Assembly (NCBI GenBank): GCA_963377175.1
Contig: CAUJNA010001868.1
Coordinates: forward strand, 574,380 to 638,379
DNA: 64,000 nt
Source: Effrenium voratum
Taxonomy: Eukaryota > Sar > Dinophyceae > Suessiales > Symbiodiniaceae
Direction: 5' to 3'
In this document: piece after piece, positions 1 to 64,000 of the stretch
Layout: every line of letters begins with the position of its first letter
How positions within the stretch are numbered: the stretch's first letter is position 1
Notes under the pieces: model-generated
What the model was told of the DNA's origin: nothing
Database searches by the model: none
The model's input: only the letters and a program-made list of their open reading frames with translations
Translations under genes and position numbers: made by a program

Positions 1-2
1 CA

Positions 3-674
3 GTGGAGTCCTTGGAACTGTTGTCTGAGTTCAATGCCACCAAGGTATGGGCCCACTTGATTGCAGATGGCCGCACTCAGGTCCACTATGAAATGGTGCA
101 CCTGCGCTTTGCTGTCTACTGGGCGAACCCTTTGTGGACTAATTTGGAACTCGACTTGGCTTCTGAGCGTGAGCAGATCTTGCGCCTTTTGCGCCTAGCA
201 GTGATTAGCTTGCCTTCACCGACTCCTTCCACTGGCATTCGCGCTTTGGACCTTGAAGTGCAGGTTTCCTGGCCAGTGTTGATGTCGAAGGTGAAGATGT
301 TAACACGAAATTGGCTGATGACGATGTCCTCAGTATTGGATGATACCTTTCGGGGAGGGGGGACGGTCAGTTTCTTTTGGTGGTTGGGTCCCCTACTTGT
401 TTCGTTTTTGCTCCTGCTTTGGCCGCTGCTCTTTCACTGGCGTTACTTCCAATCGACGACGTCGGGCAGCATTGCGCTTTTAGCAGTGATGGACCGCAAC
501 CAATTGGATGATGAGCTGGCTCCTCCTGTATCTACTTCACCGGATGTGCTTGGTATTTCTCTGTCTGGAAGTTCGTCTTTCGCATTGCTGTCAGATGCTA
601 AGTCAGAGGCCTCCTCCAACCATAGCTTTCCCTTTGAGTCTGGGGATGGTGCTGCAGCAAGTGATGACTTCTGA
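3..674 (+). CDS. Partial ORF with one hydrophobic segment, unknown
   Basis: An open frame runs from the left edge to a stop at 672-674. About 60 bases past its middle it contains a strongly hydrophobic stretch (around residues 120-148, rich in W, L and F) that could be a membrane segment, followed by an acidic, serine-rich tail. I recognise no family. The 5' part may belong to an exon that begins outside the window. Because the first Met lies only 3 bases from the edge, the start is not meaningful. It could also be a chance reading through low-stop sequence. Confidence 0.3.
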   Translation: MESLELLSEFNATKVWAHLIADGRTQVHYEMVHLRFAVYWANPLWTNLELDLASEREQILRLLRLAVISLPSPTPSTGIRALDLEVQVSWPVLMSKVKMLTRNWLMTMSSVLDDTFRGGGTVSFFWWLGPLLVSFLLLLWPLLFHWRYFQSTTSGSIALLAVMDRNQLDDELAPPVSTSPDVLGISLSGSSSFALLSDAKSEASSNHSFPFESGDGAAASDDF

Positions 675-692
675 GGAGTTCACAAGTGGTGA

Positions 693-1257
693 GGGGATGC
701 GGCTTATCACTCGACATGTTGCCAGAACGCACAGCTTTGTCCAGCCGGACATTTTTCGGGCAACATGAGTGATTGAGCCTGGTCTACAAACTTTGGATAA
801 CTCTCAGCCTGAAGTGGAAGAAAAGCCTGCATGATCGTCCAAGGGTGGTCAGCTTTGCTTGTGGGAGGGCAGAAGTGAGTGCTGCGAATTAGAATCCAAA
901 ATGAATGTTTCCTTGGAAGAAAGTTTTTGAATAGGAGCGAACGCTGTTTCATGCAGGCTGGGCTTGATAGGTGGAAACTGACCGTCAAGCCTTTTCAGGG
1001 GCCCGGCCCAATCCCGCCCGGCACAGTCCGGTGCTTCTTTTGTTTGACTGGGGATGCGGCTTATCACTCGACATGTTGCCAGAACGCACAGCTTTGTCCA
1101 GCCGGACATTTTTCGGGCAACATGAGTGATTGAGCCTGGTCTACAAACTTTGGATAACTCTCAGCCTGAAGTGGAAGAAAAGCCTGCATGATCGTCCAAG
1201 GGTGGTCAGCTTTGCTTGTGGGAGGGCAGAAGTGAGTGCTGCGAATTAGAATCCAAA
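693..1257. repeat. Direct repeat of 209 bp, two copies
   Basis: Bases 693-901 recur almost unchanged at 1050-1257, both starting GGGGATGCGGCTTATCACTC. The copies are offset by 357 bp, with a GC-rich spacer at 902-1049. This is either a recent tandem duplication of about 357 bp or two copies of a dispersed repeat. No ORF is shared between the copies. Confidence 0.85.
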
Positions 1258-1396
1258 AAAAGGTTTCCTTTCAAAGGGATCCCTGATGTCGGTTGGTAAA
1301 TGATAATAATTTGCCCGGATGTTTACCGCTTTTGCCTTTGGCGAAGCACGGGGTTTCCACCCCTGATCCTTGCGTCATTTTTGTTGTTCGGGCTTG

Positions 1397-1500
1397 CTCG
1401 CTTCCACAAGATCCGAGGGCCCCGATCACTGGTGCGCCAGTTCCTCCCGGAAATCCTTTTACCAAATGGCCAGCGCCAACCCTTGAAGGAATTAGTGACT
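1397..1500 (+). repeat. Dispersed repeat family N, copy 1
   Basis: About 100 bases here are found in reverse complement at 18146-18250 with, as far as I can align by eye, a single mismatch. Such identity implies recent spread or conversion. Confidence 0.8.
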
Positions 1501-1531
1501 AGTGACTAACCGCCAATCAAATTGCATGTTC

Positions 1532-1634
1532 TAGGTCCCCCAGTAGTGCCCTTTTACCTTTTTTTGGGAGGGTTCCCCTACTAGACTACAGAAAAAAGGG
1601 TACCTTCATTCTAACCTCTCTACTGGAGGACCTA
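1532..1634 (+). mobile_element. Family A inverted-repeat element (reference copy)
   Basis: Flanked by TA on both sides. The left end is GGTCCCCCAGTAG and the right end, on the opposite strand, is GGTCCTCCAGTAG. The inside carries the family core: a T-run followed by GGGAGGGTTCCCCTACTA, then AGACTACAGAAAAAA, then GGGTACC, then TCTAACCTCTCTACTGGAGG. It has no coding capacity. Ends, size and TA flanks fit a Tc1/mariner-like MITE. The G after the right TA makes GT...TAG intron-type boundaries possible. Confidence 0.85.
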
Positions 1635-1991
1635 GTGTTTGCTTTCTTGACGAAAGCGCGTTCAATCGCCGGGAATCGGAACAAGAGTTCCGAACACCAC
1701 CCCCCAATCGCCTCTTTCTGTCCGGCCTAAAAATTGGGCTTTGCCCCTCTTAACTAGATGCGCGAAAGCCAGCGAAGACAGGTTCCCAGAAGGCATCGCC
1801 TCCAAGAAAGGCAGGGGTCAAAAAGTGTGCGCTGGGAGCTGAGACTTGGAGAGAGCCCTCAAAACCCCACCGGCCAAAATTAAATATCTCCGTTTCAAGC
1901 AATTCCGTGAGGGGGACGCGCAAGCTGGCGAAAAAAGAAGAAAACAAGAGGGTTCCACCGGCCAAAGCGCTTCCCCCCCGAATTTTTCCAG

Positions 1992-2102
1992 GAGATCTCT
2001 GCGCGGATGATGGAGGAGCGGGAGAGGCAGCAGGTGCGGCGCCTCGCCGAGCTCGAGGCGCGCGCTTCCGCTTCGTGTCGACTCGAGCGCCGATTCGAGC
2101 GC
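1992..2102 (+). CDS. Coiled-coil exon 1 (partial gene)
   Basis: Preceded by a C/T-rich tract ending TTTTTCCAG, the frame reads a charged helix starting EISARMMEERERQQVRRL with heptad-like spacing, very GC-rich in codon position 3. A GT donor is possible at about 2103. Family B lies 18 bases downstream. The reading frame, not a database match, is the evidence. It probably belongs with the coiled-coil pieces at 3.0-12.9 kb. Confidence 0.5.
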
Positions 2103-2119
2103 CGGTGGTGGGGGATGCT

Positions 2120-2220
2120 TCCATTTGCCTAAGTTCTTTTTTGGCTTGTTGGTTGTAAAGGGAATCGATTTCACTACTGGACATATGTTTGTTTTTTCCC
2201 TGGGGCTTAAGCAAATGGAG
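2120..2220 (+). mobile_element. Family B element, copy 1
   Basis: Inverted ends CCATTTGC(C/T)TAAG and CTTAAGCAAATGG enclose the family core (CTTGTTGGTT, then AAAGGGAATCGATTTCACTACTGGACAT, here cited only in part, then a T-run and GGGGCTTAAG). Non-coding and about 100 bp. It starts just 3' of an exon-like piece. Confidence 0.75.
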
Positions 2221-2688
2221 GGATGTTGCTTTGTCGATGCCGTGGGGGTTGCTTTGGTAGACGGGCGCAGACATGGGGCCAAAGATTGGGCCGTAAGACA
2301 ACCTTTGGTAAAAAGAGGGAGGCCTTTGCAAAATGTCTGGTGGACAGGATTCTTTTTCTTTCGGAGGGAGCCGACGGCGGTGGAGAATTTGATTGTTGCA
2401 GACCTGCTCTGCACCCGGAAAAGCAAAAAGGCGCACAGGGTGGTTCGGATAGAAGTACACAATCAGGGCGTGCTTTAATTAAACGCAATGGTGGGCCAAG
2501 CCCCTTCTTCAACATGGTGTTCAGGCAGCCGCCCTTTGGTCCACTTACCCTCGCACCTTGCAGCCACGTACCTTTGCTGGGAACGTTCAAATGCGAACCT
2601 TGGCATTTCGGGACAGAGTGGGACAGATGAAGGTCACTATCTTAAGGTGAACAGATATGACCACTTGACTCTTGATCTGTAGTTTACC

Positions 2689-2782
2689 TAGGTCCCCCAG
2701 TAGTGCCCTTTCCCCTACTAAAATGGACTTCAAAAAATCGGGTACCCTCATTCTAACCTCTGTACTTGTACTGGAGGACCTA
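2689..2782 (+). mobile_element. Family A element, internally shortened
   Basis: Both TA-flanked ends are intact, but the T-run and GGGAGGG part is missing between CCCTTT and CCCCTACTAAAAT. An internal deletion derivative. Confidence 0.8.
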
Positions 2783-3035
2783 GTTGCTGACCAGAATTCA
2801 GATTGGCAGTTTGAGTTTGGCAGTTTGGGATTTGCACGTTGGACACGGGCCCTTGGCTTGAGACAATCGGGGACCTCGACTCTGGCCCGCCACCATCTGC
2901 ACCAAGGGTGAGCGGAGCCTATGTGCAAATCCGGGCAGACCCGTTTTTGTTTTCTTATGTTGGTGGTTTCACGATAGACTATCATTTACTGGGTGAGGAT
3001 CTTACTTTGGACCAAGCTTCGGAGCTACCGACCAG

Positions 3036-3080
3036 GAGCGGAAGCAGATGGAGGCAGAGCGGAAGAAGTACGAGCACCAC
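3036..3080 (+). CDS. Coiled-coil exon 2 (partial gene)
   Basis: A 15-codon piece, ERKQMEAERKKYEHH, lies exactly between CCGACCAG| and |GTGTCA, so acceptor and donor are both canonical and in phase 0. Same charged-helix style as the neighbouring pieces. Confidence 0.5.
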
Positions 3081-3681
3081 GTGTCATGGCTAGCCCAAAG
3101 CACCGGAAGGGCAATTCTTAGTAGTCAAGTGCTTCTGCCTGGTTTCAGTGGGGTCGCAGACCCTTTTTCCCACCTTTGTAACCATGTTAAGAGAACCCAA
3201 AGTCAAGAGGGTTTTGGGCACTCATTTGCGCAGCGGTCGTGGTTTCCCTCGTTGCATCGCTGTCAGATTATGCGGATCAGGGATCCAGGTCGACCAACGA
3301 AAGTGAAGACGTAGGGACCGCTCAGCTGTTGAATCTGCCCAGCCTCCGCCCAGAAGCGGCCCCGCTTCTTCCTCCCCGCCAACGGGGCTCAGTTCGGGTT
3401 TGCAAGGTCATCTGGAAATCAAAGGTCAAGTCGCCACTTGGTCTCACGAACATGTTTTTGAACCCAAAGGCTCGCGACCCTCCCATTGAAAGGGAACAGC
3501 GCCTGGGAAGCTTGCAAATCGTGGGAGTTGATAAGAACACCAAGCCCACCAAAAACCAGGAGCCCCCCCCAGAACCCCAAGAACCAACCAAAAACCCCAA
3601 GAACCAAATCACTCCCTCACCCCTAAACCCCCCCCTAACCCCGACCCCTAAACAGCCCCAAGCCCCTAAAAACTATCCGAG

Positions 3682-3786
3682 ATGCTTCTGACGCTGAAGC
3701 GGCTGCTGCAGAAGCTGCGGTTGGCGAAGCCGGAGAACTTCAAAGAGCTCAGCCTGGAGCTGGACGTGCTGCTCCAGGACTGGCTT
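3682..3786 (+). CDS. Leucine-rich helical exon 3 (partial gene)
   Basis: The frame begins after TATCCGAG and reads MLLTLKRLLQKLRLAKPENF, then KELSLELDVLLQDWLG. It is an amphipathic, leucine-rich helical pair with GC-rich third positions. The Met may be internal, as the exon would continue from an upstream one. The other open frame gives an Ala/Gly-rich chain and is less credible. The right boundary is uncertain. Confidence 0.5.
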
Positions 3787-4636
3787 GGGACCCGCGCGGG
3801 CGCGTGCGCGGGCACGCGGCGCGATACGCGAGGGAGGCGACCTGGAAAAGGTTTCGCCGTGGAAGACGCGAGAAGGGGGGGACGTGAGAGGGGGGGAGTG
3901 TTCATGTCTCCTGCTTTTTTTTTGGGCCGGAGGTTTTTTTCCGGGTGGGGGCGGGGTTTTTAGGGAACCCGGTATTGCTTTAGTAAGCTCGTCTTGGTCA
4001 GGTCCAAGAGCAACTGCTCTTGATTTGGTCCCCTAAAATCGCCTTGGAGAAAAACTGTTTTGGCTTTCCCTTTCAATACCAACCAAAAACAGGGATTCTA
4101 CTTTGCTTAAAGAGAGAGAGGTCCAGGTGGGTTCGGCCCCTCGGAACTTGGGGTGTGGGCAACCAGAAGCCTGAAGCTGGGATGGGAGTGCTTCTCAGAA
4201 TCTTGGACCCCCTTTTGGTGTTCAAAGAGGAGCCAAAAGGAAGCCATTGCCGTTTCAGGGGTGCACCATCGGCTCTGTCCAGTGGACAGGGGGCGTGTAT
4301 TTTTCCTAAGGGCAGTTTGCTGTGAGCGGCTGGCCCGGCAACCTGAGTTTCCTTAAGGCAGGAAGCCGAAAGTTGTGGACATCTCCAGCCGCTTGATCCC
4401 CTGAAAGAGTTCAACCGGCGAACATCTTGGACGCACTGTAAGTTCCAAGGCCTGTTAGTTGCTTTACTGCCGCTACTTTGGGGGATCATCTGTTCCTTTC
4501 ACAGACCGGCCAAACGCACATCTTTCACTCACCAACGGCTTGTTTCAATCAGCGTTCAACGAGTTCTGATTCCAGCTATTCTTGATCCCCAATGGGATAG
4601 CCATGCATGCGTCACAGTGAGATTGGCTTGGCTTGC

Positions 4637-5360
4637 CCCTAAACCAAGGGTGTGTTTAAAGGTTGGGCGGATGTTCCTTTCCAACCTTCGGCTTCTTGCA
4701 AGGGGGAATTGAAAAGCCACCACCCATTGTCCTTTTTTTTTTTTGGGGGGGGGGAACCCAGCAGAAGCAGACCAGCAGACCAGCTCTCCAGTGGAAAACC
4801 TTCTATTTTCTTTGGGTTTAGGGTTTAGGGTTTAGGGTTTCTGTTCAAACTGTTGGCTTCCCCCTAAATTAAGGGTGTGTTTAAAGGTTGGGTGCATCAT
4901 GGTGCATGTTCCCTTAGAATCTTGGGCTTCTTTAAAGGGGAATGCAAGGCCAGCACACACTTTCCCGGTTTTTGGTTTTGCCTCTTCTTTTTTTTGGGGG
5001 GAAACCCAACAGAAGCAGACCAGCAGACCAGCAGACCAACTCTCCATACAACCTCCCGCGCTGAAAGCCCAAAGATGGGGAATTGAGAGCCTTGAGAGCC
5101 TTCGGCTTCTTTAAAGGACACCTCTCAGCATTTCTCGTTCCTGAGTTCTCTCCCCCAATTGCTGGGCTTGCCATTTTTTGTTTTCTTCTCGGAACTTTTC
5201 ATTGGACAACCTCCCAACCAACTCTCTGGCAAACCTCCCATTTTCAGGGTTTTTCGGAAGAATTGAAAGGACACACCGCCCGGTGCTTTTTTTGGGGGGG
5301 GAGGGGGAACCCCAACAGAAGCAGACCAGCAGACCAGCAGACCAGCAGACCAACCCCCCA
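4637..5360 (+). repeat. Three diverged units ending in CAGACCAG tandem runs
   Basis: Three similar blocks of about 230-300 bp start near 4637, 4861 and 5090. The first two share AAGGGTGTGTTTAAAGGTTGGG, quoted in part. All share a T-run/G-run junction followed by AACCC(A/C)AC(A)GAAGCAG and short tandem CAGACCAG (at 4764-4786, 5015-5041 and 5319-5354). Non-coding; probably intron. Confidence 0.65.
4817..4841 (+). repeat. Interstitial TTTAGGG telomere-type repeat
   Basis: Three consecutive TTTAGGG units with a degenerate TTTGGG on the left. TTTAGGG is the telomere repeat of plants and of dinoflagellates. Too short to be a functional telomere. Confidence 0.8.
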
Positions 5361-5409
5361 CGGGAAAACCGTCCATTGTTCTCCGGTTTTTCCTCTGCCC
5401 AGCGCCTAG

Positions 5410-5475
5410 GAGAACGAGTGCCTGCGGGCTCTGCGAGTGGAGGCCGAGAAGGTGCGGCAGGAGGCCAAGACCCGG
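5410..5475 (+). CDS. Coiled-coil exon 4 (partial gene)
   Basis: After CGCCTAG| the frame reads ENECLRALRVEAEKVRQEAK and stays open. A GT donor follows CCCGG at 5476, in phase 0. The acceptor is preceded by a pyrimidine-rich run. Charged helix, GC-rich codons. The frame continues a little further if that donor is not used. Confidence 0.5.
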
Positions 5476-5524
5476 GTCTCGCAGCTCAGGCTGAAAATGG
5501 GGGCGGCGTCTCGGGTTTTTCCAG

Positions 5525-5605
5525 CGATTGGTGCCCTTTCTCACCCGGGAGGGGTTCCTCTAGAATAGACTACAGAAAAAACAAGTTGGTACTCTTATTC
5601 TAACA
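5525..5605 (+). mobile_element. Family A relic, ends lost
   Basis: Carries GGTGCCCTTTCTCACC, a GGGAGGGGTTCC core, AATAGACTACAGAAAAAA and CTTATTCTAAC, but the terminal GGTCC and GGACC are gone. Confidence 0.6.
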
Positions 5606-5624
5606 GAATTCTAAGGGTTGCTTC

Positions 5625-5699
5625 CCCATTCTTAACCCAGGGATCCTTCTTTCTAAGCACCAAAAACCCTGCATGAAAGGAATGGGGAATCAACCCCTA
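5625..5699 (+). repeat. Foldback repeat family M, copy 1
   Basis: TTCCCCATTCTT near the left end pairs with AATGGGGAATCAACCCCTAG at the right end. The same pair with a longer middle occurs at 55702-55825. Confidence 0.6.
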
Positions 5700-6530
5700 G
5701 AAACTTGTGGCTCAAAGAACGGTGGCGGTCCCAAATAATTGGCTCACTTTCCGAGACTTTTCATTCTTTGCGGATGAAACAACCAGTTTTTGGACTGGCT
5801 CCCGGACTTGTTGCAGCTTTTTGGAAGGAATCCATGTTAGGGGCAAAAAAGGAGCTTGGACTTTTGGTTGGCCCTTCCCACTCAGGAAGTGAGCGGATTG
5901 AACCCTGTCTTGGATCTCAGAGACGAGAATCAAACCCGGCGGGTTCCCTTAGGTTCCAAACCGCCCAATTGGATCCCAACATGCCCGACTCCGCCCGACT
6001 TCCCCCCCACCATCCCAAGGGTACCATAACTATCCTTACTTTGCCGATTTGATTTCGCTTGAAGCATTTTGGGATTTCCGCGCACCAATTATTGAGGGTT
6101 CCCAGCAAAGCTCAGAACGTCGCGCCAATACCAGGGCGTGGATAACTTTTGTACCCAGTCTGGTCGACAGTAAGCAGACCGGGCCAAACGGGCATAAAGC
6201 CGCTTGGAGGGAGTCCTCGATTTTTTCAAACAAGCAACCTCCATCACCCGCTGCCGCGTGAATTCGGTGTGTTTGCCGCAGGCATCAAGTCAGCTTGTTT
6301 GTGTTTGCATGTGTTTTCTGCCGCTGCCGTCGCGGCAGCATTGCGGATGTTTGACCAGACGCTCCCAGAAGTCCGAAGCTGTTTTTTTACTTGCTGTGAG
6401 TTCAGAGGAAGTTCGGATTTTGCAGCAGCTCTGTGTTGCTTCCCATTGCCAATGGCAAAACGTGGAATGCACCACCAGCACCAGCACCAGCACCGCCACC
6501 GCGACCGCCACCAATATTACCACCAACACC
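5700..6530. other. Gene-poor stretch
   Basis: Several short open frames exist on both strands, but none shows exon-like codon use or splice context. I see no convincing gene. Confidence 0.4.
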
Positions 6531-6535
6531 ACCAC

Positions 6536-6660
6536 CACCAAAAGAAGGAGAAGAAGAAGGAGCAGAAGAAGAAGAAGAAGAAGCAGAAGAAGAAGACGAA
6601 GAAGAAGAAGAAGAAGACGAAGAAGAAGAAGAAGATGAACAAGCAGGAGAAGACAAAGAA
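6536..6660 (+). repeat. GAA/GAC-rich simple sequence
   Basis: A purine-rich tract of AAGAAG with interspersed GAC and CAG follows a short CCACCA tract at 6473-6540. It reads as poly-acidic or poly-basic peptides in all plus frames, so the open frames here are composition artefacts. Confidence 0.85.
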
Positions 6661-6689
6661 GAACCAAGCGACCGACCGACCGGCAAAAA

Positions 6690-6858
<169 letters not shown>

Positions 6859-6889
6859 CCCTTGGTGCTTCTCCCTGGGGAGATTCCGA

Positions 6890-6976
6890 GGAAGATCTCC
6901 TCGTTCCTGCAGCGGGTGGACCAGAAGAAGCGGCAGGCGGAGGAAAGCCGAAGGCAGCAGGAGGAGACGAAACGCG
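6890..6976 (+). CDS. Coiled-coil exon 5 (partial gene)
   Basis: The frame reads EIPRKISSFLQRVDQKKRQA then EESRRQQEETKR, a strongly charged helix, with a GT donor after CGCG at about 6977. The acceptor is one of the AG dinucleotides around 6881-6890. It stays open through the microsatellite upstream, but I take that as coincidence. Confidence 0.5.
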
Positions 6977-7059
6977 GTTCGTTTCGGGGGCTTGTCCAAA
7001 ATGAGTGCCCGGTTTTTTTGGGCCTAGGGTCCAAAAGCGGTCCATATCTTTGACAACTC

Positions 7060-7735
7060 ACCTTTTGGAGGATTTTAAGGGGAAACCAAAAGGGGTGCCA
7101 ATGTTGAGAGCCACCCTTTGGATCTTGGCGTTTTTGCAGTTCTTGGCGTTTTCGGGTTGAACCTCGCCTTGAATTGACGGGAATCACCTTTGAAGGTCTC
7201 AGAGATGCAGCCAAGTTCTCGAAAAAAGCTTGTTTTGTTTGCGGTGGGAAGGGAGGTGATCCCCTAATAGGAAGGAACTGAGATCAGATTTCCTTCCTCG
7301 TGCCTTTTTGCGTGGATCTCAAATCAAAGGAGTTGCGCGTCCATCTTTTATGGCGGATGAACAAGGGAAACCTTGCAAGTTGCCATGGCTTGCGGGTTAT
7401 GTACCCGAACCATGCCTGCCTGAGCTTCAGTCAACATATCCGGCAGCTTTAGGGTCCATTTGGGAGAAACATGTTTCTCATGGAAGAGCGTAGCGGTGCC
7501 ATTTTATAAATCACCAATATGAGCCAAAATGCCCCTGTCATTTTCGCTCAAGTCTGTTTGGGGCATTGCCCACTGAACAACAACAAACAAGTAGACAGTA
7601 GACATGTTAATTTCCCGACTGAAAAGAGCTTTGCCTCGGCCGGCATAAACTGCTTTCCCCATGGGCGCAAACCCGACTGGAGAAAAAGCGGGGGAGAAAA
7701 AAAACACGCTCGCAAGCGCAAGCGCTTGATAGGAG
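7060..7735. other. Gene-poor stretch
   Basis: Mixed composition, no exon-like frame, no clear repeat boundaries. Confidence 0.4.
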
Positions 7736-7737
7736 GC

Positions 7738-7845
7738 ATAGGTGTCCGTTTTGGTTGTTTTGCTCGAAAAATAGAGGGCGATTCCTGGTTTCCCTGGTGG
7801 TTTAATCATCTACCAGGGCCATCTATTTTCCTCAAAAGGACCTAC
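7738..7845 (+). repeat. Dispersed repeat family G, copy 1
   Basis: Contains CCTGGTGGTTTAATCATC followed by TACCAGGGCCATCT, preceded by GTCCGTTTTGGTTGTTTTG. Close copy at 50491-50583, looser copy at 26826-26925. CCCTGGT and ACCAGGG form an inverted pair. Confidence 0.65.
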
Positions 7846-7920
7846 TAGGTCCCTTAGTAGAGCCCTTTTACCAACTTCTACCGGGGAAACCCATCCAAAT
7901 TTCTCTAAGTGGGACACCTA
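7846..7920 (+). mobile_element. Family A, decayed copy
   Basis: TA GGTCCCTTAGTAGAGCCC on the left and GGGACACCTAG on the right; the middle is eroded. It abuts the exon at 7928. Confidence 0.55.
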
Positions 7921-7927
7921 GCGCTAG

Positions 7928-8015
7928 GAGGGCTGCCGGAAGCTGCTGGAGCAGCTGGAGCAGCTGGTGGAGGCGGTGGAGACCGTGGCCGAGGTCCTCG
8001 AGGAGCGCCAAACGA
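7928..8015 (+). CDS. Coiled-coil exon 6 (partial gene)
   Basis: After GCGCTAG| the frame reads EGCRKLLEQLEQLVEAVETV then AEVLEERQ, an excellent leucine heptad pattern, in phase 0. The right edge is unclear: the frame stays open into a G-rich intron-like tract. Confidence 0.55.
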
Positions 8016-8019
8016 GCGG

Positions 8020-9078
8020 AGCGAGCGGAGCGAAGCAGCGGGAAGCCGAGCGGGGAGGGAGAGGGGCGGAGATTTGGCGGGGGGGGGGGGGGAGGGGCTT
8101 TGCTCTCTTTTTTTTTGGGTGGCGCAGGACTTGTGGTTTAATTAGGGATGGTAAGTTTAGGATGGTTTTAGGGTTTTGGGTTGGAGGGGGGGGGAGGGCG
8201 ATGATACCAGTGGAAAGTTGTTGGTAGGGGATGGTTGGGGATTTTGGTTGGCATGGTTGGTTGCTAGCTTGGTTGGCGTTTCCCCCTTTTTTGCCCTTCA
8301 ATGAGGGATGGAACTATCCCGAGAAAAACCATCCATCCTCTGGTTTCCTTTAATTAAGGAAATCCCCAACCGGTTCATTCCGAGAACCCGAAGGTCACTC
8401 CCCAGTGACCACCAGCAAGTTTAGGACGGTTTATAAAACATGGGATGGTTCATAAAGTTCAGGATGGTTTAGGGTTAGGAGTTCGGGAGGACCCTCGTAT
8501 CAGTGGACAGTTGTTGGGGCGATGCTCCGTGAGACTGCACCTCCTGCCACCAGGAGACTCATTTGGCATTGGGGCTCGAAAGGTGACGCTTGACATGAGG
8601 CTTGCTAGGCGCCCCCCTACAGGAGTACTGGGGATAGGCCAAGGCAAAGCGAATAAGCAGGGCGGCCTCTTCCACTGTGCAAACACGATTTGGGGAAGAT
8701 TTGATTGAGCACTATGTAAAGGCTGCATCAGACACTAAGGACAACATCAAGTATCCTGGTTTGAAGTTTGGGGCCTCATGGATACAGGTTGTGCAAGAGT
8801 TGCTCAAGCAAGCAGCCTTGGTTTCCCCTTAAACTAAGAGTGATTGGCAAGACTTGTTCAAACTTTGCAGCCTCTGGTCTTTTACTGGCTTGAGCAACTC
8901 CCTTTTGCTTTCCCCAACAGCTGGAAGCAAGGGGTCTGTGCCCACAAGGAGGGTTGCGGGCATGCACAGGGCGGTTCCGACGATGGTTCCGGGGACGGGC
9001 GTGGGATGCAGGCACTGCTGGGCGTACGCACGCTGTTCGGGATATCACCTGAGCTGATTTTTGAACCACCAGCCCAAC
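8020..9078. other. G-run rich non-coding stretch
   Basis: Long G-runs, then GGATGGTT-containing short repeats near 8150-8480 (TTTAGGATGGTTTAGGGTT-like). No credible gene. Confidence 0.4.
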
Positions 9079-9079
9079 C

Positions 9080-9194
9080 TATTTCCCCCAGTCTTGCCCT
9101 TTTACCGTGTTTTGGGGGAGGGTTCCCCTACTAACATGACTACCGGAAAAAAAGGAGTGGTACTCTTATTCTAACCTCTCTACTGGAGGACCTA
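9080..9194 (+). mobile_element. Family A element
   Basis: The left end has drifted (TATTTCCCCCAGTC); the right end, GGACCTAG, is intact. The core is typical. Confidence 0.75.
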
Positions 9195-9384
9195 GTCGCT
9201 CCTGCCACTCCTCTTCGGACCCAAACGAAAAAGGCCGGGTTTCAAGCCTAAAATCCCCCCAACCCCCCCCCCCCCTGACCCCCCCTAACTCCCTTGAACC
9301 CTAACCCCCCCAACCCCCCTAACCTCGGGTTTAACCCCCCCACCAAAGCGAAGAAGGCGGCGGGTTTCAAGCCCTGCGACACGA

Positions 9385-9474
9385 GGACAAGATGAACAGC
9401 ATCCAGGGCCCGGCGGTGCCGAGCGACCAAGAGCTCGAGGAGTTCTCGGAGTCGGTGGGCCAGGCGGACAAGGA
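9385..9474 (+). CDS. Acidic exon 7 (partial gene)
   Basis: After GACACGAG| the frame reads DKMNSIQGPAVPSDQELEEF then SESVGQADKE, ending before a possible GC donor (GAG|GCGCCA). Phase 0. Not recognised. Confidence 0.45.
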
Positions 9475-9630
9475 GGCGCCAGTTGGAAGAAATATCCCGG
9501 GAACGGGGCAAGGGGGGTGGTTCTTGGGGACCTGAAAAACGTGGTTTTCGCAGTTCTTTGGCTCAAAACGGACTATGTGGGCGGAAGTGGGTAGACGCCT
9601 GTGGGACTGCCCTTCTTTTTTACGCCCGAG

Positions 9631-9735
9631 GTGCAAGAAGCCTACGACACCTGCATGGAGTTCGTGCGGGAGAACAGCGAGGCGATCGAGGAGATGGAGG
9701 TGGAGGGCATGAGCGGCAAGGCCGAAACGGCCGAA
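9631..9735 (+). CDS. Acidic helical exon 8 (partial gene)
   Basis: A TGCCCTTCTTTTTT tract leads to GCCCGAG|, and the frame reads VQEAYDTCMEFVRENSEAIE then EMEVEGMSGKAETAEQ. Good acceptor, GC-rich codons. Family B starts 17 bases downstream. Confidence 0.5.
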
Positions 9736-9751
9736 CAACAGCACCACACCC

Positions 9752-9860
9752 TCCATTAGCTTAAGAATATGTTTGAATTTTCCCTTGTTGGTTTTAAAAG
9801 AAATTCATCACTACTGGACATGTTTTTTATATTTCTTTCCTGGGGCCTTAACCAAAAGGA
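9752..9860 (+). mobile_element. Family B element, copy 2
   Basis: CTCCATTAGCTTAAGAATATG to GGGGCCTTAACCAAAAGGA, with the CATCACTACTGGACATG core. The right inverted end has drifted. Confidence 0.7.
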
Positions 9861-9896
9861 AGACACGGTTTGGGGATTTCAGCCCTTGGTGTTTGT

Positions 9897-10474
9897 AGAC
9901 GGTAGATGGCCATGGGTCAAAAGCCTACTCAGACCTCCCAGTGAACATCCCAATCCAACCACTAAATAGGTTCTAAGATGGGTGGTGAATTCACTTCCCC
10001 AAAATGGTACCATTGGGCCACCAATCCAAGCCACCACTTGGTGGCAAGCTGATTTTCTTGTCAAGAAAGCTGCAGAAGTTTCCCTTCTGCCACTTCAGTG
10101 ACTTTGATGGCAATATGGCTGTCGAAACCGATGGGATCCCATTTTGGGCTAGGTGAATTCACCACCCATTTTAGAAGATATTTGAGTGGTTGGATTGAAT
10201 TGGATGTTCACTGGGGGTAGAGTAGGCTTTTGACCCACCACATGATGCCGTGTAAGACCCCAGGAGCCCAGCGTGTCTGCACTCCGGTTTGGGCGGGTTT
10301 GGGTGCATGTTTCCACTTGCCAGGGCAACCCATTTTGGGAGTTGCCCTATTTTTGACTACCCCAGCCATATGTTGGGGTGTACATTTTGGGGTAGATGCA
10401 CCACCCATTTTAGTCTATAGCGGGGATTGGGATGTTCACTGAGGGTACGATTTGGGTTTTGACCCATGGCCATA
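9897..10474. repeat. Cluster of three family H units
   Basis: Units at 9897-10022 (minus sense), 10126-10233 and 10338-10474 share GGTGAATTCACC, CACCCATTTTAG, GGATGTTCACTG and GGTTTTGACCCATGGCCAT. Further copies at 27300-27442 and 59103-59190. No coding capacity. Confidence 0.7.
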
Positions 10475-11384
10475 TTTGGGGTGTACACATTGGAAGAGTG
10501 GAAGTTGGGAAGCATTTCTCCCGCCGCCTCCGAATTCGGGGGTCCTTCGTTGCAGAAAGCTGCCAAAGTCTCGTGCGGGGAAGCCGCCGGTGTTGGATTG
10601 AAGAGTATGTGAAAACAATGGAAAACCACGAGGTAATCAACTTCTGGGAGGTTGTCGCTGTTGCCTCAGATTCCATGCATTTTTCGTGTAGAGATTGAGG
10701 AGCGATATAGAGGTGGGATGTTGGAGTGGGGTGTTGACGACTTGGAGTTGGGTGTTGGTAATGTGGGCAGGGGCGGGCTTTTTGATGTTGAATAGTGCCT
10801 TGGTAGTCCCTCCGTGGTGTCAGCAAAAGGGGTATCGATCCAAAGGACACGCCCACAATCGAACCACAGGTGAGACATGATTCTAGCCAATCGAATGGAG
10901 ATTTGTAGGCGCCATGGAAAATATTTGTAGGCGCGTCTTTTGAAGCTCGGCGTATTATGGGGCAGGGTTTGGGTGCTCGGCGCAGCATGCTGTTTGGGAA
11001 AGCCCACAAGCCAAGTGCAAAGCACCAAAGCCACGTGCCTCGTCACTCCTGGCTTCCCTGGTCTCCAACCCAGTCTGAAATTCGGTTGCGTCTCTGGTTT
11101 AGAGCCCATTCAATATTGGGCTTGTGCCCCAAAACGCATCTTAGACATAGGTCTGGGTGAAAATGTGACCACCAGGGGACCGCAGGATGAATCGTCCTTG
11201 GTTCCATTTACCACGGCAAGCCAAGTTGGGCTTCCCTATTTTTGACAACCACAGCCACGTAGCTGGCTGGTTGGAAGCAATCCGGACTCGGAGCTGGGAG
11301 TATCCAGCTTTGCTGTTAAAGAGGGAGTGTCTCGGAGCTACTAGGAGAGGCTCTGGTCGCCAAAACCCCAACCTCATGGCAGCT
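10475..11384. other. Gene-poor stretch
   Basis: Includes repeats of the CACGG/GGGCTTCCC type near 11170-11260 related to family C/H. No exon recognised. Confidence 0.35.
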
Positions 11385-11479
11385 GGAGAGGCGGGAGGGG
11401 AGGGGGAGGGAGCCCTTATTCAGCCCTAAAATCAGGCCTTATTTGGGCTCCCTCCCCCTTCCCTCCCTCCCCACCACTG
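11385..11479. repeat. Foldback repeat family I, copy 1
   Basis: GGGAGGGAGCCC on the left pairs with GGGCTCCCTCCC on the right around CCTTATT. Second copy at 22720-22836 with the longer arm CTTATTTGGGCTCCCTCCC. Confidence 0.75.
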
Positions 11480-11496
11480 GGATCATTATGTGGACG

Positions 11497-11577
11497 GGTT
11501 ATGAAAGTCAGAAAATGGTATTTTCATTCAACCCACCACTTAGGGGGTGACATTGATCATGGTAAAATGATGAAGCC
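11497..11577 (+). repeat. Dispersed repeat family P, copy 1
   Basis: AGAAAATGG... CCACCACTTAGGGGGTGAC, then TTGATCATGGTAAAAT. Shared with 48862-48900 and, inverted, with 56415-56505. Confidence 0.6.
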
Positions 11578-11644
11578 AGCCCCAGGAAAAAACGCCTCTT
11601 CCCTCCGCCTCGGCCTCGCCCCCTCGCGCTGCGGCGCGCTCCAG

Positions 11645-11737
11645 GCACAGCTGGAGGCCTTGGCGCAGCGCGCCGAGGCGGCGCACGCCAAGCGCAGCAG
11701 CTGCCTCGGGGGCATGGAGAACGCCAAGCAGGCGCCG
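11645..11737 (+). CDS. Coiled-coil exon 9 (partial gene)
   Basis: A long C/T tract (11595-11633) precedes GCTCCAG|; the frame reads AQLEALAQRAEAAHAKRSSC then LGGMENAKQ. Alanine/leucine helix, GC-rich codons, phase 0. Confidence 0.5.
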
Positions 11738-11739
11738 CC

Positions 11740-12475
11740 CGGGAAAGAAAACCAACGCACCCGAAGAATCCGCGCGGCGGCTGTGGGCGGGCCGGGCCGT
11801 TTTTTTTGTTTGGGGGGGGGGGGTTGCTCTATCTTTTTTATCCGTAGGGATCTGGGCGGTTCCCAGCGTGTCGTTCGGTTTGAGTTACGTGTTTTACGTG
11901 ATTAGGTTTAGTGTGTTTTGGGGTTTCCTCTAGGTCTTTGGTGGTGTTTAATGGGTCTTTAGTTGTTTTTAGTTGGTTTAGTGGTTGGGTTTATCCGTTT
12001 CACCCACAAAAGGTTAACAACTTTGAGCAGGGTATCTGAGGACAGCCCAGAGATGGTAGTTGGATTCTCCGAGCCATGGAAACCCTAAGGTTGAACATAG
12101 CCTTTTCAACTTTTTGGGCCCTTGTCCCTCTCGCAACTGCTGGAACCCAATTACTAAGGCTGGAACTCAAGCAGCTGGGGTTATACAGGCTTTATCTTTG
12201 TTCCCATATACCAAGGTGCCATTTGGTGGATTCCAGTTTTTGAGCCTCCGTCAATTGAGCTGCAAAGGTTTCAGCACATTCGTCAAATCGCAGACGGGCC
12301 AGGGATTCGCAGCAAAAGTTTTGTACACGCTTTTGCGACATGCGAGCAAGGTGTTCCAACCCTGCAAAGGCAAAACCAGAGGATTTCCAGGGGCCCTCTC
12401 TCCTAGAGATAGGTTGTCTCAAAATTTGGAACCCTCAAACCAAGCGGTTTTCCTTGTGTTCCCCTTCAACACCCT
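11740..12475. other. Gene-poor stretch
   Basis: A T/G-rich stretch (11800-11990), then mixed sequence. One 197-codon plus-strand frame starts at 12060, but its codon use and composition are unlike the exons, and it ends in the AC repeat. Confidence 0.35.
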
Positions 12476-12479
12476 CCCA

Positions 12480-12500
12480 AACACACACACACACACACAC
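12480..12500 (+). repeat. (AC)n microsatellite
   Basis: About ten AC units, followed by AAAACAAAAACAAG. Confidence 0.9.
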
Positions 12501-12843
12501 AAAACAAAAACAAGAAACAAGGAAGCAACAGCGTACCATCAACGTACCATCAAAAAAGACACCTCCCGCGTCACAAATAAATCCCCCCACTCCCAACAGT
12601 CCAACGGATTGGCCAACCGCCCACGGGCCCCAACTGGGTTGCCCCAAAGTTGAATAGTAGACCGCTTCAATAAATACAGCGCTTGCTGTAGGTACATGTC
12701 CTTAAAAACAAAAAAAAAGGTTAAAAAAAAAAACGACCCTAGGTCATATCCCTAGGTCATATTTTATCGCTGTAGGTACATATCCCTAGGTCTTTACATT
12801 AAACCCGGCCGCCTCCCAAGCCGAGCGCCTCCCAAGACGGCAG

Positions 12844-12950
12844 GTGGCGCTTCTGCGGCACTCGGAGGCGGTGGAGGCTTTGGAGCGCAAGAGCCTGGCA
12901 GAGGCGCTTCTGGAGAGGGAGAAGGCCGTCTTCAAGCGCCCGGAGCCCCG
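12844..12950 (+). CDS. Coiled-coil exon 10 (partial gene)
   Basis: After GACGGCAG| the frame reads VALLRHSEAVEALERKSLAE then ALLEREKAVFKRPEPRE. Clean amphipathic helix, GC-rich, phase 0. Followed by G-runs typical of the introns here. Confidence 0.55.
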
Positions 12951-13641
12951 GGAATTGGGGGGGGGGGGGGGAAGGTTAGGACTTTGGGGGGGGGGGGGGT
13001 TTGGTGCAACATGGACTTTGGTTGGAAGGGGGGGTGTTGGGTGTGGGTGGTCTCGGCTTGTGTTGATATGGGTTTTCTGGCAAGCATGTGATATGTAATT
13101 TAGATTTGGGCTGAAGGCCCTTCTTGCATACTCTCATAGCCAGCAGCTAGGAGAAAAAGAGATCAATAGTTGCTTGTGCTTACAGGATAGATCAGGACAT
13201 CATATAACCAGGACACATCCTGAGCTTCCTCAACATCCATCACCCGATGATTCCATATTGATAGATCCCGGGCGCAGCGAACCGTGGCTCTAGTGGGCTA
13301 GCATCTTCCGGGCCAGTAGCCTGCCGTACGCGCCGCAAGTGTGGAAGCGGACTCAGATATGGAGCTCAGAGATGGTTGGACCACATTCGCATCAGTGGAG
13401 CCAGAAGAACGGGGATCCTTTTTTAAGAGGCTTGAGAAGAACACGCTCAAGAAGTGCTTCCTGAAATTGAGCTACGAACGTATATTTGCATCGACCCCTC
13501 AGTTTCTTCAACCGCCGGAGAAACAACAATGAGTTCCTCCCATTCATTTTCGAAGTGTGAGATTTTGCTTCGGCTCGAATCATCGCTGCAATCACAGCGC
13601 AATCGCCACAGTATCGTAAAGCAGCACGAGAAGCAAATCTA

Positions 13642-13735
13642 TAGGTCCCCCAGCGCCCTTTTGCCCTTTTTGGGGGGGTTCCCTACGAAAATAGACGACA
13701 GAAAAATATCGGGTACCCTTATTCTAGAGGACCTA
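13642..13735 (+). mobile_element. Family A element inside a possible ORF
   Basis: TATAG|GTCCCCC on the left and GACCTAG|AAAC on the right. Read as a GT...AG intron, the open frame on the left (from about 13533) continues in frame on the right for some 35 codons to a stop near 13838. This is the best single test case in the window for intron behaviour of family A. Confidence 0.8.
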
Positions 13736-13967
13736 GAAACGCAAGACAAGCCGCGCGGCCGCATCCATCCGCTGCGGCTGGAGCGCCGCCCAGAGCCTAT
13801 GCGATTGCGAACGGTTCCGAGATACTTCACCGATAGGTTCAATGAAAGCAATCGGGCGTCCGGGGTGGTTTCCCATTAGCCCTTCGCAGGAACCAGGTCG
13901 TTCAAATCCAAATCAACAGCACCCAGCCCAAACCGCCGAACAAGGTTTTCCAGTTTTACAGCATCAG

Positions 13968-14056
13968 GCTACGACTCGGACGGGGACGACCGGATGACCA
14001 TGGCGGATGCTCTCAGCTACGCTCGGTGCGAGTTCTTCTTTGAGGCCGAAAAGTGC
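13968..14056 (+). CDS. Exon-like piece with EF-hand-like loop
   Basis: After TACAGCATCAG| the frame reads YDSDGDDRMTMADALSYARC, then EFFFEAEK. Residues D-S-D-G-D-D-R-M-T-M-A-D match the spacing of a calcium-binding EF-hand loop (acidic at 1, 3, 5 and 12, hydrophobic at 8), with the usual Gly at 6 replaced. One loop only, so weak. Confidence 0.3.
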
Positions 14057-14059
14057 CGT

Positions 14060-15255
14060 GGGTTGTTGGCTGCTGCTCTCCTTTCTCATTTTCCTCACCC
14101 TGTTTTGTCGTTAAAAAGGACCCTTTGTTGGGTTCAATGTTCGACAAGAGGAAGGCTAGTGGTTGGAAACCTTTGAGTCTAACCTTTGCACGCTAACCAT
14201 CCGGGCGTTTCTGTAAATCGCAGGACGTCTGACAGGGCGGGCTTCCCTTTTCACCCATGAAGCCCTCTCAAAAACATGAGCGCCCCGAGACATTTGAGTT
14301 GGTGTGGTTTCCTTTTTACTGCTGGCTTTGTGAGAAATTGGCTTTGATTCGTTGGGTTCCCCCTTGTTTTGCAAGCCCCTTGAGTTGTTTGCTTTCCGTT
14401 TAGCTCCAAGGGTTTGGCTTGTTAAATTTCTGTCAGGTAACCCTTAGTTGGTGATTTGGATTCGTGGTTTGGCTGGCTTTTGTAGAGGGTAAACGGGAAC
14501 CCCCTCCTGAACCACCGAACCACCAATTGGAGGGAAGCAGGTTCTGGGCTCTTGAAGGGACCTCCCAATCATCTTTCGAGGCGATTCTCGGCCCAGCGAT
14601 TTGCGCCTAGCCCCTTTTTTCACCCCTCCGGTTGGGATGGCGATCCCTTGCACCCGTTGGTTCTGGGAAATTCCTTTGACCGGTTGGTTCTGACTAGCAT
14701 CCGGTTGAAAAATGGGTGTGGGTCAGGTTTTAGTCTACTTTTCCATTTGCCAGAGTCCCATTTTGGGTACCTATTCTTGACCCACAGCCATATGATGGCG
14801 GCTCCAACCAACATTTCCAATGCCCCCCCCCCCCCCGGCATTTGTCAGCCCTAAGGCCATCCATGTTCAGTTTCAGTTGGCCTCCTGGCGTTTCTCTCAA
14901 GGGCTTAAGCGGTGAGTAACCATCTGCGGGTTTACCAGTGGTTCCTAGTTCCAAACGGGATGCGGAACCCCTGGTTTCCCTGGAAGGAGGCAAGTGTTTG
15001 GAGTGCATCTTGCGCCATGCGCCAGGTGTCTCCCAAAGCGCTGGAGAGGCTGGGCGAAGGTGTAAGGGACGTGAGAGGCTTGGATTCATTGTTTAGTTCT
15101 ATTTTACATTTTAAATGCCATAAACATAATTCTAGTTTTTGTGTTTCCTGTTTTTCCTTGTTTTTTCCGGGTAATCCTGTGATGAGCCTAACTTCATAGA
15201 GCTGCTCATAATCCCTTTGAGACTGGTGCAGACCTGAAACCGACTGGTTGTGACG
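14060..15255. other. Gene-poor stretch with weak exon candidate
   Basis: A family C/H-like unit lies near 14715-14795 (CCATTTGCCAGAGTCCCA, CTTGACCCACAGCCATAT). A possible short exon lies near 14990-15080 (VSPKALERLGEGVR). Otherwise nothing. Confidence 0.35.
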
Positions 15256-15259
15256 CCAG

Positions 15260-15355
15260 GCTGTTCCAGAACCTGGCCGATCGCTGGGGCAAGGCTCGGA
15301 TTGCGAAGCTCAGAGCTGGCTTTGTCTTCTGTACCTTGAGCCAGGCTGTCCGGCC
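15260..15355 (+). CDS. Exon-like piece, unknown
   Basis: After GACGCCAG the frame reads RLFQNLADRWGKARIAKLRA then GFVFCTLSQAVR, helical with GC-rich codons. It may be an upstream exon of the Nudix gene or of another gene. Family B follows immediately. Confidence 0.4.
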
Positions 15356-15364
15356 TCCTTCCCT

Positions 15365-15468
15365 TCCATTTGCTTAAGAATATGTTTTCTTTTCCCTTGT
15401 TGGGTTTGAAAGGAACTCATCACTACTCGAAATGTTTTTATTTTTTCCTGGGGCCTTATCCAAATGGA
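15365..15468 (+). mobile_element. Family B element, copy 3
   Basis: TTCCATTTGCTTAAGAATATG on the left, CCTTATCCAAATGGA on the right, typical core. Confidence 0.75.
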
Positions 15469-15608
15469 AGTTCCAGTCGTGAGTCAAAGTCAGACGAGCA
15501 TGTTTGATCTTTTTTGCTCGTGATGTCTACTTTGGGGGCTTGAATGATCGCCGTGGCCTCCAAGCAAGTCAGTGTGGCCATCATATACCATGTTTACCAT
15601 TGACTAAT

Positions 15609-15740
15609 ACTGTGGATGGTTGCGAAATCCTCTTAGGCACCACTTGGAAACCATGGGGAAACCATGGTTTGCTGGTATTTACACAGGAATCATCATTCCA
15701 GGGTTTCTTAGGTGGTGCAGGATTTCGTCCATCCACAGTA
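15609..15740 (+). repeat. Family E long foldback, copy 1
   Basis: CTGTGGATGG, then CGAAATCCTCTTAGGCACCAC on the left (quoted in parts) pair with GGTGGTGCAGGATTTCGTCC and ATCCACAG on the right. AACCATGG repeats lie in the middle. Other copies at 26692-26830, 46545-46733 and 62219-62430. Confidence 0.75.
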
Positions 15741-15926
15741 GGACAAGTGGTGTCATAAGACACTCTCAACTCCATGAAATCTGCCTGTTTCATAGCGAGC
15801 TCACCTGGGGGTAGAACGAGCTCGCCAGAAGAAAGGTCCTTTACTTGGGGATCCCTTAGTTCAGCTGTTGGAATTATAGCCAAAAAAAAGCAGATGCACT
15901 GCTTGGTTTGGATGTTGCGGCCGCAG

Positions 15927-16001
15927 GAGTGCGCCAGAAGTCTTCCCTTCGAGCGCTTTCATGACCTCAAGGCGGAGCTGGTCTGGTGCCAGCGTTGGAC
16001 C
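15927..16001 (+). CDS. Exon-like piece, unknown
   Basis: After GCGGCCGCAG| the frame reads ECARSLPFERFHDLKAELVW then CQRWT. Good acceptor, phase 0. Confidence 0.4.
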
Positions 16002-16108
16002 ACTGATTTGTTTTTTTTTCGGTTTTCTCCCAAAAGCCCCGAGAAATGAGCCCCTTCCATTCTGACTCAACTAGGAGGACGCAATGTCATGCCGATCTTT
16101 GGGCGTGG

Positions 16109-16206
16109 CTCAAAAGTAAAGAGCTTCGGTTGCGCAGGTGTTCGTCGTTGTTTCCATTTACCAAGGGGCCATCTTGGGTACTTTTTTTTTGAGCCACTGC
16201 CATTTG
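16109..16206 (+). mobile_element. Family C element, copy 1
   Basis: GTGGCTCAAAAGTAAAGAGC on the left, TTTCCATTTACCAAGGGGCC inside, TTGAGCCACTGCCAT on the right. GGCTCAAA and TTTGAGCC form the inverted ends. Confidence 0.65.
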
Positions 16207-16599
16207 AAGGTTGCATGCAAAAAGTACAACAGTTTGTGTCGTGGCTCCGGAGGACATCAATAGGACATCTTTGGACACACAACACATTTCTACCCTTTTC
16301 CGCACCCCTGTGCAGCACCCCTTTTCGGTGCTTTGGTGGTGAAATGGGGTGGTTTCCTATTAGCGCCCCAGGAAACCACCGGCTTTCTCCAGGACATCTT
16401 TTTTCAGGAAACCCCAAGAGACCAAACCTTTCCTTAGATTTTTCCAGGTCCTTGGATTTGTCCCTTGCTTTCTTTGCTTTGCCAGAGGTTTTCCCAGGTC
16501 CAAACCTTTCTGGGAACCCCCAAGAAACCACTCCGAATCGCCAGCCGCTGCTTTTTGTTCCATGCGTTTTGACCCCAGAAGCCAGCAGCGGTGACCAAA

Positions 16600-16725
16600 G
16601 AAAGCAGCAGCTTGGCTATCGAGCGGCTTTTTCCAGGTCCGAAGCTTTCTGACCCGGATGCCTTTCGGCAGGTGGCCATTGGCACCGAGCGGGAGGTCGC
16701 CCGGGAGCCTGGGAAAAGGAACCCC
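16600..16725 (+). CDS. Exon-like piece, uncertain edges
   Basis: The frame reads KLSDPDAFRQVAIGTEREVA; an acceptor is possible at TTTCGGCAG|GTGGCC (16672). The TTTCCAGGTCC motif upstream recurs several times at 16430-16640, so this may be repeat-derived. Confidence 0.25.
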
Positions 16726-16758
16726 CCCCAAAAAGGCGGCGACGGCTCGTCTTTTTCT

Positions 16759-16865
16759 TCCATTTGCTTTTGCTGAAATGAACATCTCTTGTTTTCCCCT
16801 GTTACTTCTACAGGAATTGATTACAGTACTGATTATTTTTTCTCTATTGGGGTTAAGCAAATGGA
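16759..16865 (+). mobile_element. Family B element, copy 4 (divergent core)
   Basis: Ends TTCCATTTGCTTTTGC and GGTTAAGCAAATGGA; the core is drifted (GATTACAGTACTGATTA). Confidence 0.65.
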
Positions 16866-17708
16866 GGTTTTTGGTTCTTGGCGGTAAATCCACTCTTCTT
16901 TGGGGCTGTTCAAGGGAAACCAAAAGGAAAGACTCGGTGGTTTTTTTGGCGGTCCCGAAAAAAATGAAAAAGAAAAACACCCCATTTTGAGGGTTCCCAA
17001 AAAGGAGAAACCCAGAGGTCAAGGGATTTGTTTCCGGAAATTGGCGGACCCTCCTTTTTGCAACCAGCCTGAATAAGGGGTATGTGGCATGCGGCAAAAA
17101 GGAGAGACCTTTCCATCAGAACGTGGCACGGCGTTCCAACAGATTTCCCGTGAAGTTGATTGCTGGTGGGGTTTCCCACACAAAGACAAACGCCGCATTT
17201 AAAGGGTGTGGAAACACAACGCACTCCATCCAACGCCAGGTCCTGATGCTTCCTGGCAAACAAAGCGCAAGAAAAGGAAGCAGTGCCACATCCACCACCT
17301 GTTTCCCAGAGCAAGGATGCCATCGAACATGTGGGTTCCAAGCAATCCAAACAGGGTCCAATGCGGGGACATGCATCCAACGGACCCTTTGGTGGGCATC
17401 TAGATGTGGATGACGTCCACCAGGCATTTTTGAGGTGATTCCCCTATAACCGGTGATCATTGATTGTGGTAGTCTGGTTTTTGATTCCGGTAGTCTAATT
17501 TAACAGCTCTAAGTTCATGTCAACAGCCTTAATTTCATGCAAACTTGCGAAGACGCCGGGCTCCGAGCTGTTTGGCTCAAGTTGAACGCTGAGATAGCTG
17601 GACATGGCGCGGGTCACTACTGCCACACCGCCATGCTTCAGTGGCTCCAAGCCCCAACAATAAAGCACCACGGCACCTTTTTGAACATCCGGAACCAGAG
17701 CCTTGGAC

Positions 17709-17825
17709 TAGGTCCCCCAGTAGTGCCCTTTCTTAACCCCTTTTTTGGGGGAGGGGGCTAGCCTACTAAAGAGACAGAACAAGAATCGGGTACCCTAAAC
17801 CCTAACCTCTCCACTGGAGGACCTA
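17709..17825 (+). mobile_element. Family A element
   Basis: Ends intact in a CTAG context. The 3' neighbour GTGAATCACAAGCCACAGCT is also the 3' neighbour of the copy at 45390-45511, so the two copies sit in the same larger repeat. Confidence 0.8.
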
Positions 17826-17923
17826 GGTGAATCACAAGCCACAGCTTCTTTCTTGGAGATCTCCCAAAACGTGAATTGGACATCCTTCCCCTTGGAAATT
17901 CTTCCCCTTGAAAATCCTTCCCC

Positions 17924-20900
17924 TTGGAAATCCTTCGGCTGGTCAGAGCCTTGCAACTCCTTCGGCTCATGGGGGACGTGGCGCTGCTGAGAGCTCTGGG
18001 GACCCGCCTGGCGCAGCGCGCGCCGCAGATCTTGGGCTCATCGAAGCGCGCGGCGGTGGCGCTCGTCTTCCGGGTGGACTCGGAGGGGCCGATCGGAAAG
18101 GACCGGGCCCGGGGTCGCTGGCACCGGCACCGTGGGGTGGGGTGGGGTCACTAATTCCTTCAAGGGTTGGCGCTGGCCATTTGGTAAAAGGATTTCCGGG
18201 AGGAACTGGCGCACCAGTGATGGGGGCCCTCGGATCTTGTGGAAGCAAACTGCAGATTTTTTGGGTTTGGACCATTTGAGTGGCAAATGTAAAGCTTGGA
18301 CTTTTGTTGGGCCGCCCACTCAGCCAGCGAGAGAAGGGTAGCCTTGTTGGGATGGCTTTAAAGGGTTCCCCCCTTTTTTGAGACACACCCGAAAAAAGAA
18401 AAAAAAAAGCTTCGCTGTAGACTGGTCCTTCGTCCCAACCCAGACCTTCTGTGCCGATTGTATCGGACCCGGTGGTTTTTGTTGGCATCCATGTCTGCCA
18501 GTTTCAGGTTTTAGACTTTTTGCGGGGTGTCAAACAGATCTCACTTCCCAACTTCCCGAGCCGCCCAGCCCAACTTTGCCCACGTTCCATGAGTCATCGG
18601 GGCTTTTGGAAAACATCCTTCGGTGCAACCAAGGTTCCTTTTGCCAACATCTTATGGCTTGGGAAACCACGACAGGAAAGGGTGTACCGGCTGGTCAGTG
18701 GGTTTCACCCAGTCCAACTGGTCCAGGATTTTGTCCATCCATGGCTGAAACATATTACCCCAGCTTCCCACCGCCGGTGTTTTTCGTGATGCAGGTTGTC
18801 TTTGCTGAGATAGGGCTGGCCACCTTTGTTGCGCAACCGAAACTCGGATCTGTTTGACTGGGTCAAGCTTTTTCTTGCATGTTTGCCCTGAACAAGAAAT
18901 GTGACGCTGGACGCTTGACATGTTGTCCCATTTCACGGTTCTAAAACAAAATGGGCCAGAACCAAACATGCGTTTTGTGGGTTGGGGGCGACAGCTGTGG
19001 CATGAGTGCCAACTTCCTGGCGTTCCTGCAGCTGGCTTCTCTTGGAGGTTTGCCCACTTCAAGGGGCGATACTTAGCACGTCTCAAACCCAGGGAACGGA
19101 GACTTATAACCATGGCTTTGGTTGGTTATCTCACCATCCTTATTACCCAGCGGCCTTTCTTAGGTTCGCTTTAGACATAGATGGGTTCCACTGGTCTATT
19201 GTTTATTTATTTATTTTATTTTTTTAATGCCAGTTACCAGGGTCAGCTATGGCCCAGCGCGGAGGCCCAACGCGCGCGCGTTAGGAGAGCTTGCTGCGGG
19301 GGGACCTGGATGCGAGTGGCGCCTCGGTAGAGCTGCTGTACATCCTGCGGCTCGGTCGAAAGCAGGGCGTGTGGAGGGACGCGGAGGGTCCGCGGTTGAA
19401 AGGGACACTTCTCCATTTGCTGAACGGAATATTTTTATAGAGTTCCCCCTGTTGGTTTTCAAGGGAATCGATTTCACTACTGGACATATTCCTTTTTTTT
19501 CCTAGGGGGCTTAAACAAATGGCAGGACACCAAAAGGACACCACCTTTGGCAAGAATACGGGGAGATGCCCGGGGGGGACAGGGGGGAGGGGGTGTTTCT
19601 TGTCTTGACCAAGTTTCATGATTTTGCTGATACCCACAGTTTGGCTCCTGTCCCGTGGGTTCCCTCTGAAACAACTCCGGCGGAGTTTCCTGGGTCCTGG
19701 GTTATGCAATATGCTAGTGGTGTCCGTATTGCTTTGTTGCGGTATTGGCGTGTGCCCAACGGACAAAGCAGCTTAATGTTGCTTCGGGCGCGTGTCCCCG
19801 TCGCCAAAAACCGACGGTAGACGATGGAGAACTGGTGACCCTGTGCTCGATGGATGCGAGGCAGACTCTGTGCTTCAGCGTGCTCCCCAGTAATGTTGAC
19901 CCAGGATCTAAGTAGAACCCGTCCCACTATTAGGGGGGGTGTTCCCTCCAAAAGTGGTTTGAATCCCCACCAAAAGGAATTGGACACCCCCCGATCAATT
20001 TTCCGGGGTTAACATTTGATCAACTCCAGCTCACTCACCTGAGTTGAGTTTCTCCAGGCTTCTCCTTCGAAAAGTAATTCAGAGAGGGCTGTGACTTTTT
20101 CAGTCGGCGGTCCCTCGGGAAAGCAATTGGGGGAGGGGTGCGGTTTCCTTGAACTCCATTACTTCCATTCCAGAATTGGGAGCTGAATGTTGACTGTCCT
20201 GATGGAGGGATGTTTGTAGGTCGGGAAAACAAATCCGCAAGACTCGAGCCGCGGCATGGGAAACGCAAACCTCCCCTCTCCGCTTGAAAGGGGCTATCTG
20301 GGCTTCAAAGAACTCTCCTGTGAGGGTGGTCTCAAGGGCCCTTAAGGTCAACATGCAGAGGGGTTCCGAGACTTACCTTGGGGACGGTTTGTTTCTCGTT
20401 ACACCGCGGTTTCTGAGGGTCGTTTTGAGCACATGGGCCCCAGTTCTCCCTCCCGTTCCTGGAAAGAGCCACTGAGAAAGTAAGAGTTCCATCAAGCAAA
20501 GCCTGGGCGAGTCTTTTCTTGGGGGCTCTTCAAAATGCTGGTTTCCTTTTGGTTTCCCTTTAAGCCCCTGGCCAGGGGGGGCAGCCAACTCCAAAAAACC
20601 CCGACGAAGCCCACCGCTTGACCGCCACTCTCAGGCGCACGTCTCGTGAGGGGGACAAGTGGAGCGGCCACGTGGCCTTCCCCGGCGGCAAGCGGGAGGC
20701 AGAGGACGCGGATGACCGCGCCACCGCTGCGCGGGAGACCAAGGAGGCGCTCGGGTGCCGGGGTTCCAAGGTAGGCTTCAACCCAGGATTTCAACCCGAA
20801 GACCCAAAGCGTTTGCCGCATACTTGGTCAACACAAATTTGGTAGGTGTCAAAATACTGATGGACAGAATCCGCGCCAGGAACTAGTTGGTAGGTGGTTT

Positions 20901-23900
20901 ATCCCATTCTCCCATAGGATTTTATCCATTCCAGCTGTTGCAGGATTTTGTTCATCCAAAGTCGGAATTCGGACCCCTAAACTTGGTGGTTTTTTGAAAA
21001 GGGCCAAACCACACGACCTCAGGGGATGTAAAATGCCTTCCCCTAGGGTGCTGTTTGAGGTTCGGGTAACATATCAGGTAGTTCGGACAACTATGAGTAC
21101 GGGACTCTAAATTCCCCTACTCAAACCAGGGGACATGATGCCTTTCCCCATGTGCAGTAACAGTAAAATATGGCCACATGGCTATGAATTTTAACAGGGA
21201 ACCACGTCAAACACTTTGTGGGGTCCATACATCCCAATGTGCATGACGTGCACCAAAGTGTCCACAAGCAAGATTCACACCCATCTGCATGTGTCCTTTT
21301 TGAGGGTTGTTTGAAGGGGGATCAAAGGAGAAAACTGCTTGGTGTTCCTTCGCGCCAACGTCAACCGTTCTACCCTCAAAATATAAAACACGGCAAAACT
21401 GCGTTTTCCCCAACCCTCCCAAATTGTGACACTCCACAAGCATTTCAAGTCTGGGTGTTGCTTAAGGAGGCGATTGGGTACCTAGTAAGCGGTCAGTATC
21501 GCAGGTTGACACCTGCCTTGCACCTGTTTGCAAGTCCTCTTTACCCGATCGCCTCCTTATCTACTTGCTTGGTTAATGTTCAACCCTAAACAGCTTGTCA
21601 TGCGAATAACACCTTTTCAGCACCATTTCTGTTAAGGACAAAGAGGCCAATATCTCTCCCGATCGTTCATCCAGCTTACACTTGACATGCAAGAACGGCC
21701 TCAAAGCAAGACCAGCAGTCCTCACAAACCAATCTTTTTTTTTGGAGGGCGTCCCGTTGGCTGTTGAAAAGGATACCCATGAAAGGAGATCAGCCGGTTT
21801 GCTCCAAGCAAAGCAGTGGAATGGTTGGCCGGGGCCGGGGCCTTCCAAGCTGCGTCACCTCTTGAGAACTTGGGTGAGGCCGCAGTCATGAAGGGAAATT
21901 ACGAGAAATCACGGTAGCATTTCAACATATAGACTTTTTCTTTGTTTACTATCATGGGACTTTGATGTTTAGCTCTTGTGAATGGGATTGCAACCCAGTC
22001 GGATTTCCGCCATCTACCAGGATGGTGCTTGTTGGCAGTTGCAAGACTTACTTGGACGTTCCTTGGATAAAAAGCGGAACCTCAGAGGTTGGTCAACTTA
22101 TAGTCATGTTCACATTCTACTTGCTATCACTAAAACACCCGAACACCCCCTCTCGTTGAAAAATATACATGGAGCCACGCCACAGTCCTGGTTAGCCCCA
22201 TGAATGCGTGTTAGGGCCCATAGAGTGTTAGGCGAAAAGATGCACACACATGATGAAGGATCTAATGACGGATGATTCAGACCGTATTCCTCCAAGCTCT
22301 AGTTCCTGCTTGGTAGCTCAAAAACTAGAGTTCGTGCCAGGGTTTCATTTGTGGGCATACACATTTAGCCTTCTAAAACAGAAGGCTCTGGATGATATGT
22401 TTGTGCAGGCCCCTTTTGGATATCCCCCACCTAAATGACCCAGTGGCCCAGTGGCGCCCAAATTGTCCTTTTCTTCAGGAAGGATTCCCCTTTAAACTCA
22501 ACCCACCAAAAAATGGGTTCCGACATTTTTCCCCATGGACATCCACTGTGCATTTGAGATGATGTCCAACGGATCCCCCCCATAAAATGCACCACCCGTT
22601 TCCTTTTAATGTTCACTCCGGATTAATAAACCTCTGGTGTATTTTGATCGGGGGGTGTCCAATTCCTTTCAGTGGGGATTCAGACCATTTTTGGAGGGAC
22701 CACCCCCCGAATAATGAGAGGAGCTGGAGGGGAGGGAAGGGGGGTGCGGGAGGGAGCCCAAATAAGTCCTAAATGAGGCCTTATTAGGGCCTTACTAAGA
22801 ACTTATTTGGGCTCCCTCCCCCCTCCAAGCCCCCCCCCCAAGCCCCCCGCAAGCCCACATGATGTTAGGAGCTGGGCTTGGACCTGGAGGGCAGAAGCTT
22901 CGCCTTCTTGGGGCAGCTGGACGACCGCCCGGTCACGGGGCAGGGCCGCGTCATCCCGGGCTTCTACCTCGCGCCCTTGGTGCCTGGGTCTATGGACCTC
23001 CATTTGCTGAAGAAGATGTGGTTTTTCCCCTTGTTGGTTTTGAAAGGAATTTATCACTACTGGAAATAGTTTCTTTTTTTTCTTCTGTTGGTTCTAACGG
23101 GAATTTATCACTACTGGACATGTTTTCGTTGTTTTCCAGGGGGACTCAAGCAAATGGAGGCAGATCGGTAGGCCATGGACGGGGAATGTCGACCCCGGAC
23201 CAAGAAACCCGGAGAATGACGGGACCACACATGAAAGACCATGAAAGTCATGTCCAATGTCCGGACCTCCATGCCAGAAAGTTACCCCGTCGGTGGACCA
23301 ATATGGTCCGGGAATAATTTCCATTGGCTTATGAATATGGCCATGAATTTAAACTCCTGGAAAGTGGTTGGCGAATCTAAAACCTGTTTAGGTTCCCGAA
23401 TTCGAATTCATGCGCCCATATGGGGGGTTGTTCCCCTGCGAAAGTGATACATCCCCACTAAAACCAGGAACTCCCCCACATTAATACGCAGAGGTTTATG
23501 AACCCGGGATCGACGGGACGACCCTAGATGGTGCTTTGTGTTTTGCTCAATGGGTCTACAAAGTTATGTTACCCTCCACTCAAAGTTGGCAGGACCCGCT
23601 CTGGACGACTTCTTCCTTCTTTGCCCAAAAGAAGCGTTCACTTCTACGATTGTTGGACAGAGGGCGGATTTTCGGGGTAGAATAAAGTTGGGATTGAGTT
23701 TGATTTTGGAACACTTTGGACGTCATGTGCAGGGTCTTATGTCCACCAACCATCTCACCGTTCGGTCCACTGGACCAATCTATGGTCCTTGAGCAGCAGG
23801 TTTTTGGCGAGGCAGAACCTGAGATAGATGTCGGCAGTTTCCAGTTGATTTGGGGAGGAGAAGAGGGGATCGCCTAAAACGCCCACATGGAAAAGTCTTG

Positions 23901-26900
23901 GGACCACAAAAAAACAAGGGACCGCCATTTCGCCTTTGCGGACAAGTGCACCGATTGTCTCCGATGCGCGATGTCACAATGCGTTTCCTTCTCAAAGGGG
24001 AACGGATTTCATTTGCAGGGATTGCAGGGAAATATAGCACACCAATCAACCAAAACCGGGATTCGGCACACTGACAAACGGCGATGCATGCGGCAAGGTT
24101 TGGCTGCAGCTGGATGTCGGGGATGCGGGCATCCAGATGCAGGAGCAGTGGGAAGTTGCCTGGGAACGCCCTTTTCTGAATTTGCAAGGGGAAACCCACA
24201 TGCTGGCTTGGTTTCCTTTCTACCCCACGACAATCCACTTACACAATAGTGGGTGAAAAGCTACGCCGCGCCAGACTTACCTTACTCAGATGGTCGAGTC
24301 TGGCCTGATCGTGACGGAATGGCCTAGGCGTGGGAGCCGAAATCACTTGGGGTGGTTTTCTGGGAATTCCACTTTGGCAGTGGAGCCTTTTTCCACGCCT
24401 GGTGTGCTACGTCAGCTGCTACGTCAAATACGAAGGTTACCTGTTTCGGACATTGGGAAAGGAATGAGGTCTCTAGTTTTGGCGGTTGCAGTCTAGACCC
24501 ATATTCTACATTCGCGGTACTTGTTTAGTACTTCGATAGGTTTGATACTAGTAGTGTTACGCAATTGCCAACCAAGCAGCCAGCCAGCAAGCCAACAAAG
24601 CAACAAAGCAACAAAGCAACAAAGCAACAGGACAACTGACCGACAAACAACTCAAATGCAAACCATCCAAAGCCAACCGTTCAACCAAGCACCAGGAAAA
24701 CCTTCAAGGAACCACAAACGAATCCCAAGGCGATTCTCAGCAGGATCCCTGAGAGAATAACCGCTACAAACCATCCATGGTCTTGTTTCCTTTTTGTGGG
24801 AAACCCCAAAGCCAACCAACACCCCGGGTCCTCCTCGTCATTCCATACCCCTACACCCCCGGTCACTGGAATGATTCGATTCCCCTGCACATACCAGCAA
24901 ACACTGGTTGCAACCAGGTTTTTAATTTCTTCCAGTCTTTGGTGCTTGATTTCGATTTCAACCATCCACAGTACCCCAGCACCAGGGACACCCCCTATGA
25001 AAATAACAGGGGCTTATAATCCGCGGTCAAAGGGTTGGGTTGTAGGAAATTCTAGGAAAACAGCTTGTTTAGGGTGTTTCGGGGCCATGTCCTGAATGTC
25101 CTGGAGATTTCCCTGTAACGAAAGCCTTTGACCGGGGTCAACAAGTTATCGCCAGAAAGCCACGTGCGAATTCACGAAGCTCCTTTTTGAGGCCCCAAGT
25201 TTTGGGTCAACAAACATGATCCCCCTATTTTGACACACACACACACACACCGACACATTCACCCATATGGCATGATAATTTTCCCAGAGGAGCCGTTTTT
25301 TTCCCCATTTCCGCGCGGATCGAAAGGACCCCCCCGATCCGATCCGATCTCGGAGATCCGAGATCCAGGAGTCCGAGGTTGCTGCCTGGCGCTGGGCGAC
25401 TTTGGCCAACCTGGTGCCGCAGAAGGTGAAGTTCCAGGCCCAGCTGACAGCACGGCTGGGGTGCTGTGCCGGGCGCGCGGTTTGAAGTTTGGGCGTGGGC
25501 CAGAGTGGGGGTCGAAGATATGGGGTGCTCGGACTGTCCGGGGCCAACCTGAAAAAGTTGTGTCTCCTTTGCACGCTGTTGGGGAGGTGGACATATCCTT
25601 CCACCAATGAACATGGACCCATTCTCGGTTCGGGACCCGGTCCCTTTTCAAGGAGAATGGTGTCAAAATGCCTGGACCGATCCCCTGAACGTTCATGGGA
25701 GGGTGTCGGGACTGGGGTAAAGGCAGCCCAAAAACGGTTCCCCCAAAAAAGGCAACACTCACATGTTTCCACAAAGGTATTAAAGTCGGAAAACCAACAA
25801 TAAAATCGAATAAATGCTGCCCGTAGGGGAGGTTCCCTATCTGCATTTTGACCGGGCGGACCTGGTCGCTTGGCAGGTGCCGCTCTCCATTCGTGCCCGC
25901 CTGGGGGAATGGCTGCCCTGGCTGCCGGGGCGTGTGCTGGATTCCGTGCAGGAGGTGGCAATGCCTTGCATCGACCTGGAGGCGGCGGGTTGGGGGGGGG
26001 CGGTTGGTTTTAGGCCGGTTCTGTTCAAAACATGTGGTCACCCGCGCCCCAGGTGTTGAACCAATTTTCTGAATTTTGTTCTGGCCTTTGGAGGATGGTT
26101 TGGCAGTCACTCTGATAGGTTTCTGTAGGAATTTTGATCAGGGACCCTTGGGGGCTCATGTTTTAGTGACCACTTTTGAGGTGGTTCCTCAGAGTTTGCT
26201 GGTGCGAAAAAATATGGCCGGCTCCTTTTTCGACCTGCAATGCTGCCTTTGCCAACCCCCCCCCCCGGGCCAATTTTGCAAACCCCCCATGTAGTTTAAT
26301 GCATGATTTCCGGGTTTCCACTTTGGAGGCTTGCCTATGATGCCTACACTCCTCGATTTGCAAGCATCTTGTATGCACCCTGTCGTAGAACCTCACATGA
26401 TGCCTACATTCCTTCTTATGCAACAGCCCGAAGGAACTCAATCCGGGCAGGTTGCTTTGTTCTTCAAACCATTCATATGATCCCACCTACATTCCTCGAG
26501 TTGTAAGAATCTTATGCACCTGCCTACATTCCTGCTTATGCAGCACCCCCCTAGAACTCAATCCAGGCAGGTTGCTAGGTCCCCCAGTAGTGCCCTTTTA
26601 CCAACTTTTCTTTTTGCGGAGGGTTCCCCTACTAAAATAGACTACAGAAAAAATCGGGTACCCTGAATCTCCAACCTCTCTGGAGGACCTACTGTGGATG
26701 GACGAAATCCTCCACCACTTGGAAGCCATGGGAAATCATTGTTTGTTGGTGCCATGGGAATGAAACCATAAGGTTTGTTGGCATTTACAGGGGAATCGAA
26801 TCATTCCGGGGTTTCTTAGGTGCCCTTCTTGGAAAAAATCGATGGCCCTGGTATGTGAGAGAGAACCACCAGGTTTCTACCAGGGCCCTCTATTGTTCAA

Positions 26901-28553
26901 CCAAATCGACCAAAAAGGACAACTCTCGGAAGTTTCCCTCGGATCCGACTCATTCAGGTACTAGTACCCTTATTCCAACCTCTTTACTGGAGGACCTAGA
27001 CTAAACTCTGGTTGGATCCAGTATAGCAGAACATATAACGAATATTCAAGAGAGTTTCATCTAACTTGGGAGTCAAACCCCCGTCTCCTTTGATTTCAAC
27101 CACTGAGAGGGGGTTGCTTTCTTCTCCCTTCCGACTTCGAGGCGGTGAGCATGGGCTCCACGAGTTCTCCGGGCGCGGTCTTCAGGCTTTGGGGCCTCAC
27201 GTTGAGCGCCACCAGCGATGCGCTGGTCCTGGGGGGCGGCCTCAAGCGCCAGTTGGCGCCGTGGCTGGCACGGGGCAAAGAGGGTGGGGTTAAATTTGTA
27301 TATATGGGTGTGGGTCAAAACCAATAAGATCCCATTTTGGTTGGTAGGTGAATTCACCACCCACTTTCGAACCTAATTATTTTAGTGGGGAATGGGATGT
27401 TCACTGGGGGTACGGGGTTTTGACCCATGGCCATATATATATATATATAGTTTGTTTAGTGATTATAAAATCATACGATAAATGAAAAGAATGCATTTTA
27501 GATATAATGATCAGATATGATTTTTATACCTTGGTCGTCACAAGGGGTTGGCCCAATGATTTCCTACCCCCTTGGAACACAGGAATATCCGGCTTTAGAT
27601 CGCGGGGATGGGTGCGGTGGAATTACAGGATCCGGGGTCAGCAGTACAACCCTGTCCGTTCTGCTTATGTGCCTTTTTGAGCAAGCGTTTCAGGAGCCCT
27701 GACGGTTGCCTACGGGGCGTTTCTAAAATGGGACCCGCAAAAAATGGGCTGGTTCCCTCTCATTGTTTGGGAACAGATATGGATCTTACTGGATTAAGCT
27801 CGGTTCCAATCATGTCCCAGTGCCATGGTTTGTCTAAAAGGCACCCATCGTCCCAACTCTGTTCACCTCAAAGGGCGGCTCTAAGCAGCATGTGCAAAGG
27901 CATTTGCTGTTGGGGTGATTTGTTTAGGTAGGACATGGAGTTCTGGAACACTTACAGGAATCTTGGCTAACCACTGCAAAGGTTCCTATGAAGGCGATGA
28001 CCACGAACATGACAAGTTTTGACCATGGCCAGTCAGCGCCATTGCTGTAGGCGGCTTTTGTGGGACACTCAGGCGTGAACCGGTCACGAGAATGAGGCTT
28101 GATGTCTGAAGGGTTGATGGCTTCGTCTTTTTTTCATGGACCTTCGCACCAATTCCAGGGGGCACATCTCAGGATTGGCCGCCCTTGCGCTTCCGGCGCC
28201 TCTGGGCGAACCTGGTGCTGGGTGCCTGGTGCTCCACCATGGAGCTGCGGTTTCGCCAGCGGCGCTTCGTTTGGCGTCACCTGGGGGCGCTGGTGCTGCT
28301 GGCGCTCTGTGGCCTAACCTCGGGGCTTGGCGTCGGCCTGGGGCTCCGAGCCCTCGGCACTCGCCGGGCGAGCGAGCTGCGCGGCGCCGGCCGCTCGATG
28401 ACCGCGCGGGCGGACGGCCGCTCGGCCATGGGGATGACCGCGCGGGTGCGTGCGGCGCGCATGGCCATGGTGCCGCGCAGCTTGAAAAAAGATTGGAGCG
28501 CTTCGCGGAGCGCTGGTGCTGTACGTGATCCTTGGGTGTCTCCCAGGTTTTAA
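17924..28553 (+). CDS. Nudix hydrolase, CoA-diphosphatase type, at least 8 exons
   Basis: This gene is assembled from exons near 17948, 19285, 20635, 22869, 25369, 25832, 27163 and 28173, all plus strand. The exons together follow the NUDT7/NUDT8/PCD1 CoA-pyrophosphatase layout: an AAVALVFR start strand, ELLYILR, WSGHVAFPGGKREAED, then T-x-A-x-R-E-T-K-E|ELGLDL forming the Nudix box, FLGQLDDR, a Pro-rich loop, EVAAWRW, PCIDL and FRLWGLTLS. Enzymes of this family split CoA or acyl-CoA into 3',5'-ADP and phosphopantetheine using Mg2+ held by the box glutamates; substrate assignment here is inference. The C-terminal exon adds a hydrophobic helix, so the protein is probably membrane-anchored. N-terminal exons are not identified. 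Introns of 0.4-2.4 kb contain families A, B, I and others. Confidence 0.8.
17948..18073 (+). CDS. Nudix gene exon a
   Basis: Acceptor CTGGTCAG|, donor CGG|GTGGAC in phase 0. It reads a helix (MGDVALLRALGTRLAQRAPQ) then SSKRAAVALVFR, the first strand of the Nudix fold in this family. Family N starts about 70 bases into the following intron. Confidence 0.7.
18146..18250 (-). repeat. Family N repeat, copy 2 (inverted)
   Basis: Reverse complement of 1397-1500, nearly identical. Lies in the Nudix intron. Confidence 0.8.
19285..19400 (+). CDS. Nudix gene exon b
   Basis: After GCGTTAG| in phase 0 it reads ESLLRGDLDASGASVELLYI, then LRLGRKQG. ELLYILR is the second strand of the CoA-diphosphatase Nudix fold. 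The donor cannot be fixed: the frame stays open to about 19400, where family B begins. Confidence 0.65.
19412..19522 (+). mobile_element. Family B element, copy 5
   Basis: CTCCATTTGCTGAACGG to GCTTAAACAAATGGC, with a typical ATCGATTTCACTACTGGACA core. Directly 3' of Nudix exon b. Confidence 0.75.
20635..20746 (+). CDS. Nudix gene exon c (Nudix box)
   Basis: Acceptor CACTCTCAG|. It reads RTSREGDKWSGHVAFPGGKR, then EAEDADDRATAARETKE. GDKWSGHVAFPGG and the following E/D-rich helix are the CoA-type Nudix signature. The exon must end at 20746, before a GC donor (GAG|GCGCTC), because only then does the next exon restore R-E-x-x-E-E-L-G-L. Confidence 0.85.
20830..22715. other. Long Nudix intron, mostly unplaced repeats
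   Basis: AT-richer sequence with ATATGGCCA-type pieces (21170-21200, 22560-22630) related to family H. The ORFs here lack exon-like codon use. Confidence 0.45.
22720..22836. repeat. Foldback repeat family I, copy 2
   Basis: GGGAGGGAGCCCAAATAAG pairs with CTTATTTGGGCTCCCTCCC; the loop is CCTAAATGAGGCCTTATTAG. A near-perfect 19-bp stem. Confidence 0.85.
22869..22979 (+). CDS. Nudix gene exon d
   Basis: Acceptor GATGTTAG|GAGCTGGGC, phase 0. It reads ELGLDLEGRSFAFLGQLDDR, then PVTGQGRVIPGFYLAPL, ending before GT at 22980. ELGLDL completes the Nudix box, and LGQLDDR with the following Ile-Pro-Gly-Phe match the family. Confidence 0.85.
22999..23159 (+). mobile_element. Family B element, copy 6, core duplicated
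   Basis: CTCCATTTGCTGAAG to GACTCAAGCAAATGGA. The core (TTGTTGGTT..., ATTTATCACTACTGGA, then a T-run) occurs twice in tandem (about 23030-23075 and 23086-23130), making this copy 60 bp longer than the others. Confidence 0.8.
23160..25225. other. Long Nudix intron, no gene seen
   Basis: Includes a CAAAGCAA/CAACAAAG simple tract (24590-24630) and ATATGGCCATG pieces (23335-23420). No exon-like frame. Confidence 0.4.
25232..25250 (+). repeat. (AC)n microsatellite
   Basis: About nine AC units. Confidence 0.85.
25369..25425 (+). CDS. Nudix gene exon e
   Basis: Acceptor GATCCAG|GAG, donor AAG|GTGAAG, phase 0 at both ends. It reads ESEVAAWRWATLANLVPQK; EVAAWRWATL matches the E-V-x-x-x-x-W-x-x-L helix/strand after the Nudix box in CoA diphosphatases. 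Confidence 0.75.
25832..25985 (+). CDS. Nudix gene exon f
   Basis: It reads VPYLHFDRADLVAWQVPLSI, then RARLGEWLPWLPGRVLDSVQ, then EVAMPCIDLE. PCIDL corresponds to the P-x-I-x-L strand before the conserved WGLT. An acceptor is possible after GGGGAG|. The donor is probably GAG|GCGGCG or nearby. Confidence 0.7.
26303..26575 (+). repeat. Tandem GATGCCTACATTCCT-type repeats
   Basis: Units at about 26338, 26398, 26478 and 26520 share TGATGCCTACA(T/C)TCCT...TTATGCA and AACTCAATCC(G/A)GGCAGGTTGCT. A diverged minisatellite of 60-120 bp units. Confidence 0.7.
26576..26691 (+). mobile_element. Family A element
   Basis: Intact ends, TA flanks (right flank TAC rather than TAG). The right TA is shared with the start of a family E copy (TACTGTGGATGG). 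Confidence 0.8.
26692..26830 (+). repeat. Family E foldback, copy 2 (shortened arms)
   Basis: CTGTGGATGG, CGAAATCCTCCACCACTTGG, two AACCAT and TTTGTTGG units, GGGGTTTCTTAGGTG. The right arm is lost. Confidence 0.6.
26826..26925 (+). repeat. Family G repeat, loose copy
   Basis: GATGGCCCTGGTATGTGAGA to TACCAGGGCCCTCTATTG. Confidence 0.5.
26958..26998 (+). mobile_element. Family A, 3' fragment
   Basis: Only the right part remains: ACCCTTATTCCAACCTCTTT, ACTGGAGGACCTAG. Confidence 0.7.
27163..27272 (+). CDS. Nudix gene exon g
   Basis: The frame reads SSPGAVFRLWGLTLSATSDA, then LVLGGGLKRQLAPWLA. LWGLT is the diagnostic C-terminal motif of CoA-diphosphatase Nudix proteins. The acceptor is ambiguous between two AGs (27164, 27185). 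Confidence 0.75.
27300..27442 (+). repeat. Family H repeat
   Basis: GGGTGTGGGTCAAAACC to GGGGTTTTGACCCATGGCCA, with GGTGAATTCACCACCCA inside; an (AT)n run follows at 27432-27451. Confidence 0.7.
28173..28553 (+). CDS. Nudix gene last exon, membrane segment
   Basis: Acceptor ACATCTCAG|GAT, phase 0, stop at 28551-28553. It reads DWPPLRFRRLWANLVLGAWC, then a basic stretch, a 26-residue hydrophobic segment (HLGALVLLALCGLTSGLGVG onward, about residues 43-68 of this exon), and an Arg/Ser/Ala-rich tail. The hydrophobic segment is the only membrane helix of the gene. Membership rests on order, strand and spacing, since this part is not conserved in the family. Confidence 0.6.
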   Translation, partial: DWPPLRFRRLWANLVLGAWCSTMELRFRQRRFVWRHLGALVLLALCGLTSGLGVGLGLRALGTRRASELRGAGRSMTARADGRSAMGMTARVRAARMAMVPRSLKKDWSASRSAGAVRDPWVSPRF

Positions 28554-29072
28554 CGAAATGTGAACAAGAAGTGGGGTCGACCAGTTGGAGAAACAGGTTC
28601 TCAGGGGTTTAAGTGTTTGGATGAAGTGTCAACTACAAGCTTTTCGACCATTTTGAGAAACAGCCCCCCTCAGGACTCCAAGGGCGTCAAAGTCGAGGTG
28701 TTTTAGTCCTAGGCACAGGATGCGGAGCCAGTCAGGGGGCATGGGGACTTCCCAACATTTCCCAACTCCGTGGAAGGGGCTGTTTTTGGTAGCCGGTTTT
28801 GCCTGGTTTCCACATATGCTCTCTTGATATTATCCCAGTCGGTGTTTACATCTTGAACGTCAGATGAAAGAGCTTGAAATCTATTCCTAAGTTCAGTGAC
28901 TGGAATTGTCTAGCAGTATCTGCTGGTTAACCGGGATGGCAGCCCTGTTTGATATTCATAAGCTTTCAAGCAGACCCCCAGGTCAATTGGCTAAACTGGC
29001 GCAGCTCGAGCTTTGTAGGATGATCTTGAAGCCCGCGGCTCACATGCGTCACAGTGGCGCTGACCCCTTCTT
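28554..29072. other. Probable intergenic or 3' region
   Basis: No exon-like frame; no AATAAA-type signal that I would trust. Composition is mixed. Confidence 0.4.
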
Positions 29073-29073
29073 C

Positions 29074-29293
29074 GGTCCCCCAGCTAGGTGCCCTTCTCTC
29101 CCCTTTTTTGGTTGGGAGGGTTCCCCTACTAAAATAGACTACCCTCCCACCAGCTAACATGGAAGTGCACAGACCCCTGTAGAAAGACAACTTTCCTCTT
29201 GGTTAGTTGGCCTTTTTGCACAAACCCATGTTAGTTGGTGGGAGGCTACAGAAAAAATGCCACCCTTATTCTAACCTCGCTACTGGAGGACAT
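29074..29293 (+). mobile_element. Family A element carrying a nested family D element
   Basis: The left half runs to AATAGACTAC and the right half resumes at CTACAGAAAAAATG, so the host element is interrupted at its AGACTACAGA core. The right end is GGACATA, one base drifted. Confidence 0.9.
29143..29245 (+). mobile_element. Family D element nested in family A
   Basis: Inverted ends CCTCCCACCAGCTAACATGG and CCATGTTAGTTGGTGGGAGG, 103 bp, non-coding, flanked by a CTAC duplication (29139-29142 and 29246-29249). Because the uninterrupted family A core is known, the insertion point and 4-bp duplication are directly visible. Confidence 0.9.
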
Positions 29294-29466
29294 ATGTGCA
29301 GTCTTGATCTCATAGGTCTCATAGGTGTTCTCATAGGTGTTCTTCGTAGGTAATCTTGATCTTATAGGTGTTCTTTGGCCCCTAGCTTCTAATCATCTAG
29401 GCGCTGCGTTGCCTAGCATCGGGGGGCTTCCCCAAGCCTTTCTTCTTTGGTGCATGTTGCTTGGAT

Positions 29467-29550
29467 GTTAGGACTTCAGCTTTTTGCCAACTAACGGGTT
29501 TTCCGCATGAAACCACCAAACGGTTTAACAACTTTTAGCAGAGCAGAAAG
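29467..29550 (+). repeat. Dispersed repeat family L, copy 1
   Basis: TTAGGACTTCAGCTTTTTG, GGGTTTTCCGCATGAAACCA, TTAACAACTTTTAGCAG; second copy at 46804-46880. Confidence 0.75.
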
Positions 29551-29788
29551 GAAATCCGAGTTTTTGTTCTTCCCCCTGTTGAATTTCTGGGTTTGGGATG
29601 GTAAGGGGAGGGAAATCACTGGGTCTCGGGTTGTGTTTGGGATAGGGGAGGGAAATCACAGGGACACCCATCAAAGCTCCTCGCTCGAGGCTAGGGACCA
29701 GCAGCGACAGTCTTCCAAGCAGGATCCAGCGGAGCAGAGCCTGGTGCTTGCTTGAGACGTTTTGTGGATACTTCCATTTGCTTGGGTG

Positions 29789-29884
29789 TGGCTCAAAAAA
29801 CCGGTACCAAAATGGAACCCTGGTAAGTGGAAACATGGACCAAACCTGCGGTTTGCCCGTCCTGTTTAATTTTGAGCCACACCC
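29789..29884 (-). mobile_element. Family C element, reverse orientation
   Basis: GTGTGGCTCAAAAAACCGG to TTTAATTTTGAGCCACACCC; CCCTGGTAAGTGGAAACA inside is the reverse of the family core. Confidence 0.65.
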
Positions 29885-29984
29885 ATTTGCTTAAGAACTT
29901 TTTTCCTGTTGGTTCTAAAGGGAATCGAGTTCACTACTGGAAATATGTTTCTTTATTTTTTCCAGTGGGCGAAAACGCAAATGC
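29882..29984 (+). mobile_element. Family B element, copy 7
   Basis: CCCATTTGCTTAAGAAC to CGCAAATGCCAGG, overlapping the end of the family C copy by a few bases. Confidence 0.7.
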
Positions 29985-30019
29985 CAGGATAAATATGTGT
30001 ATATATATATATGTGTTTG

Positions 30020-30170
30020 TGTGGATTCAGGTTCCAACCCTGTGCATGAGTGTACCTTGTACATGCTCCGCCGCTACAGACTTCAAGAGCACTATCAGCA
30101 GTGTGAAAAGTAGTCAACGGTTTGCTGCTTGCCTAGGTATTACCTTAGGTGGCCTAGGCTTGATAACACA
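30020..30170 (+). repeat. 5' LTR
   Basis: 151 bp, TG...CA ends, same sequence as 41682-41832. Short for copia, where 150-600 bp is usual. No TATA box is evident; dinoflagellate promoters generally lack one. Confidence 0.95.
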
Positions 30171-30190
30171 GGTTATCAGCCGTAAAGGCT
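30162..30190 (+). other. Primer-binding region, non-standard
   Basis: Reverse-transcription primers normally pair with TGG just inside the 5' LTR. Here the LTR is followed by GGTTATCAGCCGTAAAGGC, with no TGG. GATAAC (30162-30167) and GTTATC (30172-30177) form a 6-bp inverted repeat across the LTR edge. GTTATCAG resembles the TGGTATCAG of initiator-Met sites with one extra T. Confidence 0.4.
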
Positions 30191-30205
30191 TGTACAAAGA
30201 TCGCC

Positions 30206-33200
30206 ATGGCATCCGGAGATTTGCCCATTATATACAATATATCTGGAGAAGTTGGTGACGGTGGTGATGGTGCAGTTGCACCTACAGGTCCTGTTGACCC
30301 TCGCGATCCTCGAAACGTATTCGGGTTCGCGACAAACTACCAAGCCACCCAGAACATCATGCATGTGCATAACGACACGGGTGACGCTGTTAGGGAAGAG
30401 GCCAACACGTTACATCGCGTTGCTATGGATGCTACAAGGGCGGAATATAGCGCTCATTTGGCGGAAACTGTGCATCGCCTGGACGAGGAGAACAACCGTC
30501 GGACCCTTGAGCTGCACGAGCAGTTCGCAGAGGCTCGCGCTTTCTTCAACGCCCAGGTTGGCCAGATGCGGGGAGCAATTTCTGCCGAAGTGAACGAAGC
30601 TGTGTCGCAAAGAACGGCACAGTATAGCGCTTTCGCACAAAGCTTACATGCTGAGACTGTTGTGATGGAGAACTCGGAGAAGGCGGTCGGTGAGCAGAGA
30701 GACAGTATTTTGGCGGAGAATCACGCCATGCAGGACACGATCAACGGGCTGAACGACACCGTTGAGCGTCTGAGAAACGATCTCGAAAAGGCGCAGCGTG
30801 AAATGGTGCGCGGAGATCCTCAGCCTGCGTCAAGTGTACAGAACGTCAGTTCGGAGTCGTTTTTGGATAAGAGGGGCAGTATCTTTGATGATCCGCGTCT
30901 TTTTCCAACGCAGAATGCACAAACTTCTGGAACTATGCCACAGATTATTCCACAGCAGAGTTGGACTGATCCTATTTCTGGTGCAATGCAGTTTGATATC
31001 AAAGATCATGCGAGACGGTCTTCGGAGCAAGAGAACAGCCGAAGTCAGCAAAATCAGTCGACAAATCAGCCGAACATTGATCGGTTGACTGGTCCCGAGA
31101 CCACCGAGGCGGAGTTCCGTGCGGCCCTCCTCGGCTTCGTCCGGAATCAGCATGATCGGCCAAAAGCAAAGGAAGCTGATTCGTTGAGGCTGAGTGAGTT
31201 TCCCACTCCTGAGACCTATAGAGCCTGGAAAACGGCTACTCGCGAAGAGATTCGGGCTGCTTCAGATCGGCCTGATGCTGCATTCACCTGGGTTAACAAG
31301 GTGTACGTCAACCGGGAGGACAAGAAGAATCTCATGTTAGAGCTTGGAGATCCAGAGCAGTTTGAAACGTTGGATACAAAGCTTCTTGCGGCCTTGTCGC
31401 GGATTGCTAGGGGCGACCTTAGTCGGCAGATCCTCACCTACAAGGAGCAACAAGCTGCTTTGGACAAAGTTGTCCGTGGACGTCAAGTTCTTCTCATGTT
31501 TGAGCAGTATTTCAGAACGAATGAGGAGGCCGGAGCGTTGTATTCCACTGAAGATTTGTTGAAGGTGGTACTTCATGGCAATGATTTGATGACCTTTATT
31601 CAGAATTGGGATTCCGTCATTGCTGGCATGAAGATCGTTCCGGAGCAGCACGTCTTGAAGGACATTTTCTTGCGACAGATTCGTGGATGTCACAAGATCA
31701 AGTATGACCTCGATACATACGAGCGTGCAAAAGATGGGTCGTATGACAAGAGCTACGAGTTTCTTGTTCAAGCCGTTCGTGATGTTTTGACTCGGGAGCG
31801 ATTGCAGTCAAATCGTGATCGTGTTGCTCGAGCTCACAATCAGAAGGTCGGTGCTCCAGCTCCCAATGCAAATCCTGGGCGTGCAAGAGATCCGTCAGCG
31901 GTCAGGTATTGCTATGATTTTCAGAAAGGCAAGTGCACTCGGGATAATTGCATTTACAAGCATGAGAAAGACCCAAGACCCCCGAGCCAAAATCCGAAAG
32001 GAAAAGGTCGGGGGCGCTCTGACAGCCAAGCGAGAGACAGGGATCGGTCGGCATCGAGAAAGAGAGCGGAGCTGAAGAAGATTCCCTGCAGGTTTTTCAA
32101 AGGCGGTCAGGGGAAATGCACTCGTGGAGACAACTGTGCGTTTTCGCATGAGACTCGGTCTGCTGCACCAGCGACAGATAAGCCGAGCCCAAAGAAAGGA
32201 GCCAGCAGAGGTAGGTCTCCCACCCCAAAGGGAAAAGGGAGGAAGCGATCCCAGAGCAAAAAGGGCGAGTCCTCAGCCGCTGTGTGTCTGAGGGTGAAAG
32301 AGACCAATGCATGCCTCGCAGCATGCCGCCCAAAGCAAGATTTCTGGGAAGTTGACTCGGTGAACGAGATGGTTATTCGACACCATGTGATGCCTCGAAA
32401 AGCGCTTTACGATCCGAAGAGTGCAAAAGACCTTCCGATTTCACTGGAACGTTTATTGGATCAGCGCATCACCAAAGCCAACATCGATGGCAAAGAGCAA
32501 GTATTTGGTGATTTCTGGGCGGATCCTGATGAAGGTTTGGAGCAATACTGGACTGGGCAAACAATTTTCATTTGCAGTACAGATGTTTCCAATACCCGCA
32601 GATGCGTCAAATTCGCAGACAATGTCGAGGTCGTCGAGATCGAGGCCAACGGGCTATGCCTATCATGTGCTCCAAAGCCGAATGACCCTGAGGTTGTGTG
32701 GTATGATGGTTGTGCGCCTGGCTCAAATCCCAAGGATCTGATCGATGCTAAAGACAAAGCTTTGATTCTGGAAGGGGTTGTTGACCTGATGCATGCAAAC
32801 TACAACGCGCCTTGTGGGTTCTATTGCGAATACTATGATGACAATGACCCAATTTATTGCGGTTTATATTGTCCTGGCTGTTGGATTGATGATGATGAAA
32901 TGAACCTTGACGATGTGCCGGAGTACATTGCTACGCCAGCACCAGCAGGGCTTCGTCAGTGGATTGTCGACACAGGTAGTGAACAAGATCTGGTCGACTC
33001 TGAGCGTGCAGTTACACTTCAAAAGAAGATAAATCCTGCATTGACTCCAATCAATCTTTCAACAGCAAATGGATCAATTTGTGCAGACAAGATTGCGGAC
33101 TTCTCCATTGATCAGTTGAACGAGGTCGTCACTCCGTATGTTTTGCCGAGCACACCAGCTGTACTTTCTGTTGGTCAAAGATGTTTGGAAAAGGGGTACG

Positions 33201-36200
33201 ATTTCGTATGGAGAAAGAACAGTGCTCCGTACTTTGTTCGACCTGACGGGAAAGCGGTAATATTGAAGCTCGATGGGCGAGTTCCTTATGTTGACGATCA
33301 GTGCGAGGTCATAGCTTCTGAATCAGCTATGCCTGTTGCTCTTGCTGCATCCGATCAGAAGATCGGGGGCGTTGAAGTGCCTTCATCTTCAAGCGGAGGG
33401 CAACCTCCGCCGGATGCTGCATCGTTTCCATTGCGCCCTGATGAAGCTGAACCGCTGGAACCGGAGTTTGATCCGGAATTGGAGGACAACCCTGAGGTTG
33501 AAAAAGCTCCAAAACCGATGTCAAAGCGTTCAAAAGAAATGATGATGCGTGAGGCCAAAAGTGAAGAGCATCTTTTCACTCACAGGCCCAAGAACCCCTT
33601 TTGCGAAACGTGTGTGCGATCAAAGATGCAAGCACCTCAGGCTCGTCGCAGACATGGATCTTCTTCGGTGGATGCAAAAGCATTTGGAGATCATGTGACT
33701 GCTGACCACGTCATTTCAAATGATGAGACGTACGGGTTCAAGGGCGAGTGGAATGCTTTGGTCGTGAAAGATGTGTTCACGCAGTTCCGGTATTTTTACC
33801 CTTCAGCAAGGCAAGATGCTGACAGTTGCGTTCGTGCATTTCAACATTTCACGAAGCCAGATGATCATGTTGGGATTTTCTATTCTGACAATTCTGGCGA
33901 GATTGCAGCTGCAGTAAAGAGTATGGGTTGGAGACACGTGCTGAGCCAGCCATATGTCAGTCAATCTTCCGGGGTGATCGAGCGCGAGATTCGTACAATT
34001 CTGGAGGGAGCAAGAGCAAATCTGTTTCAAAGTGGTTTGCCGGTTGAGCTTTGGCCTTTGGCAGCTCAACATCATGCATTTGCTCTCAATGTTACAATTC
34101 CAGATGACAAGGATAAGTCGCCGTGGGCTTTGCGTTTTGGTGATGAGTTTCCTGACACGAAGATTCCATTTGGTGCAAAATTGTCGTATTGGATCAATCG
34201 TCAGCGCGTCGATTCGAAGCAGTCCAAGTTTCTGCCAACTTCGGATGTCGGCATTTTTGTTGGCTATCATGTGCAACCTGGCTTTACCTACACCCATGAA
34301 ATTTTGGTATTGCCGCTCAAGAATTTGCCGGACAAGTTGCGGACGGGTGACATTAATCCCCTCCGCGTCAAGCAGTATGAGTTCAGTCTGCTTGATGAGA
34401 CGTTTGTTTTTCCCGCAAAGCAAGCTATTGCCGACGACAAACCGTGTTCTCCGGATGAATTGGAATATGAGCCGGAGTCATATTTGCAGCCTGGCGAAGC
34501 ATCTGTGCTGGAGGAGGTTTTGATGCAAGATCCTCCCGCACCTGCCGAGGGACTTGCTGATCACGATCCTGATCACATGCCGGATGGGTCGGCAGTTCCA
34601 CCTGGGTTTCAATGGGATGGTTTTCGTTTGGTGAGAGCCCGAAAGTCAAGTCGTCCACCTGGTATTCCATCAGATATGTGGAAACTTGCCTCTCCCAAAG
34701 AACGCGCTCGTGTTGCTGAGGAGTATCGCAAAGAGCTCGCGATGAAGAAGGAGGCAAAGCCAGCTGCTGCAGACGTAGCTGCCACGGCCGTCTGTGTTCA
34801 GCCCAATCACGCTGTTCATGGTCAGGGGGGCACAGTCACTAAGCTCCCGTCGCCGGCAGCCGTTGCATCAGCTATTCCCGAAATGCTTGCTCCTGCGATG
34901 CCTGTCACAGTCAACGAAAAAGGGAAGACTGTTCATGAGCATCGAGCGTGTGTCACTGCAGTTATTGAAGAGCATATCAAAGACAACCGTGAGGATTTGG
35001 TCAATGCTTTGTTGATGACTGCAGCAGTTGCAAGGCTTATTCCGCGCTCGGAAGTTGCAAACACTCCTGAGGCAAAGAAGGCTTTGGATGTCGAATGGGA
35101 GAAGCTCAGAAGCAAAGGTACCTGGGACGAGTCGCGGGTAAAAGAATGCAAGACAGTCATTGCTGAAGCTAAGGCAAAGGGGGAAAAGGCCCACATAGCC
35201 CGTATCTTTGAGGCGTGTTACCTCAAGGGAAGCGAGCTCGCTGTGGGCGACCCCAGCCGAAAGTATAAAGGCAGAACTGTTTTCGAAGGAAACCGTGTTG
35301 TTGATGAGAACTATGAGCAAGCGATGTTTGCTGAACTTGGTTCTTCCCCTGCGAGCATGGAAGCAGGCAAGATTGTTGACCTGTACGGTTCTCAGCCTGG
35401 ATTTGGTAAGCAGCAGGGGGATGCAAAGCAGGCATACACGCAGGCGTTGTTCGAAGGTATCACTACATGGGTGAGGCTTCCACGAGACCGTTGGCCCAAA
35501 GAATGGATTGGCAAGTACAATGATCCACTGTCACCTTTGATTTTGGCATTGTATGGTCACATTGACAGCGGTGGCTTGTGGGAGAACCATTTCGAAACTG
35601 GTCTTCGAAAGAACAAGTGGAGGCCATTGTTGAAAGGCATTTGGCAAAGCGTATTCTTCCATGATGAGCTCAAGCTTTTGTTGGTCGTTTACGTAGATGA
35701 CCTCAAGCTGGCTGGCCCAACTGCTAATTTGGCAAAAGGGTGGAAGAACATCGAGTCTGCAATCGAGATCGACACGCCGGAGTCGCTCGGAAGGTATTTT
35801 GGCTGCGAACATGTGGAGCAGAATCAGGTGACATTGACAAAAGAACATCACCCATTTGCTCATGTGTTCGAAAAGCAGAGCGCAAGTCCTGCCGTCCCTC
35901 ACAGAACGGAAGATTATTGGGAGCATTTCCCTGAGGAAAAGATTTGGGTTCGACACCATCTTTATCCTAGAAGGAAGAGGTATGCCCCCGAGAACTTTGA
36001 GGGACTGCTGGATCTCCGCGTGACCTGTGTCGCAAAAGGCAACACGTACGAGTATCTCGAGGACTCGTGGAAAGCACAAGCCGATGTCAAGGAGAAGAAT
36101 TGGTGGACAGGCTGCACAGTTTTCAGCTATGCCGACCAGGTGGGAGGACATGCAGCCGCGGCAGCAATGAGAAACAAAACTGCTGCGAAGAAACAGTCAA

Positions 36201-36859
36201 AGAAGTCCAAGTTCAAGGAGCTCATTGACATGGATCACCCAAAAGATGGTTGCATGAAGACACCCGTCAACATCGTCCATTATGACATGGCCGATTTCTT
36301 GGATTCATGTGTTGAGTCTTATTGTGAGCTTGCGAAGACTTCTCGTGCTACCCTCAAGAATGTTTCGACCCCGTTTCATGAAATGAGGACAGCACTTCCG
36401 CGTGAGAGCGAGAAAGAACCAACTGGTAAGTTGCAACCCATAGCAAGCCGGGTTTTGATGAAGATTCTTTTTGCTGCAAGAATGGCGAGATATGATCTTC
36501 TTCGAGCAACTCAGTCACTTGCTTCGCGCGTTACAAAATGGTCCAAAGACTGTGATGAGGGATTGCATCGTTTGGTTGCTTACATCAATTCGACCCTCAA
36601 TCACAGGATGTCATGTTTTATTGGGGACAGTTTGCTGGATTGCCGACTGTGGGTTTTCGGAGATGCCGACTATGCAGGTGAGTTCGACTCGAGGTCAACT
36701 ACTGGCTGTGTGGCGGTCATCGTCGGCCCTAGTTTACCCCATCAATGCGTTTTCGAAGAAGCAAGAAGCAGAGTACTGCTATGTCATCAACTGAAGCCGA
36801 AGTTGTTGCTGCTAATCACTCCGTGCGAGCACAAGGTTTACCAACGCTTTCACTCATGA
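30206..36859 (+). CDS. Copia Gag-Pol polyprotein (RNase H end shifted)
   Basis: 2217 codons from an ATG in CGCCATGG. Order by residue: coiled-coil region (about 50-200); Gag-like helical domain (about 330-560); CCCH fingers C569/C577/C582/H586 and C628/C638/C644/H648 in basic SR/KG-rich sequence; a W-x-R-H-H-x-x-P-R module (about 711-800); retropepsin VDTGS with D922-T-G; integrase zinc site H1122/H1126/C1133/C1136 and catalytic D1167, D1228 (YSDNSG), E1259; reverse transcriptase with D1739 (GDAKQAY) and YVDD 1829-1832; a second W-x-R-H-H module (about 1902-1980); RNase H start GDADYAGEFDSRSTTG with D2153. After about residue 2175 the frame is wrong and the last 40 residues are not RNase H. 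CCCH fingers in place of CCHC knuckles are unusual. Confidence 0.92.
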   Translation: MASGDLPIIYNISGEVGDGGDGAVAPTGPVDPRDPRNVFGFATNYQATQNIMHVHNDTGDAVREEANTLHRVAMDATRAEYSAHLAETVHRLDEENNRRTLELHEQFAEARAFFNAQVGQMRGAISAEVNEAVSQRTAQYSAFAQSLHAETVVMENSEKAVGEQRDSILAENHAMQDTINGLNDTVERLRNDLEKAQREMVRGDPQPASSVQNVSSESFLDKRGSIFDDPRLFPTQNAQTSGTMPQIIPQQSWTDPISGAMQFDIKDHARRSSEQENSRSQQNQSTNQPNIDRLTGPETTEAEFRAALLGFVRNQHDRPKAKEADSLRLSEFPTPETYRAWKTATREEIRAASDRPDAAFTWVNKVYVNREDKKNLMLELGDPEQFETLDTKLLAALSRIARGDLSRQILTYKEQQAALDKVVRGRQVLLMFEQYFRTNEEAGALYSTEDLLKVVLHGNDLMTFIQNWDSVIAGMKIVPEQHVLKDIFLRQIRGCHKIKYDLDTYERAKDGSYDKSYEFLVQAVRDVLTRERLQSNRDRVARAHNQKVGAPAPNANPGRARDPSAVRYCYDFQKGKCTRDNCIYKHEKDPRPPSQNPKGKGRGRSDSQARDRDRSASRKRAELKKIPCRFFKGGQGKCTRGDNCAFSHETRSAAPATDKPSPKKGASRGRSPTPKGKGRKRSQSKKGESSAAVCLRVKETNACLAACRPKQDFWEVDSVNEMVIRHHVMPRKALYDPKSAKDLPISLERLLDQRITKANIDGKEQVFGDFWADPDEGLEQYWTGQTIFICSTDVSNTRRCVKFADNVEVVEIEANGLCLSCAPKPNDPEVVWYDGCAPGSNPKDLIDAKDKALILEGVVDLMHANYNAPCGFYCEYYDDNDPIYCGLYCPGCWIDDDEMNLDDVPEYIATPAPAGLRQWIVDTGSEQDLVDSERAVTLQKKINPALTPINLSTANGSICADKIADFSIDQLNEVVTPYVLPSTPAVLSVGQRCLEKGYDFVWRKNSAPYFVRPDGKAVILKLDGRVPYVDDQCEVIASESAMPVALAASDQKIGGVEVPSSSSGGQPPPDAASFPLRPDEAEPLEPEFDPELEDNPEVEKAPKPMSKRSKEMMMREAKSEEHLFTHRPKNPFCETCVRSKMQAPQARRRHGSSSVDAKAFGDHVTADHVISNDETYGFKGEWNALVVKDVFTQFRYFYPSARQDADSCVRAFQHFTKPDDHVGIFYSDNSGEIAAAVKSMGWRHVLSQPYVSQSSGVIEREIRTILEGARANLFQSGLPVELWPLAAQHHAFALNVTIPDDKDKSPWALRFGDEFPDTKIPFGAKLSYWINRQRVDSKQSKFLPTSDVGIFVGYHVQPGFTYTHEILVLPLKNLPDKLRTGDINPLRVKQYEFSLLDETFVFPAKQAIADDKPCSPDELEYEPESYLQPGEASVLEEVLMQDPPAPAEGLADHDPDHMPDGSAVPPGFQWDGFRLVRARKSSRPPGIPSDMWKLASPKERARVAEEYRKELAMKKEAKPAAADVAATAVCVQPNHAVHGQGGTVTKLPSPAAVASAIPEMLAPAMPVTVNEKGKTVHEHRACVTAVIEEHIKDNREDLVNALLMTAAVARLIPRSEVANTPEAKKALDVEWEKLRSKGTWDESRVKECKTVIAEAKAKGEKAHIARIFEACYLKGSELAVGDPSRKYKGRTVFEGNRVVDENYEQAMFAELGSSPASMEAGKIVDLYGSQPGFGKQQGDAKQAYTQALFEGITTWVRLPRDRWPKEWIGKYNDPLSPLILALYGHIDSGGLWENHFETGLRKNKWRPLLKGIWQSVFFHDELKLLLVVYVDDLKLAGPTANLAKGWKNIESAIEIDTPESLGRYFGCEHVEQNQVTLTKEHHPFAHVFEKQSASPAVPHRTEDYWEHFPEEKIWVRHHLYPRRKRYAPENFEGLLDLRVTCVAKGNTYEYLEDSWKAQADVKEKNWWTGCTVFSYADQVGGHAAAAAMRNKTAAKKQSKKSKFKELIDMDHPKDGCMKTPVNIVHYDMADFLDSCVESYCELAKTSRATLKNVSTPFHEMRTALPRESEKEPTGKLQPIASRVLMKILFAARMARYDLLRATQSLASRVTKWSKDCDEGLHRLVAYINSTLNHRMSCFIGDSLLDCRLWVFGDADYAGEFDSRSTTGCVAVIVGPSLPHQCVFEEARSRVLLCHQLKPKLLLLITPCEHKVYQRFHS

Positions 36860-37055
36860 GTGTGCTGTGGGAATTGCTTGATGCACCCAAGGAAAAGCAG
36901 CCAGCTGGTGGCAACGCCAAGCCGATTCCGTTTCCAGGCCGGGACAACTCCGGTCAGGGGGGCAATCCCGTGTTGGTTTATGTCGACCCCGAGTTGGACG
37001 AGATTCGGTATGGTGGTTTTGAGCAGCATGAAAGACGATAGCACCTCTTCGCGGA
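36725..37055 (+). pseudogene. Frameshifted middle of RNase H
   Basis: The RNase H reading continues through three frames. It leaves the Gag-Pol frame near 36730, runs briefly in a second frame (LVYPINAFSKKQ), then moves to a third (SKKQSTAMSSTEAEVVAA, ending at a stop at 37039-37041) and finally to the frame of the next ORF. One cause is visible: AAGAAGC is present twice in tandem at 36759-36772, a 7-bp duplication. The catalytic Glu of SSTEAE and the later Asp of CEDNQAT are thus in different frames. Mutation or assembly indels are both possible. Confidence 0.8.
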
Positions 37056-38081
37056 TTGAATGTTCATTTGAATGAGAAGTTTAAAGTTGCGTTTTGTGAA
37101 GACAACCAAGCAACAATTCATATCATTCAGACTGGAAATTCCGCGCAGCTTCGTCATGCTGACAGAACTCAAAGAACTTCTTTGGCGTGGCTTCGAGAAC
37201 AATTCACGAAAGGTTTCTTCAATCTCGTCAATGTCAATACTGTGTATCAGGTTGCGGACATCTTGACCAAGCCGTTTACGAGCAAAGCAAAATGGGATCA
37301 CGCGTGCAATCTTATTGGAGTACGGTGGGTGCAGTTGGATGGAAACATTACAATCAAACCAGCCCCCACTAGCGAGGCGCAAGCTTCCGCCGTTTCCACG
37401 CATGAAACCTATGATCGGTTCTTGTGCGAATTTTGCTGTTCTGATGATTCCAAGCTCGGCGACAAATCAAGATTACCAGCATTTGGTTGCAAGGTGCTTA
37501 GAGTAACTGAGCGTCAGAATGCGTTGGTTGCTGATACATTGAAATGGGTATTTGATGAGGTGCAACTTTTCAGGAAGAATGTCAAGTCCAAAACGCCGCC
37601 CTGCGTGATGCTTCATGCTTCACTTCCGTGTACGGGTGGGTGCCCCTGGAACAATATCAATGGTCAGACTCAAGAAGGTCAAGCCAAGATCCAGGAGCAC
37701 AAGGCGTTGTTTCGCAAACTGCTGAAGCGTTTGGACAAACTTATCACTATGCTTCGACAGCTTGACATTGTGCTTGTGATCAACATGGAACTTCCTAAGC
37801 TCTGCAGTTATTGGAAGAACTATTTCGTGCATGATTTCCTTATGAAATATGAGATGGTCAAGTATAATTGCGATGGTTGCATGTTTGGTGTCCTTGACAA
37901 GGATGGAAATTTGTTGCAAAAGTCATGGACTATTGCTTCTTCCTGTCAATCGTTGGCCAAACTGCAACAGTATAAGTGCACAAAGGATCATCAGCATGGA
38001 CAGTCCAGGGGGGCGGCCCTCAAACGTGCTGAATCTTACACGTATGAAATGACTGACCTGATCCATGGATGTTTTTTCTGA
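37056..38081 (+). CDS. RNase H C-terminus plus unknown extension domain
   Basis: The open frame extends upstream to 37032 without a needed ATG; the ATG at 37056 is internal. Residues 1-85 are the end of RNase H: FCEDNQATIHI, HADRTQRTSLAWLRE and the copia hallmark VADILTKPF. Residues 100-341 are an extra domain: a Cys-rich start (CEFCC), ASLPCTGGCPWNNIN (C192), MELPKLCSYW (E245), a GCMFGV segment, W-x-IASSC and KCTKDHQHGQS. I recall similar C-terminal domains in other dinoflagellate copia polyproteins but cannot verify this. The PC dipeptide loosely recalls cytosine methyltransferase motif IV; that is weak. It overlaps the next ORF by 17 bases. Confidence 0.8.
   Translation: MNVHLNEKFKVAFCEDNQATIHIIQTGNSAQLRHADRTQRTSLAWLREQFTKGFFNLVNVNTVYQVADILTKPFTSKAKWDHACNLIGVRWVQLDGNITIKPAPTSEAQASAVSTHETYDRFLCEFCCSDDSKLGDKSRLPAFGCKVLRVTERQNALVADTLKWVFDEVQLFRKNVKSKTPPCVMLHASLPCTGGCPWNNINGQTQEGQAKIQEHKALFRKLLKRLDKLITMLRQLDIVLVINMELPKLCSYWKNYFVHDFLMKYEMVKYNCDGCMFGVLDKDGNLLQKSWTIASSCQSLAKLQQYKCTKDHQHGQSRGAALKRAESYTYEMTDLIHGCFF
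38065..38081 (+). promoter_or_regulatory. ORF overlap, possible +1 frameshift or reinitiation site
   Basis: The upstream ORF ends TTT TTC TGA and the third ORF is in the +1 frame, with ATGGATG starting 14 bases before the TGA. TTC TGA G resembles antizyme-type +1 shift sites (codon before a slow UGA). Termination-reinitiation on the overlapping ATG is an equal alternative. Confidence 0.35.
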
Positions 38082-41000
38082 GTTTGCTGACAGCATGAAA
38101 CAGGTTGTCACCGATAGCTCGGCTCAGAGACCAACAAAACGTGCACTTGTTGCTCTTAAGCTTCCATCACCGGTAGCCGCAATGGCTGCTTACAATCTCG
38201 GGGAGTATGAGGAGGGCAACTTGGAGTACTGGCGAGGTGTGATGACGAGCTTCACGTCGAACACCTTGTTCCAGGAGACGAGGCCTGAGGATCGCAAGAC
38301 AATGGAGCAGATCCTCGGAGCACAGGCCACCCTTCAGAGTTCATGCGCTATGTGGGCGGCTGACTACGCGCCGGAGCTCATGGATACGCTCTGCGCCGTT
38401 AACGACAAAGGTCTTGGCCGCATCACGCCCGGGGCAACCTGTGGCCGGAATAGCGTATACCTTGTTGTGAGTGACTCCAGCCTCGCCCTCATCAGCGGTG
38501 GCAAGAAGAACCGCAAGAGGGCGGATTTGGCGCAGGACATGAACTACAACCGCAGCACTGGTTGTAGCCACTGTGAGGTGAGAATGTGTTGGGGAAAGGA
38601 TCTCACATTTCTCACGTGGACAGTGAAGAGCGCCATGAAGGACTTGAAGAAGCGCCCTGAGTTTAAGGACCACGACTTCTACGTGACGGTGTACTGGTCC
38701 GGGAACGAGCTCGTTGGCAGTGGTGGGATCTGCGATGAGCCCGAATGGCCATACCGTTGCGGAGACGGTCACTGGCCCGAGCTGTTCAACAAGTGCGCCA
38801 AGGCGATCGATGTGCTTGAGGAGTGCAGGAGTTGGTGGAGCATTGCAAACATCACGATCTTGGCCAACACCGAGGGTTCGTACTATATGCTCCCGCCCAT
38901 CTACAACCAGTTCATGGAAAAGTTGTTGGATGAGTCGCTCAACAAGCACAAGCTCCTTCGCAAGAAGGAGTCGACGTTCTTGGTATCTCGTCAGGACCGG
39001 CTTGACAACTATCACATGATGGACTCCATCGAGAACCGGAAGACGACGGTGGAGTGGCTGTGGTCGTTGTACAACGTCATGAAGTGTGTCGCTGTCGTTG
39101 AGTCCCACAAAGAAGATTTCAACAACGTCAGGTTGTACCTTGAATATTCTCATGACGCCGAAGCTGGACTCAACCCCAACACTTTGGCCGAGTATGAGGC
39201 GAACAGGAAGCTCACTCTTGAGTCATGGGAAAGCCTTCAACGTCCGATCAAGCTCGCGAAGGGCCGCATCCTCGAAAAGATCGAGGAAGTCGAAATCAAG
39301 GAGGAGATCGACTATGATGACGATGATGCAGTCCCGCAAGGGAGTGCCGCTGAGGCTGCGCTTGGCGTCAAGGCCGCTCCGGCTACACCCAAGTTCACCG
39401 CGAAAGCATCGCCTAAGGTACAGGCGAAACCATCGCCTAAGGTACAGGCGAAACCATCAACTGCTGCGGTGGCGTCGGATGTGCGGGGGGCAACCCCTGC
39501 CGGAAGCGCATTGCCAGGCAAGCCCGGCGGAACCGTCATCTTCCGCGGCCAGGAGTATGAGGCGAGGATTCTCCCGGGCACGATCCTGAAGGTGCCCAAC
39601 TTCATGAAGGGAGAAACGTCCTCTACCGATCGGTGCACAACCATATCTGGTATGCTTCGTGGCAGATTTCAAGAACAGAGGCCACTCGATTTCGATGAGA
39701 ACTATTTTGTCGACGTCCATCAGCTATGTGACAAATTCAACAGAAAGACCCGCAGCAATATCGGGTACAAAACGCTGTTGAAGATTTTTGCACTCGATCC
39801 GAAATGCAGATACACCGTCCTCGCGATCAAGCACCCTTCGGCTGCCGAGAACAACCAGGAGTGGGTTGTCATCAAAGTTCGTGCCAGTCAGGGACACGCC
39901 AGCAGCGTTGATGCTGATGGCGACATCAGCCGGAACCAGTATGCACTTGCGAAGGCCGTCTATGGGAAGTTTCTCCCGGAGGACGCTCGCAAGGTTGGAC
40001 TGCAACTTTCACCGGTTGATGATGGCCCTGGCAAACTATACCATCGCACGAGCAAGAACGCAGCCGAGAACATCGTCAGGACAGGTTTGGTCCCGGGTGG
40101 CGTTGGTGCCACGGAGAGTGGCCGCTCGCAAAGCCATTTTTCCATCCACCCGGTAGAGAGCTCATCGTACAATGCTGGAGTCCGAGCAACGATGCCCATT
40201 GAGCTTGTGATCGACTTCAAGTATGCGATTGAGCTCGGAGTGGTGTTTTTCCTTTCCGAGTCTGATGTCATGCTGACCAACGACATCGTTCCCAATGACT
40301 CCATTCTGTACTACACAGACGCGAAGACCGGAGAAGTGCTTTGGAGGAACGCCCTTCGTCTTGAGGCATTGGAGAATCAAACGACTGTCGATATGCTCGC
40401 CGCAAGGCGAGCCGTCACTGTGACTGCAGACGAGGCCTTTCAGACCGATGCGGAGGGGAACAGGGCCACAAATCCTGAAGAAGAGCAGACAAATGAGGAT
40501 ACGGCCGCTTCTTGCCCGGGGCAACCCGCGGCCGACACCTCAGTTGTCCGTTTCAAGACCTTTGCGATGCCCGTCCACTACACGGACTGCAGCCTCTGCG
40601 GCGAGGACATGATGCAGGGGCAGCTCAAGTGTCAGCGCTGTGGACGGAGCACCAAGGAGAACAACGACGTTCAGCTCTTCAGAGCCGCAAAGCGGAGAAC
40701 GCAGATGCTTGAGGAGGTGAGCCACCGCGTCGGCAAGACGGTTGACCAGCTCCTCATCAATGATTTCAAGGGCTATGCTGATGTTGCAAAGAGAGGAGCA
40801 ACATCCTTTGAAGCCAAGCAGATCGAGGCTTCGAAGAACTACGACAGCAGGGCCCGCAAGCTTGGATACGACAATGTGGTAGATCGGTTTGACAAAGACG
40901 CGACCTTCGCCCTTCGCATGGTGGAGCAAGGGCACAACCGCGACAGCCTCTACCAGATGTCTATCTATAGGTTTTGTGTCCTCCCCGAATTTCCACGGAG

Positions 41001-41514
41001 TTATGATCAACGACTTCTCGGGGTTGGGCCACGCTATGGAAAACGAGGTCTCCAATATGTGAGGACCGTCTACGTCACCGGCGGCAAGGTCGGGGACTAT
41101 GACGCCAGCCTGCTTGAGTTTCCATGGCTATTCTCGTACAACGGGAAAATGCTGAGTCTTCATCAATTCGTCGACCAGGTCAACATCCTCCCGGGGATGC
41201 GCAATCTCGTCACCTTTGGCGCGAAGTTCCCTACGCTCCGGGCAACCGGAGCCGTGGACCTCGAAGCTGAAGTCAAGGAGATTTGCGGCCAGGCGGAGGA
41301 CGATGCGAAGAAGCTCGCACGGCGCAGCCAAAGGCAAAGCGCCGAGGACCGCGCCCGCGGACCTGTGCAAGCTGCTCAGCCCGCCTCCAGCTCCGCTGCC
41401 AGAAGCCGAAGCTGGAGAGATTGGGGCAGTCAGGACTGGAGCAGTCAGGACTGGAGCAGCTGGCAGTGGTCGACCTGGAGTTCGCGCGGCTGGTCTACTA
41501 GCGGAAGGTGGTGA
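38065..41514 (+). CDS. Retrotransposon third ORF: SGNH-like + Tpt1/KptA-like + zinc ribbon
   Basis: 1149 codons inside the LTRs. Residues about 130-320 look like an SGNH hydrolase: block I VVSDSSLAL (S138), block III WSGNE (N214), block V D314-N-Y-H317. A linker follows (acidic 398-410; SPKVQAKP twice near 448-465). Residues about 525-765 match Tpt1/KptA, which transfers an RNA 2'-phosphate to NAD+: LRGRF (R532; the partner His of the family is Gly533), RASQGH (R606), LYHRTS (H660), HFSIHP (H691), GVRATMPIELVIDF (R707), GVVFFLSESDVMLTNDIVP. Three of the four tetrad positions (Arg-His-Arg-Arg) are kept. A zinc ribbon C842/C845/C856/C859, an unassigned domain (about 890-1080) and a Trp/Ser-rich tail end the protein. 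Codons are more GC-rich than in Gag-Pol. Confidence 0.85.
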   Translation: MDVFSEFADSMKQVVTDSSAQRPTKRALVALKLPSPVAAMAAYNLGEYEEGNLEYWRGVMTSFTSNTLFQETRPEDRKTMEQILGAQATLQSSCAMWAADYAPELMDTLCAVNDKGLGRITPGATCGRNSVYLVVSDSSLALISGGKKNRKRADLAQDMNYNRSTGCSHCEVRMCWGKDLTFLTWTVKSAMKDLKKRPEFKDHDFYVTVYWSGNELVGSGGICDEPEWPYRCGDGHWPELFNKCAKAIDVLEECRSWWSIANITILANTEGSYYMLPPIYNQFMEKLLDESLNKHKLLRKKESTFLVSRQDRLDNYHMMDSIENRKTTVEWLWSLYNVMKCVAVVESHKEDFNNVRLYLEYSHDAEAGLNPNTLAEYEANRKLTLESWESLQRPIKLAKGRILEKIEEVEIKEEIDYDDDDAVPQGSAAEAALGVKAAPATPKFTAKASPKVQAKPSPKVQAKPSTAAVASDVRGATPAGSALPGKPGGTVIFRGQEYEARILPGTILKVPNFMKGETSSTDRCTTISGMLRGRFQEQRPLDFDENYFVDVHQLCDKFNRKTRSNIGYKTLLKIFALDPKCRYTVLAIKHPSAAENNQEWVVIKVRASQGHASSVDADGDISRNQYALAKAVYGKFLPEDARKVGLQLSPVDDGPGKLYHRTSKNAAENIVRTGLVPGGVGATESGRSQSHFSIHPVESSSYNAGVRATMPIELVIDFKYAIELGVVFFLSESDVMLTNDIVPNDSILYYTDAKTGEVLWRNALRLEALENQTTVDMLAARRAVTVTADEAFQTDAEGNRATNPEEEQTNEDTAASCPGQPAADTSVVRFKTFAMPVHYTDCSLCGEDMMQGQLKCQRCGRSTKENNDVQLFRAAKRRTQMLEEVSHRVGKTVDQLLINDFKGYADVAKRGATSFEAKQIEASKNYDSRARKLGYDNVVDRFDKDATFALRMVEQGHNRDSLYQMSIYRFCVLPEFPRSYDQRLLGVGPRYGKRGLQYVRTVYVTGGKVGDYDASLLEFPWLFSYNGKMLSLHQFVDQVNILPGMRNLVTFGAKFPTLRATGAVDLEAEVKEICGQAEDDAKKLARRSQRQSAEDRARGPVQAAQPASSSAARSRSWRDWGSQDWSSQDWSSWQWSTWSSRGWSTSGRW

Positions 41515-41673
41515 ATGCAATCCTCATCACAACGGAGCCCTTCTGAGAGAGAGTAGCAATTTGCATGCACGACGGATGTGTAATGTCCATTTTCAACGTG
41601 CAATGGATGTGCGTATGGAATCAAAGCGGGTTGCAAAACCTGCCGACATTTTCGTTGTTGCTCAATCTCAAAT

Positions 41674-41681
41674 GAGGGGGG
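41674..41681 (+). other. Polypurine tract
   Basis: GAGGGGGG directly before the 3' LTR, the expected plus-strand primer. Confidence 0.85.
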
Positions 41682-41832
41682 TGTGGATTCAGGTTCCAAC
41701 CCTGTGCATGAGTGTACCTTGTACATGCTCCGCCGCTACAGACTTCAAGAGCACTATCAGCAGTGTGAAAAGTAGTCAACGGTTTGCTGCTTGCCTAGGT
41801 ATTACCTTAGGTGGCCTAGGCTTGATAACACA
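41682..41832 (+). repeat. 3' LTR
   Basis: 151 bp, identical by eye to the 5' LTR, followed by the GTTTG target duplication. Confidence 0.95.
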
Positions 41833-42194
41833 GTTTGGTTTTTATTTGGCACCCATGTGGGGGTTGGTTTTAAAGGGAAGACCAAACATACAACACGATT
41901 TTTCTGGGGTCGCCTCAAAACAGACACTTCCGTATGGCTGTGTCCTAAACTAGGAGACCTTAAACCAGCCCCAAAACGGGTTTCCAGTGCCCCCAAACAC
42001 TTCCAAAGGACCATGGGTTTTTACACCTTGCTTTTGCGTCAAGACAATGGTTTCATACGCCATGTTCCTCTTGGGATAGCATTTTTGGGGCTGGACAGGC
42101 TTTCCGGGGAGGAAACCGAGCACGGGTACGTACCCTCAAAGAACAGACGAGGCACCCACATGTGGTTTTTGCCTGCGGGGTTCTTTGATTGGAG

Positions 42195-42283
42195 GAGCGC
42201 ATGGCGACGCTGGGCTATGCAGTGGGTGAGATTGAAGCGCTCTTCGACAAAGCGGAGGCTTCGAACTTCGAGCCGCGCGGTTC
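42195..42283 (+). CDS. Helical exon, unknown gene
   Basis: After TTGATTGGAG| the frame reads ERMATLGYAVGEIEALFDKA then EASNFEPR; a donor is possible at CGCG|GTTCG. Phase 0, GC-rich. Lying about 360 bp after the retrotransposon, it suggests the insertion is in an intron or just upstream of this gene. Confidence 0.45.
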
Positions 42284-42309
42284 GCGGTGGGGAGGTGTGA
42301 CTTTGTGTG

Positions 42310-42537
42310 AGATGGGTGTGGCTCAAAATTAAAGAGCTAGGGTTACGCGGTTTTAGTCTTTGTGTCCCTCCATTTGCTGAAATGATTTTTTACTTGTATT
42401 TTCCCTTGTTGGGTCTAAAAGGAATTCATCACTACTGGACAAATATTTGTTGTTTATTTCCCGGGGCCTTACCCAAATGGCCAGGTTTCCATGGCCAGGT
42501 TTCCATTGCCAGGTGTCCATTTTTGAGCCACGGCCAG
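42310..42537 (+). mobile_element. Family C element split by family B
   Basis: GTGTGGCTCAAAATTAAAGAGC (in part) and GGGTTACGCGGTTTTAGTC on the left; CCATTGCCAGGTGTCCATTT and TTGAGCCACGGCCA on the right. A family B copy sits between. GGCCAGGTTTCCAT is duplicated beside the junction. Confidence 0.75.
42369..42480 (+). mobile_element. Family B element, copy 8, nested in family C
   Basis: TCCATTTGCTGAAATG to CCTTACCCAAATGG with the usual core. Confidence 0.75.
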
Positions 42538-42816
42538 ATGCCTCCCGCAGGCCTCCTGTCAGGAAGCCAAGGAAGAAGCAGATAGGCGCGGGATTCGGGA
42601 TGCGTTTCGCAGATAGCCACCATGGCCCATGCAAGACAAGCGTATCAAGACGTTTCATGTACTTGTTCATGGGTGTTTTACGTATCATTGCCTTTGGTGC
42701 GCCATGTTGGCCCAAGTATATTTGTGCACCTTCACTCATGCTTGCGTTGTATCACAGTGCAAAAGAAGCCCTTTTTGCCCATCCCCGCACTCATGGGCCT
42801 TGTGTGAGAAGCCTGC

Positions 42817-42940
42817 TAGGTCCCCCAGCTAGGTGCCCTTCTCTCCCCTTTTTTGGTTGGGAGGGTTCCCCTACTAAAATAGACTACAATAAAGAAAACT
42901 CGGGTACCCTTGCTCTCTAACCTCTCTACTGGAGGACCTA
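42817..42940 (+). mobile_element. Family A element
   Basis: Intact ends in TA...TAG context. Left variant CCCAGCTAGGTGCCC as in the 29074 copy. Confidence 0.85.
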
Positions 42941-43126
42941 GCCTGGACTGGTTGCATCCGCCGAGCTTTGGCCGCTGAGGCTCCCCGAGCTGCAGACTGG
43001 CGGCCTCTCCTCCTTTGAGATGTCGGGTGTTTGCCGGAAGGCCATCGGGAGATCGGGGGAGTTTACGCGGCGCGGGAGCCGTGAGCTCCGCAGACAGCGC
43101 AGGACATCGCACTTGAGAGATTGCCT
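42941..43126 (+). CDS. Possible exon between two family A copies
   Basis: Exactly between two family A elements a frame stays open for about 59 codons (LVASAELWPLRLPELQTGG, then SSFEMSGVCRKAIG, then an Arg-rich end), GC-rich in third positions. If both neighbours are introns, this is a complete internal exon. No family recognised. Confidence 0.35.
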
Positions 43127-43243
43127 AGGTTCCCCAGTAGTGCCCTTCTCTCCCCTTTTTTGGGGGAGGGTTTCCCTACTAAAATAGACTACAGAGCAAA
43201 AAACAAGTACCAACTTATTCTAGCCTCTCTACTGGAGGACCTA
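43126..43243 (+). mobile_element. Family A element
   Basis: Ends GGTTCCCCAGTAG and CTACTGGAGGACC with TA flanks. Confidence 0.85.
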
Positions 43244-43309
43244 GAATTGCCCCCAAAGAGCAGTTGCCGGTTTTCAGCTTTTGTCCGTTGCCATCCCAAC
43301 CCAAAGCAG

Positions 43310-43381
43310 GTTGCCGCTGCTTTGGCAGCGGCGGAGGAGGAGTTGGACTCCGCGCGCAAGCGGGCGGAGGACTGGGACAGT
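43310..43381 (+). CDS. Coiled-coil exon, unknown gene
   Basis: After CCAAAGCAG| it reads VAAALAAAEEELDSARKRAE then DWDS; charged alanine helix, phase 0. Confidence 0.5.
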
Positions 43382-43621
43382 TGTGGTTTTCATTTGCCGT
43401 GTCGCTGGCTGTCAGCTTTCTGGTTCATGAAAGTGAACATTGTGCCTGCGTTCCTTGGGTTCTCAAAAGTACTATTGCTCTCTGTTGCCCAGTGGTGCCC
43501 TTTTTTCCTTTTTTTGGGTCAGGGTTTCCCTTTCAACTCCACCAACCCAAAAAAAGGGTGCCGCTCTCTTTTTTCCCCGTGGTCTGAGAGGTGCGTGGTC
43601 TCAACCACCAGATTGTCAGTT

Positions 43622-43754
43622 GAGCCACAATCAAAACACGGGTAGATGAAGGTTAGTAAGGGACAATCCCAACCATAAATAGGTGCGGATAGCCGCCTTC
43701 TTATTTCTTGAAGCATGGTTCTGGGATTAATACCGGGTTTTGATGATGACTCAG
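43622..43754 (+). mobile_element. Family F element, copy 1
   Basis: Inverted ends TGAGCCACAATCAAAAC and GTTTTGATGATGACTCA; core GGGTAGATGAAGGTTAG, CCGCCTTCTTATTTCTTGAA. The right end, ACTCAG, serves as splice acceptor for the next exon-like piece. Confidence 0.75.
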
Positions 43755-43852
43755 TTGCACCTCGTCTGCCAGGAGCTTGCCCGAGGGGATGCCTCCGGGG
43801 TCTTGGACGACCACAGGACCTCCGTGGGCTTCTTGGGTGGGGCGGCTGCTCC
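43755..43852 (+). CDS. Exon with acceptor inside family F
   Basis: Directly after ATGATGACTCAG| a frame reads LHLVCQELARGDASGVLDDH then RTSVGFLGGAAA, ending at a consensus donor (CC|GTGAGT). Confidence 0.5.
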
Positions 43853-43899
43853 GTGAGTGGACTTGGTGAGACACCCCAGCGACGGGCAAAAGGAAAGAC

Positions 43900-44038
43900 T
43901 AGGTCCTCCAGTAGAGACTAGGTCCTCCAGTAGTGCCCTTTCTCACCAACTTTTTTGGTTGGGAGGGTTCCCCTACCAAAATAGACTACAGAAAAAAGTT
44001 GGTACCTTGAATCTCTAACGTCTCTACTGGAGGACCTA
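43900..44038 (+). mobile_element. Family A element with duplicated left end
   Basis: The first 19 bases, AGACTAGGTCCTCCAGTAG, occur twice in tandem. The right end is GGACCTAC. Confidence 0.85.
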
Positions 44039-44057
44039 CCAGATAGTCTACAGTTGG

Positions 44058-44255
44058 TTGGAGGAGGACATGGGGTGCACCCAAATTAGATCAAATTGCT
44101 CTTGGGCTGACGAGAAGATGCAGGTCCGGGGTGCACTTGTTGAATTGCTTGGCATGCCGAGTGAACCTCTTGTGGATAGGGACGCAGCCAGGCATCCGGT
44201 GGAAGAAGTACTGCCCATGACACCAGCGCGCAGGGAAATACCCACATATCTTTGA
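44058..44255 (+). CDS. Small ORF, possibly exon
   Basis: A 65-codon frame (GALVELLGMPSEPLVDRDAA in the middle) with possible acceptor AAGATGCAG|GTCCGG at 44122. Unknown; could be chance. Confidence 0.25.
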   Translation: MEEDMGCTQIRSNCSWADEKMQVRGALVELLGMPSEPLVDRDAARHPVEEVLPMTPARREIPTYL

Positions 44256-44744
44256 CCATCGCTGGCCACAATCATTTGTATGACCAACGGGCACCCCTGA
44301 ACAAAGACGAGGTATTCAGTTCCAGATCTGAGGTCAAGGGATCCGACGGGCAGGAAAGAGCCATGCTGGTAGCCATCGTTTTTTCTCTTTTTTCCCGTCT
44401 CGTTTGTTGGTACGTGTTCCTTAAATGGCTACCACTTGTACGAGTTGAAACCACATCACTAGTGAGTGGTTGGACATGAATCTCTCAACAGTCCGCCAAA
44501 GGGTAGCCCATGCAGGTTGGTGTGTTGAGGACTGGATGTTTTTTTTTTTTTTCCACAAGGCTACCCCATCTTTGTTTGTTTTCTTCCGACTTGATGTTTG
44601 TTCCATTTGCAGAGGACAGCGCGTGCCATACCAAGGGTTGGAAAGCTCTCCCGGGGCGAGGTTTGGGAATCAACCTTGCTGTCCATGCTTCAAAACAACC
44701 GTGTTTCTTATTCCTACAAGAACAGGGTTGTGGGATCAAGGGGT

Positions 44745-44835
44745 TTCTCCCCACTTCTGTGATACAAGCGAATCCCCCTTTATATTAGCAAAATAGTCTT
44801 TGGGAAGCTTTTTCTGTTGTATCACAGAAGTGGAT
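44745..44835. repeat. Foldback repeat family J, copy 1
   Basis: CCCCACTTCTGTGATACA pairs with TGTATCACAGAAGTGG; a second copy lies at 47556-47662. Confidence 0.8.
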
Positions 44836-44902
44836 TCCATTCCCCAGAGCCCTGTACAAGAACGAGCATCCCCTTGCCCCTGTCACACATATGTCACATA
44901 TT

Positions 44903-45001
44903 GTGGCTCAAAACTCAAGAGCTGGGGTTACGCGGGTTTTAGTCTTTGGTTCCATTTACCAGGGTGCCATTTTGGAATTCCACTTTTCTGAGCCAGCCAT
45001 A
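44903..45001 (+). mobile_element. Family C element
   Basis: TGTGGCTCAAAACTCAAGAGC (in part), GGGGTTACGCGGGTTTTAGT, TTCCATTTACCAGGGTGCC, CTGAGCCAGCCAT. Confidence 0.7.
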
Positions 45002-45389
45002 TAGATCTTACAAGATTCCGTGAGGTTTGCTTGAAAGAACCCACCATGGAAGATACCCACAAAACACAACAGATGAGAAGGACCTCGTTTCGAACATACC
45101 TTATTACTTCGAGAGGTCAAGAGGAAACCGGTTGCAATTCGGGGCTTGTTCTGCTCTACTGCTACAGTATTGGGTTGGATCTTTAGACTGAACAACTTTT
45201 TGGATTCCCCTCATATTTCCTCTTAACCAGCAAAAAGTGAAACACTTTTTACTGGGGGATCTACACCCAAGTCTGGAGAGGACTGAATCTGTGCGACTCC
45301 TGGTGAGAAACACGAAGCCAAAGCAGCAGCCGCTTCCTCAGCGGGCGAAGTGTGCTGCAAGGGACCCGTTGGCTCCCACTGTGACGAAT

Positions 45390-45511
45390 TAGGTTCCCCA
45401 GCAATTGGTGCCCTTTCTCTCCCTTTTTTTGGTTGGGAGGGTTTCCCTACTAAAATAGACTACAGAAAAGGGTACTGTACCCTTATTCTAACCTCTCTAC
45501 TGGAGGAGCTA
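45390..45511 (+). mobile_element. Family A element
   Basis: TTAGGTTCCCCAG on the left, GGAGGAGCTAG on the right, so one base of the right end has changed. The 3' neighbour repeat is shared with the 17709 copy. Confidence 0.8.
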
Positions 45512-46072
45512 GGTGCATCACAAGCCACAGCTCATTTCTTGAAGATCCCCCAAAAGGGGCGTGGTCTAGTTTCGACACGTGACGCGCATGCAAAACCTCG
45601 AGGCTCCCGCGCTTTCTCATCTTGACTCTGAGGCTTATGGCAGCGAGGTTTCAACTGAACCACTGGGAGAAGCAGGTGGCAGTGAGAAGAGCCTCTGAGG
45701 CGCCCCGGGTTTGGCGGTGGCAAGCGATGCAGTGGCAAGCGATGCGGGCTGGATGGACATGGTAGAGAGGATCCTGCCTGCGCATGATAACCCTACTCCA
45801 TATATGGATTGGTGGTTTGTCAACAATTGGCACACTGGTTGAAGAACATCCACAAAACGCAGTTGGGATGGAGACCTAGCATAACTCGCTTGCCAATTGG
45901 TGCCTCCATGCCTTTAAGAGCAACCGTTGGGTGAAAGTGGATGGCACAATTCCGTTGACCCCTGATGAATACCCCATTTCCCATCTTTTTTTGAGGGGGG
46001 TGCCTTGGTGGGGGATCCTTTCTTCCACCGCACCCCACGGTTCAATCAGTCAACATTACCCGGTTCAAAGCC

Positions 46073-46168
46073 TAGATCTCCCAGTAGTGCCCTCTTACCC
46101 TTTTTTGGGGGAGGGTTCCCCTACCAAAAAAAGGGTACCCTTATTGTAACCTCTCTACTGGAGACCTA
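46073..46168 (+). mobile_element. Family A element, shortened
   Basis: TAGATCTCCCAGTAG on the left; the AATAGACTACAG core is missing; right end CTACTGGAGACCTA. Confidence 0.75.
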
Positions 46169-46312
46169 AAAGCACCATGGGCGCCCTGGACAAATGGGTG
46201 CGGGTCAAGCATAGCTATTTTGGTCAATGGAAACAAGCACTTTTCTCACATCCTGCGGTCCCATTTCCGTTTATGTAATTTGAGCCAGACCCAAACACAC
46301 CTACCCATTGCC

Positions 46313-46365
46313 AATATATATATATATACATATGCCCATATATATATATATACATTTATCTTTAT
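46313..46365. repeat. (TA)n-rich simple sequence
   Basis: Runs of TATATATA separated by CATATGCCCA. Confidence 0.85.
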
Positions 46366-46444
46366 ATATGCCCATACCCAGTCATTTTGACCTCTGGTTG
46401 CCCTTTTTGCTTGGGAGGCATCACTGACATTTCTCTGCCGCCAG

Positions 46445-46535
46445 GTCCAAGACTTCGGGCAGCGGGCCAAAGGTGCGCTCCGCGCCGCGTCCCCCAAGGC
46501 GCCTTCGATCGGCTCGGTCGGCGAGCGTCGGAGAC
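46445..46535 (+). CDS. Basic exon, unknown gene
   Basis: ATTTCTCTGCCGCCAG| precedes VQDFGQRAKGALRAASPKAP then SIGSVGERRRR. Strong acceptor, phase 0. Family E starts 10 bases later. Confidence 0.5.
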
Positions 46536-46544
46536 GTGGTCTTT

Positions 46545-46733
46545 CTGTGGATGGAAAAGCGAAATCCTCTTAGGCACCACGAAGGGAAACCGTGTGAAAC
46601 CATTGTTTGTTGGTATTGACCACTTGGAAACCATGGTTGAAACCATAACGTTTGTTGGTATTTACGTAGGGGAATCGAAAATCGTTCCAGGGTTTGTTGG
46701 GTGGTGCCTAAGAGGATTTTGTCCATCCACAGT
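46545..46733 (+). repeat. Family E foldback, best copy
   Basis: Arms CTGTGGATGGAAAAGCGAAA, TCCTCTTAGGCACCAC and GTGGTGCCTAAGAGGATTTT, GTCCATCCACAG pair for about 35 bp. The middle holds repeated AACCAT(T/G)GTTTG and GTTGGTATT units in both directions. Confidence 0.8.
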
Positions 46734-46803
46734 AGGGATGGCCCATGAGGACCAGGGGAAGTTAGACCGATCTAAGGGTTTGGTGCAGTTTGCCAAGGGA
46801 TGT

Positions 46804-46880
46804 TAGGACTTCAACTTTTGATCCAACAAATGGGTTTTCCGCATGAAACCACAAGTTAACAACTTTTAGCAGGGGAGCAG
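46804..46880 (+). repeat. Family L repeat, copy 2
   Basis: Matches 29467-29550 with small indels. Confidence 0.75.
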
Positions 46881-47444
46881 AAAGCAACCAAGAAAGGGTT
46901 TTATTTGGGAATAGGCCATAGGCCATGTAGAAAATGAGCTTGGACCATAGCTCACATGGTTTCCACTAGGGGAGCATGCGGCTAACAGGAGCATGCGGCT
47001 AGAAGCAACAGGGGTTTGTGAGCAAAGCCCTTGTCCAAGAGGAAAGTGGTCTTTCCACAGGGGTCTGTGCACTTCCATGTTCAATGATACCTTAAGGTCG
47101 ATACCTTGAGGTTCTACTTTCATACTCCAAATGGACACGCTCCAAATTCAGTGGCGTTTTGAGTGGGGCTTATACAAGGGCCATCCAGGGTACATTCCCG
47201 AAGACCTATCCTTTTGTACGGCTTCTAGGCAGTATGCTCACGTTGGGCATGACAGTACGGCATTCGAAATATTCTCCCCCCCCAAGCCAAGTCATCAAGT
47301 AGGGAGCAAGGTGTTTGTTCTTGGTTTGTTTTGTTTGGGGGTATTTTGGTCGGGCGCGTGTTAAGGCAAGCATTTCTTCAGACCCGGGGGGTTTTCGCCC
47401 TCAAAAGTCGCGAACTTCGTCGCTGGCCGTCCGATGCCTTCCAG

Positions 47445-47505
47445 GCGCAAGGCAGCGGCACCGAGCTGCTGGAAGGCCTAGGCGCGGGATGGAATCGGCT
47501 GACTT
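47445..47505 (+). CDS. Short exon candidate
   Basis: GATGCCTTCCAG| precedes AQGSGTELLEGLGAGW; the same frame is open upstream to 47399. Confidence 0.35.
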
Positions 47506-47555
47506 TCCCTTTTGCCTGAGTCACTTGCTCAAAACCAGGGTTGTGGTTGATCACT

Positions 47556-47662
47556 CGGGGTTTCTCCCCACCCACTTCTGTGATACTTTTGGGAATCTCC
47601 CCCTGTATATGGGGGGTTAGTCTTTGGGGTTTGCCCTTCTTCTGTTGTATCACAGAAGTGGT
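47556..47662. repeat. Foldback repeat family J, copy 2
   Basis: CCCCACCCACTTCTGTGATA and TTGTATCACAGAAGTGG; middle CCCCCTGTATATGGGGGG. Confidence 0.8.
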
Positions 47663-47924
47663 CATTTTCATAGAATCACTGCTAAGAGTCCCCAAAAGGG
47701 GACCCCAAAAGTAATGTGTTCTTTGCTCAAATGGTACCTAAAAAGCGCTATTTAAACTCTTTTTGCCACATAAATGGACATTGCTCAAATAGTGACTAAA
47801 AAGCTAGATTTGCTACATTTTTTCTCTGGGCACATGAACCTTGATGCTGCCACTTCATGTTCAAGGTCGGCAGTATCACCTGGGGCTATGGACAATTGGC
47901 ATGATGACCCAAATGCTACTCAAA

Positions 47925-48625
47925 TACTCCAAAACACATACTAATTTGAAGGTTTTGGTCGAATCTGCTCAAATGCTGCTCAAAAGCTACTCAAATGCTA
48001 CTCAAATGCTACTCAAATACTCCCAAACACATCCTAATTTGAAGATTTTGGTCGAATCTGCTCAAATGCTGCTCAAATGCTGCTCAAATGCTGCTCAAAT
48101 GCTACTCAAATGCTACTCAAATGCTACTCAAATGCTACTCAAATACTCCAAAACAAATACCAATTTGAAGGTTTTGGTCGAATCTGCTCAAATGCTGCTC
48201 AAATGCTGCTCAAATGCTGCTCAAATGCTACTCAAATGCTACTCAAATGCTACTCAAATGCTACTCAAATACTCCAAAACAAATACCAATTTGAAGGTTT
48301 TGGTCGAATCTGCTCAAATGCTGCTCACTCAAATGCTACTCAAATACTCCAAAACACATACTAATTTGAAGATTTTGGTCGAATCTGCTCAAATGCTGCT
48401 CAAATGCTACTCAAATGCTACTCAAATGCTACTCAAATGCTACTCAAATACTCCAAAACACATCCTAATTTGAAGATTTTGGTCGAATCTGCTCAAATGC
48501 TACTCAAATGCTACTCAAATGCTACTCAAATGCTACTCAAATGCTACTCAAATGCTACTCAAATGCTACTCAAATGCTACTCAAATGCTACTCAAATACT
48601 CCAAAACACATCCTAATTTGAAGGT
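47925..48625 (+). repeat. Two-level minisatellite of 11-bp monomers
   Basis: Runs of the 11-bp unit ATGCTACTCAA (with CTG variants) are interrupted by seven spacers ACTCCAAAACACATACTAAT...GGTTTTGGTCGAATCTG at about 47927, 48019, 48147, 48267, 48346, 48449 and 48598. The number of monomers between spacers varies. Because 33 bp is a multiple of 3, a 210-codon ORF crosses it with an 11-residue repeat; I regard that ORF as an artefact. Confidence 0.95.
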
Positions 48626-48861
48626 GTTGCCCAAATTCCACGAAAAACCTTTAAATTAGGTGTCCCAGGGTATACCAACCCCCACTCAATCATAGGATCC
48701 AGTCGTGGGTTCCCAATGTTTACCCCCCCGCACTCAATGTGCAGTTTTGCTGCTTTTACGCGCTTAACTGTTGGGGGACCCCTTTTGCGGACTCTTAGCA
48801 GTGATTCTATGACATTTCCCACAACCCTGATTCGGGTAGATGGGGCTGTTTCCCTTTTGCT

Positions 48862-48900
48862 TACCATTTAAGGGGGTGACTTTGATCATGGTAAAATAGT
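48862..48900 (+). repeat. Family P repeat, copy 2
   Basis: ACCATTTAAGGGGGTGAC, TTTGATCATGGTAAAAT. Confidence 0.6.
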
Positions 48901-49025
48901 GGGGCCAGGTAGATGAAGGTTAGTAAGGGACGATCCCATACATAGTTGCTTCTCTCCGCCTTCTTAATTCTTGAAGCGTGGTTCTGAGTAGACCTTTTTG
49001 ATGTCGGGTTTTGATGATGACTCAG
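48900..49025 (+). mobile_element. Family F element, copy 2
   Basis: CCAGGTAGATGAAGGTTAGT to GGTTTTGATGATGACTCAG; again an exon-like frame follows the ACTCAG. Confidence 0.75.
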
Positions 49026-49170
49026 CTGACCTGTGGCAATTTGTTGGTGCAACCTGCCCTCAGGAAGTTTCTTGCCATGTATTGGGAAAGTGATTTCCAA
49101 CTGGAGGGATTTGGTCTCTTTGCCTTTGGTGATATGACGTGGTTTCGGTTGGTCGCTCTGAACAATAGCG
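49026..49170 (+). CDS. Exon candidate after family F
   Basis: After ATGACTCAG| the frame reads LTCGNLLVQPALRKFLAMYW then ESDFQLEGFGLFAFGDM and on. It is open until a TAA at 49267, so it must be spliced before that. Unknown. Confidence 0.35.
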
Positions 49171-49298
49171 CCGGTTGCGTGCACTGCTCGGGGGCGGTGT
49201 TGCCTCCAGATTTCTGGAGCCTCCTGTGCCAGGGGTCACTTCTTTGCGTACCCCATGATGGACTTTAATCAATGGGGTTCGCACATGTTCCCCTGGAG

Positions 49299-49470
49299 GA
49301 CATCAACCACCGGGCAGAAGTCTATCGGGTGGTCAACACAGGATTCCTTCTTTCCTCATTTGCACCAGGCGAGCCAGATGGCGATCCTTTTGACAAGGAC
49401 GACGTCGCGAGCTTCCTAAGGCGCAAACTATACCCCGGCAGCGTGGAGGGGGTGCTACTGTACACCCTGG
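49299..49470 (+). CDS. Exon candidate
   Basis: After CCCCTGGAG| the frame reads DINHRAEVYRVVNTGFLLSS, then FAPGEPDGDPFDKDDVASFL, then RRKLYPGSVEG. Protein-like composition; unknown. Confidence 0.4.
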
Positions 49471-49529
49471 AATTCCTGTTATGGGTGTGGTCGCCGGGTT
49501 GCTTTTGGTTTCCCTTCAAACCAACCTGA

Positions 49530-49800
49530 AAAAAGCACAGGAGCAAGCAAGCAGGCAAACAAGCAAGCAAACAAACACACCAGCAAGCAAGCAAACAAGC
49601 ACACAGCATACAAAGAACTGACCAACCAACCAACCGACCGACCGACCGACCGACCGACCGACCGACCGACCGACCGACCGACCAACCAACCAACCAAGCA
49701 CACATCACGCAAACACACCACCACACCACACACACACACAATGTGACAAGCAGACACCACACAAACACAAGCACACAAATACACACAAAACGCGCGCACA
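49530..49800 (+). repeat. CAAG/ACCG/CACA simple-sequence tract
   Basis: CAAGCAAGCA tracts, then about 14 units of ACCG (49629-49686), CCAACCAA, then CACA-rich sequence. The long minus-strand open frame here is an artefact of the repeats. Confidence 0.9.
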
Positions 49801-49814
49801 CATGTTTTTATTAC

Positions 49815-49936
49815 TAGGTCCTCCAGTAGAGAGGTGAATAGGGGTACCCGATTTTTTTGTTTTATGTAGTCTATTTCAGTAGGGGAACCCTCCCAACCAA
49901 AAAGAAGGTTGGTCAAAGGGCACGACTGGGGGACCC
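49815..49936 (-). mobile_element. Family A element, minus orientation
   Basis: The only clearly inverted copy: reading minus it starts GGGTCCCCCAGTCGTGCCC and ends CTACTGGAGGACCTAG. Confidence 0.85.
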
Positions 49937-50092
49937 AGATTACGTCGTGCTGAGTGCAAATTGGAGGCTTCGAAGCGCTGACGTCGCGCAGGCTTCGCAT
50001 GGGCGAGGATACTCCTGAAGACCTGGTGATGAGCTGGCGCGCCTCTGGGATGACGGGATCACCGGTGATTGAAGAGCCTTTGCTGGCGCTGA

Positions 50093-50202
50093 TATGGGTT
50101 TGGCTCATTTTTTTTAGCGGGCTGGGGTTACGCAGATTTTGGTCTTTGTTTCCAGCCAAGGGGCCCACAAACTGGTTCTACTTTTTTGTGCCACAGCCAT
50201 GT
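50093..50202 (+). mobile_element. Family C element
   Basis: TGGGTTTGGCTCATTTTTTT, GGGGTTACGCAGATTTTGGT, TGTGCCACAGCCATGTGG. Confidence 0.6.
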
Positions 50203-50204
50203 GG

Positions 50205-50205
<1 letters not shown>

Positions 50206-50236
<31 letters not shown>
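50206..50236 (+). repeat. (ATT)n microsatellite
   Basis: About ten ATT units. Confidence 0.9.
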
Positions 50237-50237
<1 letters not shown>

Positions 50238-50383
50238 GTTGTTATTAGGGACCCGAAATGGTGGACATCATTTAGGTGGGGATTGTTCCAACCATTAAAT
50301 GTCCTAGCCATATCCGGCTTGGGGCTCGCTTTGACCAGATCTTTTGAGTTGACCAGACTGATGCAAGCTTTCAGCGCCTGCAG

Positions 50384-50489
50384 GTTGGATTTCGTGACCC
50401 AGAACAACGAGTACAAAGAGATCCTCACTAGAGAGGATGTCTGGATTCTGGCCAGGATATGCTACAAGGCCTGTGAGAAATGCGACCAT
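50384..50489 (+). CDS. Exon candidate, Cys-rich end
   Basis: CAGCGCCTGCAG| precedes LDFVTQNNEYKEILTREDVW then ILARICYKACEKCDHR. Good helix, then CYKACEKCDH. Unknown family; family G follows. Confidence 0.45.
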
Positions 50490-50490
50490 A

Positions 50491-50583
50491 GGTGTCCTTT
50501 TGGTTGTTTTGGTAGAAACATAGCTGGCCCTGGTTTACCTGGTGGTTTAATCATCTACCAGGGCCATCTCTTTACCCTAAGAG
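50491..50583 (+). repeat. Family G repeat, copy 3
   Basis: TGTCCTTTTGGTTGTTTTGG, CCTGGTGGTTTAATCATC, TACCAGGGCCATCTCTTTA. Confidence 0.7.
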
Positions 50584-51262
50584 GACGTCTATGAATGTGA
50601 CACGGTGGGTGACACGCTTCGCAGACCACTAGTGACGGTCAGGCCGGGGAGCAGAGCATTAAGCCATGCTGAGGTGGTAAGGATCCGTTTGATCGCAAGA
50701 CAGGTGTTTTTGCCAAACACACAAAGGTGTGGTTTTGTTTGAGTCTCCTTTTACAACCCGAAAAAGGGTACCGAGCTTTATATAAAGACAGTATCCAAGG
50801 GCTCCCTGGGATTATAGGCGCGTCTGGCTGTAGCTGCGTAGCGCGAGGGGTCTTGAAAAGGGAAACAACGGAAATTTCCCCTCGGTCTGCAGGTAAAGAC
50901 AAATCCCCAGAAAAGAGCGACTTGTGTTCAACCATTTTAAGGACCCATTGGAATCGGTAGCCAACAGGCAACAATCCAACACACCTCCCCATTTCCACAT
51001 CATGCCACCTCTCTAGTCAATGTGGCGGGACATTTGGGTTTGTATTCTGTTGAGGGTATCCTTGTTGCGGTGGTTTTATTGGGAAACCAAAGGGAAGCGA
51101 CCCACCACTTTGGGGTCTATTCCAAGAGACACCCATTTGGCTGTGGGTCAAAACCCTGTATAAATGGTGAACAGCAAAATAGGTGGCAACTGGATGTTCA
51201 TCCACCCCAAAATGGCTCGCCATAGGTTATGCAACCCATGGCCATTTGACCGGACCGGTCAG

Positions 51263-51331
51263 GTGCTGAAGGAGACTGTCCTTACCACTGACAGCACGCT
51301 GGACCGGCTGATCCACCTGAGCCCTCCCTCC
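51263..51331 (+). CDS. Exon candidate
   Basis: CGGACCGGTCAG| precedes VLKETVLTTDSTLDRLIHLS then PPS, with GT donor after TCCG. Phase 0. Unknown. Confidence 0.45.
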
Positions 51332-51375
51332 GGTGTGCCTTAGTAAAAATCCTTGAGGCGATAGTAGGATCATAC

Positions 51376-51483
51376 TTGCAGTAGTGCCCTTTCTCACCCT
51401 TTTTTGGGGGAGGTTTCCCCTACTAAAATAGACTACAGAAAGAAGCTGGTACCCTTATTCTAACCTCTTTGCTGTAGGACCTA
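51376..51483 (+). mobile_element. Family A element, left end eroded
   Basis: Starts at CAGTAGTGCCC; the right end is GTAGGACCTAG. Confidence 0.8.
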
Positions 51484-52332
51484 GTTGCGCGTCTCAAAAT
51501 TGGGGCCTCAAAATGGTGGTTTTCCTGTTGGTCTCTCTTTAACACCAACCAAAAAGGGTCTCCCCCAAGAAGACGGGCCGCCCTTACTTTTGGGAAACAG
51601 GGGAAGCAGGGGGTTGGGGGGCTTCTGCAAAACACACATAGGTTCAGTGTAGGCATTTGATTGACAGGGCCACAACCGCGTAGGCGGGCGTAGGCATTTC
51701 GCGGAGGCTTGTGCTGCGAAGCTTCGCGTAGGCAGTCGCGTAGGCAACCGTTTATGAGCTTGAGTTGTTGTGACGGTTGTGCGACTGCTTGTGAGTGGCA
51801 GTCTGGCCCAAGCTGTGGGTGGCAGCTTTTCGCCAGCTGTTGCAGCATGGCGGCGCAAGGTGGTGGGTTGGCGGAGGGAGGTGAAGGTCCGCCTGTCCGG
51901 CAGTGGAGCTGGCAACTCGCACTGCTGCACGGCTGCTATAGACCCCGTTGTGCTTGGCCAAAGAAGGTCGTTGTTTTGAGTTGTGGTGTTGAGTTGGTGG
52001 ACCTTCCGTGGATACGGTCACATGTGACTGCAAGTAGCGGTTGTCTTTTTCGTTAAAATTATTCTCAAATTCTTTCCTCTCAGGTGGCTTTTGGGGGGGG
52101 CCGCCTTGCTTCCCCTTGAGTGGCTTCAGGTGGGCCCCGCGTCACTTCCCCTTCGGTGGCCTCAGGTGGTGGGGCCCAATAACCATCCCAAAGCCGACGC
52201 AACCATCCAAACCAATTCGTAAAACAATCCCGATGGATTCCCCTGCAGGCTGCAGCCCACTTATAAGACGGAAAACTCAAGAAATTTCGAGCGAGGCGTA
52301 TCGGAAGAAACGGCTAGCTCATCTTCGCTTGC

Positions 52333-54300
52333 TAGGGTTTTAATTGAATTTCTGTGGCTCTGTCAGCTACATTTTCGTTTGTCGGAGCGTCGTCTGCAAG
52401 GCCACAGCAGTTCGACCACTGCGCCCCCCTTGACTGGGTCGGCGAAATTCTTGTGCTCCAGCTGGTCAGATCTTGCTGCAGGTTGGACAACGCGCCCCAC
52501 GACTCCAGAGCGCGGTCCTCAGCTCTGAACACCGCACGCGGGCGCCTTGCGGCGCACAAGGCCTTGTTCCTGCGCGGAGTCGATGAGGTCGCAGTGTCCA
52601 AGCGCGAGGTTCGCGCGACAACCCTTGATTTGTTTAGGCGCGGACGAACAAGCGGGCGCGCAAGATCTTAGGTCAGGCACGCCGACGTGGCATCGCGCCT
52701 TGCTCGCGAGGGCTGAGTTTGAAAGGCTCGCTCTGCCTCCGCGATGAAAAGCGAAAGCGTGGCCGCCTTGGCGGTTGATTTTCTCGTTTGCTGGCTCTCG
52801 CTCGCTGCTTCAAAGCTGCTTTGTCAGGAGCCTCGTGTTCCTGCGCCGGCGCCGGCCTGCGCGCGGCTCAGGCTTGTGAGAAGAGCGCGCGTTCCGCTGA
52901 GGCGTGGCTCGACCTTCGCGAGGATCGATCTCTGCTGCGTTTTAGATGTCTCTGTTTTAGCCTCCCTGATTGGATCTCGTGACGCCGGGGCTTCCGTTTT
53001 GGATGTGCTGTTGAATTCTGAATTTTCACTCAGCTTGGTTCAGCGGAGCTTCTTTTGCAGACTTTTTGCATCTTGTTGCGCCCGTTTGCCTTGGTGTTGT
53101 CGGAGCTTCCTTTCGCGATTGGTTCCGAGTTTCCATTTGATTCGGCGTCGCTGGAGCTGCCGTTTGAGTCCTGGGTTTGAGTTTCCATTCGATTTGGCGC
53201 CTTCCGCTGCAAATCTGAAATCGTGTCGCCTCGCGTCACTAGACCTTCGTTTTGCGATTTGATTTTCAGTTCCGTTTGATTTGGTGTCGCCGGGGCTCCT
53301 TGTTGAGATCTGAAAGCAAGTTTCCGTTTGGCGCGGCGTCGCGGGCGCTCCTTGGGTTTTTAGTTTTGGGAGAAGTGACGAGACTGTGTTCGAAGCGCGT
53401 GAAAAACACTATCAAATTTTCCCCCGCCGAAGTCGAAGCCCCGCCGGCTTTGTGAGTCTGATTGGCGGGTTTGAAAGAAGGGAGCCTGCAGGAGACAATT
53501 CAGAGAAAGGCGCTCTCCGAAGCGCGCTTTGTCCGAAGTTTGGTTGCCCTGGCAGCGCGGCGAGGCCTTCCGCAACTCTGCCACGGAGTTGCCGGCTCGA
53601 AATTGGTCAGAATTCACCGCCGTTGCTCGAAATTGCTCGGAATTGTTCGGAACTGCTCGAAATTCAACCGTCTCTCCTGTTGTGTTTTTACTTCAACTCC
53701 TTCACTTGCTCGGAATTGCTCGGAATTGCTCGGAATTCGGAAGGTTTGCTCGAAATTTGCACGGCGCCGAAGCAAATTGGAGGACTGTTGTCAGTTTCGC
53801 CTCGCGTTGCTTGATTCTTGCAAATTGCTTCAATATTCCCGAGTAAGGGCGGAACCAGAGAGACGGCGCAAACTCCGCCAAAAACGCGGTCTTGGCTAAC
53901 AAGATTCCCGCATCAATGCAAACCGGCAGCTTTGAGCTCAGGAGCTCGCAGCTGAACAATCTTAATGTTTTGTCCGAGCAACCAGGAACGCGTGACGAAC
54001 GTCTTATAAACGTAGGACCAAGCCAACTACGGAGCGATCGGCTACGCAAGTGCTGCAGAATTGTCATGGCGCCGTCTTGAACCAGCTGGGGGCGACTTGC
54101 GCTGCTGCAGCACGCATCTGCGCGCTCAAGACCTGCGTGCCGAGCCAAGGTAGCTCGACGCAGGTTCCAAACACTCAGACAAGCCTCCGCGGTTTGCTGT
54201 AATTCGCGGGCGGGCGACAAGGTGCCGGAGCCAGGAGCTAAGATCCATGCAGAAAAGTTCACAGTTCCGTGTCATCTCCCTTCCTTTTCCAATACTCCTG
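52333..54300. other. Unusual repeat-rich tract, strand unknown
   Basis: Composition differs from its surroundings. 53118-53360 holds four diverged units around TTCC(A/G)TTTGATTTGG and GGCGTCGC. 53605-53760 holds about eight copies of a decamer like TTGCTCGGAA. Several frames of 100-190 codons are open on both strands, but none has a recognisable domain, and the decamer keeps frames open by itself. Confidence 0.5.
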
Positions 54301-55200
54301 CCCAGCTTTCCCTCTTGTAGTCGGTGTCCATGCCAGGCAAAAATCTCATCAACTGGAGCCTGCATCTGCTCTTCCTTCCGCAGTCAACTCAGCTTTCCCT
54401 TTTAGAAGTAGCGCCAGTCAACTTCCAGCCCATTAGATAAACCCACCAGTTGACGGGGGTTTTGTAGAGGACCAGGGCGATGTGTACTTGCGGAACATGT
54501 TCTTTTTCTGAAGCACTGGTGATTCGCTGTGTAAAGCAGTAATTTGCCGCCGGGCGATTCTTATAAGTCGCGACATCCACATTTGGAAAGCAGCAGGGGC
54601 CACTCTTTCTTCGCATTTCGCAGGCGGCCTTGTAGTTTTGCCCCTGAACTGCTCCAGCGCCAAGCAGCATGCCAGATCCCAGCTATCAACCTGGGTATTG
54701 CCTATCAAAGGACTTGACCCCAGCCATCAGCCAAAAGCTTCTTCAAGTTCAGAGGAACACCCATCCACTTGTGATATTTTGCCTTAGAAGTTCTGGTAGA
54801 ATGGTCGTGTCATTTTAGGGTATCCCCATTTGCTAGATTGCGCAAAGGGAATCTCCCCAAAAAAGACAGTTGTTTGAGACGCAACAACTTAGTTTTAGTT
54901 GCGCATGTTACATAGTTTGCAGGGAGCACCCGCACATCTTGGTTTCTTTGGCTTCCAGAATCCCATGGCCTTTTCCAAACAGCTTTCCGAATCTGTCAGC
55001 TTCTACTGGGGTGCCAGTGGTCTTGGTGGTCCCACTGGGTCACATAGCTTCTTTTTGACCCTTGGCTTACCCCCAGGTTTAAATCCGTGGGTCTATCCAA
55101 ACGGAAGAGTGGAGGCCATGGCATCCCGTGAAAAGAGGCTTGAAACAGTGTTTTTTGGGGGTCCCTAAAATGTACATTCCACCGGGACCATTTCGTGATG
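54300..55200. other. Gene-poor stretch
   Basis: No exon-like frame or boundary motif found. Confidence 0.35.
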
Positions 55201-55214
55201 ACTGCGTGGCATCG

Positions 55215-55310
55215 CCCAAAACACGAGCCTGCGCGTCACCTCCTTGAGCGACTGGATCGCGCAGGACAGCACCTGCCTCGCCAGACTGGAAGCTGGGGAG
55301 GCCCGTGGAG
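55215..55310 (+). CDS. Exon candidate
   Basis: The frame reads SLRVTSLSDWIAQDSTCLAR then LEAGEAR; GC-rich, helical. The acceptor is probably an AG near 55214. Unknown. Confidence 0.4.
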
Positions 55311-55701
55311 TGAAGCCGGGTAGGATTGGACAAAAGGGCTTCAATATGTGTGGCTCTAAGGACTTGAAGGAGAACCATCAAATCATTTCCATAGAAATGG
55401 ATCTTCTTCATTCTGTTCGCCCATTCTTCTTTGGGGTGCTGGGCTCAATTAAAGGCACATATCATTTTGAGAGCCGTCAAAAGCTTTCGTAGCTTTGAAG
55501 AATGCCCTCAAACAAAAGTGAAGTCATAGGAATTCTGGAAACGGTGATTCCCCCCAAGGGAGATTCTTGGAGGATAGATTGCTGGAGGATAGGAACCTTA
55601 CTCAACGGGAAGGAAGTCCCAGGAGCCGGGCTGCTGGTCTCGTTTTGGAGTTGGTACCCCGTGTTTTGTGGTTTTAAAGAGAAACTAAGAGGAACACCGA
55701 A

Positions 55702-55825
55702 GCTCTAGTGCCTTCCCCATTCTTTCCAGGCATCCTTCTTTCTACAAAGCCACCCAAAACCCTGCAAAAACAGCTGGTGTTTGAAAAGAACGATGGTTGA
55801 AAAGAATGGGGAATCAACCCCTAGA
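55702..55825 (+). repeat. Foldback repeat family M, copy 2
   Basis: CCTTCCCCATTCTTTCCAGG and AAGAATGGGGAATCAACCCC, plus CATCCTTCTTTCTA and CCCTGCA shared with 5625-5699. Confidence 0.65.
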
Positions 55826-56414
55826 GAGGCCTTTTGGAGGGTATGCGAAAAAGACGCGAGATGGGAGCAAGACATGTTCCGTTCGGGGATGCTCGAAGCT
55901 GGGTGAAGTTTGAAGTGGCAGCCATGTCTGGCGAAGGTATATGTTAAACAAAAGCTCTCGTGCGAGCCAAGCGGAAGTTGTATTTTTGCTTGGGCACTGG
56001 CAACAATTGTGAATGTCCCCTAAAGTAGGCCAAAAGGGGATGGGTCATTTAGTTTGAAGTCCAGATCCATGGTAGAAAGTAACAATGTTCCCCGGTGTCC
56101 TCAAACTTCTGCAATCTGGGAAGCTTGTTTTTCCACCAGGCTGTTTTGGAAAAATGGCACTAGCGTTCTCTCAAGCCCATAGCATAGGGAATATTTGTAA
56201 TTTTGGGTAGATCATCCGGGGGGCACCCACCAACAAGTATAATAATACCAAGAACCCCGCTCGTGATCAGCTAGTCTCGGCCTTGGATTTCACAACGGCT
56301 GTGCCAAGGGGATCTCTTTAAAACTTTAAACCTTCACAGCCTCAGGTTGGTTTCCTTTCTACAGGTCAAAAGCCCTCAAAGGTGGGTTTCCTTGCTCTTT
56401 TGGGGCCTTGTAGG

Positions 56415-56505
56415 CCTCATTATTTTACCATGATCAAAGTCACCCCCTAAGTGGTGGCTTAAAGGGAAACAGCCGATTCCATTTTCTGACTTTGACAACC
56501 CCCCA
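56415..56505 (-). repeat. Family P repeat, inverted copy
   Basis: ATTTTACCATGATCAAAGTC, ACCCCCTAAGTGGTGG, CCATTTTCTGACTTTGAC. Confidence 0.65.
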
Positions 56506-56663
56506 GAAACCGTCAAAGTAATGACCCCAGAAAAAGCCTTCAGGTCAAAAGCCCAAGGTTTGGGGGCCTTGGGGGCCTTGGGGTTCCGTGCCATTTTTTT
56601 TGGGGGGGCCTTGGAGGCCCAAGAAAAAAAACACCACTTCGGGGCAGATGTGTCGGCTCTCAG

Positions 56664-56753
56664 GTCGTGGAGCTCATCGGGGACGAGGAGAAGGCGGAGC
56701 TCCACGAGGTGCGCCGGATCCGCGCGCGGCGGCTGAAGGATGGCCAGGAGGGC
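56664..56753 (+). CDS. Charged helical exon
   Basis: TCGGCTCTCAG| precedes VVELIGDEEKAELHEVRRIR then ARRLKDGQEG. Strongly protein-like, phase 0, GC-rich. Unknown family. Confidence 0.5.
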
Positions 56754-56908
56754 TGGGCCCGGGGCCCCGGACCCCGTGGACGGAGGGATCGGAGGGAGGG
56801 GGGGGTGCGGTTCGTTTTGCTGCTTCCCCCGCCCGTCTTCTTGGGGGGGGGACCCTACTTGGTGGGTTTTAAAGGGAGACCAACAGTAAAACCACTATTT
56901 TGGGGGTA

Positions 56909-57006
56909 CCCTCACCAACTAACATGGGTTTGTGCAAAAAGGCCAACCAACCAAGAGGAAAGTAGTCTTTCTACAGTCAGTGCACTTCCATGTTAGCTGG
57001 TGGGAG
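56909..57006 (+). mobile_element. Family D element, free copy
   Basis: CTCACCAACTAACATGGG to CCATGTTAGCTGGTGGGAG, opposite orientation to the nested copy. Its existence outside family A confirms D as an independent element. Confidence 0.85.
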
Positions 57007-57465
57007 CCACCAGAAGCAGCCCCAAAGGTGTCCAATCACCTGGGTTCCAAAAGAGCCTTCTGGTCCTGACAAAGGTCCGGTGCCTGAGTTTGGCTCGTCA
57101 AAAACAAAAGAGTCCTTTTTTTTATGCAAGTCCCCAGTCTCTCAAGCTCGTGAGCAAGACCCCTCCAGGTAGGAACCGTGCAAAATGCCCGTTTTCCAAG
57201 CACCCTTGAAAATTCAGTTCCGGGGGCACGCGCTACGGCCAGGTCCCCAATCCTACAGAGCCTCTCATGTGTATGGCCAAGGATGAGAGGGCTTACAGCA
57301 GACAAACCAACAAGCAGGGATGCAGGGGAAGCAGGGATGTGGGCATAGTTGTTTCAGGTGATATTTAGACATGGTTTCCTTTACAGAGACTCCTCGCACA
57401 TCCCCGCTTCCCCCGTATCCCCGCTAATTCGCTTTCCCAATTACATTGCCCGTGAAAGCGGGGCA

Positions 57466-57493
57466 ATCTCTAACCTCTCTACTGGAGGACCTA
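57466..57493 (+). mobile_element. Family A, 3' fragment
   Basis: TCTAACCTCTCTACTGGAGG then ACCTAG only. Confidence 0.75.
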
Positions 57494-57561
57494 GGTAATG
57501 TCTGAGGACTTTTTTCTACATTGGACTCCCCGTTTGGCCTCCGTGGGAAGCGGGTCCTCAG

Positions 57562-57630
57562 GTGACCGTGAAGGGGAACAACGGCACCGTTTTCCTGCAG
57601 CCTGGGGGGGACCGCCTCTCCGTGGTCAAG
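57562..57630 (+). CDS. Beta-rich exon candidate
   Basis: GGGTCCTCAG| precedes VTVKGNNGTVFLQPGGDRLS then VVK, followed by a GT donor. Acceptor, donor and phase agree (23 codons). Unknown. Confidence 0.45.
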
Positions 57631-57835
57631 GTGGGGGAGGGGGTGAGATGGGAAAGGGGTTTCAACATAGAGAGAGACATCCATTTCGGACGGTTTCCAA
57701 TTAAATTGGCGCCGACCATGCTGGGGGAAGCAATGACAGGTTGCCTTGCGCGACAAGACGACAGATCTGTGGCTAGTGGTTGCTGGTGGCACGCAGGCCT
57801 TTGCACGTGATGATACGTGGGGAGCTTGGAGGTCA

Positions 57836-58440
57836 GCAGTCGATGTGTCTTGAGGAAGAGCAGTGCACTGGGCAGTGATGAGACATCATGGCCCAGTGGA
57901 CCGCTCTTCTTCAAATGTCAAAGACGTTGGCCGGCGCAACAAACAGAATGGGGACTCCAATGGGGACAGTCAGCAGTCGATGTGAGGAAGAGCAGTGCAC
58001 TGGGCTGTGATGAGACATCATGGCCCAGTGGACCGCTGTTTTTCAATGTCGAAGACGTTGGCCGGCGCAACAAACAGAATGGGGACTCCAATGGGGACAG
58101 TCAGCAGTCGATGTGAGGAAGAGTAGTGGACCGCTCTTCTTCAAATGTCAAAGACGTTGGCCGGCGCAACAAACAGAATGGGGACTCCAATGGGGACAGT
58201 CAGCAGTCGATGTGAGGAAGAGCAGTGCACTGGGCTGTGATGAGACATCATGGCCCAGTGGACCGCCCTTCTTCAAATGTCGAAGACGTTGGCCGGCGCA
58301 ACAAATAGAATGGGGACAGTCATCAGTCAATACAAGGAGGAGCAGTGCACTGGGCTGTGATGAGACATCATGGCCCAGTGGACCGCTCTTCAACTGTCGA
58401 AGATGTTGGCCGGCGCAACAAAAGGAATGGACAATGCCAA
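57836..58440 (+). repeat. Minisatellite, five units of about 100-135 bp
   Basis: The unit runs from AGCAGTCGATGTGAGGAAGA through GATGAGACATCATGGCCCAG, GACGTTGGCCGGCGCAACAA to GGGGACTCCAATGGGGACAGTC (in parts). Units start at 57836, 57972, 58102, 58201 and 58321. The third lacks about 40 bp (between GAGTAGTGG and ACCGCTCTTC); the fifth lacks the GGGGACTCCAAT part. Open frames across it encode WPAQQTEWG repeats and are probably incidental. Confidence 0.92.
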
Positions 58441-58449
58441 AGATGTGGG

Positions 58450-59100
58450 CCTTGTGGCCGATGCAGATGCTGAAGTATGGTCCGAAGGATGCCATGGATG
58501 CGGCCGTGGAGGTAGCTGGTCTGTGAGCACACCCAGTGCTCACCTTCGCCAGCGTCGCATACGCAGCAGGTGAGGTCCGTTGGAGACTCCCTCAAGTATC
58601 AGGTGTTTTTGTCAGCGACCGACAGATGCACCATGTTGGCTCCACCTAGCCGAGTTTGCTCCGGCACAGATGACTTTGAGCGCAGAAAGCAAACAAGAAG
58701 CTGATCACGGCTCAAGCCCCACATTCCAGCGTCCCGAGTTTTCGCCATTTTCAGTCAACTTGCGCTGGAACTTCTTTCTTAGACTCCGATTCAAGGATGG
58801 ATCTGGTTCCAATGTCTCTATGATACCTTGATGACTCTTAAGTGCTCGGGAAAATCTGCGGATTTGTTAAGAGCATTCCTTGGCCTCAGAGAAAAACAAC
58901 AAACACCTCCATTTTTGGGCGCCTCCGGTTTTCGACCACATACCCATGCCGTGCCTTTTTTGGTCGATTCTTCCCCTGACTGAAGAAGGGTGGCTTGCTT
59001 CAGGAAACCTCCCTGACGGAGTCCGTGTCCGTCACCGGCCAGGACGGAGCGACCGATGCCGTGGATCGAATCAGAAGGATCGGATTCCCCTCAGTGAAGA
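58450..59100. other. No gene recognised
   Basis: No exon-like frame with splice context. Confidence 0.35.
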
Positions 59101-59102
59101 TC

Positions 59103-59190
59103 CCACGCCAACCACTGCAATAGGTCCTAAAATGGGTGGTGAATTCACCGAAAACCCTCAAATGGGATCCCATTAGTTTTGAACCATGGC
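59103..59190 (-). repeat. Family H repeat, minus sense
   Basis: CTAAAATGGGTGGTGAATTC, GGGATCCCATTAGTTTTGAA, CCATGGCCA. Confidence 0.6.
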
Positions 59191-59194
59191 CAGA

Positions 59195-60385
59195 AGATTC
59201 TGCGAAGAAGTGGGTAGTTGTATGGCGAAGAGGAGAACATGTGGTCGAAACACCCTGCAGGGGTCGTCATATTTCCTGTTTGGGTGGTTGCAAACATCAC
59301 CTTTTGTTTTTTTTTGGGGGTCCAAGTCAAGGGGAGCATGCCAAGTTTTCGGAAGACCAGTCAAGTGCTTTTGTTTTGTCCTCAATACTTATTACGGAAG
59401 CGATCGTCCGCTAGTCGTTGGGGACAACCATAAAGCCGTGTGTTTTCCTTGGCCCAAATATGGCCGTGGACGTTGCGAATTCATGCTGGCAAGGGCTCCC
59501 CGCATGAGCCTCCAAGGCACACACACACACACACCCTACAAGCCAAATAGGGGGTCCACTAGAATCTGGGTTTGCTCAAACGATCAAAACCAGACCGAAA
59601 CATGGTGGGTTTGGGCTTTGGTTGTCTTTGGGTCAGCCTTGCGCCGCACACAAGCTGCATGATGCCAATGATTTGGGGCGCATGGAGATGTGTTACACAC
59701 ATTAAACTCGCTTTGTGGGTGGTGCGAAACGGAACACCTAGAAAGACAGCACTTGGACGAAAGGCTTGACCCAAGAAGTCTTGCGCTGGAATGTTAGCTT
59801 TGGCTTTGCTTACCAGCGCGCTCAAAAAAACGCCGATTGCGAGTGGGTCGGAGGGAGCCCTTTCCTAGCTGCTTCCTGCGTCAGGCCCTTCAGGCATGAG
59901 CGAACCTTGCTGAAGACATAAAGATAATGTCACAGACGTCCTCGCTCTGATGAGTGCAGCTTCAGTTTGCAGTCCCAGGACATAGCGCCTAACGCGACCA
60001 TGGAGCACCCTCCATGTAGTTCAGGATAGCTAACAGAAATGTCAGGAAGTAAATTAACGGAATTGGAAGCCGCATCCCTGCTCCCTCACTTGCCTGAGCT
60101 TTCACCAAGATGCCCCTGGTTGGAAGACGGCTTAGTGTCCCTCACACGCCGTTAGCGCCTTTTAAGCTGCTACTTGGATTGCCCCTTGTGACACTCTTTC
60201 AAAGGGGCTCACAGGGATCGCAATTCTAGTCATTACGTGTATTTACGTGTTGTGTTTTTGTTCCCCGATTTTTCATCCCCCTCCCACTTGGAACCCAGCT
60301 TGAAACTCTGTATTGGCCAGAATCAATCCTTAGTTCTGCCAGATACTGGTTTGTTTTTGTAGTGGCGTCCACCACGCTTTACGGC
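59195..60385. other. No gene recognised
   Basis: Includes an (AC)n run at 59519-59534. Open frames of up to 158 codons lack exon-like codon bias. Confidence 0.35.
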
Positions 60386-60559
60386 TTAAGATTCGGGATC
60401 TCCCCCCATTTCAACAGGACAACGAACCAACAAACCCCAAAAACTACCATCTCCTTCAAGTTCATTTAGTATCTTGGGGATGGTGAAATATGGTTGAACA
60501 TCTACTTTTCGGTGTTTAGCACCAGAGGTGCGAGACAAGCTTGTCCCGAGCCAGCTTGG

Positions 60560-60800
60560 CGCTTGGCTCAGGATGCTTTGCGCCAGCTGAGAGTGGGGGA
60601 GGTCTTGGACATCATGGGCGAGGAATCCGTGGAGGAGGCTCTCTTTTTTTGCGCCGCACCTCGGGCATTGTTGGGTGCTTTTTCTGCGCCACACGTCGGT
60701 CCTTGACGGAACAGAAGTCCTTCCTTGGGAGGGTGTTTCCCACTTCCAGATTGAGCGCTTCCAGGTTGCCCTTGAGGAAGACAGGCACACGTTTTGCAAG
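60560..60800 (-). pseudogene. Possible LINE C-terminal fragment (zinc-knuckle-like)
   Basis: On the minus strand a frame contains VPSRTDVWRRKSTQQCPRCG then AKKESLLHGF, like the C-x-x-C...H zinc knuckle after the reverse transcriptase of non-LTR elements, but the last Cys is missing and no reverse-transcriptase motif is near. The plus strand of the same place offers an exon with good borders (GGCTCAG| DALRQLRVGEVLDIMGEESV then EE, |GC donor, 60572-60637). I cannot decide between them. Confidence 0.3.
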
Positions 60801-61455
60801 CCCAGCGTCCTAGAGCCGGATCCAGAACCACGCCGGATCCAATCTCTGCAGGACCAAAGCTTTCAGTGGGGGGGGGGGGGGGAATTGCGAACAGCCTGTT
60901 TTTGGTGTTTCTTTGAAGAAGAACGAAGCATCTTGAGCGGCCTGTGAATACGAATCCTGCGGGGAGTGTGAGCAACCGTGGGCTAGAAACAAGTGTGAGT
61001 AGGTCCAGTGGGATAAAAATGTCGAACAACCATTGAATCAGCTTCCTTGTAGTTTCCCTTTGAGGGGATTCGGAGCCAGATTCTGGATGCACAGTTTGCA
61101 GCGGGGAGATTCTTCCAACAGGCGCTGTAGAACCCCTGTTTTTCAGGGCACCCCTTTGTTTTGGCTTAAGGGCTGACAGGGGGTCCTAGTTTGGACCATT
61201 TTCCTTTTTGAGGGCTCGGGCCCCTGTCAGGTCCACGTTGATTGGGGGGTACTTAGACGGTCTCGGACTTACCTAAATGGTTAGTAACCCTAGTTACAGG
61301 GAACTTACAACCATTGTAAGTGGGTCACAACCAGGGTTACTACCTAGAGTCTCCATGACCCTCAAAACATGGCGTCATTACCAAAAATAATGGGGTCATG
61401 GACCCATTAGACTCCAGGCAGTCATTTAGCGGTTTCTCCCAGACCATCCAAGTAC

Positions 61456-61547
61456 CCAGGGTTCCCCAGGGTGCCCCTACTAAAATAGACTACAGCAAAA
61501 AAATCGGGTACCAACTTATTCTAAACCTCTCAAATCTGGAGGACCTA
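61456..61547 (+). mobile_element. Family A element, left end truncated
   Basis: GGTTCCCCAGGGTGCCCC, AATAGACTACAGCAAAAA, right end GGAGGACCTAG. Confidence 0.7.
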
Positions 61548-61608
61548 GGGGGCTCCCCTATGTTGGCTTGGCCAAAGCATGGCCCGCGCTTCTGACCTCC
61601 GGCTCCAG

Positions 61609-61656
61609 GCGTCTGGTCTCCTGCGGGCCAGGGTCCGTGCTCAGGCGGACGGCAAG
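61609..61656 (+). CDS. Short basic exon candidate
   Basis: TTCTGACCTCCGGCTCCAG| precedes ASGLLRARVRAQADGK then |GTGGGC, 16 codons with both borders canonical. Confidence 0.4.
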
Positions 61657-61805
61657 GTGGGCCCGCGGCCCCAGGTCTGCATGATGCGTGCGGAGGTTCT
61701 TTTTTCTCCGAAGAAGGCCTTTTATGAATGCAAAGAGCTCGAGCTACAAGGAAGGTCGCGGTAGAGGCGATGGTCCGACAGTAGCGGGGGGGGTAGCTTT
61801 GGTCC

Positions 61806-61919
61806 TAGGTCCCCCAGTAGTGCCCTTTTACCGTTTCTTTTTTGGTTGGGAGGGTTCCCCTGCTAATAGACTACAGAAAAAAGGGCACCAACTTATTCTT
61901 ACCTCTCTACTGGTACCTA
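61806..61919 (+). mobile_element. Family A element
   Basis: CTAGGTCCCCCAGTAG to CTACTGGTACCTAG; the right end lost GGA. Confidence 0.8.
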
Positions 61920-62218
61920 GGGTTGGACCCTCCAACAAATTGGTGGTTTTGTAGTTTTTTTGGGTTTGCCTAGTAGAACTACCCTGTAAGGAAGAGACAC
62001 ATCTTTTCGGGGCTGGCTTGGGACACCAAAAGGAACTGGGTTATTTCGAGAGACACTCCGCAAGAGGCCAGTGAACCCGGATTGGTGGCAGAGGGGTGGC
62101 TTCCTTTGTCCAGGAGGGCCTTTTTTTCTTCGGTTGGTAGACATAGGCCAAACCAGGCTGACATTGGAGCGAGCACCAGAAGGTCTCCTCCGAGCAACAA
62201 ACAAGACCTCTCGGGCCA

Positions 62219-62430
62219 TACTGTGGATGGGCGAAATCCTCTTAGGCACCGCCTAAGAAGCCCTGATTCGATTCCCCAGCGTAAATACCGTAACAAACGT
62301 TCTGGTTTCATGTCCATGGTTCAGTGGTAAATACCAACAAACCTTATTTCCCAAGGTTCGCTTCGTGGTGCCTTTGGGCAATGGTTTCAACCACGGTTTC
62401 CAAGTGGTGCGAACGGGACTTGGGGCCCAG
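62219..62430 (+). repeat. Family E foldback, copy 4
   Basis: ACTGTGGATGGGCGAAATCC, TCTTAGGCACCGCCTAAGAA; then AAATACC(A/G)... and GGTTTCAACCACGGTTTCCA. Internally rearranged. Confidence 0.65.
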
Positions 62431-62548
62431 CCTCGATTCGTCGATCTGAGGCTGGGCCACAAAGGTTGGTAGCACGGGCACCGCCTTCCTGCGCCAGCTC
62501 TGACGGAAAAAAAAAAGAAGATCGGCCCTGGCAGGCGCGTGGAAGACT

Positions 62549-62651
62549 TCCATTTGCTCAAGAGTATGTATTTTTAAAACTGTCCTCGTTTGTTTACAAG
62601 GAGATTGTCACTACTGGACATGTTTTAATTTTTCCCAGGGGTCCAACTGAG
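62549..62651 (+). mobile_element. Family B element, copy 9, right end lost
   Basis: TTCCATTTGCTCAAGAGTAT, GAGATTGTCACTACTGGACA, then drifts. Confidence 0.65.
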
Positions 62652-62867
62652 AGGTCGAGTTGTCACTACAAGAAGAGGTCGAGTCGGGCCGATCTGGGAG
62701 AACACAGAAGGATTTTGGATAGGGGAGCCGGGAACCATCTCAAAAGTGGTTGCACAGAATACCCACCGAAGTTTGATGTCCACTACTTATAGGGTCTCCT
62801 CTAAGTCACCCATTTCCGACGGATGAGCCTGATGAACCTGATGGATATTTTTTGGGCACCTGAGTCA

Positions 62868-62992
62868 TCACAACCCGGGTAGATGAAGGTTCGTAAGGGG
62901 CAGCTTTAGCCAGAAATAGTTGCGGCCGCCTTCTTGATTCTTTACATGGTTCTGGGTAGACCATTTTCATAGGTTTTGATTGTGACTCACCT
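62868..62992 (+). mobile_element. Family F element, copy 3
   Basis: GAGTCATCACAACCCGGGTA, GATGAAGGTTCGTAAGGGGC, right end GATTGTGACTCAC. A GC-rich open frame follows, but here the end is CAC, not CAG. Confidence 0.7.
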
Positions 62993-63198
62993 GGGGAAGC
63001 AGTTGGGGCGCCGGGATCCTGCGCCCGGAGACCCGCTCGATCCGCGGCCATTTCTCAGATGGCCAGCGTCCGTGGCCGAGGCGCGAAGTTGCCTCGATGC
63101 GTGAGACCCATGGGGACGGGGGGCTCTGGCGTCAGATTTTTCTGGTGGCAGGGATGGCGCCTTTGGCAGAAAGAAAGTGCCCGGAATCGGAGAAAGGA

Positions 63199-63318
63199 TA
63201 GGTCCCCCAGCCAGGTGCCCTTTCTCACCCCTTGTTTGGTTGTGAGGGTTCCCCTCCTATAATAGACTATATACAGAAAAACAAGGTACCCTTATTCTAA
63301 CCTCTCTACCGTACGACC
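63199..63318 (+). mobile_element. Family A element, right end drifted
   Basis: TAGGTCCCCCAGCCAGGTGC to CTCTCTACCGTACGACC. Confidence 0.75.
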
Positions 63319-63319
63319 C

Positions 63320-64000
63320 GCCCTTTGCAGAAAGTGCCCAGAAGGAAGTCAGAGAAAGGATGGAGAGCAGCAGACGTGTTTTTTTTCTTTTTCAGACCAG
63401 CTATTTGGCACGCGTTTGGAAGCTGTCGGCTGCGCGGGGTCGGGCACAAGGTGCTCGAATGATACTCTCGTCGCTGTCGCTTCCTAGCCGCAGCCACCCA
63501 TGTTTCATGCGAAGCTGCAAGAACGAATTTAGCCCCTCAAGTTCTACCTCAAAGACAGTTGCGGTAATATACTGTACCAAGTTGCGTTGGTTTCCTTTCC
63601 GAAAAGCGCAGATCAAGAGCTGAAAGGCTTTACTACGAGGGTCTTGAGGGCTCAACATGGCTCCCCCATTCAAACACCCTGTTACAACTCCACATTTACC
63701 TGGGTTTCGCCCTGAATACCCTGCTTACAGTCTATAGATACAATATTGAATGCGTGAATAAATATGGCCATGAACTTCAATAGGGAACGACCTCAAAAGT
63801 GATTGGTGGAAATGAATCCCCACCTAAATAATGTCCACCAAATGGTCCCTGATTTAAAATCATGGCCATATGAGTCAATTGTCACGATGACATGTATGGC
63901 CCAGAGGTTCACCAAGTTGCATGGACTGATAACATGTCCGCATGTTATCTCTTTGGCTCAAGACAAAAAGGCGTGCTTGCGCACGCTGCCCACAAGGTTA
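63320..64000. other. No gene recognised; family H-like end
   Basis: 63760-63873 is bounded by ATATGGCCATGA and TCATGGCCATATG, an inverted pair with GTCCACCAAATGG inside. No exon seen. Confidence 0.4.

Follow-up and report, generated by a model that had tools for sequence, protein, structure and literature searches.

A Tpt1/KptA-like domain in the Gag-Pol polyprotein of a Ty1/copia retrotransposon family of Effrenium voratum

A Ty1/copia element extended past RNase H

The window, a 64,000-nucleotide stretch of the dinoflagellate Effrenium voratum (contig CAUJNA010001868.1, positions 574,380 to 638,379), contains at 30020-41832 an LTR element of Ty1/copia type, whose 3' part is occupied by the ORF under study. 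As originally predicted, this ORF runs for 1149 codons with R532, G533, R606 and R707 in place, and the LTRs are perfectly defined. They have TG...CA ends and a flanking 5-bp duplication, as in Ty1/copia elements. The element comprises:

30015-30019 (5' side) and 41833-41837 (3' side), no strand: target-site duplication GTTTG, letters read directly
30020-30170, + strand: 5' LTR, 151 bp, 151/151 identical to the 3' LTR
30171-30189, + strand: candidate primer-binding site adjoining the 5' LTR, letters constant across the copies read, one variant excepted
30206-36859, + strand: gag-pol ORF of this copy, with CCCH-type fingers, protease, integrase and reverse transcriptase (RT), from letters and weak profiles
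32960-32980, + strand: protease DTGS, from motif letters
about 33569-33985, + strand: integrase motifs, from motif letters
35690-35701, + strand: RT YVDD, from motif letters
37056-38081, + strand: RNase H end and about 220 residues of an unassigned domain, in a different frame in this copy
38065-41514, + strand: the ORF under study, 1149 codons, C-terminal module of the polyprotein, from the ORF list, genome copies and database protein P0001
38455-39054, + strand: SGNH-like motif region, residues 131-330, letters kept in two families
39643-40281, + strand: Tpt1/KptA-like domain, residues 527-739, from PF01885 (E=2e-12), a structure model and residues; key residues R532, G533, R606, H660, T662 and R707
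40588-40641, + strand: zinc-ribbon cysteines C842-C859, kept in a second copia family, with weak profiles
40642-41244, + strand: conserved region past the ribbon, residues 860-1060, function unassigned, from selection and the second-family alignment
41245-41511, + strand: Ser/Trp-rich tail with no visible constraint (shared variants 6 non-synonymous vs 1 synonymous)
41666-41681, + strand: polypurine tract, identical or near-identical letters preceding the 3' LTR in copies
41682-41832, + strand: 3' LTR, 151 bp, 151/151 identical to the 5' LTR

The protease, integrase and RT are named from their motif letters; Pfam profiles of the window gag-pol fell below cut-off for the fingers (E=4e-5 to 7e-3) as well as for RT. 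By motif letters, with RVT_2 at E=0.005, integrase lies upstream of RT and RNase H follows, which is the Ty1/copia order. The roughly 220-residue stretch linking RNase H to the module (37370-38064) contains a conserved-looking Cys (SLPCTGGC) and gave no match in a Pfam search.

A tRNA-like pattern built for the candidate primer site found four matches, none tRNA-looking by eye, and the ungapped pattern found none. When complemented, the sequence that follows the 5' LTR resembles an anticodon arm by eye, and half-tRNA priming would be a candidate mechanism; Hemivirus elements prime with a short tRNA segment only, according to the available text of PMC8515867.

Outside the element, the window holds an array of 11-base-spaced repeats (47861-48726) flanked by an inverted repeat (47649-47709 and 48771-48831), and a short dispersed repeat found on both strands (42836-42894, 43141-43199, 43938-43996 and 45412-45470, and inverted near 49855-49908).

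The module ends a polyprotein of a young, many-copy family

A search of the genome (1.16 Gb) with the 1149-residue protein gave 1,265 first-look candidates, 40 of which, the window included, were scored. All 40 scored loci span residues 527-739, confirming that other copies of the element in this genome carry the ORF; the match is full-length in 26 and has an internal stop in six. Thirteen of the 40 lie in an open frame that the search tool counts at 3,200 codons or more; of these, one has a stop within its match and one matches as two segments. The 5.3 kb gag-pol fetched from one such copy is open throughout. Database protein P0001 (1490 aa), the sole match when the protein database was searched with the module, runs from RNase H through the module end in a single frame. 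Because the long-frame copies and P0001 read through it in one frame, the module forms the C terminus of a Gag-Pol polyprotein of roughly 3,770 residues, and is not the separate retrotransposon ORF of the original prediction. In the window copy the frame breaks ahead of the module, giving an ORF boundary peculiar to this copy.

A complete 3' LTR, identical at 145-151 of 151 positions, was found in 28 of the 29 other loci with flanks, the remaining one being cut by the locus end. The 5' ends were fetched for 20 copies, and all 17 copies with both ends readable have matching 5-bp target-site duplications on the two sides; the non-readable cases include one LTR cut at the piece edge and one LTR that was not found. 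The two LTRs of a copy differ by 0-1 bases (16 copies compared), and in a search with the LTR and leader the 40 loci scored, out of 177 candidates, were each at least 94% identical. The window copia family is young and present in many copies. Relatives of the module were also sought in viral contigs, where none was found.

Chance capture of a host gene by one copy, or an assembly artefact, was a barely conceivable explanation from our viewpoint; it is ruled out by the 40 loci, by their differing flanks and duplications, and by the existence of a separate stand-alone Tpt1 gene.

Tpt1 domains in other retroelements of the same genome

A genome-wide search for the Tpt1 family gave 558 candidates, of which 150 were scored, all above the cut-off; since the last of them reached 50.8 bits, the window family (47.9 bits) appears to be additional to this set. 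Three loci (L039, L065 and L068) define a second copia family that shows the same order of parts and matches PF01885 with 63.8 bits. The modules of the two copia families are 25% identical over 1,063 residues, and their pol regions, taken for the second family from another copy, 48% identical over 1,257 residues. As both families have the module, it is older than the family split.

In another group of loci, Family A (L002-L008 and others), a canonical Tpt1 (E=8e-47) is encoded together with membrane-like segments and an OTU-like region. The OTU-like region matches PF02338 below the cut-off (E=0.0064), and Family A shows weak matches to viral polymerase chains that we take to be OTU domains. 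In one copy, on contig C1668, the Tpt1 match is followed some 4 kb downstream by an APE endonuclease (Exo_endo_phos, PF03372; E=1.3e-6, 28.8 bits vs 24.5). The 2,062-codon frame of this Tpt1 match is in register with the ORF ending just before the endonuclease ORF; judged from this register, Tpt1 and endonuclease would fit a single element. By eye, the C-terminal letters of L004 look like what we presume is a LINE zinc motif. The downstream endonuclease, the frame register and this motif together point to Family A being an APE-type LINE. Loci L066, L069 and L071 are also among the multi-copy LINE loci with an OTU-like region and a canonical Tpt1 before the endonuclease.

In nine aligned LINE rows, some with poorly aligned flanks, the ratio of non-synonymous to synonymous rates was 0.08 in the Tpt1 part (20 vs 72), against 0.29-0.41 elsewhere in the part examined. 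Within the LINE stretch examined, constraint is greatest in the Tpt1 part, which is under strong purifying selection.

The same genome contains a stand-alone Tpt1 gene (L001), 99% identical to one database protein and with relatives at 48-77% in Durusdinium, Symbiodinium, Effrenium, Polarella and Cladocopium. A multi-copy ORF reaching 1,958 codons (L040:3023-8896, also L041-L043) combines helicase-like letters with Tpt1; in L040 the Tpt1 match has E=1.7e-17 and the helicase-like AAA_30 match, below cut-off, E=0.0032. Two more diverged Tpt1 domains lie outside the named families, in L044 (C1386:37000-42999) and L067 (C3127:493900-494900); the former adjoins letters resembling the OTU region, where Pfam gives no match. 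A quick tree of 47 domains joined the two copia types (98), and L004, L044 and L067 (92), on very long branches for which the program warns of false joins; there may have been one capture or several.

The copia domain keeps the NAD+ side and is altered on the RNA side

Residues 527-739 match the Pfam PTS_2-RNA profile (PF01885) with 47.9 bits (E=2e-12), above its curated threshold of 26, and P0001 matches it at 2.5e-12. The profile match, the copies and the selection described below substantiate the proposal that an LTR element carries a Tpt1/KptA domain. Matches to three NCBIfam KptA models (5.5e-10 to 1.6e-4) fall far short of the cut-offs set for those models. A search of solved structures with the single sequence reached Tpt1 chains only at E=0.29, and direct comparison of the window domain with the LINE domain gave 21% identity (E=0.003), indicating that the copia domain is a far relative. 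An AlphaFold2 model, based on a 44-sequence alignment of mainly Tpt1 homologs, has a mean pLDDT of 72.7; it contains an insert of low confidence, and most blocks elsewhere score 73-95. In two-sequence searches against a host-type profile of 120 homologs, the NAD+ lobe of the window domain matched at 5e-15 and its RNA lobe hardly (0.018 over ten residues), and the second copia family matched at 1e-21 and 6e-4, respectively.

Of the 120 homologs listed, 39 were tabulated, and none of these departs from R-H-R, H, H-x-T, H and R at the key positions. Neither copia family has the Arg-His-Arg-Arg tetrad, which reads R-G-R-R in the window family and R-G-K-R in the second; the former otherwise retains the H-x-T, His and last Arg, in the latter the HxHF stretch has lost its His as well, and the LINE copy L004 retains every key residue. 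The glycine noted at the tetrad His (Gly533) recurs in all 30 window-family loci read, each with LRGR. H-x-T is present in 29 of these loci, the other having R for the NAD+-site H, and the second Arg and the last Arg were each seen in 28, the remaining two being unmatched by the search string.

In the available text of PMC6333775, H-x-T and the last Arg of Tpt1 bind NAD+, the tetrad His of CthTpt1 has the junction 3'-phosphate as its sole contact, and removing this His from RslTpt1 slows step 2 threefold, as against 210- and 710-fold for two arginines; the same source calls the tetrad essential in vivo and in vitro. Human and bacterial Tpt1 enzymes also ADP-ribosylate 5'-phosphate RNA, and every tetrad-to-Ala change in human TRPT1 abolishes this activity (PMC6582358, available text). 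Given the latter result and the essential tetrad, the copia domain may be inactive.

A fully functional Tpt1 that strips internal 2'-phosphates so that RT can pass, with R534 standing in for the His, would draw on the two tetrad arginines and NAD+ residues that are kept, on the one aligner that sets R534, beside Gly533, under the tetrad His, and on the canonical LINE version. We nevertheless regard it as unlikely, because the His that is invariant in 39/39 tabulated homologs is replaced in both copia families, one of which also has Lys for the second Arg, and because the RNA-lobe match is weak. The copia domain keeps the residues of the NAD+ side, is altered on the RNA-phosphate side and is maintained by selection.

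Purifying selection on the module

Selection was assessed in 29 copies plus the window, with no rows dropped and gap cells set aside. For variants shared among copies, the non-synonymous/synonymous rate ratio was 0.09 in the Tpt1 part (11 vs 38) and 0.08 both in the SGNH-like part and in the ribbon with the region after it; the remaining module parts gave 0.10-0.23, and the tail, with 7 variants, 1.56. These counts are of columns and not of evolutionary events, and they ignore the kinship of the copies. Single-copy variants of the Tpt1 part gave a ratio of 0.27, with three stops. These results indicate that purifying selection acts on the copia Tpt1 part.

Such selection bears on whether the domain is catalytically dead and retained for RNA binding or structure, as the His-to-Gly change and the inactive tetrad-Ala mutants of TRPT1 (PMC6582358, available text) would allow. 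Purifying selection speaks against this reading, while being compatible with a structural role too, and so does the NAD+-site H-x-T and Arg being kept across families at 25% identity; overall we hold a dead domain to be distinctly improbable.

The SGNH-like region and the zinc ribbon

The original prediction also placed an SGNH-like domain and a zinc ribbon in the ORF. For the former, the Ser138/Asn214/Asp314-x-x-His317 letters, which follow the SGNH pattern and by which we label residues 131-330, are present and invariant between the two copia families, there 23-27% identical. Support for the fold did not follow: searches of Pfam, NCBIfam, PHROGs and solved structures gave nothing beyond the motif letters, with GDSL_2 at E=0.091 in the second copia family only (Pfam) and just one unnamed PHROG at 0.29. 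A two-row AlphaFold2 model of the region had a pLDDT of 35.8. Comparison by hhalign with a TesA-type alignment from E. coli reached a probability of 0.3 in the wrong place, 5/20 column shuffles outscoring the real one in what is, with thin profiles (Neff 1.7 and 1.4), a weak test. The SGNH assignment is thus a putative one, made from motif letters.

Similarly, the four ribbon cysteines (C842, C845, C856 and C859) are conserved in the two families, whereas no zinc-ribbon profile reaches its cut-off (best E=0.041). Directly after the ribbon, at 40621-40890 (ORF residues about 853-942), Pfam gives a sub-cut-off match to DUF7728 (E=0.0013).

A possible role in RNA-phosphate chemistry

Our favoured reading, to which we give an even chance, is that the copia domain is an NAD+-using ADP-ribosyltransferase whose targets are phosphates on nucleic acid of the element itself, shifted away from full 2'-phosphotransferase chemistry. 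The position of the module at the Gag-Pol end suggests that it would travel with RT into the particle. There, the domain would use NAD+ to place ADP-ribose on a phosphate, which might be internal or terminal in RNA or lie at a 5' end; phosphates that hinder reverse transcription, priming or survival of the element RNA would thereby be removed or masked. With Gly at the tetrad His, it would probably be a poor complete 2'-phosphotransferase and may leave an ADP-ribose adduct. The original prediction had envisaged an element that edits, repairs or marks its own RNA, or else a repurposed domain; repurposing would fit the residue pattern best, and RNA editing, repair or marking by the element may be its use.

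The LINE-borne domain, with its full tetrad, is probably a true 2'-phosphotransferase. The copia and LINE cases would share one explanation if the domain readied element RNA or its primer for reverse transcription. A 2'-phosphate would probably halt reverse transcriptase. The exonuclease Xrn1 is halted by a 2'-phosphate (PMC6456296, available text).

Alternatively, the domain could ADP-ribosylate a host protein or host nucleic acid and thereby blunt a host response. This would agree with the altered acceptor side and with the kinship of the Tpt1 NAD+ lobe to ADP-ribosylating toxins (PMC6333775, available text). We consider such counter-defence quite unlikely, as there is no sign of a protein target, the Gag-Pol position suggests action within particles, and the LINE version retains the RNA-specific tetrad.

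Comparison with known systems

With Ty1/copia elements (Pseudoviridae) the family shares LTRs, 5-bp duplications, the protease-integrase-RT-RNase H order and a polypurine tract, but it adds more than 1,100 residues past RNase H with a Tpt1-like module, and its candidate primer site does not start with TGG. With Tpt1/KptA/TRPT1 RNA 2'-phosphotransferases (PF01885) it shares the profile match, H-x-T and active-site arginines, differing in the Gly for the tetrad His, the diverged RNA lobe and the setting in a retrotransposon polyprotein.

KptA also occurs inside the polyprotein of other RNA-based elements, namely Beihai picorna-like virus and Botrylloides leachii nidovirus, where it is assigned a similar RNA-processing role; these carriers are, however, positive-strand RNA viruses, and that paper (PMC9503650) contains neither the word retrotransposon nor the word retroelement. 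Symbiodinium LINE and DIRS elements with a DNA methyltransferase are likewise a dinoflagellate case of enzyme capture under purifying selection, but their cargo is not an RNA-phosphate enzyme, and Copia is said to lack the methyltransferase (PMC5890265, available text). Our literature search, whose coverage left out most subscription papers and preprints, found no paper on a retrotransposon with Tpt1/KptA cargo.

We tentatively propose, as a possibility that we ourselves doubt, that dinoflagellate retroelements repeatedly captured Tpt1-type enzymes because phosphate marks left on their RNA by host RNA processing or defence block reverse transcription, priming or survival, and that the copia lineage turned an eraser into an ADP-ribosylating RNA writer.

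Tpt1/KptA is widespread and, to our knowledge, its natural substrates beyond tRNA splicing are largely unknown. That two unrelated retroelement classes in one genome both constrain a Tpt1 domain points to a substrate important for reverse transcription or for retroelement RNA. Enzyme capture by retroelements of dinoflagellates, as seen with DNA methyltransferases, now includes an RNA-phosphate enzyme, and a part for NAD+-dependent RNA-phosphate chemistry in transposition becomes directly testable. Our results suggest that in these algae the handling of RNA phosphate marks may be part of reverse transcription and, if the copia domain does write ADP-ribose on RNA, this would be an RNA modification encoded by a retroelement.
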